Of a stretch of DNA of 64,000 nucleotides, positions 1 through 64,000 are shown in pieces. A model generated the notes under the pieces. That model did not search any database and had not been told where the DNA came from. It saw only the letters and a program-made list of their open reading frames with translations. Numbering within the stretch: the stretch's first letter is position 1; each line of letters starts with the position of its first letter. The stretch is taken from contig CP066225.1 in NCBI GenBank assembly GCA_016350165.1, forward strand, positions 5,146,001 through 5,210,000, read 5' to 3'. The position numbers were made by a program, and so were the translations under genes. The DNA comes from Planctomycetota bacterium. Its GTDB lineage: Bacteria > Planctomycetota > Phycisphaerae > Phycisphaerales > Phycisphaeraceae.

Positions 1-1
1 C

Positions 2-670
2 AGCGACAAGGCTATCAGCTTCCCATTGCATTTGCGTATCCCTGAATGGTGCGGATCCTATCGGATCAAAGTCAATGGCGAGACGATTGCCACAAAAACC
101 AATGACAAGGGCTTTGTGGTGCTGTCACGCCGCTGGAAGGATGCGGATCGTGTGAGCCTGAAGCTGGATATGAAAGTCGAAGTCCACACGGATGTTGAGA
201 ACAAGCTGGTGGATAAGCATGGCAAGCAGATATACATTGCCCCGGGTGCTGCAAGGATTGATACGAAAGCTGAGAATATTGTAAGTGGCGCCCGATATGC
301 TTATATCACACGCGGACCGCTTTTGTTCAGTCTTGCATTTGATGAAAAGAATGTGAACGAGGCAGCGGATCAGCATAATGGTTATGCTTTGCCTTTGGAA
401 ATCGCTGTGAATGATGTGCGTGTGAACGAGAAGACGACCGATGGGCCGGTATGGGATTGGCAGGCGACACCGATTGAGTTATATGTGAAAACTCAAAAAA
501 TTGATTTTGATTTTACTGCTGAAGGAAGTGAAGTGGGGCAGATGCCACAATCAACATTTGCCACAAACGAAAAGGATCTGACACAAATCCGGATGATACC
601 TTTTGGTGCGGCCAAGTTCCGGCTGACTTATTTCCCGATTGCTGATGAAGTCCAAGTTGACAGCGAATGA
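2..670 (+). CDS. GH127 beta-L-arabinofuranosidase family protein, C-terminal part (5' end outside window)
   Basis: The reading frame is open from base 2, so the window cuts the gene. The visible 222 residues begin with the motif FPLHLRIPEWC followed by VNGE, which is the start of the C-terminal beta-sandwich of GH127 (former DUF1680) enzymes. The stretch GPLLFSLAF further on is also typical. The family hydrolyses beta-L-arabinofuranosyl or related linkages in plant and algal polysaccharides. The catalytic (alpha/alpha)6 domain lies upstream and cannot be inspected, so substrate and activity are unknown. A hairpin terminator follows 40 bases after the stop. With the sulfatase next door it suggests a polysaccharide-degrading neighbourhood. 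The family call is firm, the substrate is not. Confidence 0.8.
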   Translation, partial: SDKAISFPLHLRIPEWCGSYRIKVNGETIATKTNDKGFVVLSRRWKDADRVSLKLDMKVEVHTDVENKLVDKHGKQIYIAPGAARIDTKAENIVSGARYAYITRGPLLFSLAFDEKNVNEAADQHNGYALPLEIAVNDVRVNEKTTDGPVWDWQATPIELYVKTQKIDFDFTAEGSEVGQMPQSTFATNEKDLTQIRMIPFGAAKFRLTYFPIADEVQVDSE

Positions 671-710
671 TGCTGGCGGTTGACGCGAACTTAAAACAGA
701 TGAAGATTGC

Positions 711-740
711 AAAGCCCACAAGATGGCATGTGGGCTTTTA
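711..740 (+). terminator. Rho-independent terminator after the GH127 gene
   Basis: AAAGCCCACA and TGTGGGCTTT form a 10-bp perfect stem around an 8-base loop, ending in a short T stretch (CTTTTA). It separates the GH127 gene from kptA. Confidence 0.75.
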
Positions 741-808
741 TCGCTTTGGATAAAAACGGTTGGCAGTATATTGAAGACTGTTACAGTACATCTTGTTAGG
801 ATACTAGC

Positions 809-1351
809 ATGAATCTGAAATCGATGGATAATATTAGTAAGTTTTTGAGTTTTGTGTTGAGGCATAAGCCGGAGACGATTGGGCTTGAGTTGGACGAACA
901 TGGTTGGGTGGATGTTGATGAGTTAATTAAAAAAGCACAGAGTGAATGTGAACTGACGTTCGAGTTGCTTGAACGGGTTGTTGAGGAAAGTGATAAGAAG
1001 CGATTCGCGTTTTCAGCTGACATGCAGAATATTCGTGCGAATCAGGGGCATTCGGTGAAGGTGGATTTGCAATTGGAAGCGAAGAAGCCGCCACGTATGC
1101 TTTATCATGGGACGGCAACACGGTTTGTTGATTCTATTATGCAAGAAGGGTTGAAGGCGGGTTCACGTCATCATGTGCATTTGTCAGTTGATGTTGCGAC
1201 TGCGACAGCGGTTGGAAAGCGATATGGAAAGCCTTGCATTTTAGAGGTGGCGGCTGGTGAGATGTTTGAAAAAGAGTTTGAGTTTTTTGTTTCTGAGAAT
1301 GGGGTTTGGTTGACGGAGAAGGTGCCGGTGAAGTTTATACACGTCGAGTAA
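809..1351 (+). CDS. kptA: RNA 2'-phosphotransferase (KptA/Tpt1 family)
   Basis: At 180 residues it has the normal length for the family. The N-terminal winged-helix domain carries SKFLSFVLRHKPETIGL and DEHGWVDVDEL (about residues 8-40). The C-terminal ADP-ribosyltransferase-like domain carries YHGT (about 98) and GSRHHVHLS (about 117). The family removes an internal RNA 2'-phosphate using NAD+, forming ADP-ribose 1'',2''-cyclic phosphate. In fungi this finishes tRNA splicing; the role in bacteria is unclear. The start is an ATG with AGGA seven bases upstream. It sits alone, converging with the sulfatase gene, with only 10 bases between the two stops. No RNA ligase partner is seen in the window. 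Confidence 0.92.
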   Translation: MNLKSMDNISKFLSFVLRHKPETIGLELDEHGWVDVDELIKKAQSECELTFELLERVVEESDKKRFAFSADMQNIRANQGHSVKVDLQLEAKKPPRMLYHGTATRFVDSIMQEGLKAGSRHHVHLSVDVATATAVGKRYGKPCILEVAAGEMFEKEFEFFVSENGVWLTEKVPVKFIHVE

Positions 1352-1361
1352 TGCATGAAAA

Positions 1362-2816
1362 TTAATCTTCAAACACGACGGCTGGACCTACGGGAGCGAA
1401 ACCTACCATGATGTATTGGTTCAAACATTCATCTTCATGTTCATAGGCAAATTGCCAAATGCGTTTGCATAGATCTTTTACAAGTTCTTTGTGCTGTGGG
1501 TCATTAATTAAATTGGTTGTTTGGCCGGGGTCTGCCTGTATGTCGTATAGTTCGTCGTAGTCGAAGCCGTTAAAAATGTATTTCCAATTTTCGGTTTGTA
1601 TTGAACGCTGTATGCCATAGAGTTCGTTGCCGTTGGTTTGCGTGAAGTGTGCATCTCGCCATATATCTGGTTGATTGCCTTTGAAGAATGACAACAAGCT
1701 TTGACCTGAAGATTCATTTGCAGGTTGGATGTTGGCAAAATCTAGGATTGTTGGGGCAAAGTCGGTTAATGAAACGAAATGATTGATGGTTGTGTTTTCT
1801 TGTTTATGTTTAGGATGCCGTATGATTGCTGGGACGTGATAAGCACTATTAAAGCATGGGATACCTTTGCACCACAAACCGTGTTCGCCGCAGTAGTCGC
1901 CATGATCAGAGAGGAAGATGACGATCGTGTTGTCGGCTTGCCCGGTTTGCTCAAGCGTATCGAGGATTTGACCGAAGAGATAATCTTCATATGAACAAAA
2001 TGCGTAGTAGTGAAGAATGGCTTCGCGATGTTCCTGTTCGGAGAGCTGTGAAAAAATGTCGCGTGTACGACGGTAAAAGCCGGGCTTATCGAGCATGTGA
2101 TCATGAAAGTTTTCAGGTAATTCGATATCTTCAATGTCATACATATCTATGAATCGATTAGGCGGAATATAGGGATCATGAGGGCCAAGCGTTCCAATGA
2201 ATTGACACCAAGGTTTATCACTTTCAGTGTTTTTTTGTAACACTTTTATTGCTGAGTCAACGACTGTCTGATCGTTGAATGGATTTTCATCGTGCCCATA
2301 ATGTTTATAAGCGGTGTAGCCCGGCCTGTTGATGTGAGCATGTTTTCGATGCTTGGCACTAATAGGAACAGAATCGTTCTGGTACATCTGCCACTGCTCT
2401 TTGAGAATTTGCTGGCGATTGTATGGTTCGTAATGCGTTGCTGTGAGATAATGCTCATTCCAGCCATGATCTTTTGGTGTCGTTTTACGGCTCACATGCC
2501 ATTTGCCGCTAAAATCAAGCTGATAACCTGCATCTGCAAGTTGTTCGCTCCAGCACTGTATGTGGTCATGAGGATGACGTGAGATTGCATTTGTTACGTC
2601 GATATTGTGCCAAACACCATGTTCTGAGGGGTACAGGCCTGTAAAAAATGTTGTGCGTGACGGACAGCTGTGAGGAGAAGGGCTGTACGTATTTGCAAAT
2701 GTAATGCTTTGCTCACGGAACTTGTCGAGGTTGGGTGTTATGCATGGGTGATCTGATTGAACAGTATCACCACGTTGCTGATCAGTCATGAAAATAAGAA
2801 TATTTGGCTTGTTCAA
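1362..2816 (-). CDS. Sulfatase family protein with a serine-type active-site motif
   Basis: This 484-residue protein has the alkaline-phosphatase-fold sulfatase layout: NILIFMTDQQRGD near the N-terminus (metal-binding Asp12), the FGly motif, FSGKWH (about 104), and LSDHGDYCGEHG (about 305). The family desulfates carbohydrates or phenols. The FGly consensus is C/S-x-P-x-R. Here the only fit is Ser50-Cys51-Pro52-Ser53-Arg54, so the residue converted to formylglycine would be a serine, which in known cases needs a radical-SAM maturase of the AtsB/anSME type. No signal peptide is evident, so it may be cytoplasmic. The start appears to be TTG at 2816. The substrate cannot be predicted from sequence alone. 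Confidence 0.88.
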   Translation of the reverse strand: MNKPNILIFMTDQQRGDTVQSDHPCITPNLDKFREQSITFANTYSPSPHSCPSRTTFFTGLYPSEHGVWHNIDVTNAISRHPHDHIQCWSEQLADAGYQLDFSGKWHVSRKTTPKDHGWNEHYLTATHYEPYNRQQILKEQWQMYQNDSVPISAKHRKHAHINRPGYTAYKHYGHDENPFNDQTVVDSAIKVLQKNTESDKPWCQFIGTLGPHDPYIPPNRFIDMYDIEDIELPENFHDHMLDKPGFYRRTRDIFSQLSEQEHREAILHYYAFCSYEDYLFGQILDTLEQTGQADNTIVIFLSDHGDYCGEHGLWCKGIPCFNSAYHVPAIIRHPKHKQENTTINHFVSLTDFAPTILDFANIQPANESSGQSLLSFFKGNQPDIWRDAHFTQTNGNELYGIQRSIQTENWKYIFNGFDYDELYDIQADPGQTTNLINDPQHKELVKDLCKRIWQFAYEHEDECLNQYIMVGFAPVGPAVVFED

Positions 2817-2879
2817 CGTTAACTCATTTTTAAGAATACAACTGCCTAGAAACTACAAATATTTTTTATCACCATAAGA

Positions 2880-2916
2880 ATAAAAAACAACCCCATATTT
2901 GGTGATATGGGGTTGT
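2880..2916 (-). terminator. Rho-independent terminator of hom
   Basis: On the minus strand ACAACCCCATAT pairs with ATATGGGGTTGT (12 bp, 6-base loop at 2887-2916) and is followed by TTTTTTATT. It lies 27 bases past the hom stop. Confidence 0.88.
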
Positions 2917-2942
2917 CATTATTTGATATATCTAATCATTGA

Positions 2943-4268
2943 TTAGTTGTCGGAAGCGAATTCGGCAATGCGGATTGAAACGACGGTGCCTTCGATTTGC
3001 TCGAGCGATTCGATTTCGGCGATGGCGGTGTCGAGGTCGCCTTGCTTGGCGTCGTGGGTTGTGATGACGATTGGGGTGAACTCTCCGGGGTTGGATTCAT
3101 GCTGCATGACTGCTGCGATTGAGATGTCCTTGTTGCCAAGGATGGTTGTGAGCTTTGCGATAACGCCAGGGACGTCGAGTGCGTTGATGCGGAGGTAGTA
3201 GCGTGATTCGATATCTTCTTTTGCTACTAGTTTTGCTGGCTCATTGCAGTCTGGGGTGAGATTCATTTGAGCGAATGCTGCACCATACCAACCTGATGCA
3301 ATGTTGAGCGCGTCGGAGACGACGGCGGATGCGGTTGGGTAACGGCCTGCGCCTGCGCCGTAGTACATGGTGTGGCCGACGGCGTGGCCATAGACAGAGA
3401 GAGCGTTCATTGGGCCGTGGACGTTGGCGATGAGATCGGACTTGTGAACGAAGCATGGCTGAGTCTTGACTGAGACTGGGCCGTTTTCTTCTTTGCGTTC
3501 CGCTGTGCCTAGAAGCTTGATGTCGTAACCGAGTTCCGCACCGAATTGAATGTCTTGAAGATCAAGGATGTCAACGCCAATATGTTCGACTTGTGAACCT
3601 TCGATGTGAACGCCGAAGGCGAGTGATGCGAGGATGGAGAGTTTTTGAGCTGTGTCTGCACCTGATACATCGAGGTAAGGATCTGCTTCAGCGAAGCCTT
3701 TTTCCTGAGCTTCTTTGAGAGCGACATCGTAAGTTTTATTTTTCTGGGTCATCTCAGTGAGAATGTAGTTACATGTTCCGTTGAGGATGCCGTAAAGACC
3801 GCCAATCTGGTTGGCCATGAGACCGTACTTGAGCGCGGTGATACAAGGGATACCGCCGCCACATGATGCTTCGAAAGCGATGGAGACGTTGTTTTTTTGT
3901 GCGAGGCCGAAGAGCTCGTGGCCATGCTTGGCGAGGAGGGCTTTATTGGCGGTGACGATGTGCTTGCCAGCTTCGAGCGCTTTTTTGACGAATGTGTAAG
4001 CTGCGCCGGTGCCACCCATGAGCTCGATCATGATGTCGAAATCTGATGACCAGAATTCGTCAGCATTGTCGGTGAGAACGCTGTCTGCGATGTGCTCTTT
4101 GCGGTCAGCAGGAACTTCTGCGACGTCGAGAACGAGGACTTTTGAGACTTGAACGGGCTTGCCGATGCGTTTGGCGTATGTTTCTGCTTGGGTTGCGAAG
4201 AGTTCAGTAACGCCTCCGCCGACGGTACCCATGCCGATGATGCCGATGTTGATTGGTTTGTCACTCAT
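2943..4268 (-). CDS. hom: Homoserine dehydrogenase
   Basis: The enzyme reduces aspartate semialdehyde to homoserine with NAD(P)H, at the branch to threonine and methionine. Chosen start ATG 4268 gives 441 residues: MSDKPINIGIIGMGTVGGGV shows the Rossmann GxGxVG motif at the very N-terminus, and AGGAG lies seven bases upstream. A longer in-frame ORF to 4346 adds 26 unlikely residues. The catalytic domain (about 120-320) includes NGTCNYIL and the family signature AFAEADPYLDVSG-like stretch (here GFAEADPYLDVSG). A C-terminal ACT domain (about 350-430; YYLRINALDVPGVIAKL) is the usual site of allosteric threonine feedback. It is transcribed divergently from the fur-like gene. Confidence 0.95.
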   Translation of the reverse strand: MSDKPINIGIIGMGTVGGGVTELFATQAETYAKRIGKPVQVSKVLVLDVAEVPADRKEHIADSVLTDNADEFWSSDFDIMIELMGGTGAAYTFVKKALEAGKHIVTANKALLAKHGHELFGLAQKNNVSIAFEASCGGGIPCITALKYGLMANQIGGLYGILNGTCNYILTEMTQKNKTYDVALKEAQEKGFAEADPYLDVSGADTAQKLSILASLAFGVHIEGSQVEHIGVDILDLQDIQFGAELGYDIKLLGTAERKEENGPVSVKTQPCFVHKSDLIANVHGPMNALSVYGHAVGHTMYYGAGAGRYPTASAVVSDALNIASGWYGAAFAQMNLTPDCNEPAKLVAKEDIESRYYLRINALDVPGVIAKLTTILGNKDISIAAVMQHESNPGEFTPIVITTHDAKQGDLDTAIAEIESLEQIEGTVVSIRIAEFASDN

Positions 4269-4442
4269 GATGAAACTCCTTGCGGAAGCTGAATTCTGTG
4301 TAGTAATGAGGGGATAAAGATACCAGTAAGGTGGTTTTTTTGCCACTTGAGGGGGTTGTGAGGGGGATTGTATGCAGACAGGGTAAATGGGTGTGAATGT
4401 GTCTTACTACCCGATTTGGGAGTTGTACGCTAGAATGTGGGC

Positions 4443-4934
4443 ATGAGCGAAAAAATGAAAGCTTTGGCTAACGATAAAGACATGATCCTCCCGGTATGCG
4501 CAATCTTTAGGCGTTTCCTGAAGACCCAGGGCTTAAAGTTCACGACTGAGCGTGCACTGATTCTGGATGCGATATTGGCGAAGGAGGAGGTTTTTGAGGC
4601 AGATGAGTTGCTGAACGAGATGCGTGCAGCGGAACATCGTGTGTCAAAAGCAACGATTTATCGTACGTTGAAGCATTTGATGGAAGCGAACATCATTACT
4701 GAGGTTTTGATTGATTCGAAACAGGCTCACTACAGAACGATTTTTGGAAGAGAGCCTAAAGGACATCTGGTTTGTGTTGAGACTGGGAAGATTGTTGAGT
4801 TTCCTGTCACGGAATTAAGTGCTGTTGCAGATAAGATTGCGAAGGAACATGGGTTTGAGCCAGTGTCACACCGGTTTGTGATTTATGGTGTGTCGCCTGA
4901 AGCTCAGAAGCATCCGCAGGCAGATCGTGGGTAA
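4443..4934 (+). CDS. Fur family transcriptional regulator with reduced metal sites
   Basis: This is a Fur-superfamily repressor of 163 residues. The winged helix is clear (RVSKATIYRTLKHLMEANII, about 68-87), followed by the dimerisation domain (GHLVCVETGKIVEFP and HGFEPVSHRFVIYGV). In canonical Fur the dimer domain has a CxxC zinc pair in the HLIC..CGK stretch and often a second one at the C-terminus. Here the first reads C-V-E-T and the C-terminus has none, so the structural zinc site looks lost. Which metal or signal it senses (Fe, Zn, Mn, peroxide) cannot be stated. The start is either GTG 4437 or ATG 4443. A TAGAAT hexamer at 4431-4436 ends six bases before the ATG, so the message may be leaderless. 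Confidence 0.88.
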   Translation: MSEKMKALANDKDMILPVCAIFRRFLKTQGLKFTTERALILDAILAKEEVFEADELLNEMRAAEHRVSKATIYRTLKHLMEANIITEVLIDSKQAHYRTIFGREPKGHLVCVETGKIVEFPVTELSAVADKIAKEHGFEPVSHRFVIYGVSPEAQKHPQADRG

Positions 4935-4960
4935 GTGTTGGTTGTAAAAATGCATCAAAG

Positions 4961-4990
4961 AAAAAACCGAGCTTAAATGCTCGGTTTTTT
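4961..4990. terminator. Bidirectional terminator between the fur-like gene and a lipoprotein gene
   Basis: AAAAAACCGAGC and GCTCGGTTTTTT form a 12-bp perfect stem with a 6-base loop. A-tract and T-tract flanks make it work on both strands. It serves the convergent fur-like gene (stop at 4934) and the minus-strand lipoprotein (stop at 4994). Confidence 0.9.
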
Positions 4991-4993
4991 AAT

Positions 4994-5305
4994 TTATTGG
5001 CTAGAGTGTGATCGTTTTTCTTCAGCATATTTCTTTTGATAAAACTCGTCGTAACTCATTGGCTGACTTTGAGCTTGCTGCTGCTCTTCATTGGTGTCAG
5101 TAACGTTGTACTTTGACTGGAAGTCTGGACTGGCATTGTGTTCTGGCTGCTGCTCGCGTAGGTAGTCTTGGTATTCCCTTTGAACACGCTGCTCAAACAT
5201 AGCGTTTGATTGATTGGATGCGTAAGGTTTTGGTTTTGGAGCGGGCTCAGCGGCACAAGCTACGAATAAAAGTGGTAGTGAACATATGAATAGTAATTTT
5301 CGCAT
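4994..5305 (-). CDS. Small lipoprotein, paralogue of the next gene
   Basis: This 103-residue protein has a Lys/Arg start, a hydrophobic run and the lipobox LFVAC (Cys17), so it should be lipidated after cleavage by signal peptidase II. The mature part is polar, rich in Gln, Glu and Tyr, with no recognised domain. It resembles its upstream neighbour at two places: FEQRVQREY (neighbour FNQQVQQEY) and a C-terminal SYDEFYQKKY (neighbour SYEDYYKQQY). The AGGATC stretch about eight bases before the ATG supports the start. Function unknown. The two genes look like a tandem duplication that has diverged. Confidence 0.75.
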   Translation of the reverse strand: MRKLLFICSLPLLFVACAAEPAPKPKPYASNQSNAMFEQRVQREYQDYLREQQPEHNASPDFQSKYNVTDTNEEQQQAQSQPMSYDEFYQKKYAEEKRSHSSQ

Positions 5306-5537
5306 GAATATAGATCCTGTAAAAAGGGTTTATGGATCATAGTCATACAAAAATCAATACGCGGTTAAGAATTATCCCTGCGAGATGTAGGTTACGATTT
5401 GTAACGAATCGATGCACCTAACGGATCACACTAAATGTTATCACAGAATCTTTTGCGGCTGAAATGACTGATAATAATGAGAGAATTTATCGGAAGCACA
5501 GGCTAGTAAGGGATTGAATTGTATTATGGGCTGAGCG

Positions 5538-5846
5538 TTATTCTTCTGATTGCGTTTGCTTGATTTTGTTGTATTGCTGCTTGTAGTAATCTTCGTAGCT
5601 GATAAATGGTTTTTGTGGGCTGGAGTATTTGATGCCGTTTTGGAAGAATTGATAGCGGGGCTGTAGTTGGGGGTCGGTTCTTTGCTCGTATTCTCTACGT
5701 TTTAAGGTGTATTCTTGCTGAACTTGCTGATTGAATTTTGCATTTTGTGCAGGGGTATCGTATGGACCTATGGTTGAGGATTGGGTGCTTGCGCATGATG
5801 CCAACGAGGTGAGACATGTGAATGTGATGATGCAGCGAATGGTCAT
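5538..5846 (-). CDS. Small lipoprotein, paralogue of the previous gene
   Basis: Chosen start ATG 5846 (MTIRCIITF) has GGAG six bases upstream and gives 102 residues. An earlier in-frame ATG at 5915 would overlap yacG. Lipobox LASC is followed by Ala-Ser. The mature protein is Gln/Tyr-rich and shares the FNQQVQQEY and SYEDYYKQQY blocks with the 4994-5305 product at the same relative positions. No known domain and no functional call. A 230-base gap with no gene separates the pair. Confidence 0.75.
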   Translation of the reverse strand: MTIRCIITFTCLTSLASCASTQSSTIGPYDTPAQNAKFNQQVQQEYTLKRREYEQRTDPQLQPRYQFFQNGIKYSSPQKPFISYEDYYKQQYNKIKQTQSEE

Positions 5847-5892
5847 ACGAATCTCCATACGCTCTAACTTGTTGTGCTCGTTTTGATAATAG

Positions 5893-6087
5893 TTAGACGT
5901 CTTCTTCAAGATCATCTTCTTCGATGGTGCGGCTAATCATGTAGGACTCATCGCGCCATTTGGCGAGGTCCATCGTGCGACAACGATCTGAGCAGAATGG
6001 GAAGTACTTGCTATTTTCAGCGACTTGTTTTTTACAGTCGGGATTGGAGCACTTGCGGGTCTTTTGTTTTTGTGTTTGTTCGGCCAT
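5893..6087 (-). CDS. yacG: YacG-like zinc-ribbon protein (DNA gyrase inhibitor family)
   Basis: At 64 residues from ATG 6087 it has the usual size. The C-terminal half PFCSDRCRTMDLAKW is the YacG/DUF329 signature (PFCSxRCxxxDLxxW). In E. coli YacG binds gyrase B and inhibits it. The first zinc pair is unusual: CSNPDC is C-x4-C where the family normally has C-x2-C. The C-terminus is acidic (EEDDLEEDV). It lies 26 bases downstream of tsaE and is probably co-transcribed with it and thiL. The family assignment is good; gyrase inhibition here is by analogy only. Confidence 0.85.
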   Translation of the reverse strand: MAEQTQKQKTRKCSNPDCKKQVAENSKYFPFCSDRCRTMDLAKWRDESYMISRTIEEDDLEEDV

Positions 6088-6113
6088 GATTTGATTATAG
6101 GGGGTAAATGAGT

Positions 6114-6629
6114 TTATTTGCTGGTAATGGGAGCAATTGATTTGAGACGATCCTGCCAAGCGGAACCGGCGGTGAGCGTGATTTTTCGGCCGTTCTCGGC
6201 GTGGGCGATATCGACGAGAAGAGTATCGGCGTCGAGTGCCCAGTCGATCATGTTTGCCCATTCGATTGCAACGACTGCTCCGGTGCGGATTTCATCGCCG
6301 TTACCGGTCCAGCCAATAGATGCGAGATCGTCGATGGATTCGAGGCGGTAAGCATCAATGTGAACGAGTACGAGTTCGGCACCTTCTTCGGTGTCATATT
6401 CCTGCATAACGACGAAGGTGGGTGAGGAGACGGCTTGCGGGTAGAGATTCATGCCGGTGGCGAGGCCACGGACGAACTGTGTCTTGCCTGCACCGAGGTC
6501 GCCGACGAGGGCAATGACGTCGAATTCTCTGGCGAGCTTGCCTACGGCTGTGCCTACTGCGACGGTCTGGTCAACGACGTCGGTGATGAAGGTTTTCGTT
6601 GTGTGCTCGGTCACGTAGTGTGTTCCCAT
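6114..6629 (-). CDS. tsaE: tRNA threonylcarbamoyladenosine biosynthesis ATPase TsaE
   Basis: TsaE is the ATPase partner of the TsaB/TsaD complex that makes t6A37 in ANN-decoding tRNAs. The protein has 171 residues with Walker A GDLGAGKT (about 43-50), the SSPTF motif (about 68) and VHIDAYRLES (about 89), all family hallmarks. The C-terminus is about 15 residues longer than the shortest homologues. Its start overlaps the end of thiL by 19 bases, which points to translational coupling in a thiL-tsaE-yacG operon. Confidence 0.95.
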   Translation of the reverse strand: MGTHYVTEHTTKTFITDVVDQTVAVGTAVGKLAREFDVIALVGDLGAGKTQFVRGLATGMNLYPQAVSSPTFVVMQEYDTEEGAELVLVHIDAYRLESIDDLASIGWTGNGDEIRTGAVVAIEWANMIDWALDADTLLVDIAHAENGRKITLTAGSAWQDRLKSIAPITSK

Positions 6630-7567
6630 CCGTACAAATCTGTGGGGTTCATTGTGTCGTCATCAGGCAGAGTGAGCATGATAGGGGATTGCTGTTTCGG
6701 GGCAACTGTGCCGAGGTGGGTGATGGTGAGACCGTGATATTCGGTGGTGGCGGTGCCCCATGCTTCGGGGTCGGCGGTGAAGAGGAGCTCGTAGTCTTCG
6801 CCGTCGGAGATGGCGTGCTGCCATGGGGGATTGGATGAGGATTGAGCGGCGATCTGGGCTGCTTGGGAGATGGGAAGTTTGCCGGTTTGGATTTGGAGGG
6901 TGAGGTTGGAAAGGGTGGCGATGTGGGCGGCGTCACGTGCGAGGCCGTCGGAGAGGTCGATCATGGCGTGAGGGCGGTGTGAACCCTGCTCTTCTGCGAG
7001 ATGGCGGGCGATGTCGAGGCGAGGCTCGAAGTCGAGATGGTGAATGTGGTTATTGTGGTCGATGAGGGAGCCGCCGAGGGGGCCGGTGACGTAGATGCCG
7101 TCACCTTCGAGGGCTGTGGATCGGAGGATGGGGGAGCCGTGAGTTTGGGGCATGTTTGCGAAAATGGTGATTGTGATGATGAGTTTACCGGGCCATGCAG
7201 AGATATCGCCGCCGATGATTGGGCAGTTGAAGGATTGGCCGACTTCGCGGATTTGGGTGAGGAGGGTTTCAGCGTCGGTGGATGTGAAGGTTTTTGGAAA
7301 GTTGATTGCGCAAACGGCGCCGAGGGGGGCTGCGCCCATTGCGGCGACGTCGGAAAGATTGCGTGTGACTGCTTTGCGAGCAATGCGTTTGAGGTCGGTT
7401 TGTTCGAGGAGGAAATGGACCCCGTCGGCTACTTGATCGACAGTGATGAGTATTTCTTCATTGCCTAGACGAATCGCGCCCATGTCGTCGCCGGGGGGAA
7501 TGGAGACGGAGGATGGGAGGGAGCTGTTGGTTTTGAAGATGTTTGCGAGCAGCTCGAATTCTTGCAT
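6611..7567 (-). CDS. thiL: Thiamine-monophosphate kinase
   Basis: ThiL phosphorylates thiamine monophosphate to the active cofactor thiamine diphosphate using ATP. It has 318 residues. Motifs are PPGDDMGAI (about 24-32), VDQVADGVHFL (about 44-54, metal/ATP loop, usually DxxVEGVHF), RKAVTRNLSDVAAMGA (about 63-78), GGDISAW and MIDLSDGLARD (about 203). The ATG has no Shine-Dalgarno but sits six bases after a TATAAT box, so the transcript may be leaderless. It heads the thiL-tsaE-yacG set. Confidence 0.95.
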   Translation of the reverse strand: MQEFELLANIFKTNSSLPSSVSIPPGDDMGAIRLGNEEILITVDQVADGVHFLLEQTDLKRIARKAVTRNLSDVAAMGAAPLGAVCAINFPKTFTSTDAETLLTQIREVGQSFNCPIIGGDISAWPGKLIITITIFANMPQTHGSPILRSTALEGDGIYVTGPLGGSLIDHNNHIHHLDFEPRLDIARHLAEEQGSHRPHAMIDLSDGLARDAAHIATLSNLTLQIQTGKLPISQAAQIAAQSSSNPPWQHAISDGEDYELLFTADPEAWGTATTEYHGLTITHLGTVAPKQQSPIMLTLPDDDTMNPTDLYGWEHTT

Positions 7568-7573
7568 ATCTGC

Positions 7574-7602
7574 ATTATAGGTTATTGTCGGATATGAGAT
7601 AA
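7574..7602 (-). promoter_or_regulatory. Probable sigma-70 promoter of thiL
   Basis: Minus-strand TATAAT at 7579-7574, with TTATCT 17 bases upstream (7602-7597) as a weak -35. The expected transcription start falls on or within a base or two of the thiL ATG at 7567, implying a leaderless mRNA. The -35 half overlaps the T-tract of the glgP terminator. Confidence 0.5.
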
Positions 7603-7631
7603 AAAAAGACCCCTGCGAATGCAGAGGTCTG
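7600..7631 (-). terminator. Rho-independent terminator of glgP
   Basis: On the minus strand AGACCTCTGC and GCAGGGGTCT form a stem with one mismatch and a GAAT-complement loop, followed by seven T. It lies 25 bases after the glgP stop. Confidence 0.85.
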
Positions 7632-7655
7632 TCAGTTTTTAGTTATGTCGCAGTA

Positions 7656-10295
7656 TTAGTTCTGCTTGACAGCTTCGTTGTGTTCTTGCGGTTTGCTGTC
7701 TTTGTTGCGTGGCTGAACGGCTGGGTTTTCCCAGAGGATGAGCCCTGGTATGACCATGCCTTCGAAGTTCACACCGCCAGGTACTGCACGGATTGCGAAG
7801 CCGTAACGGCCGCTGGTTCCTGCGTGTACTGAACCGTTAAAGCGGTACTTGCCATCGCCGAGATCTTGTGCGACTTCCATGTCGATGGCGTGACCTGTGA
7901 GCAGGTCGCCGTCGTTTCCGATTTGGCCGCTATAGATCTGAATGCGTACTTCTTCTGGTTTGAGTTCGCCGAGGTAGACGACGGAAGAGACGCCGAGTGA
8001 ATCGTGAACACCGATTGGAAGTTCGGTTGCAGCGTCAACAGATTCGACGTGCATCTTGTCCCAGTTGTCACGTAGGCGATACTTCTGATGCGTGTATTCG
8101 ATTGCGCCCTTGAGGTCGTCCTTGCCGAGTGCACGTGTACGTCTAAGCGCTGGTAAGTAGAGCTTTTCTGCGTACTCTTGAACCTGACGGTTGGAGTTGA
8201 ACATTGGGGCGAGTTGCGAGATACAACGCTTCATCTTCTTGACCCATCCGCGTGGGATGCCGTGATCGTCACGGTCGTAGAAGAGTGGAACGATTTCTTT
8301 TTCGAGCAGGTCGTAGAGTGACTTACTTTCGATGTCGTCCGCAACTTCTGGGTTTGCATATTCTTCGCCGCGACCGATAGACCAGCCGAGATCAGCTTCG
8401 TATGCTTCGTCCCACCAGCCGTCCATGATGGAGCAGTTTGGAACACCGTTGAGTGCGGCTTTCATGCCGGAGGTGCCGGATGCTTCCATACCGCGACGTG
8501 GATTATTCATCCAAACGTCACAACCTTGGACGAGGTAACGTGCAACGTGCATATCGTAGTTTTCAATGAAGACGATACGGTGTGCAACATTTGATTGACG
8601 AGCGAACTGGACGATCTGACGAATGAGATCTTTACCGCCGCCGTCGGCTGGGTGCGACTTACCAGCGATGAGGAATTGTACTGGTTTATCAGTGCTTCGC
8701 AGAAGTTTCAGGAGGCGTTCAGCATCACGAAGGATGAGGTTGCCACGTTTGTAAGTTGCGAAGCGACGAGCGAAACCAATGGTGAGGTTCTTGGCACTGA
8801 GGCCGTCACATACGTCGCGGATGTGTTCTTCTGATGCGCCGCGTTGCTTCATTTGCTTGCGAAGCTGACGACGTGCCCAGAGAATCAAACGCTGACGGCG
8901 TGACTCGTGAACATCCCAAAGTTCTTCATCAGGAATTTCTTCGACACCTTGCCATACTGAATGATCAGCTGAGTCGTTTTGCCATCGTGAACCGAGGTAA
9001 CGGTCGAAGAGGTTGATGAGGTCACCAGAGAGCCAAGTACGAGCGTGTACGCCGTTGGTGACGTGTGTGATTGGTACTTCGTGACGAGGTACTTGCGGCC
9101 AAATATTGTGCCACATGTCACGTGAGACAACACCGTGAAGTTTGGAGACGCCATTTGCCCAGTCTGAGGTACGAATGGCAAGAACAGCCATTGAGAAGAA
9201 TTCATTTTTGTTGAAGACGTTTTCACGACCGAGGGCGAGGAGGCCTTCCATATCGAGTTTGACGTTACTGATGTAATCTTTGAAGTAACGCTTGATCATG
9301 TCAGGGGGGAAACGGTCAATGCCAGCTGGCACTGGTGTGTGTGTCGTGAAGACATTCTGTGCGGAAGCAAGTGAGCATGCTTCGTCGAAAGTGATGTTCT
9401 TTTCTTCGATGAGGTCACGAATACGTTCGAGAGCGAGGAATGCGGAATGGCCTTCGTTCATGTGGCAGACATCAGGCTTGATGCCGAGCGCGTTGAGCAT
9501 ACGGACGCCGCCGATGCCGAGAACGATTTCCTGCTTGATTCGCATTTCCATATCGCCGCCGTAGAGCTGGCCGGTGATGGCGCGGTCTGCGACGTCGTTT
9601 TCAGGCATGTTTGTGTCGAGGAGGTACAGAGGGATGCGACCGACTTGCACTTTCCAAATACCACACCAGACATCACGTCCGGGCATTTCGACTTTGACCT
9701 TCATTTGCTGCTTGTCTTCGTCACGAACGCGTGTGACAGGAAGGTTTGCAAAGTCGAGGTCAGGTAAATATTCCTGTTGCCAACCATCAGCGTTCAGATA
9801 CTGCTGAAAGTAGCCGTGACGGTAGAGAAGGCCGACAGCGACGAGAGGCATGCCGAGTTCAGAAGCTGACTTGAGGTGGTCACCGGCGAGGATGCCGAGG
9901 CCGCCTGAGTAGATCTGAAAACATTCGGTGAGGCCGAATTCAGAGCAGAAATACGCAACTTTGAAATCGCCAGGCTTGTGATCAGTGCGATCAAGCCAAG
10001 GCGTGCGTTTTTGATGACGCTCAAAGTTGTCCATGACGCGTGAGAGAGAGTTGAGGAACCCTTCATCTTTAGCGTATGTTTCAAGCGTTTTTTGTGGCAA
10101 CATGCCAAGCATCTTGACAGGGTTATGGTTGGTCTGCTGCCAAAGATCGCGATCGAGGCGCATGAAGAGCTTGACAGCTTCTGGGTGCCAACTCCACCAC
10201 ATGTTGTTAGCGATTTCGAGGAGTGGCTTAAGAGGCTCAGGGAGCGAAGGTACCACTTTGAATGACCGAATTCGTGCCAAGTCCGGACTAAGCAT
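7656..10295 (-). CDS. glgP: Alpha-glucan phosphorylase (GT35, DUF3417-containing type)
   Basis: This enzyme releases glucose 1-phosphate from glycogen or maltodextrin. At 879 residues it has the N-terminal extension found in the branch of GT35 with a DUF3417 domain (NNMWWSWHPEA, about 30-40). Further motifs are FCSEFGLTECFQIYSGGLGILAGDH (in pieces, about 114-140), HMNEGHSAF (about 280), THTPVPAG (about 318) and the PLP site SGTSGMKAALNG with Lys612. About 50 C-terminal residues after the last conserved block are polar. The ATG has AGGA five bases upstream. It stands as a single gene with its own terminator. Together with the GH57 amylase at 37 kb it indicates glycogen turnover. Confidence 0.95.
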   Translation of the reverse strand: MLSPDLARIRSFKVVPSLPEPLKPLLEIANNMWWSWHPEAVKLFMRLDRDLWQQTNHNPVKMLGMLPQKTLETYAKDEGFLNSLSRVMDNFERHQKRTPWLDRTDHKPGDFKVAYFCSEFGLTECFQIYSGGLGILAGDHLKSASELGMPLVAVGLLYRHGYFQQYLNADGWQQEYLPDLDFANLPVTRVRDEDKQQMKVKVEMPGRDVWCGIWKVQVGRIPLYLLDTNMPENDVADRAITGQLYGGDMEMRIKQEIVLGIGGVRMLNALGIKPDVCHMNEGHSAFLALERIRDLIEEKNITFDEACSLASAQNVFTTHTPVPAGIDRFPPDMIKRYFKDYISNVKLDMEGLLALGRENVFNKNEFFSMAVLAIRTSDWANGVSKLHGVVSRDMWHNIWPQVPRHEVPITHVTNGVHARTWLSGDLINLFDRYLGSRWQNDSADHSVWQGVEEIPDEELWDVHESRRQRLILWARRQLRKQMKQRGASEEHIRDVCDGLSAKNLTIGFARRFATYKRGNLILRDAERLLKLLRSTDKPVQFLIAGKSHPADGGGKDLIRQIVQFARQSNVAHRIVFIENYDMHVARYLVQGCDVWMNNPRRGMEASGTSGMKAALNGVPNCSIMDGWWDEAYEADLGWSIGRGEEYANPEVADDIESKSLYDLLEKEIVPLFYDRDDHGIPRGWVKKMKRCISQLAPMFNSNRQVQEYAEKLYLPALRRTRALGKDDLKGAIEYTHQKYRLRDNWDKMHVESVDAATELPIGVHDSLGVSSVVYLGELKPEEVRIQIYSGQIGNDGDLLTGHAIDMEVAQDLGDGKYRFNGSVHAGTSGRYGFAIRAVPGGVNFEGMVIPGLILWENPAVQPRNKDSKPQEHNEAVKQN

Positions 10296-10728
10296 TGTTT
10301 CCTGCTTTCTATCTATCTATCCAACATCTACGACTAAACGTAGTCGGCCATGCAAGACCGTTGTGTATGTCGTGAGCTAATTGTATAAAACGACAAAAAC
10401 CCACGTCTTGAACGCTATGATGTTCTATCGACCACAATCAAAGGCAAACTGAGTCCAATTTGCCCCACTTTTAAGGGTATTACCCGAGATTTATCATTTA
10501 TGGGGATGTAGAGCGTCCAATAACGTGAGTAAATGAATGAATACCACTTATGGAGAGTCGATAAACGCAATTTATGACCGATAACTGCAACAGTTGATTA
10601 GAAAATATTTTTGCATAGCGTTGAATCGAATACTATTTTGACTTGAAACACATTAAAACAAATTGCACATCATAACGATGTGCAAATCAATGTTATTAGT
10701 ATGAAGTTATCTGGACTCAATGATTTAA
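10296..10728. other. Gene-free intergenic region upstream of glgP
   Basis: This stretch of 433 bases is AT-rich and holds no ORF of useful length. It should contain the glgP promoter on the minus strand and the 3' end of the ExbB-like gene. I see no strong hairpin with a T-tract and no clear promoter pair in it. Confidence 0.5.
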
Positions 10729-11373
10729 TTAATCAGCATCAGCATCTTTAACAGGTTCTTGCTGATCCATTAATGCTGAAGCTGTGAGCGATTCAAGACG
10801 ACTAAGCGTGCGGTCTATTTGTGCCTTAAATGCATTGTATGGAAAGAGCGTAATAAGCATGACAATAAGTCCAGCGGCTGTCGTGATAAGTGCTTCAGCG
10901 ATACCACGACTGAGTTCACTTGTTTCAGCTGCAACGCCTGAGGATTCTGAAAGAACTTCAAAAGCTTGGATAATGCCAATAACCGTGCCAAGAATCCCAA
11001 TCATTGGCGCTGCTGTAATGATGGTCGAAAGTAAAGGCATGTAGCGTTCAAGCCGCTTGCGTTGACTTTCAACAGCATCGATCATGCCAGCATCTGACAT
11101 CTGTTTTTCATTGACCAGTCGCGCTACCGCCCTGCCATAAACACTGCGATCACTCTCAACGAGTAAACGGACTTTATCTTTGTCTCCACCACGTAACAAT
11201 CGCCCGATCTGATCAATTTTAATCATTTGTCCGGGATGGTTCTGAGTTATAAAGAACCAAAGGCGTTCAAACGTCAGCGTCATGGAAGCTAAGCTAAGTA
11301 TCAGCAGAGGCCACATTACAATGCCGCCACGTTCCATGATCTTCCAGAAACTGTCTATGAGCATATCTGACAT
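10729..11373 (-). CDS. MotA/TolQ/ExbB proton channel family protein
   Basis: Three membrane segments are visible (about 20-38, 108-135 and 155-180) in the ExbB/TolQ arrangement. The last two contain the conserved pore pattern (APMIGILGTVIGIIQAF and GIAEALITTAAGLIVML, with the pore-lining Thr residues). Length, 214 residues, fits ExbB. Such proteins use the proton gradient to drive TonB, Tol or related work across the envelope. No ExbD/TolR or TonB gene is adjacent, which is unusual, so the partner is encoded elsewhere. The start could be TTG 11379 or ATG 11373; ATG is preferred. Confidence 0.85.
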   Translation of the reverse strand: MSDMLIDSFWKIMERGGIVMWPLLILSLASMTLTFERLWFFITQNHPGQMIKIDQIGRLLRGGDKDKVRLLVESDRSVYGRAVARLVNEKQMSDAGMIDAVESQRKRLERYMPLLSTIITAAPMIGILGTVIGIIQAFEVLSESSGVAAETSELSRGIAEALITTAAGLIVMLITLFPYNAFKAQIDRTLSRLESLTASALMDQQEPVKDADAD

Positions 11374-11494
11374 AATCAACAGGATACCACATTGAGGGAA
11401 TTGATGTCATCAAACGTGAATGTGACATAAGAGTATGGTATCTATCGTATAGATCGTGTCAGACCATCCAAATAAGCATCATTACTGTTTTGAC

Positions 11495-11962
11495 TTAGGC
11501 TTTTGATTTGAATGCTGAAAACATTACAGCAAAGCCAGCAATTGTGACACCTATGGTGATGAGTGGTATGAAGTAAATGTAGCCTGGTGTATTTTTGTCG
11601 ATAACACTAACTTCAGGATCATTGGGATTGTAATACACGACTACTTCATTGCCGGAAATATTCTCTTCAAGCCAATCTTCTGCATCGACTTGCGATTTAA
11701 AACTCACATCTCGGCCGAAAGCGAGTTTATCATCGCGATATTCTTTGTTATTAACGGTGTAAATGTAATTCATTTTTGGCTGATATTTTCTACCACGCTT
11801 ACTTGTCAAACTCTGAATACTACTGGAAGTAACCGAACCGGTAACTTGCTCAAAAGAACCTGCTTGACGCGCATTCATAAGATCACCAACAAGGTAAATT
11901 GTAACTCCTGCGCCAGCGACAATCATCACTAAACCAATTACTAAATTCAATAACTTTTTCAT
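11495..11962 (-). CDS. DUF3592 domain membrane protein
   Basis: From ATG 11962 (AGAGG five bases upstream) the protein has 155 residues. It has an N-terminal membrane segment (about 5-25), a soluble middle with a beta-rich pattern typical of DUF3592 (TGSVTSSSI, YIYTVNNKEYRDDKLAFG, GNEVVVYYNPNDPEVSVID), and a second membrane segment (about 130-150). The middle should face the periplasm or outside. The family has no known biochemical role. It stands alone between the ExbB-like gene and dsbD, with about 110-150 bases on either side. Confidence 0.8.
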   Translation of the reverse strand: MKKLLNLVIGLVMIVAGAGVTIYLVGDLMNARQAGSFEQVTGSVTSSSIQSLTSKRGRKYQPKMNYIYTVNNKEYRDDKLAFGRDVSFKSQVDAEDWLEENISGNEVVVYYNPNDPEVSVIDKNTPGYIYFIPLITIGVTIAGFAVMFSAFKSKA

Positions 11963-12117
11963 TTTGCCTCTAAGAAATTTAAACAAATCGAGTAGTATCT
12001 GACCGTCATACTACAAAATGCTAAGCAAAAACACGAACTCAAAACACTTATTAATACAAAAACGAGTCAATCGCTTGGATTAACTCGCTAAATTCCAGCT
12101 CAAATATTAAACAGAAA

Positions 12118-14124
12118 CTATGATTTGGCTTTCGCAATATCTATTGAATCAACAACTTGATCAGCTGTATACCAATCGCTTTCAAACACCTGTTGCCCAT
12201 CTGGTGAATATATAACCAAAAGCGGAATTGTTACTCGGCCAACATCTTTTAATTTTGCCCAGCCTTCCTCATTTGAACGACTCGTCAGATCGACTTTCAT
12301 CGGTATTACATTATCGTTACCTAATGCTGACACCACACGATCTGTCGAGAGCACTGTATTTTCAAGTGTTTTACAGTTCAAACACCAATCAGCTGTAAAA
12401 TCTAGAACAATGACATTGCCTTGCTCAAGTGCTGTATTGAATTTTTCTGGAGTGTAGTACTGCCACTTGATCGGCCCTTCTTCTGTTAACTTTACTGCTC
12501 CCATCAAAGATGCAATGACAGTTAATGATCCTACGATTGTCCATGCTGTTCGTTTTACATGACTTGGTGTAATTGACCATGTTTTGATGATAAGCCACAA
12601 ACCAGCCAATGCGATGAATCCCATGACAGCCCACCAATAAAGCTGATTCGTTGCCTCAGTGCCATTCGAGAAGATACTTGCAAAACCTACGCCAATAAAA
12701 TATGCAGAAGCAGCGAGCATAAGTAAACCCATAATTTGTTTAATGAGTTCACTGGCTGGCCCTGTTCGTGGCATTTTTTCAACCCATTTGGGATTCGCAG
12801 ATAGTATCAGGTAAGGCAATGCCATGCCGAAACCAATTGAACCAAAGACAGTCAATGTAACAATAAGATTTTTATCCAATGCCCATGCTGCAGCCCCTCC
12901 CATAAATGGAGCGGTACATGGCGTTGACAGGATTGCAGTCATGACACCGAAGCCAATACTGCCGGTTGCAGTATCCTGCTTGGGACTGATTTGATAAACC
13001 GATTGTGGAAGTTGTATTGCAAATACGCCACACATACCGACCGCCATTACAGCGATGAAGATACCGATGCCAATTGTGAACCACCAGTACTGGAATAACA
13101 CGCTAATAGCACTAACACTTGCAATGCTGGAAATAAATCCACCTAAAATAAGCCAAAATGCAACAACTCCAACGCTCATCCAAATACCAAGCATTAAACA
13201 GCGAACTCGATTACCCGCAGCTTTACTCATCCCCATAATTTTAATAGGTATGACAGGTAAAACACATGGCGTCAGGTTTAAAAGAAAGCCGCCTAACATC
13301 GCAACCAACAAAACCAACGCAAAGCCAAAACCTGTAGTATTAATTCCAAACGAATAGCCAAACGCATCGAACTTTACACTATTGCTTGAAGATTGAGTTG
13401 TAGCGACACTGCCGAATGACGTTGCGTCAAAATCATCAAAAAGTGAAGCATCTTTCGTTTTACTTGATGACGTAGTTATTTCACTACTTAACTTGCTTTG
13501 ATCTGTATTACCTGATGTATTATTTGGTTGAACTGGTACTGCTACAGCCGCTTCAACTTCAGGGCTTTTAATTGTAAGCATTAAATCAATCGTCTTGTCA
13601 GTTGGAGCCAAGCAAGCACGATCGTTACAAGTCTGATAGTCCACATTGACTTTGATAGGATATTCGCCTGCAGAAGCATCACCTTTAACAACAACTGGAA
13701 CATAAAAGATCGTCTTGTTGTCATAAGCTGGTAACTGAGATTCTTCGCCAGTAAAATTAACGATCACTTGATGCGGCTTCGGATACTGCACTGCCCCCAC
13801 TTCAATTGACGTATTTTCTGCTTTTACAGTTACTGTCGTTGGAATAAGAAAACTGAATTCTTTGGGGATTTGTTCTTGGTTTGGATTGATATGATAGGTT
13901 TCAGCCATTTCTGCGATCACAGCAATAACACGCTGGTCACCGGGTCGTGCATTTGTATCGTTTAATTCAGCACTTATTTGAACAGGATCACTTGCAACCT
14001 CACCTCCCAAATCAAATCGCTGCTGAGCATTAAGAGACTTAACAGGCATAAGCACTGAAATCAGCAATAAGATCATTACTACTCGAACATACCCAGATAC
14101 AACATGATTCAACTTGGTTGGCAT
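12118..14124 (-). CDS. dsbD: Thiol:disulfide interchange protein DsbD
   Basis: DsbD carries electrons from cytoplasmic thioredoxin to periplasmic thiol proteins and cytochrome maturation factors. The 668 residues show a signal peptide (about 10-33), an N-terminal beta-domain with the Cys pair in YQTCNDRACLAP (about 164-175), eight hydrophobic segments (about 265-535) with the redox cysteines in LTPCVLPV and STPCTAPF, and a C-terminal thioredoxin domain with DWCLNCK (about 580). The N-terminal domain is followed by a Ser/Thr-rich linker (about 205-250). All three redox pairs are present. Codon use is more AT-rich than in hom or glgP. It is monocistronic as far as can be seen. Confidence 0.93.
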   Translation of the reverse strand: MPTKLNHVVSGYVRVVMILLLISVLMPVKSLNAQQRFDLGGEVASDPVQISAELNDTNARPGDQRVIAVIAEMAETYHINPNQEQIPKEFSFLIPTTVTVKAENTSIEVGAVQYPKPHQVIVNFTGEESQLPAYDNKTIFYVPVVVKGDASAGEYPIKVNVDYQTCNDRACLAPTDKTIDLMLTIKSPEVEAAVAVPVQPNNTSGNTDQSKLSSEITTSSSKTKDASLFDDFDATSFGSVATTQSSSNSVKFDAFGYSFGINTTGFGFALVLLVAMLGGFLLNLTPCVLPVIPIKIMGMSKAAGNRVRCLMLGIWMSVGVVAFWLILGGFISSIASVSAISVLFQYWWFTIGIGIFIAVMAVGMCGVFAIQLPQSVYQISPKQDTATGSIGFGVMTAILSTPCTAPFMGGAAAWALDKNLIVTLTVFGSIGFGMALPYLILSANPKWVEKMPRTGPASELIKQIMGLLMLAASAYFIGVGFASIFSNGTEATNQLYWWAVMGFIALAGLWLIIKTWSITPSHVKRTAWTIVGSLTVIASLMGAVKLTEEGPIKWQYYTPEKFNTALEQGNVIVLDFTADWCLNCKTLENTVLSTDRVVSALGNDNVIPMKVDLTSRSNEEGWAKLKDVGRVTIPLLVIYSPDGQQVFESDWYTADQVVDSIDIAKAKS

Positions 14125-14955
14125 AACTGATCTTTCTTTCTAAACATTAAATCAGTATCAAAAAGTCTCTTTGTGTCTTTGTCTTACTAAACACGACTTG
14201 TGTATCAAAATATTTCAGTTGATCTTGAGCGATCGTAAAATTCCACATAATCAGCGTGTTCAACTAAACACTTTCAGTCATTTCCACACAAGCAAATATT
14301 AACGGATTTGCCTACTTCCTTGCGAAAGTCTGTAATCAACGACAAGTGAAGGAACAAAAAAGCAAACAATCCAGTTATTCGGTCCAATGATTGCACATGC
14401 TCTGTTATTCCATAAAAACTAACCTATTTTCGGAACAAGATATATAACTCTTTTATCTAGGCTACCCATGCATGACTTATGCACAAATTTTCAAAAAATA
14501 CTTGCTAAAATTGCGATAAGCAGGGTATTCTGATCTACGGGAGAACACGGTTTTTCATCTGGGGGAGGCACATATTTTATCCCTGTCAACAGCATTTCAT
14601 TCAGGGAATTGCCCGTAAATCAGTTTCAGGTTCTCGACGTAACGGTGTTAGGTAGACGTACGTTGTATGGGTTCATTGCGGTGTATGCGACATTAACGGA
14701 TTGCTAATTCACAAACTAGACCGGGCGTCATTGCGGGATGCAAATCCCTCCAAAATTTTTGATTAACAACGTGATTCATTGGCTCTCTGAATCTTCTAAC
14801 AAAGTAAGTAACAAAAACAGACACCATGCCTGTGCCTGTATCGCCCTGTGTTTGTGTTAAATGGAGGGTTTAGTGAGTTGAATCATATTCAATACAGTTG
14901 GTCGTTCTAAATAACTCATCCACGCTATCGATGAGCACGAAAGGAAATCTGAACT
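14125..14955. other. Long gene-free region between dsbD and a FixJ-type regulator
   Basis: These 831 bases contain no ORF worth annotating on either strand. The left third is AT-rich and should include the minus-strand dsbD promoter. The right two-thirds have a possible small-RNA unit (listed separately) and the leader of the regulator gene, which has GAAAGGAAA just before its ATG at 14956. Confidence 0.6.
14538..14760 (+). ncRNA. Candidate small RNA or long leader
   Basis: A promoter-like pair TTGCTA (14502-14507) and TATTCT (14526-14531) with an 18-base spacer precedes a region without ORFs. About 200 bases on, GGGAT-GCAA-ATCCC (14735-14748) forms a 5-bp stem closed by a GNRA tetraloop and is followed within eight bases by TTTTT. 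The stem is short for a terminator. No known RNA family was recognised. It could equally be the 5' leader of the regulator gene at 14956. Confidence 0.2.
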
Positions 14956-15615
14956 ATGCCAAGCCAAACTGTTTACATTGTGGACGATGACGAAGCTGTA
15001 CGCGATTCGCTCGTCATGCTGCTGACTTCGATGGGAATGGCTGCAGTGCCATTTGAATCAGCGGAAGCATTTCTTGAATCAGCCCAGAAATCACCGGATC
15101 AGCTCTCTGGTTGCTGCGTGCTAGACGTACGCATGCCCGGTATGAGTGGGATTGAAATCCAAAACCAACTTGGTCGCATGGGTATCAATCTACCCTGCAT
15201 TATGGTATCCGGATTTGGTGATGTCGCTTCAACGGTTGATTCATTTAAAGCTGGTGCTGTCGACTTTCTTGAAAAACCATTCAATGAACAGCAACTACTT
15301 GATCGAGTACAAGCCGCTTTAATTTGGGACGCAGAGCAGCGTGCTTATTCTGAAAAGCTTGCAGAAATATCAATGCGATACAACCGCCTGACACCACGTG
15401 AGCGTCAGGTCATGGAACTCGTTGTCGAAGGCAAGCTTAACAAACAAATCGCAGCTGACCTGGGTCTGTCGCACAAAACGATTGAAGTTCACCGTGCACA
15501 TGTCATGGATAAAATGCAGGCCGATTCGTTGGCCCATTTGGTGCGGATGGCCATGATGCTCAAGCAAAAAGAGTATCGTGTCTATCATCCACCTTCACGT
15601 CCAAGATTAAATTAA
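14956..15615 (+). CDS. FixJ-type two-component response regulator (REC + LuxR HTH)
   Basis: The 219 residues comprise a receiver domain (about 5-120) with acidic pocket DDD at 10-12, phospho-acceptor Asp57 in CVLDVRMPGMSG, a conserved Ser/Thr region (MVSGFGD) and Lys in FLEKPF, then a LuxR/GerE helix-turn-helix (about 139-200; LTPRERQVMELV and SHKTIEVHRAHVMDKM). The whole follows the FixJ/NarL-like pattern. No histidine kinase is adjacent, so the partner is unknown. A strong terminator lies 55 bases after the stop. The long upstream region suggests complex control. Confidence 0.92.
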   Translation: MPSQTVYIVDDDEAVRDSLVMLLTSMGMAAVPFESAEAFLESAQKSPDQLSGCCVLDVRMPGMSGIEIQNQLGRMGINLPCIMVSGFGDVASTVDSFKAGAVDFLEKPFNEQQLLDRVQAALIWDAEQRAYSEKLAEISMRYNRLTPRERQVMELVVEGKLNKQIAADLGLSHKTIEVHRAHVMDKMQADSLAHLVRMAMMLKQKEYRVYHPPSRPRLN

Positions 15616-15669
15616 GCCCCCATGAACTACGTTCATTTTATAAAATACTAAGCCTAATTTTAAAAATCG

Positions 15670-15720
15670 AGCGGTATTAAAGAATCGTTGATCATGACGC
15701 TTCTTTAAGCCGCTTTTTTT
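15670..15720 (+). terminator. Rho-independent terminator of the FixJ-type regulator
   Basis: AGCGG-TA-TTAAAGAA pairs with TTCTTTAA-G-CCGCT around a 16-base loop and is followed by seven T. The stem is interrupted once near its base. Confidence 0.85.
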
Positions 15721-15814
15721 ACATAACCTCAAGCTGGAACATCCCTTCGACCGATAAGTAATCCATGCGCGGGCCATCGTTGTATTTTATGCCTGCAGCC
15801 AGCGGATAGTGTTT

Positions 15815-16840
15815 ATGACAGATGTTCTCGATCAAAGTGAAGTTGATGCTCTGCTCGCAGCCGTAGACACCGGCGACAGTGATGCCGAGCAATCCAGTGA
15901 GTCGGTCAAGGTCTTCGCCTCTGGCCGTGGTCTCATTGAAACCGACGCCGAGATCAAAGCCTATGACTTCAAGCGTCCGGAGCGCGTATCCAAAGAGCAA
16001 ATGCGTGCTCTTGAAACCCTGCATGATTCATTTTCTCGTTCATTTGGTGCTGCTCTTTCAGGCTTCCTTCGAACAATCATGGAAGTCAAAGTCGCTAATA
16101 TCGAGCAAATGACCTATTCAGAATTTACTCATTCACTCCCAAACCCTACCTGCTTCAATCTCCTCTCAGCAGCACCCCTCGAAGGTAATATCTGCCTCGA
16201 AATCTCCCCTCTGATCATCTACCCGATCATCGACCGCCTCCTTGGCGGCTCAAATGCGGATCTCTTCATCCCACAGCGTCCACTCACTGCAATCGAGTTA
16301 CGACTCGTCTCTAAAATTATTGATCGCGCGATCGCTGCCTTAGGCGAAGTCTGGTCGTCCGTCCTTCCTTTGGACTTCAAGCAGGAAGAATCGGAATCCA
16401 ACCCTGCTCTCGTGCAAATCGTCGCACCAAATGAAGTGGTTGTGGTCGTGGGATTTGAAATGAAGATGAGCGGCCGAGCTGGCACAATGTCGCTTGGCAT
16501 TCCTTACGCCGTCATCGAACCTGTAGTCGACAAACTTTCCAATCAAACTTGGGCAGCTTACAAACGGCACCGTGATGATGATAAGCTACGTAATCGCTTG
16601 GCTTCTCACTTGGATGCTGCCCGTTTGGAAGTCTCTGCGATCTTGGCTGACACGACTATTAAGCTGTCGGATTTAATGAATCTACAAGTTGGTGATGTCG
16701 TCGTCACAGAAAAACCGGCTTCTGCACCACTGACACTTTCTGTTGGCGAAAAACGTAAATTCATCGGCCAACTCGGTCAATTCCACGGCAACCGCGCATT
16801 CAAAGTCAGCCGCAACATATCTCCAAAAGATCGCGTTTAA
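15815..16840 (+). CDS. fliM: Flagellar motor switch protein FliM
   Basis: FliM is the C-ring protein that binds phospho-CheY and FliG and sets rotation direction. From ATG 15815 it has 341 residues. The N-terminal peptide DVLDQSEVDALLAAV matches the CheY-binding leader of FliM. The middle CheC-like domain runs about 50-230 and the C-terminal SpoA (FliN-like) domain about 250-335 (LNLQVGDVV-like stretch, here MNLQVGDVVVTEKP). A GTG six bases upstream is an alternative start. It is not next to fliN, fliL or other flagellar genes, which is odd because fliM normally sits in a flagellar operon. It suggests flagellar genes are dispersed in this genome. Confidence 0.93.
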   Translation: MTDVLDQSEVDALLAAVDTGDSDAEQSSESVKVFASGRGLIETDAEIKAYDFKRPERVSKEQMRALETLHDSFSRSFGAALSGFLRTIMEVKVANIEQMTYSEFTHSLPNPTCFNLLSAAPLEGNICLEISPLIIYPIIDRLLGGSNADLFIPQRPLTAIELRLVSKIIDRAIAALGEVWSSVLPLDFKQEESESNPALVQIVAPNEVVVVVGFEMKMSGRAGTMSLGIPYAVIEPVVDKLSNQTWAAYKRHRDDDKLRNRLASHLDAARLEVSAILADTTIKLSDLMNLQVGDVVVTEKPASAPLTLSVGEKRKFIGQLGQFHGNRAFKVSRNISPKDRV

Positions 16841-16875
16841 TACTACTTATCTTAGCTTATAATCAATGTGATGGA

Positions 16876-17688
16876 TCAACCATTGATCGCTTTGTCTGCA
16901 TATCTAATCAACGGCTGCAATGAATTAGTACTGAGCAATAACAGCGGGTTCATCGTCTTCGTACCAATCGCAATCACATCTGCACCAGCACTCAGATAAT
17001 CGTCAACATCTTCATTTTTGTAGATACCCCCACCACCAATGATTAGCGCATCGCGAAATTCTTTTTTACTTCTCAGATCACGAATACACTGTATCGCAAC
17101 CGGCTTCAACGGCTTCCCACTTATCCCACCAGCGACATTCGGTAACGTATTGCAGCAATGGAAAGCTTCAACACCTTCATTGATCGCATCCAATGCCATT
17201 TGTTCATAATTTACAGGCGGCAACTTCGCGACAATCGGTACCCCTGTCGCAACAGCCTTTTTAAATAGATCTTTAGGCCAATTAATATGCCCAACATTGG
17301 GGCAGCTCATATTTAACTCAACACCAAGCGGCTTAATCGCTTCCACCTTCTCCAAAAGCTCATACCATTCCCCATCATTAAAGCCATGTATGCTCAACAG
17401 CTTATCACTTGGGTCAATCTTTCCCGATTTAACACGCTCTGCCAACCAATCTATACCGGGATTCCTGAGCCCAATCTTATTCACCCATCCCTTGATTCTT
17501 GGGTAATATCTCACAGTCTTAATGATTTGCATGACTCGACCACCACGAGCTTTTGCAGTGTATGTACCGAGTGTAGCTGTCGCCCCATCTGGTTGTATAT
17601 AGTTGCCAAACGGTGCCGAGATCACTGAAGCTTTCAGTCCCTCATGCAGAATTTCACGCTGTTGCTTTTGATTGTCCATTGCATTCAA
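16876..17688 (-). CDS. Dihydroorotate dehydrogenase-like FMN protein
   Basis: This 270-residue TIM-barrel protein has DHODH-family signatures: GVELNMSCPNVG (about 122-133), PIVAKLPP (about 150, FMN/phosphate-contact Lys), GGISGKPLKPVAI (about 192-204) and IIGGGGIYKNEDVDDYLSAGADVIAIGT (in pieces, about 218-245). Class 1 enzymes are about 300 residues, so it is slightly short, and the N-terminal substrate loop differs (ATATLGTYTAKARGG). It may be a true PyrD of class 1 or a paralogue such as a dihydropyrimidine dehydrogenase-like enzyme. No pyrimidine genes are adjacent. It converges on fliM with about 36 bases between the stops. Confidence 0.8.
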   Translation of the reverse strand: MNAMDNQKQQREILHEGLKASVISAPFGNYIQPDGATATLGTYTAKARGGRVMQIIKTVRYYPRIKGWVNKIGLRNPGIDWLAERVKSGKIDPSDKLLSIHGFNDGEWYELLEKVEAIKPLGVELNMSCPNVGHINWPKDLFKKAVATGVPIVAKLPPVNYEQMALDAINEGVEAFHCCNTLPNVAGGISGKPLKPVAIQCIRDLRSKKEFRDALIIGGGGIYKNEDVDDYLSAGADVIAIGTKTMNPLLLLSTNSLQPLIRYADKAING

Positions 17689-17761
17689 AGTATAACCGCC
17701 ATCATCATTTTGACATGTTTACCTCTTCAGAAGCTAGATTTCCCCAAAACATGGCTTCTAC

Positions 17762-18577
17762 ATGCGACCATTTCACATTAAAATCAATACTACAATGCAA
17801 TTCTTGCCTCAAATTATACGTATCCGCAAAGCCTTCCAACTCACGGGCCGTCTCCTACTTCCAAATGTGATGGATCTTGATGCTGCGGATTACCTGGACG
17901 ACATCGATTGGCAACCGGACCCTCCCGAAAACTACTGTCCACACTGTGGTCAAACAGTCGGACCTTACACCGCCTTACCCAAGGGATGCTCCGACTGTCA
18001 CAACAAGAGACTTGCATGGGATCGAATTATCCGCCTTGGTTCATACGATCCTCCTCTGGATCGTCGTATAAAGGCATTCAAATACAACAGGCAATGGAAA
18101 TGGTCTGCATACTTCGGTCAATTAATAGCTCGGTCATTACCACGCACCTCTAAATCATACCCAGCCATCATTACTGACGTTCCGCTTCATCGTAATCGCC
18201 TCTACAAACGTGGTTACAATCAGTCTGCACTATTAGCAAAACAAATAGCCAGATATCACAATATCCAATACCGGCCACTCGTTAGACGCATCGTCAACAC
18301 CCTACCTCAATCCCAACTTCCACCGTCCAAACGCCGTTCTAATGTATCAGGTGCATTCCAACTCATTCACCCCGATCTTGATCTGACAAATACACAGATC
18401 ATTCTCGTTGACGACATCAAAACCTCCGGCTCAACACTCAAGCAATGCTCGACACTCCTCAAACAGGCTGGAGCACTGACTGTTACTGTTACAGTGATTG
18501 CAGTTGCTGATCCAAAGAGTTACGACGACCCTGAAGAACACAATATTCGCCAGGCAATCGAACAAGCATTGCAATAA
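17762..18577 (+). CDS. comF: ComF family phosphoribosyltransferase-like protein
   Basis: ComF proteins are linked to natural DNA uptake; their biochemical role is not firmly known. The 271 residues contain a zinc-finger module (CPHC about 58-61, CSDC about 76-79), the DPPL-RRIKAFKYNRQW block, VPLHRNRLYKRGYNQSALLAK (in pieces, about 140-160) and the PRPP-binding signature IILVDDIKTSGSTL (about 218-231). Length is normal. An ATG at 17795 is an alternative start 11 residues in. The stop overlaps the A-tract of the pheT terminator hairpin. No other competence gene is close. Confidence 0.9.
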   Translation: MRPFHIKINTTMQFLPQIIRIRKAFQLTGRLLLPNVMDLDAADYLDDIDWQPDPPENYCPHCGQTVGPYTALPKGCSDCHNKRLAWDRIIRLGSYDPPLDRRIKAFKYNRQWKWSAYFGQLIARSLPRTSKSYPAIITDVPLHRNRLYKRGYNQSALLAKQIARYHNIQYRPLVRRIVNTLPQSQLPPSKRRSNVSGAFQLIHPDLDLTNTQIILVDDIKTSGSTLKQCSTLLKQAGALTVTVTVIAVADPKSYDDPEEHNIRQAIEQALQ

Positions 18578-18602
18578 AAAAGCCCGAGCAAAACTCGGGC
18601 CT
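18578..18602 (-). terminator. Rho-independent terminator of pheT
   Basis: GCCCGAG (18582-18588) and CTCGGGC (18594-18600) form a 7-bp GC-rich stem. On the minus strand it is followed by TTTTTTATT, so it serves pheT. On the plus strand no T-tract follows, so it is weaker for comF. Confidence 0.85.
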
Positions 18603-18624
18603 AGTATTAATCAATATTTTTACA

Positions 18625-20661
18625 TTATGCGCCACGAACTTCCGATTTAACATCATCAGCAAGCTTCTTCATGATCGCTTCCATTTGCGGATCGACTTGC
18701 TCGTGCCTTAAGGTCTGCACTGAATCACGGAACAACATCCTAAAGCTCACACTCTTACTGCCCTTCGCAATTGGCTTGCCACGATATACTTCGATGAACT
18801 GCACATCTTCAAGTAGTTCAGGCTTTGCTTCAAGCACAACACGCTCAATTGCAGCCCAACTCACTCCCTCTTCAACAACGACTGACAAGTCACGCTCAAT
18901 TGCTGGAACACGTGGGAGATCGACAACCTTTCTAACTGGTGGATAGAGCCCAATGATTGCTTCGACATCTAATTCAGCACCAGCAATCGGCATCTGCAGG
19001 TCGAAGCCATCCTTCGTAACCTTACCATTCAGAACGCCCATCTCACCGATGATCTGATCACCAAGTTTAATGCTTGCTGCAACCTCATATCGTTTGCCAG
19101 CATCAGCTGCTTCAAATGTAATCTCATCACGCTTTGAAACCCCGCCTAGCATTTCAACAGTTTCTTCAATCGCACCACGAATTTCACGCAACGCTTCACT
19201 TTTATCCGCGGCATCACGAATCATCGTCAGTGTCTGATTTTCCTGTATATCATTGCCACGTTTATGCCAAACCGATGCAGTTTCATAGAACTTTACATCG
19301 CTATTTCCCAAGTCCTGATTCAATTTGCGGCAACTTAACAAACTAGGCACAACAGAAGGGCGCAACATCGGCTCCGCCTTCTTCATATCTTCATTCAGCA
19401 GCAATGCATCTTCACCATCACCTAGGAACAAACGTCCCTTCTTTTCAGCTACATAACTGTAGGTAATGGTTTCATGGTAGCCATGAGCAACCAACACTTC
19501 ACCCAATTGCTTCTTGGCTTTAACCTTATTCTGAGTTGGCTTAATAATGATCTGAATCTTGTCATTCACATCAATATTATCCAAGCCATAGTGCCGCGCG
19601 ACTTCTTCGATCAAATCGACTTCGCGATGCAAATCCAAACGGAAAGTTGGAATCGTACAAGTGATCGCATCGCCATCAATCATTGGCTGTAAATCTAGCT
19701 TCGCAAGCATCTCGTTCATCTGTTCAGCACTCAGCTTCGTACCAAGCAACTGATTGCAACGCGCAACACGCATTGAAACCTGATGCTCAATTGGCTCAGA
19801 ATCACCCTCACGGATCACATCTTCAGCCAATTCACCTCCCGCCAATTCAAGAATCAATTGTGTAGCACGGCGGCTCGCACGATCAATACCTTTCAAATCA
19901 ACACCGCGTTCATATCTGAAACTTGAGTCACTACTCAGCTTCAACTTACGGCTAGTCTTTCTCACATTCAGCGGCTCAAATGTCGCTGCCTCTAGAAGCA
20001 CATCAACCGTCTCGTCACCAACCTCACTATCCAAACCACCCATCACGCCAGCAACCGCAACTGCTCTCTCCGCATCTGCAATAACCAACATCCAATCTTC
20101 AAGCTGATGGCTCGTATTATCAATCGCCGTGAACTTCTCACCCTTCTCTGCACGTCTCACAACAATCCGCTCTTCTTTCAAGAGCTTCATATCAAACGCA
20201 TGCAACGGCTGACCTGTCTCCAACATCACATAGTTCGTCACATCAACCACATTGTTTACACTTCGCAAGCCAACCGACTCAAGCCGCTTCACCATCCATG
20301 CAGGGCTCGGCCCAACCTTCACACCTTTGATTACTCTCGCAGTATAAACAGGACACAAATCCTGAGCATCATTCTTCACGCTCGTATGCCCATTCACATC
20401 CCCTGCCTTCGCTTCCGGGATCAACAGATCAGGCTTCACCAGCTTGCGACCAGTTGCCGCCGCCATCTCTCTCGCAAGCCCCATCACGCTCAGACAGTCG
20501 CTACGATTGCTTGTAACTTCCAAGTCAATCATCAGCCCGCCATCAGCAAGCTCTTCCATGCCATCTTCCGGAAAACCAACATCCGTCATGACATCAACAA
20601 CTTCTTGCTTCTCAGCAGGACGATCCAGATACGCATTTAACCATTCGAGACTAATCTTCAT
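18625..20661 (-). CDS. pheT: Phenylalanine--tRNA ligase beta subunit, short form without the N-terminal tRNA-binding domain
   Basis: The beta subunit of the (alpha-beta)2 enzyme that charges tRNA-Phe; it carries the editing site. The 678 residues start MKISLEWLNAYLD and pass directly to EVTSNRSDCLSVMGLARE (about 48-66). In E. coli PheT (795 residues) about 110 residues of an EMAPII/OB-fold tRNA-binding domain lie between these blocks, and here they are missing. B3/4 editing (about 100-280), B5 (about 295-365), catalytic-like core and C-terminal FDX-ACB domain (about 585-675; PRVPAIERDLSVVV) are present. pheS is not adjacent, unlike the usual pheST operon. The call is secure. Confidence 0.95.
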   Translation of the reverse strand: MKISLEWLNAYLDRPAEKQEVVDVMTDVGFPEDGMEELADGGLMIDLEVTSNRSDCLSVMGLAREMAAATGRKLVKPDLLIPEAKAGDVNGHTSVKNDAQDLCPVYTARVIKGVKVGPSPAWMVKRLESVGLRSVNNVVDVTNYVMLETGQPLHAFDMKLLKEERIVVRRAEKGEKFTAIDNTSHQLEDWMLVIADAERAVAVAGVMGGLDSEVGDETVDVLLEAATFEPLNVRKTSRKLKLSSDSSFRYERGVDLKGIDRASRRATQLILELAGGELAEDVIREGDSEPIEHQVSMRVARCNQLLGTKLSAEQMNEMLAKLDLQPMIDGDAITCTIPTFRLDLHREVDLIEEVARHYGLDNIDVNDKIQIIIKPTQNKVKAKKQLGEVLVAHGYHETITYSYVAEKKGRLFLGDGEDALLLNEDMKKAEPMLRPSVVPSLLSCRKLNQDLGNSDVKFYETASVWHKRGNDIQENQTLTMIRDAADKSEALREIRGAIEETVEMLGGVSKRDEITFEAADAGKRYEVAASIKLGDQIIGEMGVLNGKVTKDGFDLQMPIAGAELDVEAIIGLYPPVRKVVDLPRVPAIERDLSVVVEEGVSWAAIERVVLEAKPELLEDVQFIEVYRGKPIAKGSKSVSFRMLFRDSVQTLRHEQVDPQMEAIMKKLADDVKSEVRGA

Positions 20662-20767
20662 AATGCCAAAATGTTACCGTCCTCCTCCTTTTTGGTCCAA
20701 CTTGCCCCTCTAATCTCAACTTCCCCAAACTCACATATCTCCCATATCCAACCCAATTTAGCCCAAA

Positions 20768-20797
20768 AGAAAAGCTCCCGAAGGCATCTTCAGGAGC
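20768..20797 (-). terminator. Rho-independent terminator of the 20850-21983 gene
   Basis: On the minus strand GCTCCTGAAG pairs with CTTCGGGAGC around a 4-base loop (20774-20797; one mismatch) and is followed by TTTTCTTTT. Confidence 0.8.
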
Positions 20798-20849
20798 CCC
20801 TATGATACGTTGGTTGCCGTGCATTGATCCAAAATGCACGTTGGTCGAC

Positions 20850-21983
20850 TTACTCAGCAGCCTCTGAAGCCGCTACTTTCTCCACCCGATCTCTCTCCTC
20901 TAGCTTCGCTTCGATCTCATTACGCAGAATCTTCTCCTGCATCTTTGCTCGGACTTCCTTATCCCAAAGCCCCAGATTCCCCAGTAACTTGATCGATATA
21001 AGCTGACCTCTCACTGTATCTTCCTCATCATAAATCCCTGGCATCGGCACCTCACCAGCAGCATACTTCAGCACACCACTACCCATCTCGCCCTTCGCAT
21101 TCAGCCAGTGACCGTAATAATCAACATCCTTGATCATCGTCATGTAGTGCATTGAGCCTACGCCCTTGTACACCTCATTATTCCAATCCAACCAACGGGT
21201 ATCCAAGTGAAGCAGCGCTGATATCTTCTTGTTATCCAATTTCAGATACTGATTCTGATCATAACCCTTGTTACCCATCAGCATATAAACTAACGTCGCA
21301 GCTTTCTTTTGCTTATCCGCATCGATCAGCATTTCAACCAATCGTTCGAATCCATATTCACCTTTCACAATCCTGCCATCCAGACGATGCCATCTTGCCA
21401 CATTACCATGACGATCAAGCATAGGCTTCTTCGTCAGCATTCCTTTCACATATCGGTATCGATATGCTAGCAGCCGATCATCACCCAGCACATCTTCAAA
21501 TAGCAACAACATCGTCGCATACTGCTTTATAGAACCCTGTTTATCCAAAATCTGCACAACTTCTTTCAGATCTTTCTTTGCAAGATTATGTTTCCCGATC
21601 TGACGTCGCAGTGCTGCCAATCGAATCTGCGCATCGATCGAGTAGGTATACACCACACCAAAGTTTGAAACCACTGCCCTTTGCCCCTGACAGGTCGGAC
21701 ATTCTTTCCCACTCGCAGGCAGCTTCCCACGCGATTCGCACATAGGACACCCGACAGCTCTCGGGTCGATCAAGCTCGCAGGCATATATCCACGCTCTGC
21801 CGCAATCAAACGCATCTGATGCTTCTTCATTGATGCTTCGCGTCTCGCTTGGATTCTCGCCTTAAAAGCCTTACGACTCAGCATGTCGCATCCACCCAAC
21901 CCCATTAACATCCCCACCAATAAGAACACAACAATGTTCCTGCCGATGTACTGATTTTTTTTAAACTTCATGCTAATCACCAT
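20850..21983 (-). CDS. Lipoprotein with DnaJ-like cysteine pairs, unknown function
   Basis: This 377-residue protein has a signal with lipobox LGGC (Cys32), so a mature lipoprotein is expected. Soon after come two cysteine pairs, CPMCESRG and CPTCQGQ (about 79-101), which copy one repeat pair of the DnaJ zinc-binding domain (CxxCxGxG). The rest is mostly helical with Tyr/Leu/Arg-rich segments and no recognised domain; the C-terminal 40 residues are highly charged and may form a coiled coil. An ATG at 21971 is an alternative start. It lies 85 bases downstream of the His/Lys-rich exported protein on the same strand and may be co-expressed with it. Confidence 0.7.
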   Translation of the reverse strand: MVISMKFKKNQYIGRNIVVFLLVGMLMGLGGCDMLSRKAFKARIQARREASMKKHQMRLIAAERGYMPASLIDPRAVGCPMCESRGKLPASGKECPTCQGQRAVVSNFGVVYTYSIDAQIRLAALRRQIGKHNLAKKDLKEVVQILDKQGSIKQYATMLLLFEDVLGDDRLLAYRYRYVKGMLTKKPMLDRHGNVARWHRLDGRIVKGEYGFERLVEMLIDADKQKKAATLVYMLMGNKGYDQNQYLKLDNKKISALLHLDTRWLDWNNEVYKGVGSMHYMTMIKDVDYYGHWLNAKGEMGSGVLKYAAGEVPMPGIYDEEDTVRGQLISIKLLGNLGLWDKEVRAKMQEKILRNEIEAKLEERDRVEKVAASEAAE

Positions 21984-22068
21984 TCACCAGCCTTATTTAT
22001 CAATACGTTTTCACGTCTAATTACCCAAACACAAATTTCACCCCACCATATCTAACCTTCGCATAGAT

Positions 22069-23298
22069 TTATTTACCCATGTCAGGCTTAGCCGCATCCT
22101 TAATCTTCTTGATCGCCTTCAAACGCTTCAGCTCATCCGCCAACTCCTTGTTCTGCTGGAACAATTCATAGACATTATTTTCAAGCTGATCACGCAGCGT
22201 TTCAACTGCACCATGTGCCTCAGTCCGTTTGCCTTCAAGTTCACCAACCAAACGGTTCGCAACTTCTCGTTCAACCAAACCTTCACGACGCAGCAAATCA
22301 ATTCGATCAATCAACTGATCTTCTAGCAATTCTGCCTTGCCATCTAGCATCTGCGAATTCTTATCAATCAACTTCTCATTCGAATTGATCACTGATTGAT
22401 AATCCTGAATCCGAGCAACCAAACTACGCATCTCTGCATCATCTTTGACCACGGGCGTTTTTACCGTAACTTCCACAGGCTTTTCACTCACAGCCGCCGC
22501 CGCAACTCCAGTTCCTGTAGCAGTCTTATCAATCCCCTGCATCAACACCTGCTGTCGTATACTTTTCCCTTTATTTCGTGTACATCTCGATTTATTACGC
22601 GTACATTTACGCCGCTCAGCCCGTTTCTCACGAAACGCTTGTTTACGCGCTTTATGATGTTTCTTCCATGCATCACGTTTTGCATGCATCTCAGTTTTCT
22701 TCTTCGCACAATGCTTCTTCCATGCCTTACGTTTATTTTCAACCCACTTTTTCCACTGATCATCACGTTTCCCATGACGATGCCAGTACTTCTTCCCATG
22801 TTTGTCATAATGAGCATGGAACCGTGGCTTGTGATGCCCACGATGGTGATGATGCATCTTTTCTTTACGGTGATGTTCTCTCACCCAACCACGCTTCTTC
22901 TGCCCATGGTGCATCGCACGTTTTTTATGCTTATCTCCAATCCAGAATTTCACATGACCATGCTCGCCAAGCTGTAACTCACCCCATCCCTTAATCTCTT
23001 TCTCTTTAAGCTGCAGCTTGATCTTGTTCCCATCAATATTCACATCACCAAGCACCCAGCCTTTACCATCACTCTTCACAGTAATCTTCAAAGGTCCCCC
23101 ACTACGACCTTCAAGATCACCTTCCCATTGCCACCCCATATGACCATCATGGTGCTTCTTCACAGCTTTATGATGTTGGCCACGCTTTTTCTTCTCACAT
23201 TTTTTATCGCATCCCCACGCCGTGCCGCTCAACCCTGCGCACACGAACAGCGCCAAAACCACAACACTAATCACACGCGTTCTCATTTGCATACCCAT
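22069..23298 (-). CDS. Exported His/Lys-rich protein with C-terminal coiled coil, unknown function
   Basis: I do not recognise a family. A signal peptide is clear (VISVVVLALFVCAGLSGTAWG), followed by the mature part. Residues about 30-130 have a beta-like segment (GPLKITVKSDGKGWVLGDVNIDG) flanked by His and Lys. Residues about 130-240 are extremely rich in His, Lys, Arg and Trp (MHHHHRGHH, KKHHKARK, WHRHGKRD, four Cys in CTRNKSRCTRNK and neighbours). Residues about 285-405 form a likely coiled coil of normal charged composition (LLEDQLIDRIDLLRREG). Start is uncertain among GTG 23310 and ATG 23298, 23292 or 23286. The middle could bind metals, polyanions or nucleic acid; that is speculation. 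Confidence 0.75.
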   Translation of the reverse strand: MGMQMRTRVISVVVLALFVCAGLSGTAWGCDKKCEKKKRGQHHKAVKKHHDGHMGWQWEGDLEGRSGGPLKITVKSDGKGWVLGDVNIDGNKIKLQLKEKEIKGWGELQLGEHGHVKFWIGDKHKKRAMHHGQKKRGWVREHHRKEKMHHHHRGHHKPRFHAHYDKHGKKYWHRHGKRDDQWKKWVENKRKAWKKHCAKKKTEMHAKRDAWKKHHKARKQAFREKRAERRKCTRNKSRCTRNKGKSIRQQVLMQGIDKTATGTGVAAAAVSEKPVEVTVKTPVVKDDAEMRSLVARIQDYQSVINSNEKLIDKNSQMLDGKAELLEDQLIDRIDLLRREGLVEREVANRLVGELEGKRTEAHGAVETLRDQLENNVYELFQQNKELADELKRLKAIKKIKDAAKPDMGK

Positions 23299-23618
23299 TA
23301 CCCGGACCACCCCGAAACTTCAGACCCCATTACGAATCAGGCCCAACCGCACAACAACCCATCGCACTCTCGTACGATCAGTTCAAACACCACACCATAC
23401 CTGCCACTTGTTACTTTCTTCCCAGCACATCTTCCATCTCTACCATCCATCCACACTCTTCCTCGACAACACCTCAAAATTTCATGAATATCATTCACAC
23501 CTTTCCAGTTACCGCCCCTTCTTACGACCGATACTCCCTAACCCCCATCTTTGATCGCACTTTTCACCTTCCGTATAATGCAACCCAGAAGCATCGCTTC
23601 CAAACAATCTACCCACTA

Positions 23619-23744
23619 GGCGATGGAGTTCGCCTTCAACCGCCATCCCCCCCGCTTGGTTAGGATTCTCCAACCGGAATCCAACTAACTCCCGAATGCA
23701 AGTTATCTAATTCCGGGGCCGGGGGCGGGCTGATGACTCCTACT
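23619..23744 (+). promoter_or_regulatory. Fluoride riboswitch (crcB motif)
   Basis: The highly conserved 5' block GGCGATGGAGTTCGCC (23619-23634) and 3' block GCTGATGACTCCTAC (23729-23743) match the fluoride-responsive crcB RNA, including AACCGCC after P1 and the ATGACTCC that makes the pseudoknot with GGAGT. Between them is a long variable arm (about 23641-23725) with an internal hairpin GGATTC...GAATCC and a GC-rich closing helix (CCCCCCG with CGGGGGC-like strands). It lies 56 bases upstream of a CLC-F type fluoride exporter, as expected for fluoride-induced expression. Confidence 0.93.
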
Positions 23745-23799
23745 TAACCACGCGATACCTGTGCGCAACCACCACAGCTTCGCCAGTATGGAGTCACTC

Positions 23800-25176
23800 A
23801 TGCCGCAATCATTATTCAAACATCACATCGCCCTCACCCGCTACATTATCAAATGGATCGCCCTCGTCCTCCCGCTAGGCCTCATCATCGGCTCAGCGAA
23901 CGCTTTCTTCATCACCGCCCTCTCACGCGCCACCGAAACACGCTTCCAACACCCATACCTACTCTTCCTTCTCCCATTCGCAGGCGTTTTCATCGCCGCC
24001 CTCTACAAATACCTCGGCAAACCTTCCGACAAACAACACACAGAAGCCGGCAACAATCTCATCATGGACGAAATCCACAAGCCCGGCGGCGGCGTCCCCG
24101 CTCGCATGGCCCCTCTCGTCCTCTTCACAACCGTCATCACCCACCTCTTCGGAGGTTCCGCAGGTCGCGAAGGCACAGCCGTCCAAATGGGTGGCTCCAT
24201 CGCCGCTGCAACTCACTCACTCCTTCCCAACTTCATTCGCAAACATCTCACCCCCGACGATCTTCGCACACTCCTCATCGTCGGCGTCGCCGCAGGCTTC
24301 GGCGGCGTCTTCGGCGTCCCCTTCGCTGGAGCCATCTTCGCCATCGAAGTCCTCGCCATAGGCCGACTCTCATACGAATCATTCTTCCCAGCCCTACTCG
24401 CATCCATCGCCTCCGACTGGACCGTCCGCGCATGGGGCGTTCATCACACCGACTACCTTGCCGTCACCTCATTCACCCAAACCCTTTCTCACGAAGTCGC
24501 CGTCACCGATTGGCTCTTCCTTCTCAAAGTCCTCATCGCCGCCGCGTGTTTCGGCCTCGCCGCCATGACCTTCGCCAAACTCACTCACACCCTCGCAGCA
24601 CTCTTCAAGAAATTCATCAAACCAACCCTACTCCGACCAGTCATCGGTGCCGCCATCATCATCGCACTCACCTACCTTCTCGGCACACGCGACTATCTCG
24701 GCCTCGGCACACAAACCGCTACAGGTGAAGGTGTTTCCATCCTCAATGCCTTCTCATCCGAATCCGCAACCACACCCTTCAGTTGGTGGTGGAAACTTCT
24801 CTTCACAGCCATCACCCTCTCCTCAGGCTTCAAAGGCGGTGAAGTCACACCACTCTTCTTCATCGGTGCATGTCTAGGCAACACACTCGCCTGGCTCCTC
24901 GGCGCACCCATCGAAGTCTTCGCAACCCTCGGCCTCATCGGCGTCTTCGCAGGTGCAACCAACACACCCATCGCTTGCACCATCATGGGCATCGAACTCT
25001 TTGGCTCACATTACTTACCACCCCTCGCACTCACCACCATCACCGCCTACCTCTTCTCAGGCCACGCATCCATCTACTCCGCTCAACGTCTCCACACCCC
25101 AAAACCAATCGCAACAAAAACTCCAATCCCCACCAACACACCCCTACGCGAACTCCAATCCACAAGCAAAGACTAA
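23800..25176 (+). CDS. CLC-F type fluoride/proton antiporter
   Basis: CLC-F proteins export fluoride in exchange for protons. Start ATG 23800 has GGAG six bases upstream (458 residues); GTG 23761 is less likely because it would sit close to the riboswitch. About ten to twelve membrane helices are predicted by eye. The selectivity segments match the fluoride branch: GREGTAVQMGGS (about 124-135, with Met in the VQMG position), GVFGVPFAGAIFAIEVL (about 171-187), and GFKGGEVTPLFFIGA (about 345-359). Codons end overwhelmingly in C. A fluoride riboswitch directly upstream independently supports the function. Some chloride-type CLCs share the fold, but context and motifs favour fluoride. Confidence 0.93.
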   Translation: MPQSLFKHHIALTRYIIKWIALVLPLGLIIGSANAFFITALSRATETRFQHPYLLFLLPFAGVFIAALYKYLGKPSDKQHTEAGNNLIMDEIHKPGGGVPARMAPLVLFTTVITHLFGGSAGREGTAVQMGGSIAAATHSLLPNFIRKHLTPDDLRTLLIVGVAAGFGGVFGVPFAGAIFAIEVLAIGRLSYESFFPALLASIASDWTVRAWGVHHTDYLAVTSFTQTLSHEVAVTDWLFLLKVLIAAACFGLAAMTFAKLTHTLAALFKKFIKPTLLRPVIGAAIIIALTYLLGTRDYLGLGTQTATGEGVSILNAFSSESATTPFSWWWKLLFTAITLSSGFKGGEVTPLFFIGACLGNTLAWLLGAPIEVFATLGLIGVFAGATNTPIACTIMGIELFGSHYLPPLALTTITAYLFSGHASIYSAQRLHTPKPIATKTPIPTNTPLRELQSTSKD

Positions 25177-25228
25177 CCTCAAGATAGACTCAAAAAAAAT
25201 ACAGTACAACCAACGCAACTCCTGCAAA

Positions 25229-25260
25229 ACCAATAGCCGCCGATCCACGATCGGCGCGCC
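25229..25260. repeat. Palindromic intergenic repeat, copy 1
   Basis: CCAATAGCCGCCGATCCACG begins a unit with the inverted repeat CGCCGATC-cac-GATCGGCG (25239-25257). A close copy lies at 27338-27366, sharing CAATAGCCG and CGATCCA-GATCG. Confidence 0.6.
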
Positions 25261-25308
25261 CACCCCACAAGCCACCCCATCTCACATTTTCCAAATTCTA
25301 CAACCACC

Positions 25309-25336
25309 CATTAGCCGCGGGCTGGCAGCCCGCCGG
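25309..25336. repeat. Palindromic intergenic repeat, copy 2
   Basis: CATTAGCCG leads into the inverted repeat GCGGGCT-ggc-AGCCCGC (25317-25333). It shares the TAGCCG lead-in with copies 1 and 3 but has a different stem. Confidence 0.55.
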
Positions 25337-25362
25337 TCTTGTATAGATCACGCTTTTCCACT

Positions 25363-25911
25363 TTATTGATCTACCTTTTTACATACCTGCTTCCAAACTG
25401 TCTCAATTTTCCGTTTTTGCTGCCGTGCCGAACAACCTATCACTAGCAGTGCAACCAAAAAAAACACTGGTATTGCTATTTTAAATATCAAACTCGCTTC
25501 ATTTGGTCCATACATCACACTACCAAAAGCAATCCCCCACACAATCACTCCAAATGACATGATCTGTCCCGACAATGATTTCGGCTCAGACGAATAATCA
25601 ACACATGACATCTCAAGCCCTAACCGAACTTTCCCTTGCCTGACCTCTTCCACCTCACAATCTAAAAAACGATACGCTGTACCGCATTCAGGGCAATGAT
25701 CATGCTTCACTCCTCTAAGTTCATACCCACAACACACACAGTTTTTGGTAACCAAACAATGCTCATTAATAATCTGTATCAAAACATCTTCTACACGCTG
25801 CCCTATATATCCTCGCCACAACAAACAATAACATGTCAACACAACATGCAACGCACCAATAATAAAAACCAATGAGTACCCACCATGTCGGTGAGGGTTG
25901 CATCGTGGCAA
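25363..25911 (-). CDS. Zinc-ribbon membrane protein, unknown function
   Basis: This 182-residue protein has a hydrophobic segment (about 12-32), a zinc ribbon CVCCGYELRG...HCPECGTAYRF (about 58-82), and two more membrane segments (about 115-135 and 143-160). The CxxCGYxLRGxxxxxCPECG pattern is common in planctomycete membrane proteins of unknown role. The only in-frame start before the first hydrophobic segment is TTG 25911, without a good Shine-Dalgarno, so the true N-terminus is uncertain. The upstream neighbourhood contains short and apparently damaged reading frames. Confidence 0.65.
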   Translation of the reverse strand: MPRCNPHRHGGYSLVFIIGALHVVLTCYCLLWRGYIGQRVEDVLIQIINEHCLVTKNCVCCGYELRGVKHDHCPECGTAYRFLDCEVEEVRQGKVRLGLEMSCVDYSSEPKSLSGQIMSFGVIVWGIAFGSVMYGPNEASLIFKIAIPVFFLVALLVIGCSARQQKRKIETVWKQVCKKVDQ

Positions 25912-25977
25912 TGGTTTTGGCGGCTCTTTTTATTGTCAACTGTTCTCATGGCATTAGGTTCTTTTTCCTCTTTGTGT

Positions 25978-26091
25978 TTACGACACCAACCACACAATAT
26001 ATACTGCTTTACCCTCTGGCAACTCTTCTAAAAACTGCAGCATTCTTTTTGTTTTATAATAAAATGCTAGATTGATCTCGCGACTAGCCAT
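25978..26091 (-). CDS. Short ORF, possibly frameshifted
   Basis: ATG 26091 has GGAG six bases upstream and opens a 37-codon frame (MASREINLAFYYKTKRML..., ending at TAA 25978). If the frame is shifted around base 26000 the reading continues as LCGWCRKHKEEKEP and on into the start of the zinc-ribbon gene. The CxxC pattern after the shift looks more protein-like than the stop. It may be a real micro-protein, a frameshifted gene or chance. No homologue recognised. Confidence 0.25.
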   Translation of the reverse strand: MASREINLAFYYKTKRMLQFLEELPEGKAVYIVWLVS

Positions 26092-26140
26092 CACACACTC
26101 CCATACAAAACCAACCTAATCAACTAACTCCCGAATAGAT

Positions 26141-26473
26141 TCATTTTCTCAATTGATTTTCTGAACTAACAATACCATTTTGCTGCTCTCCACTAACGCA
26201 AAAATAGTACAGATATGGCATCAAAATCCCCAAAAACAAATGCCCTAGCACAACAGCAAAACGATTCTCTTCTTTAGCGTAATAAACACCATGATATAAG
26301 GTTTGAAAAAACAATATCATGGCTCGAATGCCACCTAAAATCGTTGCGATCACAATGCAAATTCCTCACCAGCCATATTCCCTTTGCTCATACGCATCAG
26401 GATTAAACGATATGGTTGCGATCCCCCCTCCTAAAAGAATAAAACTGATCAATACCGTAATATCTTTCTTCAT
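26141..26473 (-). pseudogene. Small membrane protein gene with an in-frame TGA (or two overlapping-frame ORFs)
   Basis: From ATG 26473 a frame of 110 codons runs to TGA 26141 but is interrupted by TGA at codon 36 (26368-26366). Hydrophobic segments lie before the stop (ITVLISFILLGGGIATI) and after it (IVIATILGGIRAMILFF and VVLGHLFLGILMPYLYYF), all in one frame, as in a three-helix membrane protein. The part after the TGA could be re-initiated from GTG 26353, which has GAGG eight bases upstream, giving a 70-residue protein. A recent nonsense mutation is the simplest reading. Function unknown. Confidence 0.5.
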
Positions 26474-26496
26474 AAATTACCCTCGAACAAAAGCGA

Positions 26497-27189
26497 TTAG
26501 ACTAACTCTCGAATAGACTCAACCTCAAACATCCGGTCATGTTTAACAACCCCTTCAACTTGCTCATGCACCCACGTCGTATGATAAGGCACATGCACCG
26601 CCCAGCCTCCAATCTCAAGCACAGGCAAAATATCCGACTTCAACGAATTACCAACCATCAAAAACTCATCCGCAGCAATATCCAAATGTTTCAGCAATCT
26701 CGCGTAATCCTTAGATCGCTTCTCACTCATCACCTCAACATGATGAAAATACTCAGCCAACCCTGACCTCGCCAACTTCCTTTCCTGTTCCATCAAATCA
26801 CCCTTCGTCGCTACCACCAGCCGATACTTCTTACCCAACGCCCTCACAACTTCCTCAACCCCGTTTAACAACACGATAGGCTCTTTGATCTGTTTCTTAC
26901 CCAAATCAATCATCTTCTTGATCGTGTAGGAATCCACCTCCCCATCACTGATCTCATACGCCGTCTCGATCATCGAAAGCATAAAGCTTTTCGTCCCATA
27001 CCCAAACACATCGATATTCCGCTGTTCATTCGCATCCATCAGCGTTTGAATCACCTCATTATCCGCATACTCACTCAGCAACTCGCAGTAAAGCTTCCCG
27101 GTATCCAAAAACAGCGGCAAGTTGTCCCACAACGTATCATCCGCATCAAAACCAATCACTCGTATCTTCTCATCAAACTTAATCATCAC
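26497..27189 (-). CDS. HAD superfamily hydrolase (phosphatase)
   Basis: The 230-residue protein has HAD motif I DADDTLWDN (Asp15 nucleophile, Asp17 acid/base), a helical cap (about 25-105), motif II VVATKGD (about 125), motif III Lys in MSEKRSKDY (about 155-163) and motif IV MVGNSLKSDILP (about 178-189). This is the HAD-IA type of small-molecule phosphatase. The substrate is not predictable. The upstream start region has ATG ATG; either may be used. It stands alone between the damaged small genes and a repeat-rich gap. Confidence 0.88.
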   Translation of the reverse strand: MMIKFDEKIRVIGFDADDTLWDNLPLFLDTGKLYCELLSEYADNEVIQTLMDANEQRNIDVFGYGTKSFMLSMIETAYEISDGEVDSYTIKKMIDLGKKQIKEPIVLLNGVEEVVRALGKKYRLVVATKGDLMEQERKLARSGLAEYFHHVEVMSEKRSKDYARLLKHLDIAADEFLMVGNSLKSDILPVLEIGGWAVHVPYHTTWVHEQVEGVVKHDRMFEVESIRELV

Positions 27190-27337
27190 ATCACCTTAAT
27201 CAATCCCCCACCCACTTTCCATCCTGTTCACAAAACCAATCCCCCTACCCCCAAAAAAAATAAAACCACCACTCTATCCATTGATTAGCAAAAACCTGCA
27301 CATCCGTTTTCTCAATACTCACCATTCTGTAACCAAC

Positions 27338-27366
27338 CCAATAGCCGGCGATCCATGATCGCCGGA
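27338..27366. repeat. Palindromic intergenic repeat, copy 3
   Basis: CCAATAGCCGGCGATCCATG opens a perfect inverted repeat CCGGCGATC-cat-GATCGCCGG (27345-27365). It matches copy 1 with compensating stem changes (C-G swapped for G-C), which points to selection on or descent of a hairpin. Confidence 0.65.
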
Positions 27367-27427
27367 AACTCTCATATCCTCACCTTCACCAAATCTCTTC
27401 CTCCCCAAGTCTCCTCCACCACTCCAC

Positions 27428-27480
27428 CTACTGTTCTCACAGTGGACCACTCTAAAATCTACTGCGCCAACAGTAGATCC
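27428..27480. repeat. Two similar short hairpins in tandem
   Basis: CTACTG-ttctca-CAGTGG and ATCTACTG-cgccaa-CAGTAGAT (27457-27478, perfect 8-bp arms) are about 30 bases apart and share CTACTG-N6-CAGT-GA-C. No T-tract follows either, so terminator function is unlikely. Confidence 0.45.
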
Positions 27481-27659
27481 CCATTTCACCAATCAGCTAT
27501 TTCTGAATCACACCCCCGTAACCACCAATCATGACCAAGCTTTTCCCAACTCATACCGCGATTATTACACGCGGCGCGCACAAAATTTCGCGATCATTTA
27601 CATCCAACGCAATTCTCATTGATGAGGAATATTGATTTCTCTTCAATACTTGGTCAAAA

Positions 27660-28316
27660 TTGATCAAAGTGAAGCAAAAACCCACCAAAACTTACAAAAA
27701 CCGACTGGGCCGTAAATCTGGCCGAGGCATGCGCCCATGGTTTTTAATTCCTAAAATCATAAGCATTTGCGCGATCTGGGGTGTCCTCCTTGCATGTGCA
27801 GCATTAATTTTGTGCGCGCCTGATACAGCCCATCTCCCAGCCGTCGAGCAACTCAATACTTCCAGACAACTGCTCACCCAAATCACCCAACTTCTACACT
27901 ATCTCATCATCCCTGCCCTCGTCCTCGCCAACATCTTCGGCCTACTCCTCTTCCTCGACGAACCACGTATCTTCATACGCCTCCGCTGGTTACAAACCAA
28001 AATGCTCCTCATAATCATCGCCTACCCCATCCTCTTCGCCTTCCTAAACACCAAACTTTCTCAATCTCAATCACTCATCGCCACCACAATCACCAAAACT
28101 ACTATCCTCAATCACCAATCCGCCACTATCAAGCAACAGCCAATCCTCGACCGGGCAATCACTCAAACTTCACTTAATCTACAAGTTATTAATTGGTCAT
28201 TACTTATCATTCTTATTCTTACTACGCTTGTTATCATTCTGGGCCGTCACAAACCCAAACTCGGACAAAACTGGGCCAAAACCTACGCTAAGATCAGCAA
28301 AAACAATAAATCCTGA
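27660..28316 (+). CDS. Multi-pass membrane protein, unknown function
   Basis: It has 218 residues with four hydrophobic segments (about 29-53, 79-101, 110-131 and 176-197). The N-terminus is very basic (KQKPTKTYKNRLGRKSGRG) and the C-terminus Lys/Asn-rich. The order of segments recalls small CopD/DUF2269-like proteins, but no signature is clear enough for a call. The start is TTG 27660 or ATG 27729; the latter would drop most of the basic leader. It is followed by a 270-base gap holding the rpoZ promoter. Confidence 0.6.
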   Translation: MIKVKQKPTKTYKNRLGRKSGRGMRPWFLIPKIISICAIWGVLLACAALILCAPDTAHLPAVEQLNTSRQLLTQITQLLHYLIIPALVLANIFGLLLFLDEPRIFIRLRWLQTKMLLIIIAYPILFAFLNTKLSQSQSLIATTITKTTILNHQSATIKQQPILDRAITQTSLNLQVINWSLLIILILTTLVIILGRHKPKLGQNWAKTYAKISKNNKS

Positions 28317-28457
28317 TCAATCTCCCATTTTTGTACATATTCAACCCTTAGTAAGTGCGAGCAAATGCCATTCTTTCATCCAATTTCATGTGACTTTTTT
28401 TGCTACTTCCCCACGATTCTAAGCTATCCACTTCATAAGTATCGAAATGACCAGTAT

Positions 28458-28485
28458 TTGCCCACGACCTACCAATCGGTATAAT
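28458..28485 (+). promoter_or_regulatory. Probable sigma-70 promoter of rpoZ
   Basis: TTGCCC (28458-28463) and a consensus TATAAT (28480-28485) are 16 bases apart, about 100 bases upstream of the rpoZ ATG. The leader in between has no ORF and no clear structure. Confidence 0.65.
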
Positions 28486-28586
28486 ACGGAATCCAATTAT
28501 CGACCTCAGGGCATCCTGTGCGCCGATAGGTATGTACACAACGATCAGGTGTGCGATAAAACCGCAATTTTCGGAGAAAACGATCC

Positions 28587-28988
28587 ATGATTGAAGCACT
28601 AAAGGACGACAAAGTCATCAACGAAATGGGTGGCCGCTTCAAATTTACCGCCCTCGTCCAGCACCGCATCCGCCAACTGATGGACGGTGCACGCCCCCTC
28701 GTCGATCGTAAAGGCCGTAGTGACTTTGACATAGCTGTCCAGGAAATCATCGAAGGCAAGATCACCTATCAGCTCGAAGGTGGTGAAGTTGTCCCAGGTA
28801 TGGTTCAGGTCGAAGCACCTCATACTACCCCTGAGGTCGCTGAAGCGCCCGTTCAAGTCGCACCAACCACTGAGGTTCCTGCTGTTACAAGTGAAGCTGA
28901 TTCACTCACAGCTGGCATCGAAGCGATTGCTGAGGCAGCAGAAGCTGCGGAAGCTGAAGAAAGTAAACCTGAAAATCCAGCTGAATAA
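28587..28988 (+). CDS. rpoZ: RNA polymerase omega subunit with a long Ala/Glu-rich tail
   Basis: Omega helps fold and assemble the beta' subunit. Residues about 1-70 carry the family block GRFKFTALVQHRIRQLMDGARPLV followed by FDIAVQEIIEGKI (in pieces). The remaining 60 residues are an acidic tail of Ala, Glu, Pro and Thr without structure, making the protein 133 residues, longer than E. coli omega (91). It precedes coaC by about 120 bases, matching the common rpoZ-coaBC neighbourhood. Confidence 0.9.
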   Translation: MIEALKDDKVINEMGGRFKFTALVQHRIRQLMDGARPLVDRKGRSDFDIAVQEIIEGKITYQLEGGEVVPGMVQVEAPHTTPEVAEAPVQVAPTTEVPAVTSEADSLTAGIEAIAEAAEAAEAEESKPENPAE

Positions 28989-29111
28989 TTCAGTTCTATT
29001 ACAGGTTTAGTGCTTAGTTAATGCACAGAAATGCGCGCATGGCCGAGCATAAATAAACTCATTTTGAGTAATGACGATTAATATTTGTCATTACACAAAA
29101 GGAATAAACGG

Positions 29112-29714
29112 ATGAATATGAACCCGTCTTCAGATCAGGCAAACCTTGACAACCTCAAGGCGCTTGAGGGAAGACGGGTTTTGGTTGCGCTTACAGGCGG
29201 CATTGCGTGCTACAAAATATGTACGCTTGTCAGCAAACTGGTTCAAAATGGCGCCGATGTGCGTGTAATGATGACCCAGTCCGCAACGCAGTTTGTCGGC
29301 GAAACAACATTCCAATCACTTTCTGGCCATCGTGTGATGACCAGTTTGTGGGACTCAGCTGAGAATCCTGATGCGGAGCATATTGGTCTCGCACGTTGGT
29401 GCGATCTGGCGATCATGGCACCTGCGTCTGCGAATTCAATTGCAAAATTGGTTCACGGAATGGCTGACAACTTCGTCAGCACTGTAATGCTAGCGGTTCC
29501 TGCCAGTACGCCGATTTTAATTGCACCTGCTATGAATGCTGATATGTGGGAAAATCCAGCGACACAACGCAATATGAAGTTACTTGATGAGTTGTACCCT
29601 AATGTGCAATTATCTGGACCTGAGGAAGGTTGGCAGGCGTGTCGTGCGAAAGGCTTTGGCCGCATGAGCGAACCGGAAATGATACTTGCGAAAACTGTCG
29701 AAATATTCGATTAA
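29112..29714 (+). CDS. coaC: Phosphopantothenoylcysteine decarboxylase (stand-alone CoaC)
   Basis: CoaC decarboxylates 4'-phosphopantothenoylcysteine in coenzyme A synthesis, using FMN. Start ATG 29112 has AAGGA upstream (200 residues). Motifs are LVALTGGIACYK (about 24-35), ETTFQSLSGHRV with the catalytic His (about 65-76), LARWCDLAIMAPASANSIAKL (in pieces), the PxMNxxMW signature APAMNADMWENP (about 138-149), and GWQACRAKGFGRM with the catalytic Cys region. Most bacteria have a CoaBC fusion of about 400 residues; here the protein ends where the CoaB half would begin, so the synthetase must be encoded elsewhere. Confidence 0.9.
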   Translation: MNMNPSSDQANLDNLKALEGRRVLVALTGGIACYKICTLVSKLVQNGADVRVMMTQSATQFVGETTFQSLSGHRVMTSLWDSAENPDAEHIGLARWCDLAIMAPASANSIAKLVHGMADNFVSTVMLAVPASTPILIAPAMNADMWENPATQRNMKLLDELYPNVQLSGPEEGWQACRAKGFGRMSEPEMILAKTVEIFD

Positions 29715-29759
29715 TTCGAGAACATGTATCACATTTAACCCTAAAATTCAAGAGAACTA

Positions 29760-29797
29760 CAGCCGCCTAATCGTTGATTAGGCGGCTGTTTTTTTTA
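29760..29797 (+). terminator. Rho-independent terminator of rpoZ-coaC
   Basis: CAGCCGCCTAATC and GATTAGGCGGCTG make a 13-bp perfect stem with a 3-base loop (29760-29788), followed by eight T. Confidence 0.93.
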
Positions 29798-29987
29798 TGT
29801 AATATGACCAAAACATCTAAGCTTGAATACAGGGTTCTGGTTAGCCATCAGTTGAGTTTTTCTTTTGCACATGGATGAATGATTCTATTTAAACAAGCAA
29901 ATACTCAACAGTGTGCTATTGCATTAAAGATATATTTTATAGAACGATGCCTTGGGACATATCAACTATAACTAGACGTGAATCGTA

Positions 29988-30734
29988 TTATTGTATTCCC
30001 ACTGGCTTTATTTGCTGTACTTGATCTTCAATGGATTCTAGCTGAAGATCATTTGCCAAACGCTGTTTGGTGGATTGAAAATCTTCGAATGATTCAAATG
30101 GCCAAAATGATTTTTTAATTAAGTAAGTTATATCCCGCTTAAAAATTCTCACTCTGACGAGACTGTATAAATACCAGAACACGAAAATTGCAACAACCGC
30201 TGTTGCAAATATTCCACCAGCTAAATGCAAAAAGACCCAGAAAACCAAAGGTATCCCCATAATAATGGCTAATGAAATTGCCCAGATAGCTTTATCAATG
30301 AAGCCGCCTTCAGTAACGAAACCGCCCATTAACCATTCTAAGACAAACTGAACTGCTAAACCCATTGGCACTGAAAGAATGAAGGGCAAGATAATCACAA
30401 GCAATGAGCCGAGTAGATCCTGAACTACTTCGCCAAAAAAGCTTACGTTCTTTTGGGGTTTATATTTGCGATCATCAAGTAAGAACAAACGCGCTCGCTG
30501 CGCACACATACGCTGCCTTAGATAGGGCTTCTTTTTGTCGTCTGGATTAAGTGGAATTGAGTGCGCAGAATGACTTATTACACTACTTTTCAGACTCTTG
30601 AGCGATTTCACTGAAAGCTGCAGATCGGATTCCAAATCATCGATCGTAGCATTGCCAGCTTCAATCTTCATGAGAAAGTCGATTAGCCTTTGCTTTTGCT
30701 GCTGATATTTTTCTATTCGCTTTATGCTTTTCAT
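29988..30734 (-). CDS. Membrane protein of unknown function
   Basis: The protein has 248 residues from ATG 30734. An upstream GTG (30758) is inside the terminator hairpin of the preceding gene and is less likely. The N-terminal 100 residues are soluble and basic with a possible coiled coil (about 5-60). Then come hydrophobic segments at about 105-135, 150-170 and 175-200. The C-terminal 45 residues are soluble. No domain recognised. It is downstream of an outer-membrane barrel gene but separated from it by a terminator. Confidence 0.6.
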   Translation of the reverse strand: MKSIKRIEKYQQQKQRLIDFLMKIEAGNATIDDLESDLQLSVKSLKSLKSSVISHSAHSIPLNPDDKKKPYLRQRMCAQRARLFLLDDRKYKPQKNVSFFGEVVQDLLGSLLVIILPFILSVPMGLAVQFVLEWLMGGFVTEGGFIDKAIWAISLAIIMGIPLVFWVFLHLAGGIFATAVVAIFVFWYLYSLVRVRIFKRDITYLIKKSFWPFESFEDFQSTKQRLANDLQLESIEDQVQQIKPVGIQ

Positions 30735-30744
30735 ATGCTCCCAA

Positions 30745-30778
30745 AGAAAAACTCGCACTCACTAATTGTGAATGCGAG
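30745..30778 (-). terminator. Rho-independent terminator of the outer-membrane barrel gene
   Basis: On the minus strand CTCGCA-ttCAC and GTGag-TGCGAG pair around a short loop and are followed by TTTTTCTTT. It lies just past the stop at 30797 and runs into the leader of the next gene. Confidence 0.8.
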
Positions 30779-30796
30779 CATTATATCCAAAGAAAA

Positions 30797-31816
30797 TTAG
30801 AAGTTGTAGCGTAATTGTGTGAGTAAGCCGAAGGTTTGGTAGTACTCATGGAGTTCAACGCGGAAACCAGTCATAATTGAGAGGTTTTTATTGTTGGTAG
30901 CAGTTGCACCAATCTCAACGAGAAGTGCGTTCTCACCCTGTTCCGGCGTAATGATGGTAAATTCATTACCTGTGTTTATACGTTTTGCTTCTAAGTATTC
31001 TGTGTCGTAGAAATCATGACGCCAACCAAACATCAGGTTTGGATTGATTGACCATGTATTGATTGGGAACTCACTTGTTGCACGTACCGTGAGATCCGAA
31101 GTCAGTGCTTCGTATATTCGCTTTTCATAGTGATTGACGAGATTCGCTGGGCCTTCTTCGTTGTAACCATCGTCGTTGGTGCGAATATAATTAATTCCGA
31201 ATTCTGGAGCAATGATCCAATCGCCTGCATAGAACTGATAACCGAGCGATGCGGATGTGCCGAAGGTTTTAGCAACGTGATCGGAGTCCAAATTGGTGTC
31301 ATTAACATTTCGACGCAAATCGATGTTACTGTGAGCTGCAGTCATTGTTGCGGTTGAAAACCATGTGTCGGTGAAGTATCCACCATATACACCGAAAAGT
31401 AATGCATCTACAGAACCGTTTGGATGCGGTGTATCAAAGAACTGCAACTCGGAATACGAATATGCAGTGTTGATACCAATAGCAATATTCTCAGTCAGGA
31501 AACGATCGATACCGGCCATAGAGGTGATGTTATGCTCAATATAGCCGAAGGTTTGGTCCTGCGCATCCTGCTTGTTATAGACGTAGTTATTTTGCGTGTA
31601 GATTGCCCAAGGTGTTTCGCCGCTATTGAATCCGTCCGCTCCATCAAAACGCAGCTGTGACATTCTGGTATTCAGCGTACGTGTGTAGTTGCTAACGGTG
31701 TTGTATGGCGAAAAAATTGACAGAGCATTGGGAGAAGCATCTGGTTGAGCATCAGCATAAACTACAGAAGTTGCGGTAACTGCTGCAGCCAGCGTGGCCA
31801 AGATTTTCTTATTCAT
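30797..31816 (-). CDS. Outer-membrane beta-barrel protein (autotransporter-barrel-like)
   Basis: The 339 residues start with a signal peptide (LATLAAAVTATSVVYADA). From about residue 60 the sequence is a run of alternating hydrophobic/polar strands rich in Tyr, Asn and Thr, and it ends in RYNF, with the terminal Phe typical of barrel insertion signals. Stretches such as IGINTAYSYSELQFF and TFGTSASLGYQFYAGDWIIAPEFG (in pieces) resemble autotransporter barrels, but there is no large passenger domain. It is therefore a free barrel or a truncated autotransporter. Substrate or role unknown. Confidence 0.7.
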   Translation of the reverse strand: MNKKILATLAAAVTATSVVYADAQPDASPNALSIFSPYNTVSNYTRTLNTRMSQLRFDGADGFNSGETPWAIYTQNNYVYNKQDAQDQTFGYIEHNITSMAGIDRFLTENIAIGINTAYSYSELQFFDTPHPNGSVDALLFGVYGGYFTDTWFSTATMTAAHSNIDLRRNVNDTNLDSDHVAKTFGTSASLGYQFYAGDWIIAPEFGINYIRTNDDGYNEEGPANLVNHYEKRIYEALTSDLTVRATSEFPINTWSINPNLMFGWRHDFYDTEYLEAKRINTGNEFTIITPEQGENALLVEIGATATNNKNLSIMTGFRVELHEYYQTFGLLTQLRYNF

Positions 31817-31891
31817 AAGATCATCCGTGAATTCAGAGCGCTCATGCGCCGAGTTGTTAAAAAAATATTGAGTGATGCAACTAATCGTGGG

Positions 31892-32374
31892 TTAGAAAGT
31901 ATGTTCTTCTTTGAATCCAAATTTCACTCGTGAATCGCAGAAGCGAATCCATGTGGGAGTGAAGGCGTAAAATGGTTGCGTTTTCATGAGTTGTTTGATG
32001 ATTGGGCGAACGAGGGGCTGAGCCATTTTCTTTGCGTAGAGGTTGAGAACGGTTTTGTATTCCTCTTCATCTGAGACGAGTCTAGTGGTGCCTTGGATTT
32101 GTAGGCCATGATTTTTTAATGCGGAATTTACATGAGCGTAGATCGTGATCGCTGAACGAGGATCACGTTCAACGGCTTGCGAATGAGCAGATTGCGTACC
32201 AGAAACGAAGTAGAGATTCAGGTCTTGATCATGGACATACATAATGTTACATGATTGAGGAGCACCGTTTTCAGTAAGTGTTGCAAGTGAGCCTGTTTTC
32301 CATGTTGCGAGGAAATCGAGAATCTTTGTTTTCAGTTTAGGATCGATTGGGTTTGTGGTGGCTGTGGCACTCAT
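31892..32374 (-). CDS. Pyridoxamine 5'-phosphate oxidase family (FMN-binding split barrel) protein
   Basis: Start ATG 32374 (MSATATTNP) gives 160 residues; the longer frame upstream is probably untranslated. The pattern SLATLTENGAPQSCNIMYVHDQDLNLYFVSG (in pieces, about 25-55), HSQAVERDPRSAITIYA (about 62-78) and LQIQGTTRLVSDEEEY matches PNPOx-like split-barrel proteins that bind FMN or heme. These are often oxidoreductases or stress-response proteins of unknown substrate. Single gene. PdxH itself is longer and has other motifs, so vitamin B6 synthesis is not claimed. Confidence 0.8.
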   Translation of the reverse strand: MSATATTNPIDPKLKTKILDFLATWKTGSLATLTENGAPQSCNIMYVHDQDLNLYFVSGTQSAHSQAVERDPRSAITIYAHVNSALKNHGLQIQGTTRLVSDEEEYKTVLNLYAKKMAQPLVRPIIKQLMKTQPFYAFTPTWIRFCDSRVKFGFKEEHTF

Positions 32375-32461
32375 GGCGATACTTCTATGGTTGGCGTTTA
32401 TGGGGATAAAAACAGGCGTGAGGACATTATACAGGAGGGTGAAGATGGATGTGAAATTTGC

Positions 32462-32500
32462 AAAGATTAGAAAAGCCGACAACTGGAAGCTGCCGGCTTT
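32462..32500 (-). terminator. Probable terminator of dapL
   Basis: On the minus strand AAAGCCGGCAGCTtcc pairs with its partner through CGGCTTT (outer 7 bp at 32472-32478 and 32494-32500, with inner GCAGCT/AGTTGT imperfect pairs), then TTTTCTAATCTTT. Confidence 0.65.
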
Positions 32501-32527
32501 GATGTGATTCTAAAAGTTGATGTCAGA

Positions 32528-33763
32528 TTATATCGTGAGTTTCGAGGCGATACGGTCCATTGCGGCTACCACGTTTTCTCGTGTATTGAAAGCTGATAGG
32601 CGGAAGAACCCTTCACCCGAGAGCCCAAAGCCGGAGCCTGGTGTGCCGACGATGTTCGTTTTATTGAGAAGCAAATCGAAGAAGTCCCATGAGGTGAGAT
32701 TGTTTGGTGTTTTGAGCCAAACGTATGGGGCGTGAACTCCACCAAAGACTTCATAACCTTGTGATGCGAGTGCTTCACGAATGTGTTTTGCGTTATCGAG
32801 GTAGAAACTGATAAGTTCTTGGGTTTGCTGCTGACCCGCTTCTGAGTAGACGGCTTCTGCGCCACGCTGAACGATGTATGAGACACCGTTAAATTTGGTT
32901 GTTTGGCGACGTGACCACAGTGCGTGAAGTTTAATTTCTTCGCCGTTGGAAGCTGTGGCTACAAGATCCTTGGGTACGATAGTGAAAGCGCAACGCGTGC
33001 CAGTGAAGCCTGCGTTTTTTGAAAATGAACGGAATTCGATTGCACACTTACGTGCCCCCTCTATCTCATAAATAGATTGAGGGATAGCAGGGTCTGTGAT
33101 GAAGTCACGATAGGCTGCATCGAACATGAGGATCGTGTTATGAACCAGTGCATAATCAACCCATTGCTTGAGATATTCAGCTGACGCGACCGTGCCTGTT
33201 GGATTGTTGGGATAACAAAGGTATACAACATCCAAAGGATAGTCGGGAATTTCAGGCGTAAAGTTATTAGCTTCAGTTGCACGAAGATAATGAAGACCAG
33301 TGTATTCGCCTTGATCGTTTGCAGCACCGGTATTGCCTTGCATCACGTTTGTGTCTACGTATACAGGGTAGACGGGGTCAGTGACAGCAATTTGATTGTC
33401 ATTGCCGAGGATGTCGAGGATGTTACCAGTATCACATTTAGAGCCATCAGAGATGAAAATTTCATCTGCAGCTACATTGCAATTACGAGGGGTGTAATCG
33501 AACTCGACGATCTTATCGCGTAGCCAAGCATAGCCCTGCTCTGGGCCATAGCCATGGAACGACTCGCGTGACCCCATATCTTTGATTGCTTTAGTCATAG
33601 CAACACGGCATGCTTCGGGTAATGGTTCGGTTACATCGCCGATACCCATCTTTATGATGTTAGCATCTGGATTTGCTTGCGAGAAAGCGGCTACTCTTCT
33701 GCCGATTTCTGGAAATAGATAGCCTGCCTGTAATTTCAGGTAGTTTTCGTTGATTTTGGCCAT
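32528..33763 (-). CDS. dapL: LL-diaminopimelate aminotransferase
   Basis: DapL converts tetrahydrodipicolinate directly to LL-diaminopimelate with glutamate as amino donor, a short route to lysine and peptidoglycan. The 411 residues begin with [21 protein letters not shown] and contain [10 protein letters not shown] (about 41-50), [18 protein letters not shown] (in pieces), PNNPTGT (about 187) and the PLP Lys in [12 protein letters not shown] (about 249-260), all characteristic of DapL rather than other class I aminotransferases. Single gene, with its own terminator. In keeping with a peptidoglycan-making planctomycete. Confidence 0.95.
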
Positions 33764-33835
33764 GATTGGAAAAATTCCCCATCGATCAATAGTTTAAAAT
33801 CCACACACACTGTAAGACAAAACGAAACGAACGTT

Positions 33836-36676
33836 TTACCCTAATTTTTCCGTTGCAAAAGTGGTCGCTGCTTCAATTGCTTCTGGAAGTTTGGAAGCAT
33901 CTTTGCCACCAGCTTGAGCCATATCAGGACGACCACCGCCGCCGCCACCAACGATTGGTGCGACGTGCTTGACCCAATCACCAGCCTTAAGGCCCTTGGC
34001 AATCAAGTCCTTGGAGACTGACGCTAGCAGAGCGACTTTGCCGTTGCCTGAACCGGTGAGGAAGAGGGCGGCATCTGGGTGATGGGCACGAATGGTGTCC
34101 ATTGCTGTACGAAGGTCGTTGGATGACGCACCATCGAAGTTTGCGGTGATGATTGGGCCTGTATTATCTGCTGCTACTTGCTTAGCGATGTCGGCGATAG
34201 CACCGGCAGATTGCTGTGATTGTTTCTTCTGTAATTTACGTAGCTTCTTCTGCAATGACTCAATGTTTTTACGAAGTATCGAACGTGAAACGACCGGAAG
34301 CTGCTTGTCATTGATCGAATTTGTAAAAGCAGTGAGCTGCTTGGTGAGCGTATCAGGGTCTGCTTTTTCAGCAGTCTTAGTTAGTGCTTCGAACTCAGCA
34401 ATGAGTGACGTGGCTTCAGCTTGTGTTTTTTCTGCGAGGTTGCCTGTGAGAGCAGTTATACGGCGCACGCCTTTGGAAACGGAGTCCTCTGAAACGATTG
34501 TGAAGGTTTTTGCGTTGCCGGTTGTGGGTAGGTGGGTGCCGCCACAGAATTCAATGGACATGGTTGCCCAGTCGTTTGAATCTGGGTTGGTGAGAAGATC
34601 CGCGACAGGTGCGCCGATAGATACGACACGTACATTTGGAGGATATTTTTCGCCAAATACGGCGCGAAGGCCATTTATTTTGAGTGCGTCCTCTTGTGGT
34701 GCGTACTCAGTGTAGACGGTGAGGTCGGATGCGATATCTTTGTTGACATGCTCTTCGATAGTTGCGAGTTGGTCTGTTGTAAGTGCAGATTTATTGAGGA
34801 AATCGAAGCGTAGTTTTTCCTCATCAACGAGTGAGCCCTTTTGCATCGTGTCTGGGTTGACGTTGTCGCGAAGTGCGCGGTTCATGAGGTGAGTGGTTGT
34901 ATGGTTGTTCATGATCAGAGCGCGACGGTCTTCATCGACTGCGAGTGAGACTTCAATTTTTGTGTCGCCAGTAGTGTTGGCGAGTTGGCCGTCGGTAACT
35001 TCACCGAGGTGGAAAAAGACTTCGCCGAGCTTGATGGTGTCTTCAACGCAGATGCGAGCGCCGTCTATCACTTGAATAGTGCCGGTGTCACCAACCTGAC
35101 CACCTGCTTCAGCGTAGAAAGGAGTTTGATCGATGACTACTGCAACTTTGTCGCCGGTGGTGACATTGCCTTCAAGGGTTTTGTATACGTGATCTTCGAG
35201 CTTGAAGAGTGAGATTGAGGTTTGGATGTTATCGAGTTCAGTAGCTTCGTAGCCTTTGAATTCTGTGTCGTTGAGTTGAGTGTGCTGGATGATGTCATTG
35301 AGCGATGCTCTTTCATTAGCGGAGTCGCCGCCTGCACGAGAGCGGATGCGTGCTTCTTCCATGAGGCGGTTGAAGCCGTCGAGGTCAACGGTCATGCCGC
35401 GTTCCTCGGCCATAAGTTGGGTGAGGCCGATTGGGAAACCGTATGTGTCGTGAAGCTGGAAAGCAGAGTCAGCGGTGACTTGCTTTGGATTCTCTTTCAC
35501 AGCTTGCTCGAAGAGTGCAATACCACGAGTGAGGGTTTTACGGAATGAGATTTCTTCATCTTTGAGTTCAGCTTTGATGTCTTCGGTGTTGTTTTTCAGT
35601 TCTGGGAAAGCTGAGGCCATTTGTTCGACAACGGTGTCAACTAATTTGTAGAAAAATGGTTCTTTAGCGCCGAGGTCAACGTCGCCGAACTTGACGGCGC
35701 GGCGGAGGATTGAGCGAAGGACGTATGAACGGCCGTCGTTGCCGCAGTGTGCACCGTCTGCAAGTGAGAAGGTGAGCGTACGGATATGGTCGGCGATAAC
35801 ACGATATGCGATGTCGGTTGGGTTAGAGAGTGTTTCGCCTGTGCCGTCGTATGGTTTAGCGCCGGTGACTTTTTGGATTGCTTTGAAGTACGGGGTGAAG
35901 ACGTCTGTATCGTAGTTGGATTCTTTGCCTTGGAGAACACGGACTATGCGCTCGAAGCCCATGCCGGTGTCGACGTGCTTCGCTGGGAGTGACGTGAGGG
36001 AGCCGTCTTGATTGCGGTTGAACTGAATGAAGACGAGGTTCCAGATTTCGACAACGGTATCTTGATTGTCAGCGTTGACAAGGTTGCCGCCGGAGAGATC
36101 GGGTGAACGGTCGTAGTGCAGTTCAGAACATGGTCCACATGGGCCGGTGTCACCCATTTCCCAGAAGTTGTCTTTTTTATTGCCGGGCTGGACGTGGTCT
36201 TCGGGGAGATATTTGAGCCACATGTCACGGGCTTCGTTATCGGGCTCAAGGTTTTCGGATGCGTCGCCTTCAAAGTAGGTTGCGTAGAGACGTGCTGGAT
36301 CAATACCCCAGACATTGACGAGAAGATCCCATGCCCAGTCGATGGCTTCCTGCTTGAAGTAGTCACCGAAGGACCAGTTACCGAGCATTTCGAAGAATGT
36401 GTGGTGGTAGGTATCTTTACCAACATCGTCGAGGTCGTTGTGCTTGCCGCCTGCGCGGATGCATTTTTGGGTGTCTACCGCTCGGTTGAATTCACGAGAA
36501 CCTGTGCCAAGGAAGACGTCCTTGAACTGGTTCATGCCTGCGTTGGTGAAAAGGAGGGTTGGGTCGTCATGTGGGACGACTGGGGATGAGGGAACGGCAG
36601 TGTGACCACATTTATCAACAAAAAACTGAATAAATTGGTCACGAATTTGGCTGCTTGTTAGGTTAGAGCTTGGCAT
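33836..36676 (-). CDS. alaS: Alanine--tRNA ligase
   Basis: Chosen start ATG 36676 (MPSSNLTSSQIRDQFIQFF; AGGA eight bases upstream) gives 946 residues; an in-frame codon at 36721 adds 15 unlikely residues. The catalytic domain shows FTNAGMNQFKDVFLG and RAGGKHNDLDDVG-like blocks (here IRAGGKHNDLDDVG). The editing domain has the zinc ligands HTTTH (about 605) and CGGTH (about 705). The C-Ala domain ends with GGGGGGRPDMAQAGG. It is slightly longer than E. coli AlaS (876). It is divergent from the GH57 gene across a 400-base gap. Secure. Confidence 0.97.
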   Translation of the reverse strand: MPSSNLTSSQIRDQFIQFFVDKCGHTAVPSSPVVPHDDPTLLFTNAGMNQFKDVFLGTGSREFNRAVDTQKCIRAGGKHNDLDDVGKDTYHHTFFEMLGNWSFGDYFKQEAIDWAWDLLVNVWGIDPARLYATYFEGDASENLEPDNEARDMWLKYLPEDHVQPGNKKDNFWEMGDTGPCGPCSELHYDRSPDLSGGNLVNADNQDTVVEIWNLVFIQFNRNQDGSLTSLPAKHVDTGMGFERIVRVLQGKESNYDTDVFTPYFKAIQKVTGAKPYDGTGETLSNPTDIAYRVIADHIRTLTFSLADGAHCGNDGRSYVLRSILRRAVKFGDVDLGAKEPFFYKLVDTVVEQMASAFPELKNNTEDIKAELKDEEISFRKTLTRGIALFEQAVKENPKQVTADSAFQLHDTYGFPIGLTQLMAEERGMTVDLDGFNRLMEEARIRSRAGGDSANERASLNDIIQHTQLNDTEFKGYEATELDNIQTSISLFKLEDHVYKTLEGNVTTGDKVAVVIDQTPFYAEAGGQVGDTGTIQVIDGARICVEDTIKLGEVFFHLGEVTDGQLANTTGDTKIEVSLAVDEDRRALIMNNHTTTHLMNRALRDNVNPDTMQKGSLVDEEKLRFDFLNKSALTTDQLATIEEHVNKDIASDLTVYTEYAPQEDALKINGLRAVFGEKYPPNVRVVSIGAPVADLLTNPDSNDWATMSIEFCGGTHLPTTGNAKTFTIVSEDSVSKGVRRITALTGNLAEKTQAEATSLIAEFEALTKTAEKADPDTLTKQLTAFTNSINDKQLPVVSRSILRKNIESLQKKLRKLQKKQSQQSAGAIADIAKQVAADNTGPIITANFDGASSNDLRTAMDTIRAHHPDAALFLTGSGNGKVALLASVSKDLIAKGLKAGDWVKHVAPIVGGGGGGRPDMAQAGGKDASKLPEAIEAATTFATEKLG

Positions 36677-37077
36677 GGTCGGAATCCTAAGAACCGGCTG
36701 TGTAGTATTTAATCCGAGCAAAAAAGAGGTTTTGGGGGAGTTGCCACCTTTAGCCGGATTGGATTTACATAAAATTTATGATCGGAAGCTGCACTGGACA
36801 GTTTTCCGGATACATTTGTATGGATATTATTGCTAAAGTCAGTCTTCGTTGCAGTGGTATACTGTGTCGAATGAGGAATTTAGCGGAAATAAGCAGTATA
36901 TCCGAAGGAGCGGTAAGGGACCACAGAGGGGCAGGACAAGACGTTTTGGGGTCGATTGAGAGGTATGGGGGAAATCGGGCGATTTGGCAGATATTGCCAT
37001 ATTGCCTGAGAATGAGAGAATGTGGGAGTCGCATGAGGTTGTGCGACAAAATCAACTACGATTGAGGGCACGCCAGG
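36677..37077. other. Intergenic region between divergent alaS and GH57 genes
   Basis: This 401-base gap should hold both promoters. Short frames on both strands here lack ribosome-binding sites and protein-like composition. No strong consensus promoter pair or T-box-like structure was recognised upstream of alaS. Confidence 0.5.
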
Positions 37078-38283
37078 ATGGCTTCACTTTGCTTCTACTT
37101 CCAAGTACACCAACCACCACGACTGAAGCGATACAGCATCTTCGATACAGATGATCGTTATTTCGACGATGCGAGAAATCGTGAAATTCTGAGGAAGGTT
37201 GCCCATCGATCCTACCTGCCTACGACGCGTATGCTGCGTGAACTCATCGATCGCCACAACGGGCAATTCCGCGCCTCTTTCTCGTTAACAGGCTGCGTGA
37301 TTGAACAGTTCATCAAATTTGCACCTGAAGTGCTTGAGGAATTCCAGAAGCTGGCTGAAACCGGATGCGTTGAATTTCTAGCTGAGACATATCACCACAG
37401 TTTGAGTTTTCTCTACAGCAAGCAGGAATTTTTGGAGCAAATCGAACTCCATCTTGATCTTATTGACGAGATTTTCGGCCAACGCCCAACGATCTTCCGT
37501 AATACCGAGTTAATCTACAACAATGAATTAGCTCAATGGATTGCTGATTCTAATCTTTTCAGAGGTATTTTGGCTGAGGGTGCTGAACAGATTTTGAATG
37601 GACGTAGCCCAAACCATGTTTACGATCCACCGAATGGCATTGATGTTGGATTATTGCTGAAAAATTATCGCTTGAGTGATGACATTGCGTTCCGCTTCTC
37701 AGATCAGAGTTGGCCGCAGTGGCCATTGACTGCTGAGAAGTTTGCTGGCTGGGTTCATCAGGCAAATGATTCGGATGGTCAAATGTGTAATCTGTTTATG
37801 GATATCGAAACATTTGGTGAGCATCAAAACGTAAATAGCGGCATCTTCAACTTTATGCGTAAGTTACCGAGTGCGGTGTTTGCGTTGGGCGATGATTTCA
37901 AGACGCCGGGCGAATGCCTCGATTGGTACGACACAACTGATATTTTTGATAGTAAAAATATTATTTCCTGGGCAGATAGTGAACGCGATCTTTCTGCCTG
38001 GACCGGCAATGCAATGCAAGGCAGTGCGTTGACTGAACTGTACAATCTTGAACAACCTGTTAAGCAAACAGGTGACCCAGCTTTGATTGAAGATTGGCGT
38101 AAGCTTACATGTAGCGATCATTTTTATTACATGTGTACAAAGTATTTCGATGATGGTGCAGTCCATAAATACTTCAGCCCATACGATTCACCTTACGATG
38201 GGTACATCAATTTCATGAATGTGCTAGATAATCTGCGTCTACGTGTACAACGAGCTGGCGGTGATATTGAGGCATCGGCATGA
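37078..38283 (+). CDS. GH57 family alpha-amylase
   Basis: GH57 enzymes hydrolyse alpha-1,4-glucans with a retaining mechanism. The 401-residue protein opens with CFYFQVHQPPRL (motif 1, HQP), then FSLTGCVIEQ, FLAETYHHSLS (motif 2, about 99-109), FRNTELIYNN with the likely nucleophile Glu (motif 3, about 141-150) and FMDIETFGEHQ with the likely acid/base Asp (motif 4, about 240-250). It has no signal peptide, so it should act on intracellular glycogen or maltodextrin. The family average is larger; this is the compact form. With glgP in the same window it suggests glycogen mobilisation. Confidence 0.9.
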   Translation: MASLCFYFQVHQPPRLKRYSIFDTDDRYFDDARNREILRKVAHRSYLPTTRMLRELIDRHNGQFRASFSLTGCVIEQFIKFAPEVLEEFQKLAETGCVEFLAETYHHSLSFLYSKQEFLEQIELHLDLIDEIFGQRPTIFRNTELIYNNELAQWIADSNLFRGILAEGAEQILNGRSPNHVYDPPNGIDVGLLLKNYRLSDDIAFRFSDQSWPQWPLTAEKFAGWVHQANDSDGQMCNLFMDIETFGEHQNVNSGIFNFMRKLPSAVFALGDDFKTPGECLDWYDTTDIFDSKNIISWADSERDLSAWTGNAMQGSALTELYNLEQPVKQTGDPALIEDWRKLTCSDHFYYMCTKYFDDGAVHKYFSPYDSPYDGYINFMNVLDNLRLRVQRAGGDIEASA

Positions 38284-38309
38284 ACGTAATTAGCCAAAAA
38301 CTACATCTG

Positions 38310-39488
38310 CTAGCCGGTTGGTTCAATATTAGTTTTTGCACTTAAGTTAGTAGTTTTTTCTGAAGCAATGACACTTTTAAATACTTTTTCAAATTGATCG
38401 ATTGCTGCATGCCAACTCAATTTCTTGGCATACTCTGATGCATTTACCCGCAACTGCTGTACTTTTGCTACATCTCCAGCCAATGCAATTGAAGCATCAA
38501 TAAAAGCATCTGAATTATTCAGTTCGGCAGTAATGCCGTTCGTGTTGTTCGTAATATGCATTTCTGGGGCAGCATAATCATAAGCTACAACAGCTAGCCC
38601 TGAAGCCATCGCTTCAGTTACGACATTACCAAACGTTTCGGTAATTGATGCAAAAAGAAAGATGTCACCCGATGCATAATGAGCCGCTAAGTCTTCCCCA
38701 CATTGCATGCCTGTAAAAATTACATCTTTATGCTTGTCTTTGAGTATTGAAAGCAAAGGCCCGTCACCAACAAGTACGAGTTTTACGCCAACCTGAGATT
38801 CCTTAATTTTGCTATATGCTTCAATAACTAACGGGATGTTTTTTTCTTCAGCAATACGACTAACGCATATACAAACAATTTCATCATCACTCACACGCCA
38901 TTCTTTTCTTAATGACGATTTACGTTTAGACATATTGAATAACTTCGTATCAACGCCTCGTCCAATCACATGTAAATTCTCAAAGCCGACATTCTGTAAA
39001 AGTTTATATACGTCGTTAGACGGAACGATCGTAGCTTGAGTCGAATTGTGCATGTATCTCAAATACTTGAATGCGATTTGTTTGAGAAAACCGAAGCCGT
39101 AATGAGAAGTATATGATTGGAAATTGGTATGAAAACTAGATGATATTGGTATTTTCAATTTCTTTGCCGCCCAAAGCGCGGTCAAACCCAAAGGGCCTTC
39201 TGTTGCAATATGAACAATATCTGGCCTACGATACCGCCAACGATTGAGTAGCTTTTTCTTTGCAGGCAACCCAAATCTTAATCCTTCATATTTTGGCAAA
39301 GGGAAACCTGCCATGGTTACATGTTCTAGATGTCCATAAACAGATGGTTGATCATTTTCATGTTGTCGTGGCCTAACGATCTCTATTTCATGCTGCCGAT
39401 CAAGCATGCCAGAGACAAGTTTTTCCAACGTCATTGCAACGCCGTTTACTTCAGGTGGATACGTCTCTGTGACCAATGCCATTCTCAT
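38310..39488 (-). CDS. GT4 family glycosyltransferase
   Basis: The 392-residue GT-B enzyme shows the N-terminal MALVTETYPPEVNGVAMTLE loop, RRPDIVHIATEGPLGLTALW (in pieces, about 83-103), SSFHTNFQSY (about 116-125), IGRGVDTKLF (about 175-184) and the C-terminal SITETFGNVVTEAMASGLAVVAYDYAAPEM (in pieces, about 280-310) with the GT4 E-x7-E motif. The closest pattern is the GDP-mannose-dependent mannosyltransferase type (MgtA/PimB-like). The role may be in lipid or exopolysaccharide glycosylation; acceptor unknown. It converges on the GH57 gene with 26 bases between stops. Confidence 0.88.
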   Translation of the reverse strand: MRMALVTETYPPEVNGVAMTLEKLVSGMLDRQHEIEIVRPRQHENDQPSVYGHLEHVTMAGFPLPKYEGLRFGLPAKKKLLNRWRYRRPDIVHIATEGPLGLTALWAAKKLKIPISSSFHTNFQSYTSHYGFGFLKQIAFKYLRYMHNSTQATIVPSNDVYKLLQNVGFENLHVIGRGVDTKLFNMSKRKSSLRKEWRVSDDEIVCICVSRIAEEKNIPLVIEAYSKIKESQVGVKLVLVGDGPLLSILKDKHKDVIFTGMQCGEDLAAHYASGDIFLFASITETFGNVVTEAMASGLAVVAYDYAAPEMHITNNTNGITAELNNSDAFIDASIALAGDVAKVQQLRVNASEYAKKLSWHAAIDQFEKVFKSVIASEKTTNLSAKTNIEPTG

Positions 39489-39557
39489 GGCAATCAGTAT
39501 GCTTAATCAATATTAGCAGGCTGTTATATAAGTTAAAAACGCGTTATATATATTCAT

Positions 39558-40535
39558 TTAGTGCCATTGCCATGTCAATCTTTTGCGATTAGGTAATAAT
39601 TCTCCGCTCAGCTTTAAGCCGTCTTCATTGACTTGATATCCAATATCATTGATATCTTGTAATGATGGGTACGCATCAACCATCTCTTTCCAATTCGCGG
39701 GATATTGGCCATGTTTATTTTTATAATTTCGAGCAGCACAGGAAATCACAAGGAACCGTTGATTTAGATACAGCCTACGCATTGCCAAATTCATCGTGAT
39801 CAAATAATTAGATGAACTCGTTGCATATGAAGCCCATTCCGGGATATCTTCAAAGAATGGGTCTGGATTGGCCCATACACCAAGGCGATCAGTTTCTTTG
39901 TAAAATGCTAAAGATTTCTCTAAAAACAATGTCACATCATCAATTGCATATGGCGAATTTTCTGGAAGCATGACCATTTTGTGTGCTTTAGGATTTGCAT
40001 TAAAAAACGTCAGCGTTCCACACTCATTGCGTATAATATCTTCCATCAACTGTGTGGGATTGATACTCACAATCTTATCCACCAACTCACTGGGCGGATT
40101 TTTACCGCTTGCTTTATAAAACTTATAAACCACATTAATACAGAACTGTGTTGCATGTAGACGTAATTTTGCATTCTGATCATGCTGCCCATCAACATAA
40201 CCGAGCCAAGTCTGGATGGCTAAATCAAAGTTTTTCAGTGTTTCTGGATTGTGCTTATATTGGTGTTCGAACAGAACTTCTGAATACTGCATATATCGCT
40301 GTCGACTCAAATTATCACGTATATCTCTTTTACCTGTATAGGCATGATAATTTTGCTGGTCAAAGACTTCGATCTGATCAATTTCATAGAGTAGGTCGAC
40401 ACCTACTTCATTCCATGCTTGCAGTGCATTTTCGAAGTGATGAGCTCTCGAAGTTGATTTTGCCATAATAAAAACAAAACCAATAGTAAGGATAGCAAGT
40501 ACTACACCTAAAGTGCGCGCATTGATATTCTTCAT
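39558..40535 (-). CDS. Membrane-anchored protein of unknown function
   Basis: The 325 residues begin with a single N-terminal membrane segment (about 8-25) that may be an uncleaved signal anchor. The rest is soluble, helix-rich, with many Tyr, Asn and Gln. Near the C-terminus the pattern AARNYKNKHGQYPANWKEMVDAYP (in pieces, about 268-292) resembles the helix plus HGxYP turn common in planctomycete pilin-like and extracytoplasmic proteins. No catalytic motif recognised. It lies downstream of the small zinc-ribbon protein and pheA on the same strand. Confidence 0.6.
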   Translation of the reverse strand: MKNINARTLGVVLAILTIGFVFIMAKSTSRAHHFENALQAWNEVGVDLLYEIDQIEVFDQQNYHAYTGKRDIRDNLSRQRYMQYSEVLFEHQYKHNPETLKNFDLAIQTWLGYVDGQHDQNAKLRLHATQFCINVVYKFYKASGKNPPSELVDKIVSINPTQLMEDIIRNECGTLTFFNANPKAHKMVMLPENSPYAIDDVTLFLEKSLAFYKETDRLGVWANPDPFFEDIPEWASYATSSSNYLITMNLAMRRLYLNQRFLVISCAARNYKNKHGQYPANWKEMVDAYPSLQDINDIGYQVNEDGLKLSGELLPNRKRLTWQWH

Positions 40536-40622
40536 GATACGTCCCGGATAGTTTTTATATTATCTCACACCATCCCCACTAAGTAAGACGCACACAAATC
40601 GTATTAGTATCACAATATTTTA

Positions 40623-40970
40623 TTAAATTTTATCAAAAGCGCTCGAAGCTAACTTTTCTGCTCCGCAATAGAGGCATCTCTGGTGCCGTTGAGACATGGT
40701 TCTACCACATGATTGGCATTTTGAGATAGTTTTTGTTGCCTTGCCATCCTCAACACCATCCATCAAGTCGATCGCACGTACACGCTCAAGTAGATCAGCT
40801 TCAGTCAGGTTAGTTTTATCCTGTAGCAAGGACCACATAGCCATACACACAAGTGACAGACGATCGATTCGATCTTCCAGATCCTTTTTCTTCTGCACCT
40901 CGCCGGCATTTGATCTTTTTTCAAATAAACCGCGCATCGCCATTTCATAATGTGGGCTATGTTCATTCAT
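40623..40970 (-). CDS. Small zinc-ribbon protein, unknown function
   Basis: The protein has 115 residues. The middle (about 25-75) is a helical region with a likely coiled-coil part (KKKDLEDRIDRLSLV), and the C-terminus has a clear zinc ribbon with CQSC (about 86-89) and CLYC (about 100-103). No signal peptide. It starts 26 bases after the pheA stop and is probably co-transcribed with it. Function unknown; a DNA, RNA or protein-binding role is only a guess. Confidence 0.65.
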   Translation of the reverse strand: MNEHSPHYEMAMRGLFEKRSNAGEVQKKKDLEDRIDRLSLVCMAMWSLLQDKTNLTEADLLERVRAIDLMDGVEDGKATKTISKCQSCGRTMSQRHQRCLYCGAEKLASSAFDKI

Positions 40971-40996
40971 GCTAATTTACTCCGGAAATATGTGTA

Positions 40997-42106
40997 TTAC
41001 AGTACATCTCTCGCTCTTGGATAAGAACCCAAGACATTAATCTGCAAGCAATGCTTTTTCGCATCATCGATTGCACGAGTGACAGATTCGTCTTTGATGT
41101 GACCAACAACATCTATAAAGAAGTAGTATTCCCAGTTCACTCGTTTACTTGGACGTTTATCGATGTGTGTCAGATTAATGCCATGATCACGGAACACATT
41201 AAGTACATCCGACAAAGCACCTGCTGCATGTTCTGTTGTGAACATGATCGAGGTTTTATCATCACCGGTCGGCCTTGAATACTGCTTACCAATGATGAAG
41301 AATCGCGTTGTATTCGATGGATTATCCTCAATATTTTCAAAGAGAATCTTCAAATCATACAAATCAGCAGCCAATTTCGAAGAGATTGCTGCTGATCCAT
41401 GTTCCGATGCAGCTATCTCAGCTGCTTTTGACGTCGATGCCGCAGTAATCTGCTCTGTATTCGGCAACTGCGCTGACAACCAATTACGGCATTGAGCCAA
41501 TGGCTGAGGATGAGAATAAACCTTTGTCACTTCATTCAACGGACAATTTGCCAGGAGATTGTGATGAATGCCCAGCAAAATTTCTGCACATACATTCACA
41601 TCTGTCCCTGAATATGTCAGGAATGAATCCAATGTGTCACCAACCGCACCTTCAGTCGAATTCTCAATCGGCACGACCCCCAGATCAATATGCCCACGGT
41701 GTACTTCTTCAAATACCGAAGAAATACCAACCAGATTGTCATACTCAATAGATGCACCAAACTTACGTCGAGCAGCAAGATGGGAAAACGTACCGCGAGG
41801 GCCGAGATAACCCACTCTCAAAGGCCGCTCAAGTGCGAATGATCCTGACATTAGTTCACGCCATATTGCTTCGATACAAGAATTAGGCAATGGGCCTTGA
41901 TTACGTTTTCGGACCTTCGCTAAGACCTGCTGTTCGCGATCAGGTGCATAAATCGGCGTATCTGTTTGTCCAGAATTCTTAATATGACCAACTTCCACCA
42001 CAACCCGCGCTCGCTCATTGAGCATATCAATCAATTGCTGATCGATCACGTCAATTTGCTGGCGAAGCGGGGCGAGTGCATCGTCTGGCGCGGTTTTATC
42101 ATTCAT
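40997..42106 (-). CDS. pheA: Bifunctional chorismate mutase/prephenate dehydratase
   Basis: The enzyme converts chorismate via prephenate to phenylpyruvate for phenylalanine. The 369 residues have a chorismate mutase domain (about 12-90; LRQQIDVIDQQLIDMLNERA), a dehydratase domain (about 97-275; GYLGPRGTFSHLAA, VVPIENSTEGAVGDTLD and NTTRFFIIG with the TRF motif), and a C-terminal ACT domain (about 283-360). The ACT signature GALxxxL is present (GALSDVL), and the ESRP motif is replaced by DKRPSK. In E. coli ESRP takes part in phenylalanine feedback, so the variant could alter regulation. Heads a possible operon with the two genes downstream. Confidence 0.95.
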   Translation of the reverse strand: MNDKTAPDDALAPLRQQIDVIDQQLIDMLNERARVVVEVGHIKNSGQTDTPIYAPDREQQVLAKVRKRNQGPLPNSCIEAIWRELMSGSFALERPLRVGYLGPRGTFSHLAARRKFGASIEYDNLVGISSVFEEVHRGHIDLGVVPIENSTEGAVGDTLDSFLTYSGTDVNVCAEILLGIHHNLLANCPLNEVTKVYSHPQPLAQCRNWLSAQLPNTEQITAASTSKAAEIAASEHGSAAISSKLAADLYDLKILFENIEDNPSNTTRFFIIGKQYSRPTGDDKTSIMFTTEHAAGALSDVLNVFRDHGINLTHIDKRPSKRVNWEYYFFIDVVGHIKDESVTRAIDDAKKHCLQINVLGSYPRARDVL

Positions 42107-42264
42107 ACTCTACGTTTCTCTTAGGGTTTACAGGTGTATTTCTTCATCTATTGTAACGGGTAATATGTGTTTTGGGCGATAATGGATATGGAAGATTCTC
42201 CTGCGACGCAATTGTAAGTGTCTTGCGATAGCAGACGGGAGGGCAGATTATCTGGGATATATCA

Positions 42265-43320
42265 GTGAACGGGATCAATTTTCTACTCGGTCAAAGCAGC
42301 GTCATCCCGATCGGGCTCACGATTGCTATGGGTATTGCGATCGCAGTCGGCCTCGTACTGTGGCTCATTGGCCGCTCCATCGCCAAACCTTCCTGCGTCA
42401 TCAGCGGCCTCGTCCTCGGTGGCATCGGTGGTCTCATCGCTGCAACCATTTGGCAACTCCAAGGCCTCATGATCCTACCTCTCATCATAGGCTTCGCCCT
42501 CGCAGGTGCCCTACTCTCTGGGCTCCTCTTTAGACTTTGGATGGGTCTCAGCGGCGCGATTCTCCTCGCTTTCCTTGGACCTCTCTGCATGTTCGTTTGG
42601 CAGGGAGCGGATGTCACAATCCTCCAAGAAAAACAAGAGCAAACCACAGAAGAATCAACTAGCCTCAGTTCTCTCTTAAGCGGCAAATCAATCAGCAAGA
42701 CTGACAACAAGCTCGAAGAAACCACTGACACAGAACCAGCCCACGATCAGCTCACCACACTCGTAAGTGGCGTTGTAGAAGGCATTCAAAAGCAAATTAC
42801 CGAAGAAGCCACCCCCGAAGAGCAAGCAAAGTGGGGCAAGAACCTCGACAAATCAAGCAAACCCGTTAGCGTCACTCTCACCAATACTGAAACCGCAGAA
42901 GGCACAGAAGCTGAATCTCAAACGGATGCAGTTTCAGCCGTCATGCAAAGTGATATGGCTCAGAAATTCTTCGAAGCCATGAATAGCATGCGTGATCGCG
43001 TCAAAGATCAGCTTCAAGTCTGGTGGGAGGTCCGAACACCTCAAGAGCAGACCAGCATCATGGTTGCCTCATTGGCGGGTGCCTTAATCGGACTTCTTTT
43101 TGGCCTTATCGCACCATACTGGGCAGCCAGCTTCGAATCCGCTCTTGTCGGTGCAATACTCATGTTATTGCCAGGCATGAACTTAGCTGAAGTCTATATC
43201 CCTGCTGTCGAGCCATATCTCCCCAACAGTCCACGCTCAATTCTCGTCTTTCTTGGTCTGATAACGATCATTGGCGTCCTAATTCAGTGGACAATTTTCC
43301 GTAAATCGGCCGATAAATAA
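42265..43320 (+). CDS. Membrane protein with glycine-rich helices, unknown function
   Basis: The 351-residue protein starts with GTG 42265. Four tightly packed hydrophobic segments (about 12-34, 42-62, 66-90 and 92-112) are full of Gly/Ala small-residue repeats (SGLVLGGIGGLIAA). A polar segment (about 118-255) rich in Glu, Thr and Ser follows, then three more hydrophobic segments (about 268-290, 293-312 and 325-345). The polar middle should sit on one side of the membrane. It resembles TMEM198/DUF4203-type small-residue-rich proteins only loosely. The next gene has a similar membrane architecture, suggesting a functional pair. Confidence 0.65.
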   Translation: MNGINFLLGQSSVIPIGLTIAMGIAIAVGLVLWLIGRSIAKPSCVISGLVLGGIGGLIAATIWQLQGLMILPLIIGFALAGALLSGLLFRLWMGLSGAILLAFLGPLCMFVWQGADVTILQEKQEQTTEESTSLSSLLSGKSISKTDNKLEETTDTEPAHDQLTTLVSGVVEGIQKQITEEATPEEQAKWGKNLDKSSKPVSVTLTNTETAEGTEAESQTDAVSAVMQSDMAQKFFEAMNSMRDRVKDQLQVWWEVRTPQEQTSIMVASLAGALIGLLFGLIAPYWAASFESALVGAILMLLPGMNLAEVYIPAVEPYLPNSPRSILVFLGLITIIGVLIQWTIFRKSADK

Positions 43321-43427
43321 ATCAGCTTATAGTTTCCTCCATCTGTGGTTGCGCAGATGCAATGTGAAACGTCGCAGTCCTAAGAAGGGAATCGACACCG
43401 TCTGCGGCATGTCAGAAGGAGCTGATC

Positions 43428-44162
43428 ATGTTATCTATCTTGGCACAACAAGAATCGACCACGCCGGTCCGAGATCTCTTTGAGTCCGTTATCGGCATGT
43501 TCTCCAGCGGTGCGCCTCTTGCTCAACCTGATGTACTCGTTGAGAACCTCAAGTCGCTTTCAACCGTTTGGGCTGCAGTCTTCATCATTGTCGGATTGCT
43601 CTGCCTTTTCAACGGCTACAAGTTCTACAAAACTACAACCATCATGCTTGCCCTACTCATGGGTCTGTTCGCAGGCTATTGGCTGGGCAAAAAGATCGAA
43701 GCCCCCTTCATTGTTGGCGGTTGCCTCGGTCTTCTCCTCGCTACTGTCGCATACCCGCTCATGAAATACGCTGTCGCCATCTTTGGCGGCCTCGCCGGTG
43801 CCTTCATCGGTGGCAATCTATGGGCCGGCTTCGCACACGCCTTAAACAAAGGCGCCCAAATGAATGTGCCCGTTGATGCTTACTGGGTCGGCGCCCTCAT
43901 CGGCCTCATTGTCTGCGGTATGCTCGCTTTCATCCTCTTCAAACTCTCAGTCGTCCTCTTCACTTCAGTAAGCGGATCGACCATCGCAGTTCTCGGGGTA
44001 CTTGCCTTACTCTTAAGCATCCCCCAACTCACTGATACCGTCTCCGACGGCCTCACCGCCAACCAATTAGTTGTCCCCCTGCTCGTCTTCGTCCCAGCCA
44101 TCATCGGCCTCATCATGCAGGAATTCTGGACCAAAGGCGACGAAGCTCCTTCCGAAGCATAA
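43428..44162 (+). CDS. Membrane protein with glycine-rich helices, likely partner of the previous gene
   Basis: ATG 43428 has AGAAGGAG six bases upstream, an unusually good ribosome-binding site here. The 244 residues have a short N-terminal extracytoplasmic part and seven hydrophobic segments (about 47-65, 70-86, 88-105, 110-130, 148-168, 171-195 and 210-228) with many small residues (YAVAIFGGLAGAFIGGNLW). The layout resembles DUF4203/TMEM198-like proteins. The C-terminus is short and acidic. No catalytic or transport motif is recognisable. It ends in a strong terminator. Confidence 0.65.
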   Translation: MLSILAQQESTTPVRDLFESVIGMFSSGAPLAQPDVLVENLKSLSTVWAAVFIIVGLLCLFNGYKFYKTTTIMLALLMGLFAGYWLGKKIEAPFIVGGCLGLLLATVAYPLMKYAVAIFGGLAGAFIGGNLWAGFAHALNKGAQMNVPVDAYWVGALIGLIVCGMLAFILFKLSVVLFTSVSGSTIAVLGVLALLLSIPQLTDTVSDGLTANQLVVPLLVFVPAIIGLIMQEFWTKGDEAPSEA

Positions 44163-44184
44163 GCTTTCACAAATTTAGCTTTCC

Positions 44185-44216
44185 AAGGCAGCCTCCCCGC
44201 AGGTTGCCTTTTTTTA
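44185..44216 (+). terminator. Rho-independent terminator after the membrane protein pair
   Basis: AAGGCAGCCT (44185-44194) and AGGTTGCCTT (44201-44210) form a 10-bp stem with one G-T pair, then TTTTTTATT. Confidence 0.9.
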
Positions 44217-44258
44217 TTGGTATATTGATACCCACACGATTCACTTGGGAGTATCAAT

Positions 44259-45032
44259 ATGCGAGTTACAACATGGAACGTCAACGGCCTTCGCGCAGCC
44301 ATCCGCAAGGGTTTCGAAGAATATCTCGAACGTATCAACCCTGATGTCCTCATGCTTCAGGAAGTACGCGCCTTACCCGAGCAACTCCCCAAGAAATGGC
44401 AGGAACCTGATGGCTGGCACGTCACATGGCACCCCGCTGAAAAGAAGGGTTACTCAGGCACAGCCATCTGGACACGCAAACCACACACCGTCATCAGTCA
44501 CGGCATACACGATGATGAATCCGATCCCGAAGGCCGAGTCATTCGTGCCTTAGTTGATGGCGTTGAAGTTGTATGTGTCTATCTCCCCTCCGGCTCCAGC
44601 GGTGATCACCGTCAAACTGAAAAAGAAAAATGGATGGACATCTTCATGCCTTGGGCCAAGAAACTCAAAGCCAAACGCAAGCCCGTCATCATCGGAGGCG
44701 ACTTCAACATCTGTCACACCGCTCGCGACATCTACTACGCCAAAGGCAACGAAAAAAACTCAGGCTTCCTCCCACATGAACGTGAGTGGATCGGCAACGT
44801 CATCGACATGGGGTATACCGACTTCGTACGACAACATCACGGCGATATAGATGGCCCTTATACATGGTGGTCAAATCGTGGCAAAGCTCGCGAGCTAAAT
44901 CGTGGCTGGCGTATCGATTACCTGTTAGGTAATCCTGCTGCTTCAAAAGTATGTTCAAATCCAACCATCGATCGCGAGGCCGGCCTTGCATGTTCCGATC
45001 ATGCACCAGTCAGCATCGACATTCAACGATAA
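44259..45032 (+). CDS. xth: Exodeoxyribonuclease III
   Basis: Exonuclease III repairs abasic sites and removes 3' blocks in base-excision repair. The 257 residues show TTWNVNGLRAAI (about 3-14, metal Asn7), LQEVRA (metal Glu34, usually LQETK), YLPSGS, GGDFNICH (about 147-154), WRIDYLLGN (about 222-230) and the C-terminal SDHAPVSIDI with the catalytic Asp-His pair. Length fits the family. ATG 44259 has GGGAG upstream. Single gene after a terminator. Confidence 0.95.
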   Translation: MRVTTWNVNGLRAAIRKGFEEYLERINPDVLMLQEVRALPEQLPKKWQEPDGWHVTWHPAEKKGYSGTAIWTRKPHTVISHGIHDDESDPEGRVIRALVDGVEVVCVYLPSGSSGDHRQTEKEKWMDIFMPWAKKLKAKRKPVIIGGDFNICHTARDIYYAKGNEKNSGFLPHEREWIGNVIDMGYTDFVRQHHGDIDGPYTWWSNRGKARELNRGWRIDYLLGNPAASKVCSNPTIDREAGLACSDHAPVSIDIQR

Positions 45033-45173
45033 GCCGTATAAAACCCCTAAACATTACCCCCTGCCTATTTCCACCATTATCCCTTGTTTTCTTCGCTTTT
45101 GGGTTCACAACCATCAGCGATTCGCTATGTTGTATTGACAGCCACAAACAAGTTTTGCGAAGGTCTCAGCCTA

Positions 45174-45962
45174 ATGAACTCCACATCATCTTTCATCGTC
45201 ACAGCCTTATCCCTCATCCTCTTTATCTCTGGATGTGTTGGCGTACCTGATCAAGATGACCTTCTCGTTAAGCCCGATTTTGCACCAAGCGCAGCCAACC
45301 CAGGCGAAATTAAAACATCTTCAGACAACCTCGCATTTCTTCTCTACAAACCCAAAGATTACGATTACTCAAAAAATGAATTTCCGCTTCTACTCTTCTT
45401 ACACAGTGCCGACCAACGTGGCAACGACATCGAAAAACTTAGAAAAGTTGGCCCACCACTTCAATATGAATCAGGCAAAAAAGAACTCCCCTTCATTCTA
45501 GTCGCACCACACCTCAATAAAAACCAAGCATGGAACCCTCGCAAACTGACCTCTCTCATAGACGAAATTGAAAAAGACTATCGCGTGGATAGACGTAGAA
45601 TCTATGTCACCGGTATGAGCATGGGCGGTTATGGCACATGGATTCTCGCAGGCAAAACACCTGAACGTTTCGCTGCCATCTCACCCATCGCATCTAACGC
45701 ATACGTCGAGCAATCAATGGATGTACGCAAAGTCCCTTCACTCGTTTTCCATGGCCGCCATGATGCATTCATCCCTGTCAACGAAGCGATCGACATGGTC
45801 AAAGCAATTCAAGCACTAGGCGGTAGCTCCCATCTCAAAATCTATGAAGATAGCGATCATGATGCATGGACAAAAACATACGCAGCTGACGGCTTCTACA
45901 CGTGGCTCCTCTCAAACGAATTACCTGAAAATCAGAATCAGCAGCAGCCCCCTACTAATTAA
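45174..45962 (+). CDS. Putative lipoprotein esterase (alpha/beta hydrolase)
   Basis: Start ATG 45174 gives 262 residues with signal and lipobox LFISGC (Cys20). The rest is an alpha/beta hydrolase of the PHB-depolymerase/prolyl-oligopeptidase-like type: PLLLFLHSADQRGND (oxyanion region, about 70-84), the nucleophile elbow TGMSMGGYGTW (about 145-155; Ser), an acid in VFHGRHDAFIPVNEA (about 190-205) and a His in EDSDHDAWTKTY (about 226-237). Substrate may be a short ester or acetylated polysaccharide in the periplasm or on the surface. The start further up (45084) is rejected because it places 30 non-signal residues before the lipobox. Confidence 0.8.
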   Translation: MNSTSSFIVTALSLILFISGCVGVPDQDDLLVKPDFAPSAANPGEIKTSSDNLAFLLYKPKDYDYSKNEFPLLLFLHSADQRGNDIEKLRKVGPPLQYESGKKELPFILVAPHLNKNQAWNPRKLTSLIDEIEKDYRVDRRRIYVTGMSMGGYGTWILAGKTPERFAAISPIASNAYVEQSMDVRKVPSLVFHGRHDAFIPVNEAIDMVKAIQALGGSSHLKIYEDSDHDAWTKTYAADGFYTWLLSNELPENQNQQQPPTN

Positions 45963-46043
45963 CACGCACACCGCAATACCATTCACACCCAATTGCCACC
46001 CACACCATTCCCGCTACAATACGACTAATCAATATCCTTGAGT

Positions 46044-46117
46044 GCTCCCGTAGCTCAATTGGATAGAGCGCGGCTTTCCTAAAGCTGAGGTTAGAGGTTC
46101 GATCCCTCTCGGGAGCA
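46044..46117 (+). tRNA. tRNA-Arg (anticodon CCT)
   Basis: The full cloverleaf is visible: acceptor GCTCCCG/CGGGAGC, D arm TAGCTCAATTGGATAGAGC, anticodon stem CGGCT/AGCTG with loop TTCCTAA (anticodon CCT, reads AGG), T arm AGAGG-TTCGATC-CCTCT, discriminator A. CCA is not encoded. It sits alone between the esterase and the hydrolase genes. Confidence 0.95.
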
Positions 46118-46140
46118 TTAGCTTCAGTTTTGGTAAAACA

Positions 46141-47037
46141 TCACATCATATGGCTTTCAAACCACTCAACCATCACCTCAGGATACTCTGAGAAGTATTT
46201 GTACGCGTCAAAACGATGCGGGGTACCCTCAATCCAAAACATTTTTTTATCTTTAATAGGTATGGATTCGTAAATATCATCGATGTAAGAAACATCTATG
46301 CTTACATCATCGCGAACCTGAACCAACATGGTTGGCATAGACACTGCATTCGCATACCTCCTCATATCGTGATCATCAAGCCTGAATCCTGATTGACTAG
46401 CATAACGTTCCTCAAACTCTGGCAAACGAGATGTATCTGCACCCATGAGACTAAAGCTTTTTTCAACCATACTACGCATATTGAATGGCTGCAGGAGCAT
46501 TTGAGATTTGATATTCTCAAACATTTCTGGACGATTCCTCATGGCAATCATTGCGGAATTGGCTCCCATGCAGATATTCATCATTGATACGTCCATTCCT
46601 TCCGTTCGCTTGTCATTAAACGCGAACTCTATTGAACCAATGACATCTAGCCATTCTTTCAAGCCAAGCCCTATCACACCATCTTTCGGATCAGGACTCG
46701 AGCCATGACCTCGACAGTCATAAGTCAACACATTAAAGCCTGCATCATGTAGTGCCTTGTATCTCGGAATTGCATTAACTTCACCTGCAGGATTCTCATA
46801 TTCCTTGAGATGACCAGCATATCCATACTTGTTTCCTGGCGAAAAGTGATTAGAGATAATGAGCTTATTCGAATCAGTGGGGATATACCAAGCGCTTAAC
46901 TCAAGACCATCACTGGCAACCACTGTCACTTCTTCGTACTCCATACCATGATCTTCTGGTGTCTCTAGTATAGGCGAGTGCGTTGGGCGAGATGTGCCAT
47001 GTAGCAGCACATCCATCGCTTGTTCAGTCTTATTCAT
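46141..47037 (-). CDS. Alpha/beta hydrolase with a cysteine in the nucleophile position
   Basis: Start ATG 47037 has GAGGAG seven bases upstream (298 residues). The fold pattern is clear: YDCRGHGSSPDP (about 108-119), nucleophile elbow MNICMGANS (about 152-160), an acid near VQVRDDVSID (about 245) and a His in EGTPHRFDAY (about 275). The consensus elbow is G-x-S-x-G; here it is N-x-C-x-G, so the nucleophile would be Cys, as in dienelactone hydrolase. No signal peptide. It is divergent from a TetR regulator, so it may be its target. Substrate unknown. Confidence 0.82.
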   Translation of the reverse strand: MNKTEQAMDVLLHGTSRPTHSPILETPEDHGMEYEEVTVVASDGLELSAWYIPTDSNKLIISNHFSPGNKYGYAGHLKEYENPAGEVNAIPRYKALHDAGFNVLTYDCRGHGSSPDPKDGVIGLGLKEWLDVIGSIEFAFNDKRTEGMDVSMMNICMGANSAMIAMRNRPEMFENIKSQMLLQPFNMRSMVEKSFSLMGADTSRLPEFEERYASQSGFRLDDHDMRRYANAVSMPTMLVQVRDDVSIDVSYIDDIYESIPIKDKKMFWIEGTPHRFDAYKYFSEYPEVMVEWFESHMM

Positions 47038-47136
47038 TCTAAAGCTCCTCAAATATTGCGTGATTTCTATTTGTCACAACATCACAAGTGGATGCTGCTC
47101 GAAATATTAGGGGCAGTAAAAATTACAAAGGATTGC

Positions 47137-47162
47137 TTGACATTTTGTACTATATTTGTCAA
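47137..47162. promoter_or_regulatory. Inverted repeat in the divergent promoter region (candidate TetR operator)
   Basis: TTGACA (47137-47142) and TGTCAA (47157-47162) are perfect inverted arms 14 bases apart. Each arm can act as a -35 hexamer, one for each divergent gene. A repressor bound here would shut both. It lies 46 bases before the tetR ATG and 100 bases before the hydrolase ATG. Confidence 0.5.
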
Positions 47163-47208
47163 TAATGATATTATCAAGAAAATTCATTAAAAACTTAGAC
47201 GTGCTCTT

Positions 47209-47748
47209 ATGGAAAAACGATCTGAACAACTCGACCGAGCAATGGAGGCATTTTTTCGACATGGATATAGAAAAGCCTCCATGAAAGACATCGCGGAAGT
47301 TATAGGTATTTCACGCCAAGCACTGTATAACCACTACAGTTCTAAATCTATTTTATTTGCAGAGGCTGTACGGCACGCATACGCAGAATCGGAACGCCGC
47401 GCATGCAAAGCACTAATCAACGAAAACCAGCCATTACAAGAGTGCATTTTTTGCGCTCTCGACACCTGGGTTGGCGTGTACGTTGAGCCTCTACGTTTAT
47501 CACCACATGCAACAGAAATCGACTATGCAGCAAAAAGAGAAATTCCTGATATTGCAGAACAAACACATAAAGCCATTGAAAAAGCATTAAACAAAACCCT
47601 GCGTACTACAAAAGGTCGGAATGCAAACGATATCGCTGTGACATTAATGGCAGCCGCAAAAGGATTACTCAATACAGCAAAAGATCGATCTGAGTTTCGT
47701 AAAAAATTACGAACTGCTGTACGAATAATTTTGTGTGAGCCCAAGTAG
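47209..47748 (+). CDS. TetR family transcriptional regulator
   Basis: The 179 residues start with a TetR N-terminal HTH: AMEAFFRHGYRKASMKDIAEVIGISRQALYNHYSSKSILFAEAV (in pieces, about 11-55). The C-terminal ligand-binding half is variable, as normal. It is divergent from the hydrolase gene, followed after 38 bases by an SDR gene on the same strand. The likely role is ligand-controlled repression of the hydrolase and of itself plus SDR through the inverted repeat upstream. Confidence 0.93.
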   Translation: MEKRSEQLDRAMEAFFRHGYRKASMKDIAEVIGISRQALYNHYSSKSILFAEAVRHAYAESERRACKALINENQPLQECIFCALDTWVGVYVEPLRLSPHATEIDYAAKREIPDIAEQTHKAIEKALNKTLRTTKGRNANDIAVTLMAAAKGLLNTAKDRSEFRKKLRTAVRIILCEPK

Positions 47749-47786
47749 CACGGCGAATCATTCACATTTTGAAGGAGTAAAAGCCA

Positions 47787-48713
47787 ATGACTTTTTCCAT
47801 AGAGGCAATACCGTCACAAAAAGGGAAAATTGCCATTATCACAGGTGCAAATATTGGCCTTGGCTACGAAAACACTTTTAGATTTGTTCAGAAAGACATT
47901 GAAGTCATCATGGCTTGCCGAAGCAAAAAAAGAGCCATGACTGCTATGAATAAATTATTGGCTGAAGTACCAAATGCCAAGTTAGATTTCATGCAACTAG
48001 ATCTATGCGACCTTTCCTCTGTACGCAAATTCGCTCAGAATTTTCGCGGCAAATATTCAAAATTAAACTACCTGATTAATAACGCGGGAATCATGGTCCC
48101 CCCATACTCAAAAACAAATGATGGTTTTGAAAGCCAGATGGCTGCCAATCACTTCGGCCATTTTCTACTAACATCTCTCCTACTAGATCTTGTACCTGAC
48201 ACCACAGAATCTAGAATCGTCTCACTTAGTAGCGTAGCACATAGACAAGGGCCCAAAAAAATCTTTTTCGATGATATAAATTGGAATAAGCGATACTCAA
48301 GCTCACAGGCATACCAGCAAAGTAAACTCGCCTGTCTAATGTTTGCTAATGAACTAGATCGCCGCCTCAAGCATTCCGGGAAAAAAATACTGTCAGTTGC
48401 AGCTCACCCAGGCGCTACTACAGGTACCGATCTTGGGAAGCACGTACCAAAACTACTTTTTAAGCTAATTCAAATCACGATACTCCCATTTATATCTCAA
48501 ACAGTAACTAGTGGCGCTCTGCCACAAATCATGGCTGCGCTGTCACCACAAGCCCAAGGTGGCGATTACTACGGTCCTCAGGGATTTCTTGAAATGAAAG
48601 GACCGCCCGGACTCGCCAAAAAGCTTCCATACTCTGAAGATAACTCCGCTTTAAAGAAGCTTTGGGATATTTCCGTCGAATTAACAGGCGCCGACTTTGG
48701 AGAGCTTGCCTAA
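47787..48713 (+). CDS. Short-chain dehydrogenase/reductase (retinol-dehydrogenase-like)
   Basis: The 308 residues form an NAD(P)-dependent Rossmann enzyme: IITGANIGLG cofactor motif (about 18-27), CRSKKRA, NNAGIM (about 97-102), SLSSVAHRQG with catalytic Ser (about 148) and YQQSK catalytic Tyr/Lys (about 172-176). The long C-terminal part and motif spacing resemble retinol dehydrogenase/WW-domain oxidoreductase types. AAGGAG is present about 12 bases upstream. It shares a transcription unit with the TetR gene. Substrate unknown; a small hydrophobic alcohol or ketone is plausible. Confidence 0.9.
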   Translation: MTFSIEAIPSQKGKIAIITGANIGLGYENTFRFVQKDIEVIMACRSKKRAMTAMNKLLAEVPNAKLDFMQLDLCDLSSVRKFAQNFRGKYSKLNYLINNAGIMVPPYSKTNDGFESQMAANHFGHFLLTSLLLDLVPDTTESRIVSLSSVAHRQGPKKIFFDDINWNKRYSSSQAYQQSKLACLMFANELDRRLKHSGKKILSVAAHPGATTGTDLGKHVPKLLFKLIQITILPFISQTVTSGALPQIMAALSPQAQGGDYYGPQGFLEMKGPPGLAKKLPYSEDNSALKKLWDISVELTGADFGELA

Positions 48714-48967
48714 ACTTAGAATCACATCATATTTGTACGTATATTATCTTCCTCACTCTCAAGAGTTCTGGTTGTCTGCTAATAAATTTAGCTAAAATTT
48801 ATTTCACCCAGAATAATCGATAGAGTCGAAACGGCTTTATGGTAACTGAAACCTAACTCGCCAAGACTCTCACTCCTTACTGCATTTTTTTATACACTTA
48901 TTTCATATATCATTACATCTTGATTCACCGATAATACTTTTCAACCTCATTTTCGTGAGCACTTGAT

Positions 48968-50089
48968 ATGCCTTTTATGCAACTCTACACACTCGCTCAA
49001 GACGCTACCTCCGATACACAACCTTGGTGGCACGTCCTCATCCAAGGCTCCTTCGGCCTCACTGTCCTCTTCATCTTCCTCACCGCTGTCATCGGCGTCA
49101 TCATAAACCAGCGTAAACGCGACAAGTGCCTCAAGCACATGGACGACTACCACGTCACCTACATCGATAATAAGGGAACCGTCACATGGGGCGACCTCGC
49201 AGTTTTCAGCAAAGGCCTCGAAATCAACTACGACGAACAATACTTAACGCGTGATCAATTAATCAAAGCAAGTTCACTCATCTATAGCACCGATCTCACA
49301 AACTGCAACGCTATCTGCCGCGTCACCTCGGCACTCACCAACAAAGAACTTCAACTCCGTAAAAAGCAAATCAAGAAAGCATTCAACCCAAACATCATTC
49401 GCCGCACACTTCGTGGCTTCCGCAACATTCTAAACACACTCAAGGACGCGTTCAGCAAAGCGTTATCCCTCCTGCTCGGCCAACTTTCCAAGGCTTCACC
49501 CAAAGGCGCACTCACATCTCAAAAAGGTGGCATTGATCAGATCGGCCAAATGGTACTCGGCGTAGCAGGTAACTCTTACGAACCACTCTTGGAACGTCAC
49601 ATCGGTCGCCCCGTCATCATGCAAACTAAGTTCAAAACTGGCGACAAAGAAATCATCTCCGAGTTTCCCGGCTTTCTTGCCGACTACACAGACAAATACA
49701 TTTCACTCTTCAACAAATCACACGAACCAATAGACTCGCAAGAGCTCGATATCAACGAAAATATTTCTCTCCCCGGCTGCGACATCGAATTCACAAAAGA
49801 ACGCTTAAAACTCACACCCACCGGCAAAGAAATCATCGTCGTTAACTGGATTCAAACATCCAAACGCGTCATCAGCATGGGCGTCGCCGTCACCCCCACA
49901 GCCACCCTCGAACTCTCTCACGACCAAAGCTCCAGCATTAAACTCAGCATAGAACGCACCCGACGCATCGACATGATATGCCCACGTCAAAACGCCACGA
50001 TATACTATGGTGGCGACCGCATCGTCGCCAAGCAATCCCTTAAAGACGGTATTGCTCCGGAAGTGATCGCCGACAAAATCATCAAATAA
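48968..50089 (+). CDS. Membrane-anchored protein of unknown function
   Basis: The 373-residue protein has one membrane segment near the N-terminus (about 22-46), then a long soluble part. About residues 120-165 are strongly basic (RKKQIKKAFNPNIIRRTLRGFR), which may lie on the membrane. Residues about 195-330 look beta-rich (HIGRPVIMQTKFKTGDKEIISEFPGFLADY, in pieces; EIIVVNWIQTSKRVISMGVAVTPTATLEL, in pieces). No domain is recognised. C-ending codons dominate, as in the following panE-like gene, 20 bases downstream; the two are probably co-transcribed. Confidence 0.65.
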   Translation: MPFMQLYTLAQDATSDTQPWWHVLIQGSFGLTVLFIFLTAVIGVIINQRKRDKCLKHMDDYHVTYIDNKGTVTWGDLAVFSKGLEINYDEQYLTRDQLIKASSLIYSTDLTNCNAICRVTSALTNKELQLRKKQIKKAFNPNIIRRTLRGFRNILNTLKDAFSKALSLLLGQLSKASPKGALTSQKGGIDQIGQMVLGVAGNSYEPLLERHIGRPVIMQTKFKTGDKEIISEFPGFLADYTDKYISLFNKSHEPIDSQELDINENISLPGCDIEFTKERLKLTPTGKEIIVVNWIQTSKRVISMGVAVTPTATLELSHDQSSSIKLSIERTRRIDMICPRQNATIYYGGDRIVAKQSLKDGIAPEVIADKIIK

Positions 50090-50109
50090 CCACACAAACA
50101 CACGTATTT

Positions 50110-51072
50110 ATGAGTGCAAATATGAGTGACAAAAAACAAATCGCAGTCATTGGCTCCGGAGGTGTCGGCGCATACTATGGCTCTCAACTACAACGTCAAG
50201 GCCACGATGTTCACTACCTCTTCAATTCTGACTACGACCACGTCAAAACCCACGGCCTCTCAATCATCTCGCCCCACGGCAACTATTCCTTCGATCAAGT
50301 CAACGCATATAACTCTGTTCACGACATGCCCAAATGCGACATCGTCCTCCTTGCACTCAAAACAACATCTAACCACCTATTAGAAGAACTTCTCCCCCCA
50401 GTCACCAAAGGCAACGGCTTCGTCTTCGCATTACAAAACGGCATAGGCATCGAAGAACAAGTCGCTCAAGTCGTTGGCCCTAACCGTGTAATAGGCGGTC
50501 TCTGTTTCATCTGTTCAGTCAAGCGTGGCCCCGGCGTTATCGAACATCAAGACTACGGCTGGATGTCCATCGGCGACTTCAACCCTGACAACAAACCCTC
50601 AGGCATCACACCTCGCATCAAAATGGTTGCAGACCTTTTCCAAGGCACGCCCATCCCCATCGATCTCATGGAAGACCTCACCCAAGCACGTTGGCAAAAA
50701 CTCATCTTCAACATCCCCTTCAACGGCCTCTCCGTCGTCCTGAGCGCCGACACAAAACAAATGACCTCACACCCCGAAACACGTGATCTCGCGTGGCAAC
50801 TCATGCTCGAAGTCGGCATCGCTGCCAAAGCAGCCGTCGACCGCACCATCACTAAAGAATTCATGCAGGATATCCTCGACAAGACCACCGTCATGCAACC
50901 TTTCTACCCCTCCATGAAGCAGGACCATGATGCCAAACGCCCGCTCGAAGTCGAAGCCATCCACGGCCAAGTCGTCCGCTACGCACAAGCCGCAAACGCA
51001 AAAATTCCTCACATCCAAACCCTCTATCAGCAACTAAAATTCATCGATTACACCACACAATCCACCTTATAA
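50110..51072 (+). CDS. panE: 2-dehydropantoate 2-reductase family protein
   Basis: PanE/ApbA reduces ketopantoate to pantoate with NADPH for pantothenate and CoA. The 320 residues have IAVIGSGGVGAYYGSQL (about 11-27, GxGxxG), ALQNGIGIEE (about 117-126, with the Asn motif), a Lys in QARWQKLIFNIPFNGLS (catalytic Lys and the NxxxNxx substrate block) and the C-terminal EVEAIHGQVVRYAQ typical of the family. Many bacteria have several ApbA paralogues on different substrates, so pantoate synthesis is likely but not proven. ATG 50122 is an alternative start. Confidence 0.87.
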   Translation: MSANMSDKKQIAVIGSGGVGAYYGSQLQRQGHDVHYLFNSDYDHVKTHGLSIISPHGNYSFDQVNAYNSVHDMPKCDIVLLALKTTSNHLLEELLPPVTKGNGFVFALQNGIGIEEQVAQVVGPNRVIGGLCFICSVKRGPGVIEHQDYGWMSIGDFNPDNKPSGITPRIKMVADLFQGTPIPIDLMEDLTQARWQKLIFNIPFNGLSVVLSADTKQMTSHPETRDLAWQLMLEVGIAAKAAVDRTITKEFMQDILDKTTVMQPFYPSMKQDHDAKRPLEVEAIHGQVVRYAQAANAKIPHIQTLYQQLKFIDYTTQSTL

Positions 51073-51122
51073 CCCCAGTGAACCACGATCACACACATTT
51101 TCTCAAAAATCTCACTTAAGAA

Positions 51123-51151
51123 TTGCCACTTTCACCCCACTGTGTCATAAT
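51123..51151 (+). promoter_or_regulatory. Probable sigma-70 promoter of tig
   Basis: TTGCCA (51123-51128) and CATAAT (51146-51151) with a 17-base spacer. Transcription would begin about 51158, at the foot of the leader helix described next. Confidence 0.65.
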
Positions 51152-51157
51152 ATCTCC

Positions 51158-51376
51158 CCTCTATCTGAGGTACCGGCAGGATTTAATATTAGGGATTCCA
51201 GCCAGGCGTGGGTCAGATAGAGTGCCGTCAGGTTCACTGAGCGTCCTGCTCAAAACCAAACGGTGACTGAAAATCCCTCCCCACGTCTCCTATGCTTTCC
51301 CTTTTTATTCCAAAATGCCGTTCGGTAAAGGCAGCCGTACCGTCTGCCCCATGAGCGGGAAGCAAGGCTAAGACTT
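51158..51376 (+). promoter_or_regulatory. Structured 5' leader of trigger factor mRNA
   Basis: CTCTATCTGA (51159-51168) and TCAGATAGAG (51213-51222) form a perfect 10-bp helix enclosing 44 bases. Just downstream GGTT-cact-GAGC-gtcct-GCTC-aa-AACC forms a second nested hairpin (about 51231-51257). The leader is about 220 nt and has no ORF worth calling. No known riboswitch family was recognised. Structure suggests RNA-level control of tig, or a protein-binding site. Confidence 0.4.
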
Positions 51377-52858
51377 ATGTCAGAAGCAACCAAAGAAGAT
51401 CGTCCTGAACTGAACGTATCAGTCGAGGATAGCGGTCCAGCACGTAAGATGCTCAAGATCGTAATCCCTGAATCACGCATCAAAGACAAAATCGAAGAAA
51501 CCTTCGGCACACTAAAAGAAGAAGCACAGATCCCTGGCTTCCGCCGCGGTCGCGCACCACGTCGCATCATCGAAAAACGCTTCGGTGCAGGCATCCGTGA
51601 CGACGCCAAAGGCCAACTCCTCTCCGAAGCTTACTCACAAGCAATCGAAGAAAACGAGCTCGACGTCATCGGCGAACCTGATGTCAAAAACAGCGACAAG
51701 ATCGAACTCCCAGAATCTGGCGATCTCACACTCGAAATCGAAGTCGAAATCACACCTCAAGTCGAACTCCCAGACTTCAAAGACATTAAGGTCACCAAGA
51801 AGGCTGCTGAAGTTACCGACGAAGATGTTGATGAAGAAATCAATCGCTACTGTGAACGTTTCGGCAAAGCAGCAGCTGTTGCAGACGCAACCGTCGAAGC
51901 AGGCGACTTCCTTAAAGCAGACGTCCACATCTACCCACAAGACAAAAAGGGCGATTCCGAAGCTGTCATCGCTCACCTCCATGACACATACATCATGGTC
52001 AACGGCGAAAACGCTGAGTTCAAAGGTCACGTTGCTGGCATCGTAGTTGACGATCTCGGCAAACTCCTTGCAGGCAAGAAGGTTGGCGAAGAGCTCTCCA
52101 TCGACATGAACGGCCCTGCTTCTCACGAAAACGACGACATCAAAGACAAGCCAATCGCGATCGAAATTAAGATCAACGCAGTTGAACGTCTTGAGCCAGC
52201 TCCAATCGAAGAAGTCATCAAAAACGTCGGCGTTGAAAGCGAAGAAGAATTCCGTGGCAAGCTCAAAGAAATGCTCGTCGCACAAAAAGACCGTGAACAG
52301 AAATCTGACATGTACACTCAGATCAACGACCAGTTGATCGAAAAGGTTGCACTCGAACTTCCTGAAGGTCTCACCGGACGCCAGATCGAACGTACCCTGC
52401 AACGTCAGCGCATGGAAATGCTCTACCGTGGCACTCCTGAAACTGAAATCGCTGACAAGCTCGCTGAATCACGCAACGAGAACGAAGAAGCTGCTAAGAA
52501 GCAACTCAAGCTCTTCTTCATCATCGATAAGGCTTCACGTGACCTCGACGTTGATGTAAACGAAAACGAAATCAACGGCCAGATCACCATGTACGCTATG
52601 CAGCAAGGCCGTCGCCCAGAAAAACTCCGTCAGGAAATGCAGAAGCGTGGCGAAATCGAACAGCTCTACCTCCAGATCCGCGAGCAAAAGACTCTCGACA
52701 AGATCCTCGAAGTAGCAGAAGTCGAAGAAGTTGCTGCAGACGAAAAGAAGACTGCAAAAGCTAAGCCAGCCGCTAAGAAGAAAGCGACTAAAAAGAAAGC
52801 TACAAAGAAGAAAGCTTCCAAGAAAAAAGCTGCTGCTAAGAAGAAAGAAGAAGAATAA
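51377..52858 (+). CDS. tig: Trigger factor with a histone-like Lys/Ala-rich C-terminal tail
   Basis: Trigger factor is the ribosome-bound chaperone for nascent chains. The N-terminal ribosome-binding domain (about 1-130) carries the signature GFRRGRAPRRIIEKRFG (about 55-71, like GFRxGKxP). The PPIase-like domain is about 170-265 and the helical chaperone domain about 265-450. The last 38 residues (bases 52742-52855) are a tail of KKK-A-T/S repeats (KKKATKKKATKKKASKKK) ending in EEE. Standard trigger factor (E. coli 432 residues) lacks this. Such tails resemble histone H1 or bacterial Hc1/HU extensions and could hold the protein on rRNA. The main call is secure; the tail's role is unknown. Confidence 0.95.
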   Translation: MSEATKEDRPELNVSVEDSGPARKMLKIVIPESRIKDKIEETFGTLKEEAQIPGFRRGRAPRRIIEKRFGAGIRDDAKGQLLSEAYSQAIEENELDVIGEPDVKNSDKIELPESGDLTLEIEVEITPQVELPDFKDIKVTKKAAEVTDEDVDEEINRYCERFGKAAAVADATVEAGDFLKADVHIYPQDKKGDSEAVIAHLHDTYIMVNGENAEFKGHVAGIVVDDLGKLLAGKKVGEELSIDMNGPASHENDDIKDKPIAIEIKINAVERLEPAPIEEVIKNVGVESEEEFRGKLKEMLVAQKDREQKSDMYTQINDQLIEKVALELPEGLTGRQIERTLQRQRMEMLYRGTPETEIADKLAESRNENEEAAKKQLKLFFIIDKASRDLDVDVNENEINGQITMYAMQQGRRPEKLRQEMQKRGEIEQLYLQIREQKTLDKILEVAEVEEVAADEKKTAKAKPAAKKKATKKKATKKKASKKKAAAKKKEEE

Positions 52859-52885
52859 TTAGCTTCTCCCTTCTTACGAAGTAAA

Positions 52886-52928
52886 ATAAAAAGTGTCAGG
52901 TTACCATCAGGTGCCTGACACTTTTTTC
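52886..52928 (+). terminator. Rho-independent terminator of tig
   Basis: AAAAAGTGTCAGG pairs with CCTGACACTTTTTT across a 13-base loop, followed by T residues; the stem is perfect over 13 bp. Confidence 0.92.
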
Positions 52929-52951
52929 ATACCACAACCCAAGGCTAAAAG

Positions 52952-53986
52952 ATGAACACGCGTAAATTACTTATCATCTCACTACTCACAACCTTTACAT
53001 TCTTCCTCACAAACATCACCTCCGCTCAAGTCCCCTCTTCACCACACCTCACCGGCATGTTCATCCAACTCAACAACAGTTCAGCCTCCAAAAATCAGGC
53101 ATGGTGGAACGACCGCTTCACCGAACTAAATACCATCGACATCAAACTCATCATCATCCAATTCACAGGACGCGAGACCGTCACCTACTACCCATCCAGA
53201 ATCCAAGGAATGTCACACAACAGTAACGACACACTTTCACTCATCTTCAATGCTGCTGAAAAACACAACATTCAACTCATACTGGGCATGCCAACCTTCG
53301 GCGAAGTCTCACCCACAAAACACTTCGACAGCAAACTCATGCAACAAAAATCCAAAGCCGCACTCGACGAACTATTCATCCTCTACCACGACTCCCCCTC
53401 TCTCTATGGCTGGTACTTCCCACAAGAACTCAGCGACTATACATGCTTCTCACGCCAGGAAGTTAGCAACCAGATCATCGATTTCCTCGCAAACATGACC
53501 GACTATGCACACAGCAAAACCAATAAACCCGTCATGATTTCACCCTACTTCAGTATGCACGTCGACATCTCAGCATACGCCAAGTGGTGGGACGAAGTCG
53601 CCCTACCCAAAATCGACCTCGACATCCTCGCTATCCAGGACGGTGTCGGCACAAAACGCAACACCATCGCTCAAGCCAAGCAGGTCTTCGAAGCCTTCAA
53701 ACCAGTCACAACAAAACACAACACACAACTCTGGGCCAACGTCGAATGCTTCGAGCAGGTAGATGGATGGCCAATCAATGATAAACCCTTCAAAGCCATT
53801 CCTGCTCAAATAGATCGCTTCACAAAGCAAATCAATGCCCTCAAACACACCACCAACCAATTCATTTCATTCGAGTTTCTCACCTACATGAACCCAAATC
53901 GCAACGAGCAATCCAAATCACTCTACACCAATTACAGCAATCGCATCTCAAAGCCAAACACACAAAAAGTAAATACAACCAACTGA
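52952..53986 (+). CDS. Exported DUF4434-like protein (TIM-barrel, glycoside-hydrolase-like)
   Basis: The 344 residues begin with a signal peptide (LLIISLLTTFTFFLTNITSAQ). The mature part has the DUF4434 layout of a TIM barrel: GMFIQL near the start, IDIKLIIIQFTGRE (about 62-75), YGWYFPQELSDYT (about 150-162; acidic residue at strand end), VMISPYFSM and LDILAIQDGVG (about 220-235). DUF4434 proteins are thought to be glycoside-hydrolase-like, often near polysaccharide genes, but no activity is established. Codons strongly C-ending. Single gene after tig. Confidence 0.75.
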   Translation: MNTRKLLIISLLTTFTFFLTNITSAQVPSSPHLTGMFIQLNNSSASKNQAWWNDRFTELNTIDIKLIIIQFTGRETVTYYPSRIQGMSHNSNDTLSLIFNAAEKHNIQLILGMPTFGEVSPTKHFDSKLMQQKSKAALDELFILYHDSPSLYGWYFPQELSDYTCFSRQEVSNQIIDFLANMTDYAHSKTNKPVMISPYFSMHVDISAYAKWWDEVALPKIDLDILAIQDGVGTKRNTIAQAKQVFEAFKPVTTKHNTQLWANVECFEQVDGWPINDKPFKAIPAQIDRFTKQINALKHTTNQFISFEFLTYMNPNRNEQSKSLYTNYSNRISKPNTQKVNTTN

Positions 53987-54055
53987 AATTTGCCTAAACT
54001 CCATTCAACACTTCAAAAAAGCCTCATTTTTGCAAAGCATTACGCAAGAAAACTA

Positions 54056-54085
54056 TTGACTCCTATTGGTTACAAATGATATCAT
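54056..54085 (+). promoter_or_regulatory. Probable sigma-70 promoter of the prepilin-like gene
   Basis: TTGACT (54056-54061) and TATCAT (54080-54085), 18 bases apart, lie about 355 bases upstream of the ATG at 54441. The long leader between contains ACACGG-ttctgt-CC-TGTGT as a small hairpin but no gene. Confidence 0.55.
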
Positions 54086-54440
54086 GGTCCCAGTGATGTA
54101 GACAAGATGCGCTTGCATATACTTTTCCGTTCATCCCACTTCTTTTCGCTCATTGTTGAGCATGGGGCAAATGCAAGCACTAACCGTCAATTCCTTGGCA
54201 TCATTTTTTAATCCGTAAATATAGAATCTAAACGAACAACAAACATCTGTTTCCGGAGGTTACTTGTTCAATGGTGTGGTATTAAATGAGTGTATTCTTA
54301 TATATTCACTCATAATTAAGTTTCTTATTACAAACCAAATTAAACCATAAACACACACGGTTCTGTCCATGTGTAGCTACTGTTGTATTGCTATTTTAGT
54401 CTTGTGCTTTCATCTCCAATTACATTTTAAAGGATTAAAC

Positions 54441-55268
54441 ATGTCAGCATCACTTCGGCATTTCAGATCTCAAACGGTCAAAGCAGGCTTTACATTAATT
54501 GAACTACTAGTTGTAATTTCGATCATTGCTTTACTAATTGGCATACTTTTACCAGCCTTGGGTGCCGCTAGAGACACAGCCAAGCAAATGAGTTGCATGA
54601 GCAACATGCGGCAAATTGGTCTCGCAACAGTTAACTACACCATCGATAACAATCACAATTATTTTGATTGCAGAATCATCCTTGAGGAGTGGGGCAGAAA
54701 GTATCCCTACGGCAATCTCTGGGCTTTCCCTGCAACCGAATTTGGCAACAGAATCTACAAGCGTGGCGAACCCGGAACACCTGATGGTTTTGGTCGCTGC
54801 CTCATGCCCTACACCGGCAACGTTCCTGAAGCTTACACTTGCCCAGATGACACAACCATCAATGAAGCCGGCAAAAACTTTATGGATCTGGAAAACACCG
54901 AAAGGTCATCCTATTACTGGCGATTTGCTCTCGACATCTTCGCAACCTCAGCCAAGTGTGAAGGCTCAGGGCTCAAAGTAGACTTCATCAAAAGTCCATC
55001 CAAACTCGCATCATTCGTCGAAGAAGCATGGCACGCTAGAAACAAAGAACCCAATATTTGGAATTGGACCATTGACTACGGCCCCAAACCCATCAACGCC
55101 GCATTCATGGACGGTCACGGCCAAATCCTCATGATCGACAACGACAGTCCCAACGGCAACGCAGGCGGCTACTACGATTATGGCTACGACATCAATTGGT
55201 TCCTCAGTGCTAAAAAACCACAACTCGCAGCACAATGGGACCTCACCCTCGATCCATGGGATTACTAA
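54441..55268 (+). CDS. Prepilin-like protein with type IV N-terminal methylation motif
   Basis: Start ATG 54441 has AGGA six bases upstream (275 residues). The class III signal is clear: basic leader, Gly16 then [24 protein letters not shown] (in pieces), with Glu at +5, so it would be cut and N-methylated by prepilin peptidase. After the helix come [21 protein letters not shown] and, at the C-terminus, [13 protein letters not shown]. This pairing is the planctomycete pattern of pseudopilin-like proteins (DUF1559 or the related H-X9-DG group). Role is probably in surface or secretion structures; many copies are usual per genome. Confidence 0.85.
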
Positions 55269-55383
55269 CCAACATCGCAAAATCAGTATCAAATCTGCAC
55301 AACTAAACCAAAACCAAAACACACTCACAATCTCACCACCCTCGCAAGCATGCGATCCAAGTTTTGCTACTAAATTTTGAACG

Positions 55384-55415
55384 ATGAAAAAAAGGCGCTT
55401 CGGCGTCTTTTATTT
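55384..55415 (+). terminator. Probable terminator of the prepilin-like gene
   Basis: AAAAAGGCGC-TTCG-GCGTCTTTT (stable UUCG tetraloop, one G-T pair) followed by ATTTTT. It lies about 120 bases after the stop. Confidence 0.8.
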
Positions 55416-55916
55416 TTCGCAATAATCACCCTCATGCCCATACAACATGCAAACCGCATACCAAACCATCAACAATTCAAAACACGCGCACATTCACGCA
55501 ATCGCCTCATTTTTACCTGCAATTTCTTAACCATTTCTAACCAAAACCAACACAAACCACACCATTTCTAACCATCTTCAACCCATTTCTGTTCATTCTT
55601 GACTACGGGTAAATCATCAAAATTCGATTTTCGCGCACACAAAGATGATCCCACCTTCCATTTCTCCCTTCAATCCGTCCGCTTTTCGCACAATTCAAAC
55701 CATTTCCAGACGCATTCCGTCCAATCGCAAAACATCACCTCAAAATAAAACCACATTTATAAGACCATCTCAAAAACCGATCTTCAAACAAATCGTGCGC
55801 ACAAAACCGTATCCCCATCCTACCCCGCCTTAAACTATCATTGCTCACACACCACATTTTCCGATATCCTATAGGCTTGCATCCCAAACAAGCGCAACTC
55901 CTTGAGGTACCTGAAA
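55416..55916. other. Gene-free C/A-rich region
   Basis: About 500 bases that look non-coding. It has two copies of ACCATTTCTAACCA (55530-55543 and 55561-55574) and further AACCATTTC-like pieces. A TTGACT near 55598 has no good -10. Frames on the plus strand here have Asn/His/Pro-rich translations without ribosome-binding sites. Confidence 0.5.
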
Positions 55917-56387
55917 ATGCACATTTCAGTCATCAGTTCATCCCTCCATGCATACATCCCACAACTCGCACAAGGCAATCGGCTCACAACACAGCAATCT
56001 ATTGAAGTTTTCAAATGGATCGGCATCATCATCGTTGCCGCCATCATCCTTGGCATCATCGCCGCCTTCATCCGCAAAATGTACTATCGTGACAACTCCT
56101 CCGGCGGCGTCGGCTACACCCTCGGCGACCTCCGCGAGCTTCACAAGAAAGGCGAACTTTCCGACGAGGAATTTAACGCCGCAAAATCACTCATCATCGC
56201 CCAAGGCAAAGCCGCCCTGCAAGACAGTCCCGACAGCCAGGAAAGCGACAATTGGAACAACATTTCTCCAGAAACCAGCCAAAAAGTAGAAGATTTTGAA
56301 CTCGGTAAAGAATTACTGGACGTGGATGAAGATCACGATCAAGAAAATTCTGAGGATTCATCCGATAAGAATCCGCCAGAGGGGTAA
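55917..56387 (+). CDS. Membrane-anchored protein with a SHOCT-like domain
   Basis: Start ATG 55917 has GAGG nine bases upstream (156 residues); TTG 55902 is an alternative. It has a short extracytoplasmic N-terminus and one membrane segment (about 35-57). YTLGDLRELHKKGELSDEEFNAAKSLII (in pieces, about 70-97) matches the SHOCT helix pair (short C-terminal oligomerisation domain). The last 50 residues are strongly acidic and unstructured. SHOCT domains are linked to oligomerisation of membrane or envelope proteins. No clear partner. It precedes clpX by 300 bases. Confidence 0.75.
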   Translation: MHISVISSSLHAYIPQLAQGNRLTTQQSIEVFKWIGIIIVAAIILGIIAAFIRKMYYRDNSSGGVGYTLGDLRELHKKGELSDEEFNAAKSLIIAQGKAALQDSPDSQESDNWNNISPETSQKVEDFELGKELLDVDEDHDQENSEDSSDKNPPEG

Positions 56388-56683
56388 AAATCTCGTTCGC
56401 TTGAAAAACTGGGTAATTTAGGGAATCCAAACCGCCATCAAACGCTTTTAATCGGATATGATGTGTTACTAGCTGCGCTCGGGTGCAGAAATAAACACAC
56501 CTAGACAGCTATTTCACTAAGGGAAGACCGTGATATGGACGATCAGACCTTAGACAACTGTAAATGAAGGATACGTGTCGCTTTACGGACTCACGACCTC
56601 ATGCGTGAGATTTGGCTTAGTTCACACTCTGCCGACCGTGCGATTCGTTTAATACACTTGCTGACCATGGAGGTAATGGCGGG

Positions 56684-57994
56684 TTGGCTAATAGCACTAC
56701 AACTAATGACGGTAACAACGGCAGTGGCAGCGGCAACGATGGCTTCAAGGGTCGTCGTGTCACCACCTGTTCGTTTTGCGGCAAGAGCTCTCGGGAAGTC
56801 GGCCCTATGGTCGAAGGTCCAAACGATGTATACATCTGTGCCAACTGTACCGAGCTGTGCCAAAACATCTTTAAGCAGGAACGTCGCCGCGTTCACGCTG
56901 GTCGCACCTCAATTGGTTCGATTCCAACGCCTAGACAACTCAAAGAGTTCCTCGACCAATATGTTATTGGCCAGGATATCGCAAAACGCGCACTCTCTGT
57001 AGCGGTTCACAACCACTACAAACGTCTAGCTGCTACTGAAAAAGAAACACCTGTCGAAATCGACAAGTCCAACGTCCTGCTCATCGGCCCGACCGGTTCA
57101 GGTAAGACATTACTTGCTCGTACTTTGGCTCGTACGCTTAACGTCCCATTCGCCATTGGCGATGCGACCACACTGACCGAAGCTGGTTATGTGGGTGAAG
57201 ACGTTGAGAACTTGCTGCTCAAGCTTTTGCAGTCTGCTGATTACGATATCGAAGCAGCACAGCGTGGCATCATCTACATCGACGAAGTCGATAAGATCGG
57301 CAAGACTTCACAGAACGTCTCAATCACTCGTGACGTTTCAGGTGAAGGTGTACAGCAGGCGTTGCTGAAAATGCTTGAAGGTACAGTTGCAAACGTTCCA
57401 CCACAAGGTGGCCGTAAGCATCCTGAACAGCAGTACATTCAGATTGATACAAGCAACATTCTCTTCATCTGTGCAGGCACATTTGTCGGCCTTGAAGATA
57501 TTGTCCGCAAACGTCTTGGCCGTAAGTCAATCGGTTTTGCGAGTGAGCAAACTGTTGATGATAAGACCAGTGACCGTTCATACCTGATGACACAGGTTAC
57601 ACACGAAGACATCCACGAGTTCGGCATGATTCCTGAGCTTCTCGGACGTCTTCCAATTATCACACCACTGATGCCACTTGAAGTCAGCACATTGGTCAAG
57701 ATCCTCACCGAGCCGAAGAACGCTCTGGTACGTCAGTACGAGTATTTCTTCTCAATCGAAGATGCGGAGCTTGAATTCACTAATGAAGCACTTGAAGAAC
57801 TGGCTGGCCGTGCGATTGCACGCGACACTGGTGCCCGTGCATTACGCAGTGTGATGGAAGAACTGATGCTCGAATTGATGTATGACTTGCCTGAGTTGAG
57901 CAACAAGGGTGTCAAATACGTCATCGATGAAGCAGCAGTCAATGGTAAGAAGCAACTGATTGACATGCAGGTTCCCAAGAAGGAATCAGCATAA
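56684..57994 (+). CDS. clpX: ATP-dependent Clp protease ATP-binding subunit ClpX
   Basis: ClpX unfolds tagged proteins for ClpP. The 436 residues have an N-terminal Ser/Asn/Gly-rich lead (about 1-25), zinc-binding domain [11 protein letters not shown]...ICANC (about 29-56), Walker A GPTGSGKT (about 134), pore loop GYVGEDVE, Walker [13 protein letters not shown], the IGF ClpP-docking loop (SIGFASEQ, about 280) and sensor GRLP. The start is TTG 56684: it has GGAGG 10 bases upstream and no ATG or GTG lies between it and the upstream in-frame stop. clpP is not in the window. Confidence 0.95.
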
Positions 57995-58035
57995 CCAATG
58001 ACAGTCACTTACCAATAACTATGAATTAACGGCAT

Positions 58036-58071
58036 CGATCATTGTTTTACGCAATGATCGACTGTCTTTTA
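58036..58071 (+). terminator. Probable terminator of clpX
   Basis: CGATCATTG and CAATGATCG form a 9-bp perfect stem with a 7-base loop (58036-58060). Downstream ACTGTCTTTTAATT is only moderately T-rich. Confidence 0.6.
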
Positions 58072-58309
58072 ATTAGAAACCCGCCATCGTAGTTGTACAT
58101 GGGGATGCACGCCGATAAGCGAATGCGACATTTCGGTATGCAATAGTCAGTCTCGTAATTCGTGTGGCTTAGGTGATGTTTTACCCGACATTGAATTAAG
58201 TGGATTCAAGCCCTAATGTATGGGCAGCATCACCCACAAAACCATCTTACGAACTAACATCGGAACAAGACTGAAACGTCCGGATATATAACGATCGAGG
58301 AATTTTGTT

Positions 58310-60652
58310 TTGATCAAGATCTTTGGGTTTGAAAGCGGTAAAAGTAAGAAGTACGTCTCTTGTATAGGGGGCGTTGTTGCCACAGCTACACTCACAGCTG
58401 GATTGCTTTGCAGCAGCACCCTCGCAGCAAGCACACAGGTGAATCCTCAGGATGCAGCTTCTTACACCAGCATCATCAGCACTGGCAATTATGATTCACT
58501 GCTCAAGCAGTTGGATGATTTGAAAAACCAGAACCCTGATGAATCACAATACGACCGCACATCAGAAGCAATTGAACTTTACCAGCAACATCAACTCGAA
58601 CGCAAAGACAAGCGCAATGAAGCTTATGAAAAAGCTTTCGAGAAGATGACCGAAGCGCTCGATAATGAGCGACTTGAAGATACGATTGTTGCTGCGATCG
58701 ATGCACATAGTCTTGCTGAAAATCCAAATGAGTTTTTGAATGACCCTGAAACTCGCAAGGTTGTTGAGCAAGCAGAAGCACGTGCAAAACAATCTGTTGA
58801 GGAAGAAGATTGGGTTGATGCACTGAGCATGTATCGCTTACTTGATCTGTTGTTTGAAAATCAGAATCTTTATGCGGACCAGATCAAATCCGCAGAAGGT
58901 CATGTGCGTATTCTTCAATTGTACATTCCTCAACACTTACAGGATTTGTATCAAGCAAGAGCTGAAAGACGTGCTGAGGAAAAAGGTGAAGAAGCACCTG
59001 AACCAACAGAAATTGAAATTGATTCATGGAAGACCAAACTAAAGAACATCAACACTGGCATGCTGCGAGACAGTTTACGTCAAGCAGTGCGTGGTCACAT
59101 TGACCGCAACCAACCCGGCAGCACCGGATACAAGTCACTTCTTGAAGGTGGTATCACAAATCTCCTAACGTTGCTTGATAACAAAGCAGTCAAAGAGGAA
59201 TTTGAATCACTTAAAGATGAAATGCAAGTGAAGAAGTTCCGTGCATATTTGGTTCAGATTGAAGATAAACTGAATCAACCCGGCATGACGATGAACTTTC
59301 TCGATGCTTTCAAGCAAATCGATGACATCATTCGCATGAACGATATTACAGTTGATTTGCCTGAAGAAGTTGTGATTTATGAAGTCACAGAAGGTGCGAT
59401 GGGGCAGCTTGATGACTTTACTGCTGTCATTTGGCCTGAGGATATCGAACACTTTAGCCGCAGTACTGAAGGTAAATTCTACGGCGTTGGTATCCAAATC
59501 TCACGACAAGATGGACAGCTCGTTGTCGTCTCTCCACTCGCTAACACCCCTGCCCAACGCGCTGGCTTAAAGGCTGGCGATGTGATTGCAAAGGTTAATG
59601 GCACGAACACATCAACATGGTCACTCGATCGTGCTGTTCGTGAAATTACTGGCCCTGAAGGCACACCAGTAACACTGAGCATAGAACGTAAAGGTGAAGC
59701 TGACCCAATTGATTACACCATCAATCGTGCTGAAATTGAAATCGAATCGATCCGTGGCTGGGAACATACCGAGACTGGCGATTGGAATTATTGGGTCGCC
59801 CCTGAAGATCGCATTGCATATGTGAGGCTATCACAGTTCCTGCCTCAAACTGCAACGGATATGGACAACGCGATTTCGAAGCTACAAGAAGAAGGCAAGA
59901 TCAATGGTTTGATTCTTGACCTGCGTTTCAATCCGGGCGGTTTACTGTCATCTGCTGTTGATGTGTCTGACCGCTTCCTCAATGAAGGAACGATCGTTTC
60001 GACAGTCAATGCAAAAGGTGAGAGATCGATTGTTTCTGAGGCAAAGAAACGCACGACATATGCTGATTTCCCAGTAGTTGTTTTGATCAATCAGGGTTCC
60101 GCATCTGCTTCAGAAATTGTTTCTGGCGCGTTACAAGATTATGGCCGCGCAACAATTATTGGCACACGTAGTTTCGGTAAGGGCTCTGTACAGGACCTCT
60201 ATCGCCTTGATAGAGGCCGTGCATATTTGAAGTTAACGACACAGTATTACATGTTGCCAGCTGGACGCATCATTCACCGTAAACCTGAGATGAAGCAGTG
60301 GGGCATTGAGCCAGATGTCAGCATTGATATGACAACGCGTGAAGATGCCAATGCGTTGCTGTATCGTCAAGCTGTCGACATCATCCGTGATAAGGATGGC
60401 AAGGATCAGGTCGTTGAAAAAGACTCGATTGAAGTGACTGAGCCTGATGGTGAACAGGTTGCTGAAGCCGAGGATGTGGAACTGGATATCATCGATGACA
60501 ATCCAACCGCAGCGAAGATCATCGAAAAGGGCATTGATCCACAGCTCGAAGCAGCGCTTTTATGGCTACGTTTACAGAATGTTTCGAAGGATATGCCAGA
60601 TGCTTCGATCCTGCAGGCAGCCTTGGCTCCGTCTGAAAAACCAGCTGAATAA
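58310..60652 (+). CDS. ctpA: C-terminal processing protease (S41 family, PDZ domain)
   Basis: CtpA/Prc proteases cut periplasmic proteins at their C-termini. The 780 residues have a signal peptide (about 18-42), a long helical region of about 310 residues with Glu/Lys-rich coiled-coil parts, a PDZ domain (about 375-465; GVGIQISRQDGQLVVVSPL), and the S41 core: RLSQFLPQTATDMDNAI, LILDLRFNPGGLL (about 530-545), catalytic Ser in NQGSASASEIVSGAL and Lys in GTRSFGKGSVQ. This is larger than E. coli CtpA-type enzymes because of the N-terminal helices. The start is TTG 58310, with GAGGA nine bases upstream. A terminator follows. Confidence 0.9.
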   Translation: MIKIFGFESGKSKKYVSCIGGVVATATLTAGLLCSSTLAASTQVNPQDAASYTSIISTGNYDSLLKQLDDLKNQNPDESQYDRTSEAIELYQQHQLERKDKRNEAYEKAFEKMTEALDNERLEDTIVAAIDAHSLAENPNEFLNDPETRKVVEQAEARAKQSVEEEDWVDALSMYRLLDLLFENQNLYADQIKSAEGHVRILQLYIPQHLQDLYQARAERRAEEKGEEAPEPTEIEIDSWKTKLKNINTGMLRDSLRQAVRGHIDRNQPGSTGYKSLLEGGITNLLTLLDNKAVKEEFESLKDEMQVKKFRAYLVQIEDKLNQPGMTMNFLDAFKQIDDIIRMNDITVDLPEEVVIYEVTEGAMGQLDDFTAVIWPEDIEHFSRSTEGKFYGVGIQISRQDGQLVVVSPLANTPAQRAGLKAGDVIAKVNGTNTSTWSLDRAVREITGPEGTPVTLSIERKGEADPIDYTINRAEIEIESIRGWEHTETGDWNYWVAPEDRIAYVRLSQFLPQTATDMDNAISKLQEEGKINGLILDLRFNPGGLLSSAVDVSDRFLNEGTIVSTVNAKGERSIVSEAKKRTTYADFPVVVLINQGSASASEIVSGALQDYGRATIIGTRSFGKGSVQDLYRLDRGRAYLKLTTQYYMLPAGRIIHRKPEMKQWGIEPDVSIDMTTREDANALLYRQAVDIIRDKDGKDQVVEKDSIEVTEPDGEQVAEAEDVELDIIDDNPTAAKIIEKGIDPQLEAALLWLRLQNVSKDMPDASILQAALAPSEKPAE

Positions 60653-60700
60653 AGCTCCCAATTGAACGAATATGTGCAAATAGCTCTTTTGGCGATAAAA

Positions 60701-60722
60701 TAGCTCGCTGGAGAGCTTTTTT
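60701..60722 (+). terminator. Probable terminator of the ctpA-like gene
   Basis: AGCTC and GAGCT flank a 6-base loop, followed by T6 (60717-60722). The stem is short (5 bp plus A-T extensions). Confidence 0.7.
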
Positions 60723-60749
60723 GCAACATTGAGCACGCGAGAACAACGC

Positions 60750-61841
60750 ATGGCAGGTAATACTTTCGGACAAGCATTCCGTATCACAACCGCAGGTGAA
60801 TCACATGGCCCCGGCAACACCGTCATCATCGACGGCTGTCCTGCTGGCCTCCCTTTGTCTGTTGACGATCTGATTCCTGACTTACAAAGACGTAAGCCTG
60901 GCCAATCTAAGGTCACCACACAACGTAAAGAGGATGATCAGCCAGAGATTTTGTCCGGCGTGTTTGAAGGCAAAACGACAGGCACTTCAATTGCAATTCT
61001 GATTCGCAATCAGGATCAGCGTTCACGTGACTACGGCAATATTTCAGAGCTTTATCGGCCTGGACATGCTGACTACACCTTTGATGCGAAGTATGGTTTC
61101 CGTGACTACAGAGGTGGCGGCAGATCATCTGCGCGCGAAACCAATGTACGTGTTGCGGCGGGCGCAGTTGCAAAGAAATTACTGAAGATAACACACGACA
61201 TCGAGATCGTCGGCTACGTAAAACAGATCGGTGATATCGTTGCAAATATCGTGGATCCTGAAGCTGTCACGCTTGATGAGGTTGAAGCAAACATCGTTCG
61301 CTGTCCGGATAATGCTGCCGCTGAAAAGATGATTGCATTGATCGAACAAATGAGACGTGAAGAAGATTCTATCGGCGGCGTCTCTGAATTGATTGCGACT
61401 AATGTACCTGCAGGCTGGGGCGAGCCGGTGTTCGATAAACTTAAAGCGGACCTTGGTAAAGCAATGTTCTCATTGCCTGCAGTAACCGGTGTTGAGTATG
61501 GCGAAGGATTTGGCGTTGCAACACTGAAGGGTTCCGAGAATAACGACATCTTCATCAATGAAGGTGACAAAATTACGACAAAAACAAATCGGCATGGTGG
61601 CATGTTAGGCGGCATTTCATCTGGCTTGCCAATTGTGCTACGATGTGCAATCAAACCTACCAGCTCGCTAAGTAAAGCCCAATCCACTGTCAATCGACAA
61701 GGCGAGCCCTCCGAGATTAAGACGAAAGGTCGCCACGACCCCTGCCTGTTGCCGCGATTTGCTCCAATGGGTGAAGCAATGATGGCGATCGTTTTAGCCG
61801 ATCATATGCTTAGACAGTCAGTCGCTCGTGTTGATTTGTGA
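60750..61841 (+). CDS. aroC: Chorismate synthase
   Basis: This FMN-requiring enzyme makes chorismate from EPSP, the last shikimate-pathway step. Start ATG 60750 (363 residues) is chosen because [20 protein letters not shown] matches the conserved start (GNTFGxxxxxTTxGESHG); TTG 60729 is an alternative. Other signatures are [24 protein letters not shown] (in pieces), [16 protein letters not shown] and [15 protein letters not shown]. The DNA overlaps no neighbour. The SpoIIE-type phosphatase begins 41 bases further, likely in the same transcript. Confidence 0.97.
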
Positions 61842-61882
61842 CATGGGTGACAATCTGTCCTCAATCTCACTGGTGCTACCTA

Positions 61883-63310
61883 ATGTCCGAAAATGTCACA
61901 CAAGAATTCAGTTCCGAATTAGATGAACAGTGGCAAAATTGGCTGACTAAACGTTTCATCCAATATTGTATTTTTTCACTAAGTGCGATCTTTATCGCAG
62001 GGCTCGGTATCGTTCTGTTCGATCTATGGAGCCGCGTTGAAGAAGGCAAAGTAACTCGCGCGACACTTGCGTTTGGTTTAAGCAACCTACCAATCGTTGC
62101 GATTCTGATAGCCGCTATTTTTGTCGTAAAAAAACGCAAACCCGAGCGACCTAAACTATTACGAGCAATCACATGGACCGTCGCTATTTACGGCTTCTTT
62201 GGGATCATTGTCTCACCTCTGCTGGAATGGTATTTTTCACCAGAAGCAGGCAAGCCCTTCTTTAGTGCGTATCAAACATACATTACTGTCATCAGTATTT
62301 TGTCTATCCATCTATTAGCCTGCCTGTTTATACCGTGGCCACCAAAAGAAGCAGTGAAAGCTTTTATTCCATTATGGGTAATTGCTTCTGTATTTGTTTT
62401 ACTAGAAAAGCCTGATTGGACTGGCGAACGAATCGTTTGGCTTTCACTTGTTACAGCGGCTGGTGTGCCAGGCCTTCTTATATGCTTTGGAAGGGCGAAG
62501 AAATATCAATCTGAGTTTTATATTTCAAGATTATCTGGCAGATACTCTGACCTAAAACGTGAATTACAAGCAGCAAGACAAATTCAGGATCTACTTTTCC
62601 CAGATCAAATCACAGAAGGGCCAATTCAAGCAAGATATCACTTTGAACCTATGCAGCAAATAGGTGGTGATTTTATTTATATCCGTCGCAAAACTGATGA
62701 AGAAGACAATCTTATCTCCATCACAGCAACGCTCATTGACGTAACAGGTCACGGTATCACAGCAGCGCTTGCAGTTACTCAACTGCAAGGCGAACTGGAT
62801 CGTCTATATGCTGAAGAGCCAAACGCTTCACCTGCACGCGTCATCCGCTCACTTAACAAGTACATAAACCTGACCATCGCAAGACGGGGCGTCTATACGA
62901 CTGGCATTTCGATCAAACTAACAGTGAGTGATAACAAACTAATTTGGTCCAATGCAGGTCATCCTGCTGCGTACGTACTTCACAACCGTGAGCATGATCG
63001 GATCACGCCACTTGCTACAACATGCATGATGCTCGGCGTCTTAAATGACAATGCCTATTCAGCGAATGAAAATGAACTGCAAATTGCTGATGATGACCGC
63101 ATCATCGCTTACACTGATGGCATCATTGAAGCACGTAATAAATCTAATGAGATGCTTCGAAATGAAGGCCTTGAGCGTATTCTAACAACTGCACCACTAG
63201 ATTTGGATTGCGATATTCTCGAAGTGATCTCAAACGAACTTAAAGAATTTCGCCCAGGACAGCCGGATGATGATGTCCTAATGGTTGAACTTAAAAAACA
63301 AAGTAGCTAA
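61883..63310 (+). CDS. Membrane-bound SpoIIE/PP2C-type protein serine phosphatase
   Basis: The 475 residues from ATG 61883 have an N-terminal membrane domain of about six hydrophobic segments (about 32-52, 63-82, 94-112, 129-150, 158-175 and 183-200). A linker helix (ELQAARQIQDLLFP, typical of RsbU-like proteins) leads to the phosphatase domain (about 245-470): GGDFIYI, DVTGHGITAAL, WSNAGHPAAYV, YTDGIIEARN and PDDDVLMVEL, with the metal-binding Asp residues intact. Such proteins usually dephosphorylate anti-sigma-factor antagonists. No anti-anti-sigma or kinase gene is adjacent. The membrane part may sense an envelope signal. Confidence 0.9.
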   Translation: MSENVTQEFSSELDEQWQNWLTKRFIQYCIFSLSAIFIAGLGIVLFDLWSRVEEGKVTRATLAFGLSNLPIVAILIAAIFVVKKRKPERPKLLRAITWTVAIYGFFGIIVSPLLEWYFSPEAGKPFFSAYQTYITVISILSIHLLACLFIPWPPKEAVKAFIPLWVIASVFVLLEKPDWTGERIVWLSLVTAAGVPGLLICFGRAKKYQSEFYISRLSGRYSDLKRELQAARQIQDLLFPDQITEGPIQARYHFEPMQQIGGDFIYIRRKTDEEDNLISITATLIDVTGHGITAALAVTQLQGELDRLYAEEPNASPARVIRSLNKYINLTIARRGVYTTGISIKLTVSDNKLIWSNAGHPAAYVLHNREHDRITPLATTCMMLGVLNDNAYSANENELQIADDDRIIAYTDGIIEARNKSNEMLRNEGLERILTTAPLDLDCDILEVISNELKEFRPGQPDDDVLMVELKKQSS

Positions 63311-63518
63311 ACGCTTGTTACCCTGCATATATAAACTATAAACTCGCCATATTATTGCTTTGCTTTCGATACCGCATTCGTTAAATTTAATATAGAAGTT
63401 ACGGGTTAAATTCTGAATATGTAATTGCCTTCTGAGGTAGGTTGTTTTTACATCTACGTCTCACAGTTATACGAATTACATTTCAATTTACGATTTATTA
63501 ATAGTTACCGAGGCTACT

Positions 63519-64000
63519 ATGAACCCGCGACCAAACTTACTACTCATCACGTCAGATCAACAGCACTGGACAACACTTGGCATCCTGAATTCTAAAATCA
63601 AAACGCCCAATCTTGATCGTTTAGCTAAAATGGGGGCCAATTTTAATAGAGCCTATTGCCCAAATCCAACTTGCACACCAACACGCGCATCAATTATCAC
63701 AGGCATGTACCCGTCAGCACATGGCGCTTACACACTTGGCACAAAGCTTCCTGAAAATATACCAACCCTTGGCGACCATTTACGAAAAGTTGGCTATCGA
63801 TCTACACTCATTGGTAAAGCACATTTTCAGCCATTAAAATCAACAGACGAATCCCCTTCTCTTGAATCATACCCAACATTACGTGACTTAAATTTCTGGT
63901 CTTCATTCAACGACAAGCACACGCCATGGTATGGCTTTGATCATTGCGAACTTACACGCAATCATGGTGACGAAGGTCATGTTGGCCAACACTATGCACT
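63519..64000 (+). CDS. Sulfatase, N-terminal part (cut by the window end)
   Basis: The visible frame of 160 codons begins with ATG 63519. NLLLITSDQQHWTTLG (metal site) and the FGly motif CTPTRASIITG are present, with Cys in the modified position, the usual type. Further family pattern is LIGKAHFQP and AHGAYTLGTKLPEN. It belongs to the same broad formylglycine sulfatase family as the 1362-2816 gene but is only distantly alike, and differs from it in the Cys-type motif. No signal peptide is evident. The C-terminal two-thirds and the substrate are unknown. Confidence 0.9.
   Translation, partial: MNPRPNLLLITSDQQHWTTLGILNSKIKTPNLDRLAKMGANFNRAYCPNPTCTPTRASIITGMYPSAHGAYTLGTKLPENIPTLGDHLRKVGYRSTLIGKAHFQPLKSTDESPSLESYPTLRDLNFWSSFNDKHTPWYGFDHCELTRNHGDEGHVGQHYA

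Follow-up and report, generated by a model that had tools for sequence, protein, structure and literature searches.

Outsized P3 arm in a well-supported and probably translational fluoride riboswitch ahead of a predicted CLC-F exporter gene in a Planctomycetota bacterium

A 64-kb window of a Planctomycetota genome (the whole stretch of DNA analysed, 64,000 nucleotides) contains a well-supported, probably translational fluoride riboswitch, in which an outsized P3 arm is added to a known kind of element. We propose that it probably controls translation of a CLC-F exporter as an ON switch, with an OFF pairing that overlaps the pseudoknot strand of the aptamer. In the fluoride-free state, UGAUGACUCCUACU (23731-23744) would pair with AGUAUGGAGUCACUCA (23785-23800), and this helix would bury the GGAG of the Shine-Dalgarno site together with the first base of the AUG, so that little exporter would be made. 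When fluoride and Mg2+ are bound during transcription, GACUCC would be tied up by its pseudoknot pairing to GGAGUU (23625-23630), and the Shine-Dalgarno region, made about 50 bases later, would stay free and allow translation to go ahead. We infer this direction of regulation from the riboswitch class and the literature. The coordinates of all features are collected in the table.

When the window was screened with cmscan for 4227 Rfam families, RF01734 was matched over all of its model positions (1-64/64) with 48.4 bits, compared with a gathering score of 34, and the sole further gathering-level match in the window was a tRNA (46044-46117). The NC line of the alignment carries no mismatch mark, thus the base pairs of the P1 stem and of P3 are all formed. 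The initial annotation had claimed that the conserved 5' and 3' blocks of the crcB motif are both present and had proposed a run of the Rfam crcB model as a check, the lack of a significant hit counting against it; that run gave the full-length match, and both blocks were found, the 5' block (23619-23644) as GGCGATGGAGTTCGCC at 23619-23634 followed by TTC and then by AACCGCC ending at 23644, and the 3' block as CTGATGACTCC at 23730-23740. The GGAGUU strand of the P1 loop and the GACUCC strand of the 3' block form six of six standard pseudoknot pairs, one of them G-U, as does the aptamer of a congener (genome G243, locus L035), which spans an equal 140 bases, scores 45.1 bits and shows a single P3 pair flagged as broken. 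A docked pseudoknot is described for the B. cereus riboswitch in the available text of PMC8752731. The element at 23610-23749 is, judged by its sequence, a member of the RF01734 fluoride riboswitch class and would be expected to bind fluoride with Mg2+; in accordance with this assignment it is positioned ahead of a fluoride-stress gene, and the CLC-F start lies 59 bases past the 3' block. We consider it hardly credible that the element is a degenerate, non-functional aptamer remnant, a reading for which nothing specific speaks, although a long insert could look like decay, and against which stand the unbroken pairs of the aptamer itself (with the single marked P3 pair in the congener), the complete pseudoknots of both species and the intact open reading frame.

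The candidate promoter upstream of the aptamer is weak taken alone, as shuffles average 1.0 site of equal quality; upstream of the congener aptamer TTGATC and TATAAT could also be read, there separated by 18 bases. Divergent from the riboswitch runs a His/Lys-rich frame of 413 aa with a GTG start and an HH-rich first half (window 22069-23310, reverse strand), whose product has no Pfam match and might be a metal-binding protein.

Table. Positions of the riboswitch, its predicted pairing partners, the candidate promoter and the predicted exporter gene in the 64-kb window.
Feature	Position	Strand	Basis or remark
Candidate sigma-70 promoter TTGATC-17-TATAAT	23551..23579	+	10/12 consensus matches
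Fluoride riboswitch aptamer RF01734, full length	23610..23749	+	cmscan 48.4 bits, E 2.5e-10
P1 hairpin GGCG/CGCC, loop ATGGAGTT	23619..23634	+	Rfam alignment
Pseudoknot 5' strand GGAGUU	23625..23630	+	pairs with 23735-23740
P3 arm: basal GCC/GGC, C-run/G-run helix, weakly structured tip of about 65 bases (23654-23718)	23642..23730	+	
3' block CUGAUGACUCC with pseudoknot 3' strand GACUCC (23735-23740)	23730..23740	+	
Predicted anti-Shine-Dalgarno strand UGAUGACUCCUACU, shared with the pseudoknot	23731..23744	+	MFE fold; duplex -16.3 kcal/mol
AGUAUGGAGUCACUCA: Shine-Dalgarno GGAG (23790-23793) and first start-codon base; predicted OFF-state partner of 23731-23744	23785..23800	+	
Predicted CLC-F type fluoride/proton antiporter, 458 aa	23800..25176	+	other in-frame starts GTG 23761, ATG 23788

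The downstream open frame is intact from its first codon, GTG 23761, to 25176, and its product matches PF00654 with 235 bits. Using phmmer, the best solved relative is 6d0j (190.6 bits, residues 22-431), and the only strong solved relatives are the three CLC-F fluoride/proton antiporter entries, the next being chloride channel protein 1 with 25.6 bits, which places the product nearer to CLC-F than to chloride CLCs. Matches to three NCBIfam models for chloride CLCs all stayed below their cut-offs (105/482, 53.4/350 and 29.8/425 bits). The motifs GNN, GREG and GGEVTP, which we take to be CLC-F signatures, occur both in this protein and in that of the congener, the two sharing 363/454 identical residues. 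GREG and GGEVTP are also shared with 6d0j, whereas the solved protein has GMN in place of GNN in the phmmer alignment. The gene is thus predicted from its sequence to encode a CLC-type F-/H+ antiporter, in agreement with the CLC-F type originally annotated. The likely start codon is ATG 23800, since GGAG stands six bases ahead of it, ATGCCGCAAT is common to the congener, and neither alternative start has such a site by reading.

The initial annotation spoke of a fluoride-induced unit but named no route from the aptamer to the gene; the evidence for a translational platform comes mainly from pairing downstream of the aptamer. Within the downstream 100 bases, the duplex between 23731-23744 and 23785-23800 has a z of -6.4 and none of 200 shuffles was as low. 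The helix also appears in the unconstrained MFE fold of 23610-23820 (-70.3 kcal/mol, z -3.50, 1/200 shuffles as good), where its 3+7+4 pairs bury GGAG and the A of the AUG. In the congener the duplex (z -4.9, 0/200 shuffles as low) is likewise contained in the unconstrained MFE (-64.1, z -3.32, 0/200 shuffles as good) and comprises 14 pairs, 6+8 around a U-U mismatch, with letters changed on both strands: CCUGUUUA/UGAAUAGG stand where the equivalent helix here has CCUACU/AGUAUGG. The congener leader is 9 bases longer, with one 10-base and one 1-base indel 3' of the arm, and its helix covers the Shine-Dalgarno site but not the AUG. As the anti-Shine-Dalgarno strand contains the pseudoknot 3' strand, the two states are mutually exclusive.

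With the aptamer state imposed, in a model without pseudoknot or fluoride energy, the unpaired probabilities of the GGAG bases rose from 0.00 each to 0.09, 0.28, 0.84 and 0.81, a partial opening, while the AUG entered a small local hairpin and was less open than in the free fold (0.06/0.05/0.04 versus 0.03/1.00/0.49). In the congener the Shine-Dalgarno bases open only partly under the same treatment, and the AUG gave 0.44/0.21/0.07 compared with 0.52/0.92/0.65 when free. By nearest-neighbour energy, the OFF state of either species lies about 7 kcal/mol below the sum of aptamer scaffold and pseudoknot duplex, so the switch would have to be kinetic, through co-transcriptional capture, or to rely on a large tertiary or ligand energy gain.

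Fluoride riboswitches may also act on transcription, by intrinsic or Rho-dependent termination and not at the ribosome-binding site; crcB motifs are associated with predicted terminators that overlap the motif in many cases, according to the available text of PMC2864571. Pseudoknot strands that pair just ahead of a T run in L047, L050, L060 and L069 fit such a mode of action. For the element described here we consider it unlikely, as a simple terminator scan of the forward strand from 23300 to 25400 found no terminator-like site, so that an intrinsic terminator was rejected as the platform, and as no T run follows the anti-Shine-Dalgarno helix, which here and in the congener lies over the Shine-Dalgarno region. 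Rho may nevertheless act once translation is blocked.

To place the pairing among relatives, we assembled fluoride aptamers from the class, for which 298 genomes were searched with RF01734. Of the 106 matches obtained, 92 were used (30 loci, 60 stretches, L035 and L083) and 14, mostly the weakest, were omitted; together with the locus studied here (L031) and three overlapping CLC-F loci (L038, L039 and L041), 96 loci were screened. Twenty-four had no motif by regular expression. From the remaining 72 we dropped two with insufficient downstream sequence (L067, L068), five that combined a poor pseudoknot with a gap of more than 110 bases (L073, L217, L221, L234, L252) and four duplicates (L216, L225, L230, L248), which left 61 aptamers with near-identical relatives retained. 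Across these, pairing of the 3' pseudoknot strand with the downstream stretch of its own locus averages -17.4 kcal/mol, compared with -14.8 kcal/mol for the downstream stretches of other loci, a difference for which none of 2000 permutations, which ignore kinship, was as low. In 28/61 aptamers no more than 10 of 200 shuffles pair as well. Read by eye, the partners are Shine-Dalgarno sites in L048, L053 and L255, and a T run follows in L047, L050 and L060. The pairing is not exclusive to its own locus, 4/60 downstream stretches from other loci pairing at least as well with the strand described here and 5/60 with that of the congener. The shared-strand pairing across class relatives suggests a simple predictor of translational fluoride riboswitches.

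CLC-F homologues were found at E <= 1e-30 in 13 of the 298 class genomes, and an Rfam fluoride riboswitch at five of the 13 CLC-F loci (L031, the congener locus L035, L038, L039 and L041). At E <= 1e-60, seven of 51 genomes of the family carry a homologue and two of the seven have the riboswitch by Rfam, both belonging to the genus of our window; Rfam gave no gathering-level riboswitch at L036, L037, L266, L267 and L268. In the riboswitches of L038 and L041 the predicted partner overlaps the Shine-Dalgarno site, unconvincingly, with 55/200 and 12/200 shuffles as good, and in L039 the best partner lies elsewhere than the Shine-Dalgarno site (178/200 shuffles as good). The genome under study (G000) also contains a CrcB/Fluc family gene (C1:332501-332869, L270, 79.1 bits) and a second CLC-like protein (C1:1092249-1093628, L032 and L033), stretches of which are 24% and 38% identical; the stretches examined around the former and at the latter hold no gathering-level riboswitch.

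Translational fluoride riboswitches are already known, therefore the element is not a new kind. In the available text of PMC13273304, 1901 fluoride riboswitch sequences were characterised and those of Pseudomonas syringae and Burkholderia pseudomallei are translational controls, and the available text of PMC11077080 mentions the use of a translational fluoride riboswitch in archaeal hyperthermophiles. With the P. syringae and B. pseudomallei riboswitches, as presented in the accessible part of PMC13273304, our element shares a fluoride aptamer, control inferred at the level of translation and no terminator seen, whereas it differs in a P3 arm much longer than the RF01734 consensus. In open-licence papers on fluoride riboswitches together with Planctomyc, or together with CLC and Shine-Dalgarno, the element is undescribed; the part of PMC9331176 available to us holds no relevant case, and the parts available of PMC9495176, PMC8814607 and PMC5756330 contain nothing about pairing between a pseudoknot strand and a Shine-Dalgarno site.

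The element shares all 64 positions of the RF01734 consensus, with P1, the base of P3 and both pseudoknot strands, and differs from it by an apical P3 insert of 83 positions versus 7. The gap from GATGGNGTTC to CTGAT measures 98 bases; given these two lengths, the arm of 'about 95 bases' in the initial annotation is a fair description. The further claim that the arm is much larger than in compact examples also holds, the distance between blocks being 19-46 bases in 58 of the 61 class aptamers, 83 in one (L083, where the extra sequence lies partly between P1 and P3) and 98 in our element and its congener, in a distribution biased to short arms because the RF01734 search under-detects long ones.

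Although the blocks of both genus members are exactly 98 bases apart, the arm shows little sign of being a conserved additional domain. Folded by itself (23638-23735), it has a z of -1.35 (18/200 shuffles as good), and that of the congener -0.92 (38/200). Its tip matches that of the congener in 25/65 ungapped positions (38%; shuffles 16.6, sd 3.4, with 60/5000 as high), which is below the 53% (125/235) at fourfold-degenerate sites of the gene. The 'own GC-rich helix and internal hairpin' of the initial annotation are thus not supported as a distinctive fold, and the internal hairpin is not retained in the congener. Both species do retain the basal C-run/G-run helix of the arm. The stretch 23645-23729 matches only itself in the genome, and a mobile or repeated element was rejected on this basis; a structured module was rejected on the fold z-scores and the unconserved sequence. 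It is quite unlikely, in our estimate, that the arm is a functional module of any sort, be it another sensor, a site bound by protein or RNA, or a timing spacer prolonging the time for fluoride binding before the pseudoknot strand emerges. The identical length, kept despite the divergent tip and the leader indels, argues for such a role, and the shuffle-like folds, the differing inner hairpins and the tip identity below that of fourfold sites argue against it; with two sequences only, the match in length may be chance. More doubtful still is the idea that the 98 bases are selected for length and not sequence, as a transcription-time delay that would tune fluoride capture ahead of pseudoknot strand synthesis. 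Rather, we regard the long P3 arm as probably a passive lengthening of a variable helix, whose base remains paired in both predicted states while the tip drifts in sequence.

Long arms also affect detection. The RF01734 search of the 298 class genomes gave matches in 79 genomes, 72 above cut-off, but none in G000, even though the cmscan of the window detects the aptamer, and it aligned the congener at a shorter, poorer site with 34.3 bits. Both effects are presumably due to the long arm. The case shows that fast searches can miss long-armed members, and long-armed fluoride aptamers are probably under-counted by first-look filter searches. Exact-pattern searches are independent of the covariance model. 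A long pattern matched in 11/298 class genomes (two matches for a reversed control), of which three are real by reading, with a P1 stem and AACCG (G000, G243 and G233), and eight chance-like. A compact pattern matched at 35 places in 31/298 genomes (control, five matches), 30 of them real and five chance by reading (G019, G267, G276, G096, G074). The survey thus yielded 30 compact and three long aptamers in 298 genomes; a one-block pattern with a mismatch was too loose, matching 268/298 genomes.

A search of genome contigs beyond the class returned at least 118 stretches, with a paired P1 and the 3' block found by regular expression in 11 of the matches listed. Among these listed matches, reading identified at least five single long aptamers (L106, L114, L123, L124 and L148), two tandem compact pairs (L120 and L183) and four chance-like stretches (L092, L094, L156 and L198). 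Rfam confirmed L106, L114, L120, L123 and L148; L124 and L183 were recognised by reading only. An apical P3 insert like that of our element occurs, among the matches listed, in L148 (Hydrogenibacillus, 50.5 bits), with 73 positions against 4 in the model, and in L123 (Acidobacteria, 43.0 bits), with 63 against 5. By reading, the arm sequences of L148 and L123 look unrelated to that of our element, and in L148 the pseudoknot strand is followed by a partner and a short T run. Long arms thus occur across several phyla yet look uncommon.

Other fluoride aptamers carry an additional stretch between P1 and P3, namely L114, L106 and L083; in L106 both apical P3 and the P1-P3 junction are extended, and in L114 and L124 the addition lies mainly between P1 and P3. 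Finally, compact fluoride aptamers in tandem, with a spacing of about 70-85 bases, were observed in L120 (5217-5363, Acidobacteria) and, by reading, in L183 (reverse strand, near 3369, Anaerolineae), where they may possibly act as cooperative switches.
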